Source of the DNA: a virus | Length of the DNA stretch: 22,140 bases | Strand: one strand, 5' to 3' | IMG/VR virus record: IMGVR_UViG_3300044678_002130 | Span: 1-22,140 of that record | Shown: positions 1 through 22,140 of the stretch, piece by piece | How positions within the stretch are numbered: position 1 is the first letter of the stretch | How the letters are laid out: each line of letters starts with the position of its first letter | The notes under the pieces: generated by a model | Databases searched by the model: none | The model's input: the letters and a program-made list of their open reading frames with translations, nothing else | Told to the model about the DNA's origin: nothing | Made by a program: the position numbers and the translations under genes

Positions 1-2
1 TC

Positions 3-800
3 GCCGCGTGGGAGCGCCTCAACGGCGCCCAGCTCCGGGAGATCGAAAAAGCCCGTGCCCGGAAGGCCAAGTGGCGTGCCGCTCGCCGCGCTGGCGATTC
101 CGAAGACTGGGACGATGACGACGACGTGGACCTCCCTCCCGTGCCGTCGGGACGGGAACGCCACCGGGAACGGGGACACGCGGGACATGTCCCCGGGACA
201 TCCGGGACAGGGAACGGGGACAGCCGGGACATGTCCCCGGGACATGTCCCGCAGAAGTCACGCCTGTCCCCGGTAGACGTAGACGTAGACGTAGACAGAA
301 CTACAGGCTTACTGCTTGCTGCTGCTGCGCGCACGCGAGAGCCGGAAAAAATTGCCGCCCCCCCGGGTGGCGAGCCCGACGGTGGCCGCACGTGCCGCCT
401 GCTGGCCGCCGCCGCCAACCGCGGCATCACCGCCCGGTTCGGCGAGCAGCCGTCCCCGCTGCTGGCCACGGCCGGCACCACGCAGCGCGCCCTCCAGGCG
501 CTGCAAGAGGCCGGCATCCCGCCCGACTGGGCAGCCGGGTGCATCGAGCAGCTGGCCGCCGAGCTCCGCGCGGATCGCCCCCCGCGAAGCCTGGGCTACT
601 TCGTCCCGGGCGTGGTGGACCGCTGGAGAGCCGAGCAGGCCCACCGGGACGCGGTCGCCCTGACGCCATCCGGGCAGCCCGACGCCCACGCCGGCCGCGA
701 CCCGCTGTACTTCTCGGCCGTCCGGTACGCCCGCGACGGGGACGCGGAGTGGATCGCCTACTGCGACGAGCGGGGCATCCGCTGGCAGGAGGCCGCATGA
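3..800 (+). CDS. Phage replication initiator / replisome organiser-like protein, 5'-truncated
   Basis: The reading frame is open from the window edge, so the N-terminus lies upstream. The visible part starts with a charged Arg/Lys/Ala helix (EKARARKAKWRAARR), then an acidic run (DWDDDDDVD), a repeat-encoded linker (residues such as RDMSPGHVP and VDVDVDVD), and a folded C-terminal domain ending WIAYCDERGIRWQEAA. Phage replisome organisers commonly have an N-terminal DNA-binding domain, a basic helix and a repetitive linker of this type, often holding the replication origin, as lambda O does. The role would be binding the origin and recruiting the helicase. The next gene, a possible helicase loader, starts inside its stop codon (ATGA), which fits a replication operon. 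The assignment rests on architecture and context because the diagnostic N-terminal domain is outside the window. A DnaD-like protein or other DNA-binding protein remains possible. Confidence 0.55.
   Translation, partial: AAWERLNGAQLREIEKARARKAKWRAARRAGDSEDWDDDDDVDLPPVPSGRERHRERGHAGHVPGTSGTGNGDSRDMSPGHVPQKSRLSPVDVDVDVDRTTGLLLAAAARTREPEKIAAPPGGEPDGGRTCRLLAAAANRGITARFGEQPSPLLATAGTTQRALQALQEAGIPPDWAAGCIEQLAAELRADRPPRSLGYFVPGVVDRWRAEQAHRDAVALTPSGQPDAHAGRDPLYFSAVRYARDGDAEWIAYCDERGIRWQEAA
173..296 (+). repeat. Iteron-like palindromic repeats plus GTAGAC tandem, candidate replication origin
   Basis: The perfect 12-base palindrome GGGACATGTCCC occurs at 182-193, 226-237 and 239-250. The 20-base unit GGGACATGTCCCCGGGACAT is present exactly twice (182-201 and 226-245). 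Half-sites GGGACA lie at 173-178, 195-200, 204-209 and 217-222, and TGTCCC at 265-270. Four tandem GTAGAC hexamers follow at 273-296, then a locally A/T-richer patch to about 325. The repeats sit inside the replication-like gene and encode its linker. Lambda-type initiators carry their binding iterons in the middle of the initiator gene, so an origin is a reasonable inference but is not shown. Confidence 0.5.
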
Positions 801-1378
801 GCACGCCCGAATACCGGGCCGCCCCGGCCCTCATGGCCGCGGTCCGCGAGGCGCTGGCGCTGTGCCTGCCCATGTGGCCGCGGGCGCTGGCCGCCCTGAC
901 CCAGCAGTCCCAGGCGTCCCACGACTGGCTGACGCACTACGCCAGGGCGTGCGGGTCGGCGGACCACGACCTGATCGTCGAGGCGGCCCGCCGCTGGTGC
1001 GCCAGCGAACAGTTTGCCCCCAAGCCGGCCGACTTGGGCAAGCTCGCCCGCGAGCTCACCGCCCAGCGCAGGGGAAGCGCCCCGACGCCCGTGGCGCCCG
1101 ACGTCCCGGCCGACCTGCTGGACGGCGCGAGGCCGTTCTGGTTCGCCAAGGCGGGCGCCGAGGAGGGCCCGTACCGCCTCGACGCCGACCGGGCCATCGG
1201 CATGGCCGTGGTCCGCGGCGCGCTCGCCGGCGGCTCCTTGGGCATCAGCGAGGGGGAGATGGACCAGCTGCAGGCCGGGGCGATCCCGTGGGGGTGGCTC
1301 ACGCCGCTGGAGGTGCCCAAGCCGGCGGTGCCTGCCGGCTGGCACGAGCGCACCCTGAGCCGGGGGCGTGCCGCGTGA
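797..1378 (+). CDS. Putative helicase loader-like replication protein
   Basis: A 193-residue protein whose ATG overlaps the upstream stop (ATGA at 797-800). The first ~90 residues are helical (AAVREALALCLPMWPRALAAL, then DHDLIVEAARRWCASEQFAPKPADLGKLAREL). The pattern of an aromatic/basic helix, a Phe-x-Pro-x-Pro-x-Asp turn and a further helix resembles the N-terminal domain of phage helicase loader/inhibitor proteins of the G39P type. The C-terminal half (FWFAKAGAEEGPYRLDADRAIG through PWGWLTPLEVP) matches nothing I know. Its place between an initiator-like gene and a RusA resolvase supports a replication role, such as delivering the replicative helicase to the initiator complex. Recognition is by pattern only and no catalytic motif is visible. 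It could equally be an uncharacterised phage protein. Confidence 0.4.
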   Translation: MSTPEYRAAPALMAAVREALALCLPMWPRALAALTQQSQASHDWLTHYARACGSADHDLIVEAARRWCASEQFAPKPADLGKLARELTAQRRGSAPTPVAPDVPADLLDGARPFWFAKAGAEEGPYRLDADRAIGMAVVRGALAGGSLGISEGEMDQLQAGAIPWGWLTPLEVPKPAVPAGWHERTLSRGRAA

Positions 1379-1968
1379 GCCCCCGCCGCCATGCCGCCGC
1401 GCGAGAGGTGCAAGGGGGCGCCACGCCACGAACGGGGGCCAGCAAAGGGGAAGGTGCCACCACCCCGTCCAAGGGCCGCAGGAGGTCGGCAAAAGCGGTT
1501 TCGGCAACCTCGCGCCCGATCAGCTGGGCGGAGGCCTACGCCGAGGCGACCGCTACCGGCTGGCACTTCGTCCTGCCGGTCCCTGAGCGGGTCAACGCCA
1601 TCTGGCGCCGCTGGGAGGGCCGCACCCTTGTGTCAAAAAAGCACCGGGCGGACAAGGCGACCGCGCCGCGGTCGTTCGCCCGGATCATGCCGCTGGACGG
1701 CGACGTGGCCGTTCGTCTGGTGTGGGTGCGCGCCAAGCGGCAGGGGGACGTGGACGGGCGCATCAAGGCCACGCTCGACCTGCTCAAGGGCATCGCCTAC
1801 CACGACGACGCCCAAGTGGCCGAGCTGCACATCATCCGGGTGGACGACGGGTCGCCCGCGCGGATGGAGGTATTCGTCTGGCCGGCCGACCAGCCGGCGT
1901 TGGTGACCACCAAGCCCGAAAAAAAAACGGGGGGGAGGGGGGATGGACATCAAAGTCACGCTGCGTGA
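1375..1968 (+). CDS. rusA: RusA-family Holliday junction resolvase
   Basis: This protein would cut four-way junctions during phage recombination and replication, clearing branches before packaging. The core runs from about residue 60 (LPVPERVNAIWRRW, then a Ser-Lys-Lys motif) to ~170. It contains the diagnostic GDVDGRIKATLDLLKG followed by YHDDAQVAELHI. Asp125, Asp127 and Lys131 match the spacing of the RusA acidic pair and lysine (D70/D72/K76 in E. coli), and Asp144/145 supplies the third carboxylate. At 197 residues it is longer than typical RusA (~120). The first ~58 residues are a basic, Ser/Ala/Gly-rich low-complexity extension. The GTG start at 1375 overlaps the previous stop (GTGA); a GTG at 1408 is an alternative. 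The 3' end holds an A9 run (1919-1927) and G runs that also form the next gene's ribosome binding site. Confidence 0.85.
   Translation: MSPRRHAAAREVQGGATPRTGASKGEGATTPSKGRRRSAKAVSATSRPISWAEAYAEATATGWHFVLPVPERVNAIWRRWEGRTLVSKKHRADKATAPRSFARIMPLDGDVAVRLVWVRAKRQGDVDGRIKATLDLLKGIAYHDDAQVAELHIIRVDDGSPARMEVFVWPADQPALVTTKPEKKTGGRGDGHQSHAA
1929..1942 (+). promoter_or_regulatory. G-rich ribosome binding site inside the end of rusA
   Basis: A purine tract of seven G, one A and six G directly precedes the ATG at 1943. It offers several overlapping GGAGG-like pairings and fixes the start of the next gene. It lies just after an A9 homopolymer (1919-1927), all still within the resolvase reading frame. Confidence 0.6.
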
Positions 1969-2578
1969 CAGCCAGCTCGTGCACGACGCTCTGGCCGAGA
2001 TTGGACGCCAGGCGCCGTTCGCCATGGCCAAGACGCTCAACGCCACGGCCAACGCCGCCCAGACGGCGGTAAGGCTTGGGCTCACCAAGAAGCAAGCGTT
2101 CACGCTGCGCCGTCCCGACTTCGTGCTGCGGACCATCTACCGCCAGCCCGGCCACGACTTCGCCACTAAGGCCAACCTCAGGGCCGCGGTGCGCGTGCAT
2201 CCCGAGCGGGACTTCCTCGCCCAGCACGAGGAGGCGGGCCGCAAGGTGCCGACCTCGGGGCGCAGCGTGGCCATCCCGCTGGAGGCGGTGAAGCCCACCG
2301 AGGGTTCGGTGGTGCCTCGACGCCTGCGCCCATCGGCGCTGCGGAGCAACGCGCAAGTGCGTCGGATCACGACCCCGAGCGGGGACTACCTCGTCCGAAA
2401 CGTGCGAGGACGAGGCCGCGGAGGGCTCCGAGGGTGGCGCACCGAGTTTCTGTACCGCCTGCAGCCCTCGGTGCCCCTCCGAGGACGCTTAGGGTTCGTC
2501 CGAACCGCGTCCGAAACGATCGACGCGCGCTTCGTCGGCATCGCTCTGGTGGAGATCGACGAGCTGCTGCAGCCGTGA
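1943..2578 (+). CDS. Virion morphogenesis / minor tail protein-like, unassigned
   Basis: A 211-residue basic protein that I do not recognise with certainty. It begins MDIKVTLRDSQLVHDALAEI and has a helical segment (FAMAKTLNATANAAQTAV). It then has a Phe-Thr-x-Arg-Arg-Pro stretch (~residues 53-58), a segment with FATKANLRAAVRVHPERDFL, and HEEAGRKVP (~residues 95-103). The sequence pattern recalls phage minor tail or virion morphogenesis proteins of the gpZ / HK97 gp10 kind. Those normally sit among head-tail joining genes, but this one lies between a resolvase gene and the small terminase. The stretch around 2380-2530 is rich in repeated CGAGG/CCGAAAC words, and its protein is Arg/Gly-rich (RGRGRGGLRGWR). 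The ATG follows a strong purine-rich ribosome binding site. A structural role is inference. Confidence 0.4.
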   Translation: MDIKVTLRDSQLVHDALAEIGRQAPFAMAKTLNATANAAQTAVRLGLTKKQAFTLRRPDFVLRTIYRQPGHDFATKANLRAAVRVHPERDFLAQHEEAGRKVPTSGRSVAIPLEAVKPTEGSVVPRRLRPSALRSNAQVRRITTPSGDYLVRNVRGRGRGGLRGWRTEFLYRLQPSVPLRGRLGFVRTASETIDARFVGIALVEIDELLQP

Positions 2579-2768
2579 GCCCCAAGAACCGTGCCACGGC
2601 GACCCCGCAAGGTCGAAATCGGGCCCGAAAGGTCGCGTTTCGGGCTCGAACGGGTCCTCCCCCGGGGGGGGCGGGTCGCGGGACCCGCGCAGCCACGGCA
2701 TTTCTCTAGCGCCAGCAAGTCGTTGCACCGCATTGCGTTACCCAGCCAGCCCCAAACCGCCGTCCTCG
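2579..2768 (+). other. Non-coding region with hairpins before the small terminase, cos-like candidate
   Basis: There is no convincing gene here; a 44-codon GTG frame (2575-2709) looks incidental. Hairpin 1: GCCCGAAA (2623-2630) pairs with TTTCGGGC (2638-2645), an 8-bp stem with a 7-base loop. Then comes a C5G8 tract (2659-2671). Hairpin 2: GCGGGTC (2671-2677) pairs with GACCCGC (2682-2688), a 7-bp stem with a 4-base loop. The stretch from ~2700 to 2768 is less G+C-rich than its surroundings. Phages with lambda-type terminases often cut at a cos site just upstream of the small terminase gene, so this is the best place in the window for one. No cleavage sequence can be named from sequence alone. 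Confidence 0.4.
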
Positions 2769-3452
2769 ATGCCGCCGAACCGCACCAAATCCGCACCCGT
2801 TGGCACCAAAACCACGGCGAAACGCACGGAATCGACGGGCACTCCGCCGAAATCCGCCAAGGGTCCGAATGCCCGGAACCAGCGGGAACCACTTGGGAAC
2901 CACCGGGCACCGGTGCGCGCGCCGTCGGCCGCGCCGGAGGGCGCGCGGGCAGCTGACGAGCTGTCGGTGACCGAGGTGGCTGACCGGCTGGGGATTTCCT
3001 ACCAGGCGGTTGGGGTGTGGGCGGCCAAGCCGGGCGCGCCGGTGCGGTCGGTCAAGAGTCGGGTGTGGTGCAAGTGGCCGGCGTTCGCGCGGTGGCGCGA
3101 GCAGCAGCTGGTGGACACCGCGCGGCGGGAGGCCACGCCGACGGTCAGCCTAGACGAGGCCCGGACGCGGAAGGCGCTGGCCGAGGCCGAGCTGGCGGAG
3201 ATCGAGCTGGCGCGGGCGCGGGGGGAGGTGGTGGCGCTGTCGGACTACGAGGCGGCGCTGGCGCGGATTCTGGACCGGCTGGCGGCGCGGCTGCGGGCGC
3301 TGCCGGTGCGGCTGCTGCACTTGGGTCCCGAGGTCGAGGCCGCGGCGGAGGCCGAGGCGGAAAAAGTCGTGGAGGAACTGCACGCATGGAACGAAGACGT
3401 CGTCGACGAAACCCCAGCGCAGGGATCACAGCAGACTACGGAGGCAGCATGA
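2769..3452 (+). CDS. terS: Terminase small subunit (Nu1-like DNA packaging protein)
   Basis: This subunit would recognise the packaging site and hand the DNA to the large terminase. The ATG start gives 227 residues. Residues 1-60 are low complexity (Lys/Thr/Pro/Ala). A helix-turn-helix follows at ~65-110 (ELSVTEVADRLGISYQAVGV, then VWCKWPAFARW), as in lambda Nu1. Then comes the typical long charged helix (ARTRKALAEAELAEIELARA, with RGEVVALSDYE after it) and a helical region ending in an acidic tail, probably for oligomerisation. A TTG 36 bases upstream (2733) is an alternative start, and neither candidate has a good Shine-Dalgarno. The 5' end differs in base composition from the rest and carries GGAACCA repeats. 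Assignment as small terminase is firm by domain order, although the large terminase lies 3.2 kb away. Confidence 0.78.
   Translation: MPPNRTKSAPVGTKTTAKRTESTGTPPKSAKGPNARNQREPLGNHRAPVRAPSAAPEGARAADELSVTEVADRLGISYQAVGVWAAKPGAPVRSVKSRVWCKWPAFARWREQQLVDTARREATPTVSLDEARTRKALAEAELAEIELARARGEVVALSDYEAALARILDRLAARLRALPVRLLHLGPEVEAAAEAEAEKVVEELHAWNEDVVDETPAQGSQQTTEAA
2875..2911 (+). repeat. Three GGAACCA repeats at helical spacing, plus one degenerate copy
   Basis: GGAACCA occurs at 2875-2881, 2885-2891 and 2896-2902, with a related GGCACC at 2906-2911. Start-to-start distances are 10, 11 and 10 bases, so all copies face the same side of the helix. They lie within the low-complexity 5' part of the small terminase gene. 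Several phages hold terminase binding sites (pac or cosB elements) in or beside that gene, so these may be binding sites. This is inference. Confidence 0.35.
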
Positions 3453-3718
3453 GCACAGCGGGGGAGGGGAAGCCGGGGGCGTCTGTCCTGCGGCCGATGG
3501 TGTACCAGGCGCGGCACGCGCTGGTGGTGGAGAACGCGGTCCGGTGGTGGGAGTCGCGGCGCCCCGAGGGCTGGACGGAGGAGGAGCACATCCGGATGCC
3601 GGAGGCGGGGACGGTCGGGCGCGAGCAGTTTCTGCTGGCGGACGCGGTGGCGCAGCTGGTGCGGAGCTACCGTCGGGAGGCGGGGCACGAGGCAACTTGG
3701 AAGGGGGTGGTCGCGTGA
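3449..3718 (+). CDS. Hypothetical small phage protein
   Basis: An 89-residue protein of unknown function whose ATG overlaps the stop of the small terminase (ATGA), with GGAGG at 3440-3444 as ribosome binding site. After a short flexible start (MSTAGEGKPGAS) it appears mainly helical, with a tryptophan pair (VRWWESRRPEGWTEEEHIR) and an Arg-rich C-terminal helix (LVRSYRREAGHEATW). No signal peptide, membrane segment or metal-binding motif is visible. Tight coupling to terS suggests co-expression with the packaging genes but gives no function. It is the first of ten short genes between the two terminase genes. Confidence 0.6.
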   Translation: MSTAGEGKPGASVLRPMVYQARHALVVENAVRWWESRRPEGWTEEEHIRMPEAGTVGREQFLLADAVAQLVRSYRREAGHEATWKGVVA

Positions 3719-3951
3719 CGGTTTCCGCGCATGACCCGGTGAACCACCCGTCACACTACGTCGGGACGATCGAGTGCATCGACGCCATCCAGCAGGTGCT
3801 GGGAGCGGACGGGTTCGCGGCCTACTGCCGGGGGAACGCCCTCAAGTACCTGTGGCGGGCCGGCCACAAGACGCCCGGCGCCTACGGGTTCCGGGAGGAT
3901 CTGGAGAAGGCGGAATGGTACCTGAGCAAGCTGCTGGAGGTGATTCCGTGA
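3715..3951 (+). CDS. DUF3310 domain protein
   Basis: A 78-residue protein that is almost entirely one DUF3310 domain. It shows the family pattern: NHPSHY (residues 10-15), ECIDAI (~20-25), a Gly-Asn-Ala-x-Lys-Tyr-Leu-Trp-Arg motif (~45-53), Lys at ~57, then DLEKAEWYLSKLLEVI at the end. DUF3310 proteins are small, common in phage genomes, and of unestablished biochemical function; some are annotated as nucleotide kinase-like. The GTG start at 3715 overlaps the previous stop (GTGA), and its own stop overlaps the next GTG, so it belongs to one translational unit. Family recognition is confident; function is not. Confidence 0.85.
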   Translation: MTVSAHDPVNHPSHYVGTIECIDAIQQVLGADGFAAYCRGNALKYLWRAGHKTPGAYGFREDLEKAEWYLSKLLEVIP

Positions 3952-4460
3952 CTGATGCGATGAAGTCGCGGGCTGTAATCACCGTGCTGGCCTGCGGGGT
4001 TGTGCTCATGGCAGCAGAGATCGTGCTGAATGCACCGCACAATACGCTGGACCTGTTGACGCTTGTCTTAGCGCTTTTGCTGCTCTCGGCAGCATTGGGT
4101 GCCTTTCTTAGTGCTAATGCTGCCCAGAGCAGCATCGGTCGCCTTCCCACTACTTGCGAGGTTGTAATGAGTAACGCGGAAAAACACCTGGCCCTGCTGG
4201 GCCTTCGCGTACGCGATCGAGTGTCCGGCATCGATGGCGTGGTCACGTCGGTGTGCTTTGACCTGTACGGCTGTATTCAAGCTGCTGTCCATCGCGGGCT
4301 CGACAAGGACGGGAGGCTTCATGACATGCAATGGTACGACATCGCGCGACTCCTCCCGCTGACCACGGTTCCGGTTATGGAGCAGCCTAACTTTGTGAGC
4401 GGGCAAGTAGCCGAAGGGGGCAAAGGCCCCGCCGAAAGGCCCAACTTTTTCAAGCCCTGA
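3948..4460 (+). CDS. Two-helix membrane protein fused to a conserved phage domain
   Basis: The GTG start overlaps the DUF3310 stop and gives 170 residues. Two hydrophobic helices lie at about residues 8-27 (AVITVLACGVVLMAAEIVL) and 34-56 (LDLLTLVLALLLLSAALGAF), separated by NAPHNT. From residue 74 a soluble domain begins with MSNAEKHLALLGLRVRDRV, followed by a Gly-Val-Val-Thr-Ser / Asp-Leu-Tyr-Gly-Cys-Ile motif and WYDIARLLPL. It ends in a linear tail with EQPNF and AEGGKGPAE. I recall this soluble domain as a free-standing small protein in other phages. An in-frame ATG at 4167 with GCGAGG (4156-4161) 5 bases upstream could make it alone (97 residues). DNA of the membrane part is less G+C-rich than its neighbours. 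Function is unknown; a holin-like role for the membrane part is possible but unsupported. Confidence 0.55.
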   Translation: MTDAMKSRAVITVLACGVVLMAAEIVLNAPHNTLDLLTLVLALLLLSAALGAFLSANAAQSSIGRLPTTCEVVMSNAEKHLALLGLRVRDRVSGIDGVVTSVCFDLYGCIQAAVHRGLDKDGRLHDMQWYDIARLLPLTTVPVMEQPNFVSGQVAEGGKGPAERPNFFKP

Positions 4461-4478
4461 GGCCGAGGAGGAAAGCGC

Positions 4479-4811
4479 ATGGCTGACACGACGAGGCCCG
4501 GCGACCCGGCAGACAAAGCGGCCGACGGCGCGTTCGGCGGCGTGACCTCGCACCGCGCGGGGTACGGCGACAAACTGCAGCGCGTCGAGGACTGGCTGCG
4601 TCGTCACCCCACCGCCACGTTGGCGAGCGGGGAGGGGGCGGCGCTGCTGCAGGAGATCGACCGGCTGCGTGCAGAGCTAGCAAAGACCAAACCTATAGCA
4701 GACGCCGCCGTAGCGTACTGCGACGCATTTTTCGGACCTGGTGGTTCCCCTGAACAGAGAAAGGCCGCCTCGGACGCATTATTTTCCTCCGTCGACGCCG
4801 CGCATGAGTGA
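4479..4811 (+). CDS. Hypothetical protein, paralogue A1 of a duplicated cassette
   Basis: A 110-residue protein with a good ribosome binding site (GGAGGAAA, 4467-4474) ahead of its ATG. The N-terminal ~45 residues are polar and flexible. A helix follows (LQEIDRLRAELAKTKPIADA), then AAVAYCDAFF (~residues 76-85), and it ends ALFSSVDAAHE. The C-terminal part is homologous to the protein at 5524-5751: 18 of 19 residues from RLRAELAK through AAVAY agree, while most third codon positions differ. I do not recognise the family. The likely fold is helical, perhaps a small oligomerising protein. It overlaps the next gene by 8 bases. Confidence 0.6.
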   Translation: MADTTRPGDPADKAADGAFGGVTSHRAGYGDKLQRVEDWLRRHPTATLASGEGAALLQEIDRLRAELAKTKPIADAAVAYCDAFFGPGGSPEQRKAASDALFSSVDAAHE

Positions 4812-5085
4812 CAACGCAAGGATATTTGGCGCGACCGCTCTACACGCCGTACTGGCAGAGTTTTCACGCGGTGGCGGCCTCCATGTCGCGCGGTATCACG
4901 ACACCGTCGCTATGGCTGATGAAATCGTGCGCCTCCGTGCCGCCATCGACCGGGTGCGGGCGCTGCACGCGTCTGTCGAAATTGGTTTTGGCCCAATATG
5001 CGATGAGTGCAGCAGCGCAAGCGACGGCTGGATTGTGCCCTACCCCTGCCCCACCCTCCGCGCCCTTGACGGGGAGGGCGCATGA
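4804..5085 (+). CDS. Hypothetical Cys-containing small protein, cassette member B1
   Basis: A 93-residue protein with three parts. The first is a helical N-terminus (ARIFGATALHAVLAEFSRGG). The second is a segment with MADEIVRLRAAIDRVRALHA that shares its first nine residues with the gene at 5748-6032. The third is a C-terminal motif with CDEC (~residues 66-69) and a later Pro-Cys-Pro-Thr before LRALDG. The CxxC plus a third Cys suggests a small metal-binding or redox knuckle with an incomplete ligand set. Proteins ending in a Cys motif followed by PCPTLRALDG are familiar to me from actinobacterial phages and genomes, which is a weak host hint. The start is the ATG 8 bases inside the previous gene. 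Function unknown. Confidence 0.58.
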   Translation: MSDNARIFGATALHAVLAEFSRGGGLHVARYHDTVAMADEIVRLRAAIDRVRALHASVEIGFGPICDECSSASDGWIVPYPCPTLRALDGEGA

Positions 5086-5327
5086 TGACGTCCGCGTTGC
5101 AACTTGCGACCGCAGCGGTGATGGGCGGGCTGGCCGTGAAGGCCGCCCAATTCCTCAGCGCCAAGAGAAAGGCGGCGCAGGATAGGGAAGCGGAGTTGGC
5201 CATCATGCGTGGCAACATCCGCACGCTGGAGACATTTCAGCGCAATATCCGGCGGGACATCCAAGAACTGCGGCGCGACCTGAGTGCGCGGCAAAGCAGC
5301 GCAACGCCATCACAGGAGAACGCATGA
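5082..5327 (+). CDS. Small single-pass membrane protein with coiled coil
   Basis: An 81-residue protein starting MMTSALQLATAAVMGGLAVK. The segment ~4-25 is hydrophobic and can form one membrane helix. Residues ~28-70 are a charged helix (AKRKAAQDREAELAIMRGNI, then RRDIQELRRDL) likely to form a coiled coil, followed by a short polar tail. The start overlaps the previous stop (ATGATGA; ATG at 5082, with an alternative at 5085) behind a GGAGGGCGCATGA start cassette. The layout, an N-terminal membrane anchor plus a cytoplasmic or periplasmic coiled coil, is seen in small phage lysis accessory proteins, but nothing here proves such a role. Confidence 0.58.
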   Translation: MMTSALQLATAAVMGGLAVKAAQFLSAKRKAAQDREAELAIMRGNIRTLETFQRNIRRDIQELRRDLSARQSSATPSQENA

Positions 5328-5527
5328 TCGACGCCTACATCGTGCGCGACCCGCAAGGGCGCGTGCTGGCGGTGAGCGTGGAAGGCTACATGGACGCGCT
5401 GCGAATTGCGGAGAATGGCGGCTGGTTGCCGCGCCGCGCCATTCAAGAACTTGGGCATCAGTTCGCAGTGAGCAAGCGAGGCAGCAGTAACGGTTACACA
5501 CTCAAGCATGAGCAGGTGGCGCTGTGA
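5324..5527 (+). CDS. Hypothetical 67-residue protein
   Basis: A small soluble protein starting MIDAYIVRDPQGRVLAVSVE, which looks like a beta hairpin. A helix follows (MDALRIAENGGWLPRRAIQE), then the end HQFAVSKRGSSNGYTLKHEQ. No known motif is recognised. Its ATG overlaps the stop of the preceding gene (ATGA) and is preceded by GGAGAACGC, one of four near-identical start regions in this cluster. Its stop overlaps the GTG of the next gene. Tight overlaps at both ends and a good start site support it being real. Confidence 0.55.
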   Translation: MIDAYIVRDPQGRVLAVSVEGYMDALRIAENGGWLPRRAIQELGHQFAVSKRGSSNGYTLKHEQVAL

Positions 5528-5751
5528 TCCGCAGCGGTGACCGCATCCCCGAGGCCACAATGCAAGCCGAGAACCAACGGCTGCGCGCCGAGCTGGCCAA
5601 GGCAAAGCCCATCGCCGACGCCGCTGTGGCCTACTACACGGCGTTCATCGACCAGCGCGACTACGGCGACACGGTCGACCAGACGTGGGAGGCGCTGTTC
5701 GCCGCCGTCCACGCCGCATATCCCGAGCTGGGTTCCAAGGAGAGCGCATGA
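5524..5751 (+). CDS. Hypothetical protein, paralogue A2 of the duplicated cassette
   Basis: A 75-residue protein with a GTG start overlapping the previous stop (GTGA). Residues ~14-45 (QAENQRLRAELAKAKPIADA, then AAVAYYTAF) match the corresponding part of the protein at 4479-4811 almost exactly, and the ends also correspond (ALFAAVHAAYPE against ALFSSVDAAHE). It lacks the ~45-residue flexible N-terminus of that paralogue. In the shared 19 codons only one amino acid changes while most third bases differ, so the protein sequence appears to be under selection. The family is not recognised. The likely structure is two or three helices. Confidence 0.6.
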   Translation: MIRSGDRIPEATMQAENQRLRAELAKAKPIADAAVAYYTAFIDQRDYGDTVDQTWEALFAAVHAAYPELGSKESA

Positions 5752-6032
5752 CACGAGATGAGGTGCTGGAGGAATTCGGGTACTATGCCGCAGGGAGCTA
5801 CGCTCAGGAGGACCTTGTGATGAAAAAGATGGCCGACGAAATCGTCCGCCTTCGCACCGGCACGCCCCGGGTGCTGGATGCCCTTCAGGCTCCGGACCGT
5901 GAGACCGTGGAGGCCGCGCTGGAAGCGGAGTGGGCGCATGGTCGGGCCGAGCCGGACGCCACCAGGCGGACGAGCGCACGAGCGGCCCTCATCGGCGTGG
6001 CGCGGCACCTCCGGGAGCGACTCGGGCTGTGA
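5748..6032 (+). CDS. Hypothetical protein, cassette member B2
   Basis: A 94-residue, mostly helical protein starting MTRDEVLEEFGYYAAGSYAQ. The segment MADEIVRLR (~residues 28-36) is shared with the gene at 4804-5085, where the four base changes in the common coding stretch are all synonymous. Downstream it differs. In place of the Cys motif it has an acidic/Ala-rich helix (VEAALEAEWAHGRAEPDATR) and an Arg-rich end (RTSARAALIGVARHLRERLG). The ATG overlaps the previous stop (ATGA) with GGAGAGCGC upstream, and the stop overlaps the next GTG. Function unknown. Confidence 0.58.
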   Translation: MTRDEVLEEFGYYAAGSYAQEDLVMKKMADEIVRLRTGTPRVLDALQAPDRETVEAALEAEWAHGRAEPDATRRTSARAALIGVARHLRERLGL

Positions 6033-6667
6033 CGCCGTCCCTGACGCTGGAGGAAATCGGCGAGGTGCTCAGGCACGCGCGGCGCGCCCGGGGGCTGACC
6101 CAAACCCAAGCGGCGGAGCTGGCTGGGATCGGCCTCCGCCTTTGGGTCGAGGTGGAGACCGGGAAGCGGCACGTGTCGATCACCAACCTGCTGGCGATGC
6201 TCCGGGTGGTCCGGGTGGAAATGCGGCTGGTGGACGACGGCGCGGAGCCGTGGCCACCGGCCGAGTCGGGGCTGCAGCCGCCCGCGCCCGCTCCGGCACC
6301 AGCAGCCGAACCGCTGCCGGAGCCCGCGCGTGCCGTCCGGTCCGGCCAGCGGATCGACACCGGGACCGGTGCCGCCCGCCGCCGGCTGACGCTGGAGGAG
6401 GCGCAGGGCGGCGGCCTGCCGACCCCGTTCACCGCGGAGGAGTGGGCCGCCATGGCGGGGGCCAGCACGCCGCGCACCCCGCCCCCGGCGCCACCAGCTC
6501 AGCCCAAGGGCAAGGCCAAGCCGGTCGCGCACCAGAGCCCGCAGCTGCGCGCGCTGTCGCTGCTGGCCTCCGGGATGAGCACCTACCGGGTGGCCAGCGT
6601 CATGCAGCTGCCGTTCGACGTGGTCCACCGCTGGGCGCTGGCCGCCCGGGAAGCTGCTGCCGCGTGA
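6029..6667 (+). CDS. XRE-family helix-turn-helix protein with a second C-terminal HTH
   Basis: A 212-residue protein from a GTG that overlaps the previous stop. Residues ~6-68 form an XRE/HTH_3 domain (LTLEEIGEVLRHARRARGLT, then QTQAAELAGIG, VEVETGKRHVS and ITNLLAMLRVV). The form, with a beta extension after the last helix (VEMRLVDD), resembles HipB-like antitoxins. A long Pro/Ala-rich linker (~72-165) follows. The C-terminal ~35 residues (LRALSLLASGMSTYRVASVM, then FDVVHRW) look like a second, resolvase-type helix-turn-helix. It overlaps the large terminase start (GTGA), the usual place of a small terminase, but the protein at 2769-3452 fits that role better. It may be a regulator or a packaging accessory. 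No toxin partner is visible nearby. Confidence 0.65.
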   Translation: MTPSLTLEEIGEVLRHARRARGLTQTQAAELAGIGLRLWVEVETGKRHVSITNLLAMLRVVRVEMRLVDDGAEPWPPAESGLQPPAPAPAPAAEPLPEPARAVRSGQRIDTGTGAARRRLTLEEAQGGGLPTPFTAEEWAAMAGASTPRTPPPAPPAQPKGKAKPVAHQSPQLRALSLLASGMSTYRVASVMQLPFDVVHRWALAAREAAAA

Positions 6668-8622
6668 CCACGCACCCCCTCGGCCTTGCCGCCATGAACC
6701 GGGTGACCCGGGAGCGGTTCCGGCGCCACTGCCGGCCGATCCCGCGGCTGTCCATGTCCCGCTGGGCGGAGCGGTACCGGGTGCTCTCCCCCGAGGCGAC
6801 CGCTCAGCACGGCCCGTGGCAGAACAGCGTGGTGCCGTACCTGGGCGACATCATGGACGCCATCTCCGACCGGGAGACGCAGGAGATCGTCCTGGTGAGC
6901 CCCTCGCAGGCCGGCAAGTCGGAGGCCCTGCTGAACGCCATCGGGTTCTTCATCCACCAGGAGCCGAGCTCCATCCTCGTGGTCCAGCCGACCACGGAGA
7001 CGGGGGAGAGTTTCAGCAAGGACCGCATCGCGCCCATGCTCCGGGATGCCCCAGCGCTGCGGCCGCTGGTGGCCCCGGCCCGGTCCCGGGACTCCAATAA
7101 CACCATCCTGAGCAAGCAGTACCCCGGGGGCCAGCTGGACATCGTGGGCGCCAACGCCCCCTCCGGGCTGGCCATGCGCCCCAAGCGGGTGGTCCTCCTC
7201 GATGAGCGGGACCGGCACCCCCGGTCGGCTGGGACGGAGGGGGACGTCAAGGCGATCGCCCGCGCGCGCACCCGGTCGTTCGGCCGCCGCCGGAAGATCG
7301 TCGAGGTAAGCTCGCCCACGTCGGCGGAGGAGAGCCTGATCTGGCCGAGCTACCTCGAGGGGACGCAGGAGGTGTACGAAATCCCGTGCCCGCACTGTCA
7401 GACCCATCAGGTGCCGGAGTTCGAGCAGCTCCGGTGGGAGCTGGACGAGGCCGGGCGCGTGGTGCCGGCGTCGGTGGTGCTGCGGTGCGCCGGGTGCGGG
7501 GAGGGCATCTCCGCCCGGGAGCGGGGGGCCATGCTGCGGGCCGGCCGCTGGCGGGCGACCGCCGAGCCCCGGGTGCCGCACAAGCGGACGTTCCACCTGA
7601 CCGGGCTGGTGGCGGCGTTCGGAAGCTGGGAGGAGCTGGCGCAGGAGTTCGTGACGGCCAACGGGCAGGCCGACCAGGCGATCCGGGCCGAGATGCTGCG
7701 CGCCTTCTTCAACACCGCGCTGGGACTCCTGTACCGCGACCAGTCCGCGGAGACCGTCAAGAGCGCGCTGGTGGCCCGCGCGCTCCCGTACTCTCCCGAC
7801 GGCAGCTGGCAGGTCCCGCAGCAGGTCGGCGTGCTGACGGCCGGCGTGGACATCCAGCACGACCGCGCCGAGGTGGTCGTCCGGGGGTGGGGCGCCGGGG
7901 AGGAGTCCTGGCTGATCGCGCGCGCCGTGCTCCGGGGCGATGCGTTCCAGCCGTCGTTCTGGACGCAGCTGGAGGAGTGGCGCAGCCGCAAGGAATGGCG
8001 GCACGAGTCCGGGGCCACGTTGGGGATCCGGGCCATGTGCATCGACGCCTCCGACGGCGCCGTGGCGAAGTCCGTCTATGAGTACGCCGCCCCCCGGCTG
8101 GGCGCTGGGGTGTTTGCCATCAAGGGGCATGGGAGCCCGACCGCCCCGATGACGCCAACCAAGCCGACCAAGGTCAAGCCGGGGCGGCTCTACCTGCTGG
8201 GGGTCCACGCCATCATGGAGCGCCTGTACCGCCGCCTCGGGATGACCTCACCCGGCCCCGGCTACCTCCACCTCAACGAGTACGCCGGGGAGACGCCGCC
8301 CGACGGCGTGCCGGCGGACTACGTGCAGCAGCTGACGGCCATGGAGCGCAAGCGGGACGAGAAGACGCGGAAGTACCGGTACGTGGCGCGCAAGGGCGTC
8401 CGGAACGAGGTGGCCGACGCCGAGACCTACGCCTACGCCGCGCTGCTGCTGGGCCCCGTGCCGCGCGACCTGCTGGCCCAGGAGGTGGTGCGCGTGAACG
8501 CCCAGGGCGCGGCGGCGCGGCAGCGGCGGGCCACCCCGGATTCGGAGCCCGTGCCGACCCCGGCCCCGGTGCCTAGGAAGACGAGCACGTGGCTTCCCTC
8601 CCGCGGCCGGGGGTGGCGGTGA
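6664..8622 (+). CDS. terL: Terminase large subunit, lambda GpA family
   Basis: The packaging motor and nuclease: it cuts concatemeric DNA and drives it into the procapsid by ATP hydrolysis. The 652 residues match the usual GpA length. The ATPase half has Walker A SPSQAGKS (79-86) and a Walker B-like strand VVLLDERDRHP with D180/E181. A zinc-ribbon-like pair follows (CPHC at 242-245 and CAGC at 275-278), typical of this family. The nuclease half has GVDIQHD (D396) and CIDASDG (D461, D464) as likely metal ligands, with DAETYAYAA near the end. The C-terminal ~60 residues are Pro/Ala/Arg-rich and probably contact the portal. The GTG start overlaps the previous stop; ATG at 6694 is an alternative that keeps all domains. 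Confidence 0.95.
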   Translation: MTTHPLGLAAMNRVTRERFRRHCRPIPRLSMSRWAERYRVLSPEATAQHGPWQNSVVPYLGDIMDAISDRETQEIVLVSPSQAGKSEALLNAIGFFIHQEPSSILVVQPTTETGESFSKDRIAPMLRDAPALRPLVAPARSRDSNNTILSKQYPGGQLDIVGANAPSGLAMRPKRVVLLDERDRHPRSAGTEGDVKAIARARTRSFGRRRKIVEVSSPTSAEESLIWPSYLEGTQEVYEIPCPHCQTHQVPEFEQLRWELDEAGRVVPASVVLRCAGCGEGISARERGAMLRAGRWRATAEPRVPHKRTFHLTGLVAAFGSWEELAQEFVTANGQADQAIRAEMLRAFFNTALGLLYRDQSAETVKSALVARALPYSPDGSWQVPQQVGVLTAGVDIQHDRAEVVVRGWGAGEESWLIARAVLRGDAFQPSFWTQLEEWRSRKEWRHESGATLGIRAMCIDASDGAVAKSVYEYAAPRLGAGVFAIKGHGSPTAPMTPTKPTKVKPGRLYLLGVHAIMERLYRRLGMTSPGPGYLHLNEYAGETPPDGVPADYVQQLTAMERKRDEKTRKYRYVARKGVRNEVADAETYAYAALLLGPVPRDLLAQEVVRVNAQGAAARQRRATPDSEPVPTPAPVPRKTSTWLPSRGRGWR

Positions 8623-8957
8623 CCGAGCACGCCCCGCGCGACCTGCCGTGGGTGGTCCGGCAGGCGCTGGACGACACCACCCTGCCCGCGCTGGCCCGCC
8701 TGACCATGTGGCACCTGAGCCGCTACCTCGACACCCATGAGTACCGGGAGCTCAAGGTGGTGGCACTCGCGCACGAAATGCGGTGCAAGGACGTGACCTG
8801 CGCCCAGAACCTCCGGCTGCTGCTCGCCAAGGGGTATTTGGACGAGCACAAGACGCGGAAGCCGCGCGCGCTGCGGCTGCCGGTCTCGCGCCGCGTGAGC
8901 CCGTCGCGCGCGTGGCCTGACGACACGACGGCGGGGGCAATTCTCCCCGTAGCATAG
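8619..8957 (+). CDS. Winged-helix DNA-binding-like protein
   Basis: A 112-residue protein whose GTG overlaps the large terminase stop (GTGA). The core (LARLTMWHLSRYLDTHEYRE, then LKVVALAHEM, TCAQNLRLLLAKGYLDEHK) has the helix / helix-turn-helix / wing order of MarR- or HTH_36-like domains: a resident helix, a recognition helix around Cys-Ala-Gln-Asn, and a beta wing with an Arg-rich end (RKPRALRLPVSRR). Phage proteins of this kind act as small regulators or replication helpers. Here it sits between packaging and connector genes, so it could regulate late genes or bind DNA during packaging. No partner or operator can be pointed to. Confidence 0.6.
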   Translation: MTEHAPRDLPWVVRQALDDTTLPALARLTMWHLSRYLDTHEYRELKVVALAHEMRCKDVTCAQNLRLLLAKGYLDEHKTRKPRALRLPVSRRVSPSRAWPDDTTAGAILPVA

Positions 8958-8967
8958 TAGAGGTGGG

Positions 8968-8991
8968 CGCCGCCGCTATGGGCTGGCGGCG
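8968..8991 (+). other. Hairpin in the short gap before the connector gene
   Basis: CGCCGCC (8968-8974) pairs with GGCGGCG (8985-8991) around a 10-base loop. It lies in the 54-base gap between the winged-helix gene and the connector gene. There is no downstream U tract, so it is a weak terminator candidate. It might instead affect translation of the following gene, which lacks a clear Shine-Dalgarno. Confidence 0.3.
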
Positions 8992-9011
8992 GTGGGCGGC
9001 ATCATGCACCC

Positions 9012-9554
9012 GTGCCCGATCCCCTCGCGCAGGTCCCTGCCTCGCTGGCCGCTGGTGACAGTCTGTCGCTGCGGCTCGCGTACGCCGACTATCCGGCCTC
9101 CGGCGGCTGGGCGGCGACGCTGTACCTGCGGGGGCCGTCGGTGCTGGACTCTGCGGCCGTGGCGTCGGGCGACCAGTTCGTGTGGACGGTGCCGGCGGCG
9201 AGCACCGCGCCGCTGACCCCGGGGCTGTACCAGTACGTCATCCGCGTGGCCAAGGGGACCGAGGCCGCCACCGTGGAGAGCGGGGCGCTGACGCTCACGG
9301 CCAACGTGGCGACCGCCGCGCCCGGGGAGCTGCAGAGCTACGCCGAGCAGATGCTGGCCATCTGCCGGCAGGCCCGCCAGGACATCCTGTCCGGGCAGAT
9401 CAAGATGTATATGATCGCCGGCCGTCAGGTCCTCATGCACACGCTGGACGACGTGCGGCGCGAGGAGAACTACTGGCAGGCCCGGCTCGACATGCAGGCT
9501 GGCCGAGGGTTTGGGCGGGCGGTGCGGTTCGACGTGGTGGGGATGACGTCGTGA
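9012..9554 (+). CDS. Head-tail connector-like protein (Ig-like domain plus gpW-like end)
   Basis: A 180-residue protein from a GTG start. Residues ~12-102 look like a beta sandwich (GDSLSLRLAYADYPASGGWA, then GLYQYVIRVA and VESGALTLTANV). The rest is helical with ELQSYAEQMLAICRQARQDI, then YMIAGRQVLMHTLDDVRREE and NYWQARLD. The second part follows the gpW pattern: a helix, a short strand pair around Ile-x-Gly-Arg, and a helix. It also occupies the gpW position between large terminase and portal. Such proteins sit under the portal and stop DNA leaking before the tail attaches. Typical gpW is under 80 residues, so the extra N-terminal domain is notable. The role is inferred from position and pattern. 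Confidence 0.6.
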   Translation: MPDPLAQVPASLAAGDSLSLRLAYADYPASGGWAATLYLRGPSVLDSAAVASGDQFVWTVPAASTAPLTPGLYQYVIRVAKGTEAATVESGALTLTANVATAAPGELQSYAEQMLAICRQARQDILSGQIKMYMIAGRQVLMHTLDDVRREENYWQARLDMQAGRGFGRAVRFDVVGMTS

Positions 9555-11077
9555 AGCTCGCCAAGCGCATCCGGCACCTGCGGGCCGCGCTGACCGGCCG
9601 CGTGGAGGCGCCCAAAATCGGGCAGCGGTACGCCGGCGGCGAGCATCACCGGATCGTGTCGCGCTGGTGGGCCGAGCTGGCCGACGCCAACGACGAGATC
9701 CGCGAGTCGCTGGCCACCATGCGAGCCCGCTCCCGCGAGCTGGTCCAGGACAACGGCGAGGCGGCGGGGCTGCTGCTGGATTTCGAGTCGGACATTGTGG
9801 GGGCCGCGGGGGCCCGGCTGCAGTTTCGGGCGCGGACCCCGCGCGGGAGCTCGCTGGACGTCCTGAACGACCGCGTCGAAGCCGAGTGGCGCAGCTGGTG
9901 CCGCCGGGAGCACTGCACCGTCACGGGGCGCATGTCGTTTGCCGCCGTCCAGCGGCTGGCCATCCGCAGCATCGTGCAGGACGGCGAGTTCCTTGCCCTG
10001 CGGCTGCGTGACCCCGACGTGCCGTGGGGCTACCGGCTGCAGCTGCTGGATCCGGACCAGCTGGACGAGACGCACAACCTCAGCCTGACGGACGGGCGCC
10101 GGATCATCATGGGGGTGGAGGTCGATCGGGACGGTCGGGCGGTCGCCTACCATCTGTGGTCGGGGCACCCCACCAAGGCGGAGGGGCGCGAGCGGCGCCG
10201 GGTGCCGGCCGATCAGGTGCTGCACGTGTTCAAGCCGCTGCGCCCCGGGCAGGTGCGCGGGGTGCCGTGGTTTGCCCCGTCGCTGGTGGCGTGGAAGCTG
10301 GGTGCGCGCTACACCGAGGCGGAGCTGTACCAGTCCATGCTCGCCGCGGCGCAGGGCGGGTTCTTCGTCAACAAGGACGGCGGGGCGTTCGAGCTCCCGA
10401 CCGACGACGATGGGAAGCCGATTCCGCTGGTGATGGAGGCCGAGCCCGGGGCGGCGAGGGTGCTCCCTGGCGGCTACGAGTTCCAGCCGTGGGAGCCCAA
10501 GCACCCGACGGCCAATTTCGCCGGGTTCATGAAGGTGGTGAAGCGCGGGATCGCGCGCGCCTTCGGGCGGTCGTACGCCAGCCTGACCGGCGACCTGGCC
10601 GACGTGAACTTCTCCTCGATGCGCACGGACCGCGTGCGCGAGATGGAGCAGTCCAAGCTGCACCAGCAGGACCTGCTGGTCGAGCAGCTGTGCGAGGTGG
10701 TGTTCGCGGACTGGGTGCGCATGGCACTCCTGACCGGGCGGCTCGGGTCCGTCTCCATGGATAGCGCCCAGCTGGCCGGGTACGCCAACTGGATGTGCAA
10801 GGGCTGGCCGTGGATCGACCCCGTCAAGGACTTGACCGCGTCCACCATGGCGCTGCAGCAGGGGCTCACGTCGCGGCAGCAGCTGTGCGCCGAGAAGGGT
10901 GTGGACTACTTCGAGATCGTCGACCAGCTGGCCGAGGAGCAGCAGTACGCCGAGGCGCGCGGCGTGACGCTGGGCGAGGTCGTGGTCGATGCCACCGCGG
11001 CGGACGAGGCGCCCGCCTCCCCGGATGGGGAGACGCCGGCCCGCACCGTGCTGCCGCTTCGCGCGAGGAGCGCCTGA
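9551..11077 (+). CDS. Portal protein, lambda gpB family
   Basis: The dodecameric ring through which DNA enters and leaves the capsid, and the docking site for the terminase and connector. The 508 residues match the lambda-type family in length and order. The N-terminus is basic with RYAGGEHHRIVSRWWAELAD. A conserved block follows with LVQDNGEAAGLLLDFESDIV and GAAGARLQFRART. Next come a wing/stem region with LLDPDQLDETHNL, HLWSGHP and ADQVLHVFKPLRPGQVRGVP, and the characteristic FGRSYASLTGDLADVNFSSM (~residues 338-357). A C-terminal helical crown ends in a Pro/Ala-rich tail. The GTG start overlaps the connector stop (GTGA). Confidence 0.93.
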   Translation: MKLAKRIRHLRAALTGRVEAPKIGQRYAGGEHHRIVSRWWAELADANDEIRESLATMRARSRELVQDNGEAAGLLLDFESDIVGAAGARLQFRARTPRGSSLDVLNDRVEAEWRSWCRREHCTVTGRMSFAAVQRLAIRSIVQDGEFLALRLRDPDVPWGYRLQLLDPDQLDETHNLSLTDGRRIIMGVEVDRDGRAVAYHLWSGHPTKAEGRERRRVPADQVLHVFKPLRPGQVRGVPWFAPSLVAWKLGARYTEAELYQSMLAAAQGGFFVNKDGGAFELPTDDDGKPIPLVMEAEPGAARVLPGGYEFQPWEPKHPTANFAGFMKVVKRGIARAFGRSYASLTGDLADVNFSSMRTDRVREMEQSKLHQQDLLVEQLCEVVFADWVRMALLTGRLGSVSMDSAQLAGYANWMCKGWPWIDPVKDLTASTMALQQGLTSRQQLCAEKGVDYFEIVDQLAEEQQYAEARGVTLGEVVVDATAADEAPASPDGETPARTVLPLRARSA

Positions 11078-11078
11078 G

Positions 11079-12995
11079 ATGCCGACCGACCTGCTGACCG
11101 AGACGCCCATCGAGGCCGACCCGTTTGCCCCGGCCACCCGGTCCAACCCGGGGGGCACGATGTACCGCGAGGTGACCATCGAGCGCGAGGCCGGCCAGAC
11201 GGAGGCCGCGCTGCGGGTGGCCATCTCCAGCGAGGCCGCGGTCCTGCGCTACGACTGGCGGACCGACGAGGAGTACCTGGAGGTGCTGGACCACGGCCCT
11301 GAGGGGCCGGACCTGAGCTACGCGCAGGACGGCCTGCCCTTCCTGCGCGACCACCGGCTGGGGGACCAGATCGGCCTCCTGCAGGACGTCAGCCTCGACG
11401 CCGACCGGCGCCTCCGGGGCACGCTGGCGCAGGGCAACCACCCCGACGCCGCCTGGCTGTTCGCCGACATGCGGTCCGGGGTGCGGAAGAAGGTCAGCAT
11501 CGGCTACTGGCCGGGGTCTACCTACACGCAGGAGAAGAACGCGGCCGGCCAGCTCGTGCGCCGGTACCGCGGCTGGATGATCTACGAGGCCAGCACGGTG
11601 ACCGTGCCGGCGGACTACGACGTCGGGGTCGGACGTGGTGCGCCGGGACGCGCGCCGACCCCCAGCGACATCCCGGCAGTGGCCGATGAGGCCCCAAAGA
11701 AGGAGCGGAGTATGGCTGTCGACAACGCTTCGGAGCGGGGCGTGGCCCCTGCCCCGGACACCCGGCCCGAGCAGCTGGCCGTCCTCGCGCGCGAGGGCGG
11801 GCTGACCGAGCGCCTGGCGGACTGGATCAGCAACGGCGTGACGGTGGAGCAGGCCCGCACGGAGGTCATCCGGACGCTGCGCGAGAAGGCGACGGCGCCC
11901 GTGGTGGTGACCCCCGCGCCCGTGATCGAGGTGGGCGCCGACCGCGCCGCAGCCAAGCCGTGGGCCGCGGACGGCGGGGACTTCTTCCGCGCCGTGGTGT
12001 CGGCCGGGCGTGGTGGGGAGCTGGACCCGCGCCTCAAGGCCGATCGCGCGCAGAACACCCTGCTGGGCGAGGAGGGCGGGTTTGCCATCCCGGCCCCCGT
12101 GGTCAACACCTTCCTCGAAGCGACCATGACCGGCGGCGAGCTGCTGGGCCGTGTCGCCGGCCGCCCCGTGACCAACGGCAACTCCTACGTGGAGACCGTG
12201 ACCAAGGAGGAGGCCCGAACCAACGGCAGCCGCAACGGCGGGGTGCGCGGCTACTGGGTGGCCGAGGACAACACTGTCACCGAGTCGCAGGCGGCCACCC
12301 GGCAGGTCGACCTCAAGCTGCAGAAGGTGGCGGCGCTGGTGAAGCTGACCGAGGAGCAGATGGAGGATGGCCCGGCGCTCGTCTCCTTCCTCAACGAGCA
12401 GGTCCCCGAGGAGCTCCGCTTCATGGCCGAGCAGGCCATCTGGGAGGGAAGCGGCGTGGGCCAGCCATTGGGCGCGCTCAACAGCGGGGCTCTGGTCACG
12501 GTTGCCATCGAGGGCTCGCAGACCATCGCCAACACCGCCGGCAACATCTGGGTGAACGCGGCCAAGATGTACTCCCGGATGCCCGCGCGCATGTTGAACG
12601 GGTCGGCGTTCTTCATCAACCAGGAGCTGTGGGCCAAGATCCTGACCGCCACGGCGGGCACCACTCAGCCCGCGGCGCCGATGTTCACCCCGCCCGGCCA
12701 GCTGGCCAGCACCCCCAACGGGGCGATCTACGGCCGGCCGATCGTGCCGATCGAGTACGCCTCGGCCGAGGGCACGGTGGGCGACTTCGTGTTCGCCAAC
12801 TTCTCGGACTATCTGTTCATCCAGAAGGGCGGCATCAAGCAGTCCGCCTCGATGCACGTGGAGTTCGCGCGTGACCGGCAGGTCCTGAAGTTCACCTGGC
12901 GTGTCAACGGCGCCCCGCGCACCCGTGTGCCCCTCACCCCGTTCAAGGGCTCGTCCACGGTTTCGCCGTACATCGCCCTGGCGGCCCGCTCCTGA
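11079..12995 (+). CDS. Prohead protease / HK97-type major capsid protein fusion
   Basis: A 638-residue polyprotein. Residues ~25-200 are a U35-type prohead protease. His92 (FLRDHRLGDQIG) and Ser140 (KKVSIGYWPG) fit the catalytic pair, inside the usual strand pattern. Residues ~212-310 are a charged, helical delta/scaffold-like segment (LAVLAREGGLTERLADWISN). The capsid shell follows, including LLGEEGGFAIPAPVV, VEQ-type long-helix residues, AMPM-like aromatic and Gly-rich loops (AIWEGSGVGQPLGALNSGAL), and a C-terminal FVFANFSDYLFIQKGGIKQS. The protease would cut its own linker and the delta segment as the procapsid matures. A strong SD and ATG at 11700-11714 could also yield the capsid part alone (427 residues). 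The start is an ATG two bases after the portal stop. Confidence 0.9.
   Translation: MPTDLLTETPIEADPFAPATRSNPGGTMYREVTIEREAGQTEAALRVAISSEAAVLRYDWRTDEEYLEVLDHGPEGPDLSYAQDGLPFLRDHRLGDQIGLLQDVSLDADRRLRGTLAQGNHPDAAWLFADMRSGVRKKVSIGYWPGSTYTQEKNAAGQLVRRYRGWMIYEASTVTVPADYDVGVGRGAPGRAPTPSDIPAVADEAPKKERSMAVDNASERGVAPAPDTRPEQLAVLAREGGLTERLADWISNGVTVEQARTEVIRTLREKATAPVVVTPAPVIEVGADRAAAKPWAADGGDFFRAVVSAGRGGELDPRLKADRAQNTLLGEEGGFAIPAPVVNTFLEATMTGGELLGRVAGRPVTNGNSYVETVTKEEARTNGSRNGGVRGYWVAEDNTVTESQAATRQVDLKLQKVAALVKLTEEQMEDGPALVSFLNEQVPEELRFMAEQAIWEGSGVGQPLGALNSGALVTVAIEGSQTIANTAGNIWVNAAKMYSRMPARMLNGSAFFINQELWAKILTATAGTTQPAAPMFTPPGQLASTPNGAIYGRPIVPIEYASAEGTVGDFVFANFSDYLFIQKGGIKQSASMHVEFARDRQVLKFTWRVNGAPRTRVPLTPFKGSSTVSPYIALAARS
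11700..11714 (+). promoter_or_regulatory. Internal Shine-Dalgarno and in-frame ATG for a free capsid protein
   Basis: AAGGAG at 11700-11705 is followed, 6 bases later, by an in-frame ATG at 11712, exactly at the boundary between the protease domain and the delta/capsid part. It would give a 427-residue protein starting MAVDNASERG, the usual size of a stand-alone HK97-type capsid precursor. It resembles the nested starts of lambda C/Nu3. Confidence 0.55.
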
Positions 12996-13002
12996 TCCTG
13001 AG

Positions 13003-13028
13003 GGCGCGGCGTCCCCGGACGCCGCGCC
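13003..13028 (+). terminator. Strong terminator-like hairpin after the capsid gene
   Basis: GGCGCGGCGTC (13003-13013) pairs perfectly with GACGCCGCGCC (13018-13028), giving an 11-bp G+C stem with a 4-base loop, followed by a C/T-rich tract to about 13038. It fills the 60-base gap after the capsid gene. The lack of a true U run means partial termination, read-through control or mRNA end protection are all possible. Such hairpins often separate abundant capsid mRNA from downstream head-tail genes. Confidence 0.6.
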
Positions 13029-13055
13029 TCCCCCTTCTGCCTGAGAACCCAGCCC

Positions 13056-13538
13056 ATGCGCATCTACCCGGAGAACGTCCACGTTGTGGACATCATGGCG
13101 CCGGCCGCCGACGCGGCGGGCCGGTCCAGCGACGCCGTGTCGCTCAAGAACGTGAATCTGGCCATCGTCGAGGCGGCCATCAACCAGGGGAACGCGGCCA
13201 CGGTGGCGCTGACCCTGCAGCAGTGCACTGCGGTGGACGGCACCGGCGCCAAGGCGCTGACCATCAACGTGCCGATCTACGCGTCGCAGGACGTGGGTGG
13301 GGCCAGCGGCGACGTGCTGACCCGACAGACCGACGCGGTGGCATTCACCACCTCGGCGGCGCTCGCCCGGAAGACCGTGCGGTTCGTGGTCGACCCGGCC
13401 ACGCTGGATCTGGCTGGCGGGTTCGACTGCCTGCGCATCACCACCGGGGCGTCCAACGCCGCCAACATCACGGCGGCGCGCGTGCTCGTCTTCCCGACGT
13501 ACCCGCAGACGCCGCAGTCCTCCATCCGCGTCAACTGA
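13056..13538 (+). CDS. Probable head decoration or capsid-associated protein
   Basis: A 160-residue, beta-rich protein directly after the capsid gene, the usual place of a decoration or cement protein. It starts MRIYPENVHVVDIMAPAADA and has a repeated strand pattern: SLKNVNLAIVEAAINQGNAA, then TVALTLQQCTAV and a stretch ending LTINVPIYASQD. Acidic/hydrophobic strands follow (KTVRFVVDPATLDLAGGFDC), then ITAARVLVFPTYPQTP. Abundant Ala/Thr/Val, few charges and no catalytic motif suit a structural protein. I recall similar proteins after capsid genes in other siphophages, usually without a function. There is no good Shine-Dalgarno ahead of the ATG; translation may depend on read-through past the preceding hairpin. 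Confidence 0.55.
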   Translation: MRIYPENVHVVDIMAPAADAAGRSSDAVSLKNVNLAIVEAAINQGNAATVALTLQQCTAVDGTGAKALTINVPIYASQDVGGASGDVLTRQTDAVAFTTSAALARKTVRFVVDPATLDLAGGFDCLRITTGASNAANITAARVLVFPTYPQTPQSSIRVN

Positions 13539-13750
13539 TGCTGGTCCGGATGCGCTTCGGGTCTCGGCGGGGGGAGGTCATGGACTTCCTTCCGCACGAG
13601 GCGCGCGCCATGCTGGCCGACGGTCGCGCCGAGCTCCCGGAGCTCGCGCACGCCGCCGCGGCGCAGCCGGAGCGGGTGGTCCCCGACGCTGGGGACCTCC
13701 CGCGCATGGACCGTGGGATGCCGCGCGGGCGCCCGCGCCGGGCGCGCTGA
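13538..13750 (+). CDS. Small head-region protein
   Basis: A 70-residue protein whose ATG shares a base with the previous stop (TGATG). The N-terminal ~35 residues (MLVRMRFGSRRGEVMDFLPH, then EARAMLADGRAEL) match a pattern often seen in tiny phage head proteins: a short beta hairpin with Gly-x-x-x followed by a helix with Ala-x-x-x-Leu-x-x-Gly-x-Ala-Glu. The rest is a Pro/Arg-rich basic tail ending RGMPRGRPRRAR that may contact DNA or the capsid. Its role is unknown. Tight coupling to its neighbours supports that it is translated. Confidence 0.55.
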   Translation: MLVRMRFGSRRGEVMDFLPHEARAMLADGRAELPELAHAAAAQPERVVPDAGDLPRMDRGMPRGRPRRAR

Positions 13751-14061
13751 TGCCTCCGGCGCTGGTGTCCCGCCACCTCCGGGTGATGCTCCGCGGCCCG
13801 CTGTCGGTGCCCGTGGTGTACGGGACCACCCGGGTGCGCGGCCTGTTCGACCACTCCGCCGACCTGCTGGACGACGGGGTGGGCGGCGAGGTGCGCCGGG
13901 ACGCCCGCATCCTGACGATCGAGCGGGGGGCGCTGCCCGCCGCCGTCAAGCAGAACAGCCGCCTGACCGTGGACGGCGCCGCCTACGACGTGCGGGCGGT
14001 GCTGCCCTTCGAGGACGGCGAGATCGTGCGCTACGTGCTGGCGCCCGTCGCGGGGACCTGA
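13750..14061 (+). CDS. Head-tail joining protein, gpFII-like stopper
   Basis: A 103-residue beta-rich protein translated from an ATG sharing a base with the previous stop (TGATG). The order matches gpFII-type joining proteins: a short N-terminal helix, VYGTTRVRGLFDHSADLLDD, a strand block with RDARILTIERGALPAAVKQN, then LTVDGAAYDVRAVLPFEDGE and a final IVRYVLAPV strand. In this family the last strands follow the text 'Val-x-Gly-x-x-Tyr-x-Val', here VDGAAYDV. Such proteins bind the lower face of the connector and form the surface to which the tail docks. Position after capsid and decoration genes agrees. Confidence 0.7.
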   Translation: MPPALVSRHLRVMLRGPLSVPVVYGTTRVRGLFDHSADLLDDGVGGEVRRDARILTIERGALPAAVKQNSRLTVDGAAYDVRAVLPFEDGEIVRYVLAPVAGT

Positions 14062-14063
14062 CC

Positions 14064-14588
14064 GTGCTGTTCGAGGCCGTGCGTGTCGTGGCGGACTGGA
14101 TGGCGGACCCCACCAACGGGGTGAACGCCACGCTGCTGGCCGCCCCGCTGGAGGCCGGCGTCACGCGCGCCGCCCCGGTGACGGTGTCCGACGACACCCG
14201 GAACCCCGAGGTGGCCCGGGGGCAGATCCCCGACGCCTTGCCGGCGCTGCTGGTGACGACCACTGCCACCGCCATCACCCTGACCTCGCCCGTGGTGCGC
14301 CCCTACCCCAGCGACGTGCTGGTGGAGCTGGGCATCCGGTACGCCGCCGCCAACGTGGCCACCGAGGTGGCGTTCAACGACACCGCCCAGGTGCTGCGCG
14401 CGGTGACCGCGTGCCTCGGCACCCTCTGGACGACCGCCGCCGGTGAGGCGGCCCGGCTGCGCAACCAGGTGCAGCTGCTGGAGCTGCGCGAAATCCGGAC
14501 CGAGCTCTACCAGGCGAACGACGACAGTCGGGTCACCATGGGGATGCTGCTGACGGTCCGCGTGCGAGACCTGTTCGCCACCAGCTGA
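14064..14588 (+). CDS. Probable tail terminator / minor tail protein
   Basis: A 174-residue protein from a GTG two bases after the previous stop. It starts VLFEAVRVVADWMADPTNGV and has a mixed alpha/beta make-up with strands ALLVTTTATAITLTSPVVRP and VLVELGIRYAAANVA. A helix follows (QVLRAVTACLGTLWTTAA), and the end RVTMGMLLTVRVRDL is beta. Tail terminators and completion proteins of the lambda gpU / gpZ type have this length, an initial helix and a central sheet, and lie between the stopper and the tail tube gene. They cap the tube when it reaches tape-measure length. The call rests mainly on position. Confidence 0.5.
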   Translation: MLFEAVRVVADWMADPTNGVNATLLAAPLEAGVTRAAPVTVSDDTRNPEVARGQIPDALPALLVTTTATAITLTSPVVRPYPSDVLVELGIRYAAANVATEVAFNDTAQVLRAVTACLGTLWTTAAGEAARLRNQVQLLELREIRTELYQANDDSRVTMGMLLTVRVRDLFATS

Positions 14589-14594
14589 GGACCC

Positions 14595-14795
14595 ATGGAC
14601 TACTTCCTGTACCCCCTGTCGGCGACGGAGGCCTGCAAGGTCCCGTTTCCCGCCGACCTCGCGCTCTCGAAGCGCGCCGCCTACATGGCCAAGCCGCCCG
14701 CCGCCGCCCTGGACGGCGCGGAGCGCGTGGCGCTGGCCCCCGCTGCGCCGCCGACCCCGGCGGCCGATTCCCCGACCCCCCGCTCCGAGGACTGA
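14595..14795 (+). CDS. Small hypothetical protein before the tail tube gene
   Basis: A 66-residue protein with GAGGA (14587-14591) just ahead of its ATG. The first half (MDYFLYPLSATEACKVPFPA, then DLALSKRAAYMAKPP) may form a small fold. The second half is a Pro/Ala-rich disordered tail ending TPAADSPTPRSED. I do not recognise it. Its place between the probable terminator and the tail tube gene suggests a tail-related role, but nothing more can be said. Confidence 0.5.
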   Translation: MDYFLYPLSATEACKVPFPADLALSKRAAYMAKPPAAALDGAERVALAPAAPPTPAADSPTPRSED

Positions 14796-14798
14796 CGT

Positions 14799-15806
14799 AT
14801 GCCCACCGCGGCACGGCTCAACCAGGTCATCGGCATCCTCGCCAAGGAGGAGGCCGACTCCGGCACCGCTGAGACCCTTTCCAACGCGACCGACGCCTGC
14901 ACGCCGTACATCGGCGACGGCGACCCGGAAGCCCCGACGGCGTACGACTACGTCTTCGACGGGGCCACCGGGCGCGGCTCCGGCACGCTGGGCCCGCAGC
15001 GGCGCACGGCGCCCGCTGGCCGGTTCCGGCAGGGGCAGTTCGTCTGCCTCCCCAAGGGGCTGGGCTCTGCCTACAGCGGCAGCGGCTTCCCGCCCAACGA
15101 GGTGCACCGCTGGCTCAAGGCCGCGGGGCTGGACGCCACCTACAGCGCCAGTCCGACGCCGCAGTGGACCTACACCCCGACGGCGTTCGGCACCGCGTTC
15201 ACGACCCTGACCGTGCGGCAGTTCGCGCAGGGGTCGCAGTACGACCAGACGGGCGTGCTGTGCGACTTCGCGTTCGAGACGCAGGGGCTGGGGGTGCCGA
15301 TCTTCACCTTCGACTGGCGCGGCATCGCCGGGTCGCTGCCCACGGACGTGTCCCTGCCGGCGCTGACCCACCAGGCGACCACCGTGGTGCCGCCGATCGG
15401 CCCCGGAATGGTGGCCAACATCGGCGCGCTGAGCACCGCGGTGGTGCGGCGCGCGGCGTTCCGGCTCAACCGGTCGGTGGACACCGCCCGCATCCAGCAG
15501 AACCTCGCGGGTGGGCACGCCGGGTTCGTCCCGGGCGGCATGGCCCCGGAGCTGGAGCTGGAGATCGAGCGGCCGACGCGCGCGGTGTACGACGCCGAGT
15601 CGGTGATGTCGGCCGGGACCAGCGCGGCGGTGGACGTGACCATCGGGACCACCCAGTACAACCGGTACAAGCTGACCCTCCCGCAGGCGCAGCTCATCGC
15701 CGTGGCCCCGGGCAACGACGGCGCGCTGGCCACGGTGACGCTGACCTACCGGGCGTTCGCCACGACGCCGGCGGCGAACGACTTCTTCTCGCTGCTGTTC
15801 AACTGA
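14799..15806 (+). CDS. Major tail tube protein
   Basis: A 335-residue, mostly beta protein expected to stack in rings to form the tail tube. It starts MPTAARLNQVIGILAKEEAD, contains the repeated long-strand patterns of tube proteins (TLTVRQFAQGSQYDQTGVLC, then FAFETQGLGVPIFTFDWRGI), and a C-terminal strand set with ELELEIERPTRAVYDAE, TTQYNRYKLTLPQAQL and LATVTLTYRAF. The last block, a strand with Ala-Pro-Gly-x-Asp-Gly then VTLTYRAF, resembles the end of phage tube proteins. It is longer than lambda gpV (~246), so an extra exposed domain is likely. Position before the tail assembly protein and the tape measure strongly supports the call. Confidence 0.75.
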   Translation: MPTAARLNQVIGILAKEEADSGTAETLSNATDACTPYIGDGDPEAPTAYDYVFDGATGRGSGTLGPQRRTAPAGRFRQGQFVCLPKGLGSAYSGSGFPPNEVHRWLKAAGLDATYSASPTPQWTYTPTAFGTAFTTLTVRQFAQGSQYDQTGVLCDFAFETQGLGVPIFTFDWRGIAGSLPTDVSLPALTHQATTVVPPIGPGMVANIGALSTAVVRRAAFRLNRSVDTARIQQNLAGGHAGFVPGGMAPELELEIERPTRAVYDAESVMSAGTSAAVDVTIGTTQYNRYKLTLPQAQLIAVAPGNDGALATVTLTYRAFATTPAANDFFSLLFN

Positions 15807-15816
15807 GCGGCGGCGG

Positions 15817-16515
15817 GTGCAGTACAGTGCGCGCGCCCTGACGGAGGCGGAGCGGCCGGTGGTCATCGCCATCGGCCGCACGGGCGCGTCCAGGCTGGGG
15901 CGGTGGTGGGCGCAGCGGTGGACCCGGTGGGCGTGCACGTGGACCGTGCGGCCGATCAGCACCCCGCAGATGCTCCGCCTGGAGGCCACGCGGCACGACC
16001 CGGTGGCCAACATCGTGGCCTTGGCCGAGGTGCTGCGGGCGGTGTTCCCGGTGTCCCGGTGGCGCCGGCTGCTGGGGAACCCGGTGGCCATGGTCCTGCG
16101 CCTCCCGGACGACGTCCGCCGGCACGTGCTGGGGGCGCTGTTTCACGTGCCCGGGTTGGGGGCGGCGGCCCCCGACGACAGCGACCCGCTGGAGCAGCTG
16201 CGGCGCACGCAGCGCGCGCAGGTCTACGGGGCCGGTGCCGCCTTGGGCCCGCACCCGACGCTGGCCACCGCGGCGCTCACCGTGAGAGCGGCGTACGGCG
16301 ACAGCTGGTACTGGAACCCCACCCGGTGGCGGACCGCCGACGGCTACGCTCCGTTCGCGGTGACGTGGCTGGAGTACGTGGGGCTGCAGGCGCTGGAGGC
16401 GCGGCAGCGGATGATCGTGGCGGACGGCTACACCATCGCCCAGAGCAAGGATGCCCAGCGCGCCCGCCGTGAGCTGCTGCGGCTGGCCTACCCCAGCGAC
16501 CAGGCGGTGCACTGA
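15817..16515 (+). CDS. Tail assembly protein between tail tube and tape measure
   Basis: A 232-residue protein from a GTG with a GGCGGCGGG purine-rich lead. It sits where siphophages encode the tail assembly chaperone. It is rich in Arg and Trp and has the helical block TPQMLRLEATRHDPVANIVA, the stretch RLLGNPVAMVLRLPDDVR, and the conserved-looking YGDSWYWNPTRWRTADGYAP followed by FAVTWLEYVGLQALEARQR (~residues 160-195). I associate this Trp-Tyr-Trp-Asn-Pro motif with phage proteins at the same locus. It would keep the tape measure protein in a competent state before tube assembly. No programmed frameshift site or frameshifted extension is evident, unlike the lambda G/GT pair. Confidence 0.5.
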   Translation: MQYSARALTEAERPVVIAIGRTGASRLGRWWAQRWTRWACTWTVRPISTPQMLRLEATRHDPVANIVALAEVLRAVFPVSRWRRLLGNPVAMVLRLPDDVRRHVLGALFHVPGLGAAAPDDSDPLEQLRRTQRAQVYGAGAALGPHPTLATAALTVRAAYGDSWYWNPTRWRTADGYAPFAVTWLEYVGLQALEARQRMIVADGYTIAQSKDAQRARRELLRLAYPSDQAVH

Positions 16516-19025
16516 TGGCGAAGCGCGAGGTCACGGTCGTCATCAACGGCGAGGAGTACGTCTCCAAGGCGGCGGACGAAGCCGGCAAGGGGATGGACCG
16601 TTTCGCGGGCGGGGTGAAGGGGTGGTTCAAGTCGTTCGTCGACCTCAAAGCGGCGTGGGACTTGGCTGTGCAAGGCGCCCGTATGCTGGTCGACCAGGTG
16701 CGGAACTCCTTCGCCGCCTTCGACGGCTACCGGAGCAGCCTCCAGAAGCTGGAGGGTGCAGCCAAGCTGACGGGTATCCCGCTCCGCACCCTGCAGGACA
16801 TCGCAGACAACGGCCGCACGGCGTTCAAGCTGTCGGCCGGGGTGGCGAACGAGTTTGCCGCCGAGGTGGGCAAGCTGGCCGAGAAGGCGGGGGACACCCG
16901 TAAGGCCAAGGACGCGCTGGCGGCCTTCCTGGAGATCGGCGCGGCGCGCGGCATGAGCTCGGCCGAGACGCTGCAGGCTGTCCAGCAGGCCATCCTCGGC
17001 ATCGACGAGGGCACGGACAAGCTATTTGGGAAGAACCCGTCGGTCCTGTACAAGGAGTACGCCGACCGGATCGGGGTCTCCGCGGCCAAGCTGACGGACC
17101 AGCAGAAGGCGCAGGCCCTGCTGACGGCTACCGTGGACGGTGGGCTCAAGGTGCAGGGGACGTACGCCAAGTACCTGGAGACCACGGCGGGCCAGCAGGA
17201 GCAGATGAACAACGGGCTCGAAAGCGCCCGGGTGGCGTTCGGGCAGGCGCTCGACCCGCTCCGGGCGTTCACGCTGCAGCTGGGCGCCAAGCTCATGCCC
17301 GTACTGGCGCCCATCATCACGCTGATCGCGCAGGGTCTGACACTCGCGTTCACGGGTTTCGGCAAGGTCCTGAACACGGTGTACGGGACGGTCGGGCTGG
17401 TGGCCGAGGGGTTGGGCAAGCTGACGGGCAACGACACCATGCGGGACTGGGGCGCCCGCCAGGTGAAGACGGCCACGGACATGGGCAAGGCGCTGAACGA
17501 CCTGTCCGACGCGGCGCTCAACCTTGGGAAGGACGTCAGCAACACCGCCACCAAGCAGCGCGAGCTGGACGAGGCGTTCCGGTCCAACACGCAGACGTCG
17601 ACCCAGACCGCCACCGCGGTGGCCGGCGCCGGCCGCCAGATGCGCACCGCCATGGTGGCCGAGCTGGAGCCGCTGCGCGTGGCCATTGGCTTGACCGAAG
17701 GGGCGCTGCAGTCGCTGTCCGAGTCGGCCAAGACGCAGCTGGACGCCAGTGTGGCCGCGGAGTTCCAGCGGAACATGGTACTCCTGACTGCTCAGGCGGA
17801 CGAGGTCCGGAAGCGCATCGAGGGGTCCGGTAGCGCCCTCAAGGCCGGGACTCGTGACGCGCAGTCGATGGCTGACAAGGTTGTCGTGATCGCCCGCGCC
17901 GGCATGGAGGCCGCGCAGGCGTTCGGAATCATGAACGACGAGGCGGCCGCCACGCTTAATTCGGTCATCAACATGGCCGAGGGAATTGGCCGGCTGGTGC
18001 AGTCCGGTGGCAAAGATGTGGGCGCGTGGGCGCAGGTCATCGCCAGCGCGGCCAACATCATTTCCAAGATGATCGGCGGGGACCCCGAGCGGCGGCGGCT
18101 GATATCCGCCAACACCGAGGCCATGAAGGGGCTGCGGGACCGGATCGGCGACCTGTCGCTGGACGTCACCGGCGAGGACTTCGCCAAGATCCAGACCGCC
18201 CTGCAGTCCGTGGTCGGCAACCTGCGGGGCGGGCGGGGCGCGCAGAACCAGGCGGACGTGTTCAACGCCCTGCGCCGGGTCGGGCTGGGCTTCGGCGACC
18301 TCAAGAAGTTGGCCGACCAGCTGGGGATCCAGATCACCAGCCAGTCCGGCGCACTGTCCGTGGACGGCATCCGGCAGCTGCTGGAGGCCATGGGGCTGGT
18401 GGAGCTGGGGCAGTTCGGGAGCGACTACGCCTCCCAGCTGCAGGCCACCCGGGCGGGCTTCGACATCAACCAGCTGGACGCCCGCGGGCAGCTGGCCAGC
18501 CTGTTCCGCTTGGGCGGGAACTTCGCGTTCAACTCCCTGGGCAACTCCCTCGACATGAACGACCTCGCTGGTACGCGGGGCCGGCTGGCGGGGCTGTTCG
18601 AGCGCATGAACGCGGGGGGGCTGAGCGCCGCGGAGCTGGGCGGGCTGACCGGGTCGCAGTTCCTCGATCTTATCAGCGACCTCATCCTGCGTATCGACGA
18701 CCTCATGAAGGACGCCGCCGACGCCGCCTCCGGCGACACGGTGGACGTCCCCGGGGTGGGGGCGGTCAGCACCGGCGGGGCGGTTGGGACGGTGCAGGAG
18801 AAGCTCACCGAGCAGACCACCGCGGTGACGGACGTCCTCAAGGCGCACACGGCGCTGCACACGCGGATCGCCGAGGCGACCGAGCGGACGGCGGACGGGG
18901 TGGAGCGCATCGAGCAGCTGCTGATCGAGGCCTCCCGCGGCGGGCTGTCCGACGCGGTGGACCGTGAGCTGGAGTCGTCCCGCCGGGCGTTGGCCGCCCA
19001 GCAGGGCACGGCGGCGGCGTTCTGA
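16515..19025 (+). CDS. Tape measure protein
   Basis: An 836-residue protein, the longest in the window, starting at an ATGA overlap. It is almost wholly helical with heptad-like Ala/Leu spacing: an N-terminal TVVINGEEYVSKAADEAGKG typical of tape measures, then helices with AAFDGYRSSLQKLEGAAKLT and GIPLRTLQDIADNG. Hydrophobic stretches occur at ~255-300 (LMPVLAPIITLIAQGLTLAF, then VLNTVYGTVGLVAEGL) and ~465-545 (Ala/Gly-rich), with a C-terminal coiled region (VTDVLKAHTALHTRIAEATE). The tape measure sets tail length and is ejected with the DNA; the hydrophobic segments may enter the host membrane. By the usual ~0.15 nm per residue, it would suit a tail of roughly 125 nm. Confidence 0.9.
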   Translation: MAKREVTVVINGEEYVSKAADEAGKGMDRFAGGVKGWFKSFVDLKAAWDLAVQGARMLVDQVRNSFAAFDGYRSSLQKLEGAAKLTGIPLRTLQDIADNGRTAFKLSAGVANEFAAEVGKLAEKAGDTRKAKDALAAFLEIGAARGMSSAETLQAVQQAILGIDEGTDKLFGKNPSVLYKEYADRIGVSAAKLTDQQKAQALLTATVDGGLKVQGTYAKYLETTAGQQEQMNNGLESARVAFGQALDPLRAFTLQLGAKLMPVLAPIITLIAQGLTLAFTGFGKVLNTVYGTVGLVAEGLGKLTGNDTMRDWGARQVKTATDMGKALNDLSDAALNLGKDVSNTATKQRELDEAFRSNTQTSTQTATAVAGAGRQMRTAMVAELEPLRVAIGLTEGALQSLSESAKTQLDASVAAEFQRNMVLLTAQADEVRKRIEGSGSALKAGTRDAQSMADKVVVIARAGMEAAQAFGIMNDEAAATLNSVINMAEGIGRLVQSGGKDVGAWAQVIASAANIISKMIGGDPERRRLISANTEAMKGLRDRIGDLSLDVTGEDFAKIQTALQSVVGNLRGGRGAQNQADVFNALRRVGLGFGDLKKLADQLGIQITSQSGALSVDGIRQLLEAMGLVELGQFGSDYASQLQATRAGFDINQLDARGQLASLFRLGGNFAFNSLGNSLDMNDLAGTRGRLAGLFERMNAGGLSAAELGGLTGSQFLDLISDLILRIDDLMKDAADAASGDTVDVPGVGAVSTGGAVGTVQEKLTEQTTAVTDVLKAHTALHTRIAEATERTADGVERIEQLLIEASRGGLSDAVDRELESSRRALAAQQGTAAAF

Positions 19026-21313
19026 TGGCGGCGATCATCCAGGTCTGGTCCGCCCCCAGCTGCCAGAGCGGGGCCGTCTGCCTCGGGGCGCTGTCGCCGT
19101 GGGGCACGGCCACCGGCTCCGAGTCGGAAGGGACGCCGTCGTCGTTCCGGACCACGGTGAGCCGGGAGGTGGCGGACGCCTCCGGGCTGGCCGAGGGGCG
19201 CGTGCTGCGGGTGCGGAGCTCCGCGCGCGGGGAGCAGTGGTGGTTCGTGTCGCAGCTGACCGACGGGGACGGGGACGCCGGGGCGGTGGCCGTCACGGCC
19301 GGGCCGCTGCGGCAGCTGCTGGCCGTGCGCGGGCTGGTGCGCAGCACGGGGGCGGGGTCCCCGGTGTACCGCTTCAGCCCTGGCAAGCAGACGGTCACCA
19401 GCCTGCTGAACAGCTACGTCCTGACCAACCTGTCCGACGACAGCCTGTCCTGGCTGTCGCTGGGGACGGTGGACTCGACCGCGCTCATCGAGGTGGGAGA
19501 CCTCGACCGGGTGACCCGCGGCGGGGTGCTGGACCTGATCGAGCGCGAGACGGGGCACTCGGCGCGGCTGCGCGGGCTGTACAGCGCCGGGGTCCTGACG
19601 GGGTTCGCGGTCGACGTGGTGGCCGACGTGGCGGCCGGGCTGGAGACGCTGCCGCTGGGGGTGGGGGCCAACGTGGAGGCGCTCACGCGGACGCGGGACG
19701 CCCTGCGCGCGGCGACCGTGGCCCTCCCCTTCTCAGCCAGCGGGCAGCCGATGGACCAGTGCGAGTGGACCATCGACAGCGTCAGCGGGAGCGGGCCCTA
19801 CTGGGTGCTGCTGCGCGACCCGGTGGCCGGCAACCCGTGGCCGATCCGCGAGGACGACCAAGTCAACGGCTACAAGCTGGTCCAGCGCGACGGGACGCAG
19901 ACGACCGTGGCGGACAGCCGGGCGAGCGACAGCGCGGTGCAGGTCTCCGCGCTGGGGACGCTGGCGGCCGGCCAGCGGGTGACGCTGGTGACGTCTGGCG
20001 GGGTGGTGGCGCCGCAGTCGGTGACGTCGCCGAGCGGGCTGGCGAGCTCGCGGGCGCAGCTGGTGGGGACGGTGGGGACCAAGGCGACGGACGCCCGGCG
20101 GAACTACGCGGCGAACCCGGTGATGGCCACGTGGACCAACCTGACGACGGCGCCGGACTGGACGCACAACTCGGGGACCGGTGGCTTCGGGGTGCAGTAC
20201 CAGCGGTACGCGCGAAACACCCCGCTCACGCTGACGGCCAACGTGGCCGAGGAGCTCACCGCTGGCGTGGTGTATTCGGATTTCGATTTCTCCGGCGCCC
20301 CGCCCCATGCGATCATCTACCAGTACGAGATACTGGCGCTCAAGACTGGGGGGACCTACCGGGGCACGCTAATAGTGACCCAGACGGTGCAGGCCGACAG
20401 CAGCGGCAATGGCAACCTGCAGGTGCAGGCTTTCGGCACGACGCCCACGATTACCCTTGGCAACGGCACCATCGAGCTGTTGGACGGCAACGCCGGATTC
20501 ACAAGCTTCGTGCAGCGCCCAGACGCCTTTCCGGACGACAGCTCCGACCAAGGTGACGCCATGCGACTTGGCCTCGGCTGGAATGACCGTCTCCTGACCG
20601 GCGGCGGCTTCATTGCCGCCACGGAGCGGCGGCTGGAGAACACGGAGGTGAAGGTGCTCTACGACGCCGCCCGGCCGTACCTGCACGCGCGCGCGGCCTT
20701 CACGGTGCGCGAGTACGGCAACAACACGCTGGTGGATTCGGGCGGCTACAATCGCACGCCGGCCGTGGCCATTGTGGACCCGACGGGCACCTATGGCACC
20801 CTGCTTGCCCTCGGGTTGTCAAACGTCAGTATCCCGGCCCGCGCAACGGCCAACTGCGAGGCGACGTGCGCCACCAAGCTGACCGCCGACAAGACGGTCA
20901 AGCTGGCCGTCTACTCGGCAAAGGCCTCGATTGCCTCCGGTTCCGACGGCAATGGCATGACCTACCTGCGCTGGGCCTCACTGTGGCTGTCCGCCACCGA
21001 GCAGGACAGCGACCCGATGGACTTCCAGCCCGGCTCCGGCTCCAACACCCTGTGGCACCGCGCCCAAGACGTCCTCGCCGGGGCCGCCCTCGGCACCCGC
21101 TACGTCGTCCGCGGCATCGACCTGGACTACCTGCAGCGGCAGGTCGGCACCCTCGTGCTGGGCCAGCGCGTGGCCCTCCGATCCGACCGCCTCGGGATCA
21201 ACGCCGTCGTGCGCGTCGTGAAGATGGACTACCGCTTCGACTCCGCCGAGACGCTGGACGTGGAGCTGGGCGCCATCACGCCGCGCCTCACCGGCGTCAC
21301 CGTCAGCCTCTGA
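19025..21313 (+). CDS. Tail hub / Tal-like baseplate protein with an inserted domain
   Basis: A 762-residue protein; its ATG shares a base with the tape measure stop (TGATG). Residues 1-~340 look like a tail hub: strands with FRTTVSREVADASGLAEGRV, LRVRSSARGEQWWFVSQLTD and GVLDLIERETGHSARL. Residues ~357-655 (about 20095-20990) are Ser/Thr/Asn/Gly-rich, beta-like, and encoded by visibly less G+C-rich DNA. They begin RRNYAANPVMATWTNLTTAP, reminiscent of carbohydrate-binding jelly-roll domains. From ~656 the hub resumes with NTLWHRAQDVLAGAALGTRY, GTLVLGQRVALRSDRLGINA and VVRVVKMDYRF, ending in a beta domain. The protein probably forms the tail tip hub; the insert probably binds a receptor or surface sugar. 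No peptidase motif is visible. Confidence 0.65.
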   Translation: MAAIIQVWSAPSCQSGAVCLGALSPWGTATGSESEGTPSSFRTTVSREVADASGLAEGRVLRVRSSARGEQWWFVSQLTDGDGDAGAVAVTAGPLRQLLAVRGLVRSTGAGSPVYRFSPGKQTVTSLLNSYVLTNLSDDSLSWLSLGTVDSTALIEVGDLDRVTRGGVLDLIERETGHSARLRGLYSAGVLTGFAVDVVADVAAGLETLPLGVGANVEALTRTRDALRAATVALPFSASGQPMDQCEWTIDSVSGSGPYWVLLRDPVAGNPWPIREDDQVNGYKLVQRDGTQTTVADSRASDSAVQVSALGTLAAGQRVTLVTSGGVVAPQSVTSPSGLASSRAQLVGTVGTKATDARRNYAANPVMATWTNLTTAPDWTHNSGTGGFGVQYQRYARNTPLTLTANVAEELTAGVVYSDFDFSGAPPHAIIYQYEILALKTGGTYRGTLIVTQTVQADSSGNGNLQVQAFGTTPTITLGNGTIELLDGNAGFTSFVQRPDAFPDDSSDQGDAMRLGLGWNDRLLTGGGFIAATERRLENTEVKVLYDAARPYLHARAAFTVREYGNNTLVDSGGYNRTPAVAIVDPTGTYGTLLALGLSNVSIPARATANCEATCATKLTADKTVKLAVYSAKASIASGSDGNGMTYLRWASLWLSATEQDSDPMDFQPGSGSNTLWHRAQDVLAGAALGTRYVVRGIDLDYLQRQVGTLVLGQRVALRSDRLGINAVVRVVKMDYRFDSAETLDVELGAITPRLTGVTVSL

Positions 21314-21317
21314 GGCC

Positions 21318-22112
21318 ATGCCCACCTACCTGAACGACCGCCCGATCGACGACCTGGTGGCCGGCGTCCTCCAGCTGGACGGCCACCTCGCGCCCGAGAT
21401 CCCCGTCCGCGCCTCCCTGGCGATGGCCAACGCCCCCGGGGTGTTCGGGTCGCAGGTCACCGTCGGGGCCCGCACGGTCACCGTGGCGCTGGACGTCCGA
21501 CCGGCCACGGTGGTGGACCGGACGACGGTCCTCGATGCGCTCACCCGCCGGCTCACCGGGCTGCTGATCGTCCGCACCGACGACGCCCCGGACCGGGAGC
21601 TCTACTGCGTCTGCAGCAAGGTGGACGTGCAGCTCTACGCGGGCGCCTACGCCCTGCCGACGGTGTTCGTGGTGGTGACGCTGGTGGCGGTCGACCCCAC
21701 CCGCTACGAGCTGGAGCCCCGGGTCTACGGGCTGTCGACGGCCCGCACCGCGTGCCCGGTGGGGACGGTGCCGTCGGCCCCGCTGCTCTACCTGTACGGC
21801 GGCTCGCCGTCCGTGGTCAACCCGGTGGTCATCTGCCGGAACTACTCGGGCGAGGAGACGCACCGGATGACGCTGACCGGGACGCTGGCCACGAACGACG
21901 CCCTGGTCATCGACTGCGCCCGGCAGGTCATCACCCGCTACGTGGCGGGGGTGGTGCAGACGGGGGCCAACAGCGGCAACGCGTGGTTCACGTCGGGCGC
22001 GTTCCCCCTGCTGACGCCGGAGGACGCGGTGGACGGCGCGGGGGTGACGGTGGAGCTGGCGGCTACCAGCGGGACGCCCACGGGCGCCATGGTCTACGCG
22101 AGGGGGTGGTAG
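21318..22112 (+). CDS. Distal tail protein (Dit-like)
   Basis: A 264-residue protein forming the ring at the tail tip that joins the tube to the hub. The N-terminal ~140 residues show the Dit barrel pattern: FGSQVTVGARTVTVALDVRP, then TVLDALTRRLTGLLIVRTDD, a strand around ELYCVCSKVDVQLY, and TVFVVVTLVAVDPTRYE, with the typical Asp-Pro-x-x-Tyr end. The C-terminal ~120 residues form a separate beta domain (SAPLLYLYGGSPSVVNPVVI, then MTLTGTLATNDALVIDCARQ), as in the galectin-like half of Dit proteins, ending VYARGW. It follows the hub gene, an order reversed from the common tape measure-Dit-Tal order. Spacing to the hub stop is 4 bases. Confidence 0.72.
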   Translation: MPTYLNDRPIDDLVAGVLQLDGHLAPEIPVRASLAMANAPGVFGSQVTVGARTVTVALDVRPATVVDRTTVLDALTRRLTGLLIVRTDDAPDRELYCVCSKVDVQLYAGAYALPTVFVVVTLVAVDPTRYELEPRVYGLSTARTACPVGTVPSAPLLYLYGGSPSVVNPVVICRNYSGEETHRMTLTGTLATNDALVIDCARQVITRYVAGVVQTGANSGNAWFTSGAFPLLTPEDAVDGAGVTVELAATSGTPTGAMVYARGW

Positions 22113-22113
22113 G

Positions 22114-22140
22114 ATGAGCCGATACGCACCCGTGGGCGTC
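22114..22140 (+). CDS. Start of the next tail gene, truncated by the window end
   Basis: An ATG one base after the distal tail stop opens a frame MSRYAPVGV through the window edge, preceded by AGGGGG (22101-22106) and AGG (22111-22113) as a ribosome binding site. Only nine codons are visible, so no function can be given. By position it should be another tail or baseplate gene. Confidence 0.5.

Follow-up and report, generated by a model that had tools for sequence, protein, structure and literature searches.

Four small genes lie close together in the window, the whole stretch of 22,140 nucleotides analysed here, and their partial likeness raises the question of how they arose. They are named A1 (4479-4811), B1 (4804-5085), A2 (5524-5751) and B2 (5748-6032; all window positions). 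An earlier note had placed four open reading frames at these coordinates and had read them as a diverged duplication of a two-gene cassette. We found all four frames there, and the short shared segments that it reported were reproduced. The 19-codon core of the A genes (4662-4718 versus 5578-5634) has 18 of 19 residues in common, the exception being T versus A, with 12 of 19 third bases different. In the nonamer of the B genes (4912-4938 versus 5829-5855) all nine residues agree and five of the nine codons differ, all of them synonymously.

Both pairs are alike over part of their length only. A1 and A2 align over 56 residues with 50% identity (E 5.6e-13), and this likeness is confined to the C-terminal halves (residues 54-109 of A1 and 11-66 of A2). 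The C-halves gave a Smith-Waterman z of 13.0, and the N-halves are unrelated (z 1.3). The pair scores 112, where the best of 5000 shuffles reached 59; after masking of the linker RLRAELA the score was 76 and the best of 5000 shuffles 45. Since the masked score still beats the shuffles, the likeness is more than that of a common helix. A low-complexity helix as its cause was rejected by this test, and the objection which the earlier note had raised against itself, that the shared segments might be common low-complexity helices, is contradicted for the A pair. The "matching ends" it described hold for the A pair insofar as ALFxxVxAA recurs, and A2 extends further by PELGSKESA. A whole-record search of the window yielded no copies of A beyond A1 and A2. 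For B1 and B2 the common part is essentially the nine residues MADEIVRLR alone. The score with this nonamer was reached by 0 of 1000 shuffles; once it is removed, the N-halves show no likeness (z 0.84, score reached by 214 of 1000 shuffles), and the C-halves fall into different clusters, C1 and C3. Neither pair is alike over its full length, as both would be after the duplication of a two-gene cassette. What is shared is the back half of A and the linker that ends the front half of B, the other halves being unrelated within the window. The parts of the region are listed here, with front-half clusters named N, back-half clusters named C and related loci on other contigs given L numbers.

4479-4661, plus strand: front half of A1, an N1 module (PGDPADKAADGAFGG...TLASGEG..) by its N1 cluster; GC3 0.90.
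4641-4682, plus strand: coiled-coil linker of A1 (EIDRLRAELA), a module joint, with the end of DNA similarity and a GC3 change point.
4677-4811, plus strand: back half of A1, a C2 module (KTKPIADAAVAY...ALFSSVDAAHE) common to A2 and L003 1657-1863; GC3 0.53.
4804-4911, plus strand: front half of B1 (MSDNARIFGATALHAVLAEF...), outside every N cluster.
4912-4971, plus strand: linker of B1 (MADEIVRLRAAIDRVRALH), joint J1, a DNA island common to C1 genes.
4972-5086, plus strand: back half of B1, a C1 module (CxxC...YPCPTLRALDGEGA), with a phrog_23623 match, an AF2 model and the J2 DNA island.
5040-5086, plus strand: joint J2, which ends the back half of B1 and contains an SD-like GGGGAGG and the ATGA at which the next gene starts.
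5324-5527, plus strand: gene D, with conserved ends and a variable middle; similarity at both ends alone.
5524-5559, plus strand: front of A2, the start of an unrelated gene (IRSGDRIP) and a recent recombination joint (5551-5559), where DNA similarity switches.
5560-5751, plus strand: linker and back half of A2, a C2 module; 90% identical to the L003/L004 protein, dN/dS 0.23.
5748-5855, plus strand: front half of B2, an N3 module by its N3 cluster, ending in the MADEIVRLR linker.
5856-6032, plus strand: back half of B2, a C3 module by its C3 cluster.

The front half of B1 weakly resembles the front half of L031 1395-1649 through VLAxF...MADxIV. The linker island of B1 is 82-100% identical to the C1 genes of L003, L008, L009, L011, L013, L016, L017 and L031. 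The DNA similarity of gene D to L007, L013, L016 and L019 is limited to 5314-5389 and 5490-5550. Its ends, MIDAYIVRDPQGRV and GYTLKHEQVAL, are kept across phages and its middle varies, a behaviour like that of the module genes beside it; L019 has two tandem copies.

Relatives of these halves were found in other phages in different combinations. Viral-contig scans with A2 and A1 gave L003/L004 and L005-L009, and the loci from such scans numbered 14 for the C1-containing alignment, 3 for C2, 4 for N3/B2 and 9 for N1, several of them on the same contigs. N1 HMM matches occurred in 13 of 17 records, 2 of 14 places being weak, and a genome scan found C1 relatives in Streptosporangium and Rhodococcus only. 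We then took 30 genes, drawn from the window and from 14 further loci, split them at points set by hand, cut out the linker and compared the halves by Smith-Waterman z. Excluded from this set were L004 and L021 (almost the same as L003 and L019), the frames of L020 and L028, and genes lacking a linker. The front clusters comprised N1 (11 genes), N3 (4), N5 (3), N2 (3) and N8 (3), and the back clusters C1 (19), C2 (3), C3 (3) and C4 (3). Members of N3 are B2 of the window, its L003 counterpart, L011b and L032c; members of C3 are B2, the same L003 gene and L031 2532-2888. The N2 front module (CGCGEVEDDNGEYVKYADYQKLL) occurs in L007 (3904-4155), L016 (3914-4204) and L017 (3914-4174). For the L016 protein there is a weak match to phrog_3592 (E 0.0014), a Lar-like PHROG for restriction alleviation; this may hint at a counter-defence function.

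The front and back clusters cross among these genes. N1 fronts are paired with C1 (8 genes), C4 (2) and C2 (A1 alone), N8 fronts with C1, C3 and C4, and N3 fronts with C3 (2), C1 (1) and one unclustered back half. Conversely, the C1 back half stands behind at least five unrelated N-halves. The front half of A1 is found before a B1-type back half in L003, L007, L008, L009, L011 and L019 and before a C4 back half in L031 and L032, and the front half of B2 precedes C1 in L011. When a pair was called alike on one half at z >= 7 with z < 4 on the other, 30 of 435 gene pairs were alike in front alone and 127 of 435 behind alone. A1 and the first L003 gene (L003a) gave z 48.4 for the N-halves and -0.5 for the C-halves. 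A homologous fragment common to otherwise unrelated proteins, which is the mark of a domain mosaic, was found in both A1/A2 and A1/L003a. One phage, L031 (contig IMGVR_UViG_3300037502_003122), carries N1-C4, N8-C1 and N8-C3 genes together, the last two with the same front half within one genome. The back half of L032c looks C4-like by eye and did not cluster at z 7. We think that L013a, which is cut by the contig end, joins N1 through a spacer common with L011a.

The positions at which the halves switch were read from the DNA itself. In a blastn comparison of the window with the 14 loci, the similarity of A1 to the N1 genes of eight contigs stops at 4669-4681, within the linker codons. GC3 falls from 0.90 in the front half of A1 to 0.53 in the back half, and a change-point scan placed the change at 4668 (permutation p 0.0002). 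Two DNA islands, J1 (4912/4918-4970) and J2 (5040-5086), recur among the C1 genes, with a variable part between them. On its left side A2 matches L007, L013, L016 and L019 up to 5548-5550, a stretch that takes in the end of gene D and the opening codons of a different gene, and on its right side it matches L003 at 96% from 5560. These opening codons also begin a segment inside the HTH gene of the window (6336-6454, RSGQRIDTGTGAARRRLT...EEWAAM), which is the start of a free-standing gene in L007, L011, L013, L016, L017 and L019. Over longer distances the window is 98% identical to L003 at 2681-3719 and 96% at 5560-7000; between 3719 and 5560 mainly N1 and short linker pieces are common. A DUF3310 gene of the window (3715-3951, Pfam E 1.9e-17) is missing at the corresponding place in L003. 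The protein of the window at 3954-4460 has a GC3 of 0.66, below that of its neighbours, and matches phrog_37639 (E 2.4e-28, function unknown).

A comparable switch was seen between L016 and L017. They are 97% identical over 176 bp ending just past the linker, and dS within this one gene is 0.049 in the front half and 0.784 in the back half. Both this contrast and the A2 joint at 5551-5559, with its 96% flank identity to L003, indicate recent exchange. In an alignment test that is independent of the cut halves and was counted without L024/L025, the alignment ended inside the linker or up to 5 residues from it in 19 of 30 front-alike pairs (0.20 expected) and started there in 60 of 102 back-alike pairs (0.24 expected). 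Breakpoints at the linker are therefore enriched, not exclusive.

At the level of codons the joints are homologous. Among C1 genes of different contigs, identical residues were encoded by the same codon in 67% of cases in J1, 55% in the middle and 69% in J2, compared with 42-49% expected overall from pooled codon use and about 42-44% for the joints. Because codon identity exceeds expectation, the joints are homologous and not convergent. The joint codon identity equals that of the N1 module (70%), and a special DNA-level constraint on the joints was accordingly rejected. Two comparisons had a dS near 2: the 56 codons common to A1 and A2 (NG86 dN/dS 0.20, dS saturated) and B1/B2 as a whole (0.31); the B nonamer has zero amino-acid change and saturated dS. 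The other values were 0.23 for A2/L003, 0.46 for B2/L003, 0.32 for B2 and the C3 gene of L031, 0.17-0.31 for N1 pairs, 0.22-0.44 for C1 pairs and 0.44 for N2 pairs. All unsaturated values (0.17-0.46) are below 1. The old divergence under protein-level selection that had been proposed for the A and B genes is supported, and the neutral evolution in homologues which would have spoken against it was not seen.

The best local DNA alignment within the window is one block (4653-4970 versus 5569-5890) that runs from the A linker over the stop/start overlap to the B linker. Its score of 108 compares with a maximum of 60 in 200 codon shuffles, and both its ends are strong and its middle is weak. We take the linker-to-linker likeness as a single block to be suggestive; such a block may have been copied or imported. 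Duplication within the phage lineage by unequal exchange at J1, with no import, would account for the spacing of the matched cores (250 bp in the first copy, 251 bp in the second) and for the order of A back half, stop/start and B linker that is kept in both copies, and L003/L004 hold the block of the second copy at 90% protein identity. The block nevertheless aligns poorly in its middle, and synonymous saturation and GC3 point to a diverged source for the first copy. Because GC3 of the two C2 copies differs (0.53 in the shared segment of A1 versus 0.88 in A2), import from a diverged phage is favoured over duplication in place, and we regard the latter as rather unlikely.

We consider it less likely still that an old tandem duplication of the whole cassette took place, after which A lost its original front and B its original back, either by replacement or by divergence past recognition. 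The same order, the same stop/start coupling and the single block alignment would be expected from it. The unshared halves, however, are not alike, and the A1 front, B1 back and B2 back match genes elsewhere, where they are paired with different partners; cross combinations of halves already exist in other phages. The B pair depends on nine residues, 7 of the 18 identical residues in the shared core use the same codon, which is the saturated level, and the C2 copies differ in GC3 as described above. Of the diverged duplication proposed earlier, the divergence and the selection are supported and the cassette, in the form proposed, is not.

The joints are short repeats prone to mis-joining, and the A1 joint (N1-C2) is known from this one contig only, as would be the case in a chimeric metagenome assembly. 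However, the same array is present in L003 and L004, and likewise in L019 and L021, pairs of separate records that come from different datasets; the joints are in frame with coupled neighbours and the combinations recur across many contigs, which makes such an artefact very improbable. Matches by chance or between convergent coiled-coil helices are scarcely credible: degenerate patterns did match 463 and 118 stretches with only 3 and 4 confirmed relatives, but A1/A2 remains significant with the linker masked, codon identity at the joints is well above expectation and the joints show identity at the DNA level.

Most likely, A1, B1, A2 and B2 belong to an array of phage genes that are very small, are coupled in translation and have interchangeable front and back modules, recombined at J1 and J2. 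The analysis establishes the module combinations, the switch positions, the codon-level homology of the joints and the purifying selection; modules were probably exchanged within genes, at linkers and stop/start joints, by ordinary phage recombination. J1, the short shared DNA encoding the coiled-coil linker (ExxRLRAxI), would be the first kind of recombination site. The second would be J2, shared DNA that comprises the codons of the C-terminal tail, the ribosome-binding site and the start of the next gene, which overlaps. Stops lie within NTGA, able to overlap a following start, in 29 of 30 genes, and 19 of the 30 carry an SD-like string in their last codons by a loose pattern; J2 is therefore plausibly both coding and regulatory. 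An exchange between two J1 sites would, in a single step and with both frames kept, give one gene a new back half and its downstream neighbour a new front half, which would explain why the copies in the window resemble each other only from linker to linker.

Single-strand annealing recombination of the ERF/RecT type may have made these exchanges. Among C1 genes that differ in their front module, 122 pairs were compared: stretches of 23 bp or more without a mismatch were present within J1 in 14 pairs, within J2 in 23 and within the part between in 1, and the median exact run in J1 was only 11 bp. According to De Paepe et al. 2014 (PMC3945230), the shortest segment that allows pairing is 23-27 bp for Red-beta and 31-34 for RecA, and Erf and RecT work efficiently at 78% identity. 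As in the relaxed recombination by Rad52-like recombinases described there, short diverged homology would suffice, and ERF (5 of 17 records) or RecT (2 of 17) was matched in 7 of 17 records. In contrast to that work, in which longer homologous segments were exchanged between lambda and prophages, half-genes would be exchanged here at linkers, as read from sequence. The window record gave no match to ERF or RecT, and 10 of 17 records, all possibly fragments, contain neither; the recombination gene found in the window is RusA-like alone (1546-1965). In the Arthrobacter phage Shoya a C1-like match is followed, about 0.6 kb downstream, by an ERF gene. A dedicated diversity enzyme (diversity-generating retroelement or invertase) was rejected, as reverse transcriptase PF00078 and serine recombinase PF00239 were found in 0 of 17 records, which may be fragments, while positive controls matched.

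Residues 13-93 of B1 match phrog_23623 (E 6.6e-9, HMM), and B1 also matches PHROG 38849 (E 1.2e-5); neither entry carries a functional annotation or identifies C1 as a module that is attached to unrelated fronts. The AF2 model of B1 (mean pLDDT 82) shows a helix at 4-21 with low confidence, a long helix at 27-54 that contains the linker, a hairpin and short helices, with block means of pLDDT 93-96 over residues 41-90. All 19 rows of the C1 alignment have the same residue in one His and two Cys columns (one of the latter is the PC of PCPT), and the other Cys of CxxC is not present in all. C1 (CxxC...PCPT) is possibly metal-binding; a zinc-binding treble-clef or ribbon domain, in which conserved Cys/His ligands sit in a knuckle-plus-helix fold, would be a candidate. 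C1 had no fold match in the PDB at E <= 0.001, and no relative there by sequence profile (best E 1.1). A second look by VIA-align covered 17 chains and mostly residues 1-58, so that its outcome does not argue for a new fold, and the nearest models in a viral structure library were uncharacterised actinophage proteins (best E 2e-3). The A1 model is mainly helical and of low confidence (mean pLDDT 72).

No Pfam family scored above its cut-off for A1, B1, A2, B2, C or D. Among annotated phages, tblastn with A1 and B1 found no match at E 0.01, B2 and A2 had only weak matches at E 10, and C4 had no match at E 10. C1-like tails occur in the Arthrobacter, Gordonia and Mycobacterium phage isolates examined, all annotated as hypothetical at the match. 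The terminase of the window is less than 60% identical to all 758 matched phage records. The linker may form an oligomerising stalk, and the array proteins may be small accessory factors against host or rival targets. On architecture only, we tentatively suggest that they could be small oligomeric accessory proteins with separable binding halves, a less than even chance in our judgement.

Front and back domains are known to recombine between small viral proteins of DNA viruses in the KilA-N/Bro/antirepressor system, whose members are regulators with known domains. The front/back shuffling described here is similar, and Pfam shows no such domain in A1, B1, A2 or B2. Smug et al. 2023 (PMC10684548) defined domain mosaicism in phage proteins, with receptor-binding proteins, endolysins and replication proteins as hotspots and with accessory proteins and proteins of unknown function as a likely reservoir beyond that study. 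Our arrays resemble that mosaicism in that fragments are common to otherwise unrelated phage proteins and in-frame swaps are ongoing. They differ from the hotspots named there, since they consist of orphans of about 60-150 aa, joined at a recurring coiled-coil linker and a stop/start joint. Within the openly available literature searched, no paper on arrays of this type was found. Half-gene shuffling at linkers in tiny phage genes is a variant of this already known phage domain mosaicism, and it is a better account of the locus than cassette duplication. It is doubtful whether the arrays are in addition a standing generator resembling exon shuffling, in which J1 and J2 would be kept because recombinases swap half-genes in frame and thereby make new proteins directed against hosts or defences.

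For the majority of small phage genes no function is known, and they look like orphans. The A and B arrays warn that whole-protein clustering of small proteins mixes unrelated halves. If many orphans are assorted half-gene modules at recurring linkers, their families would be decomposable, annotatable and testable module by module. If this holds true, the recombination that creates new phage proteins would be directly measurable at defined joints of 20-50 bp.
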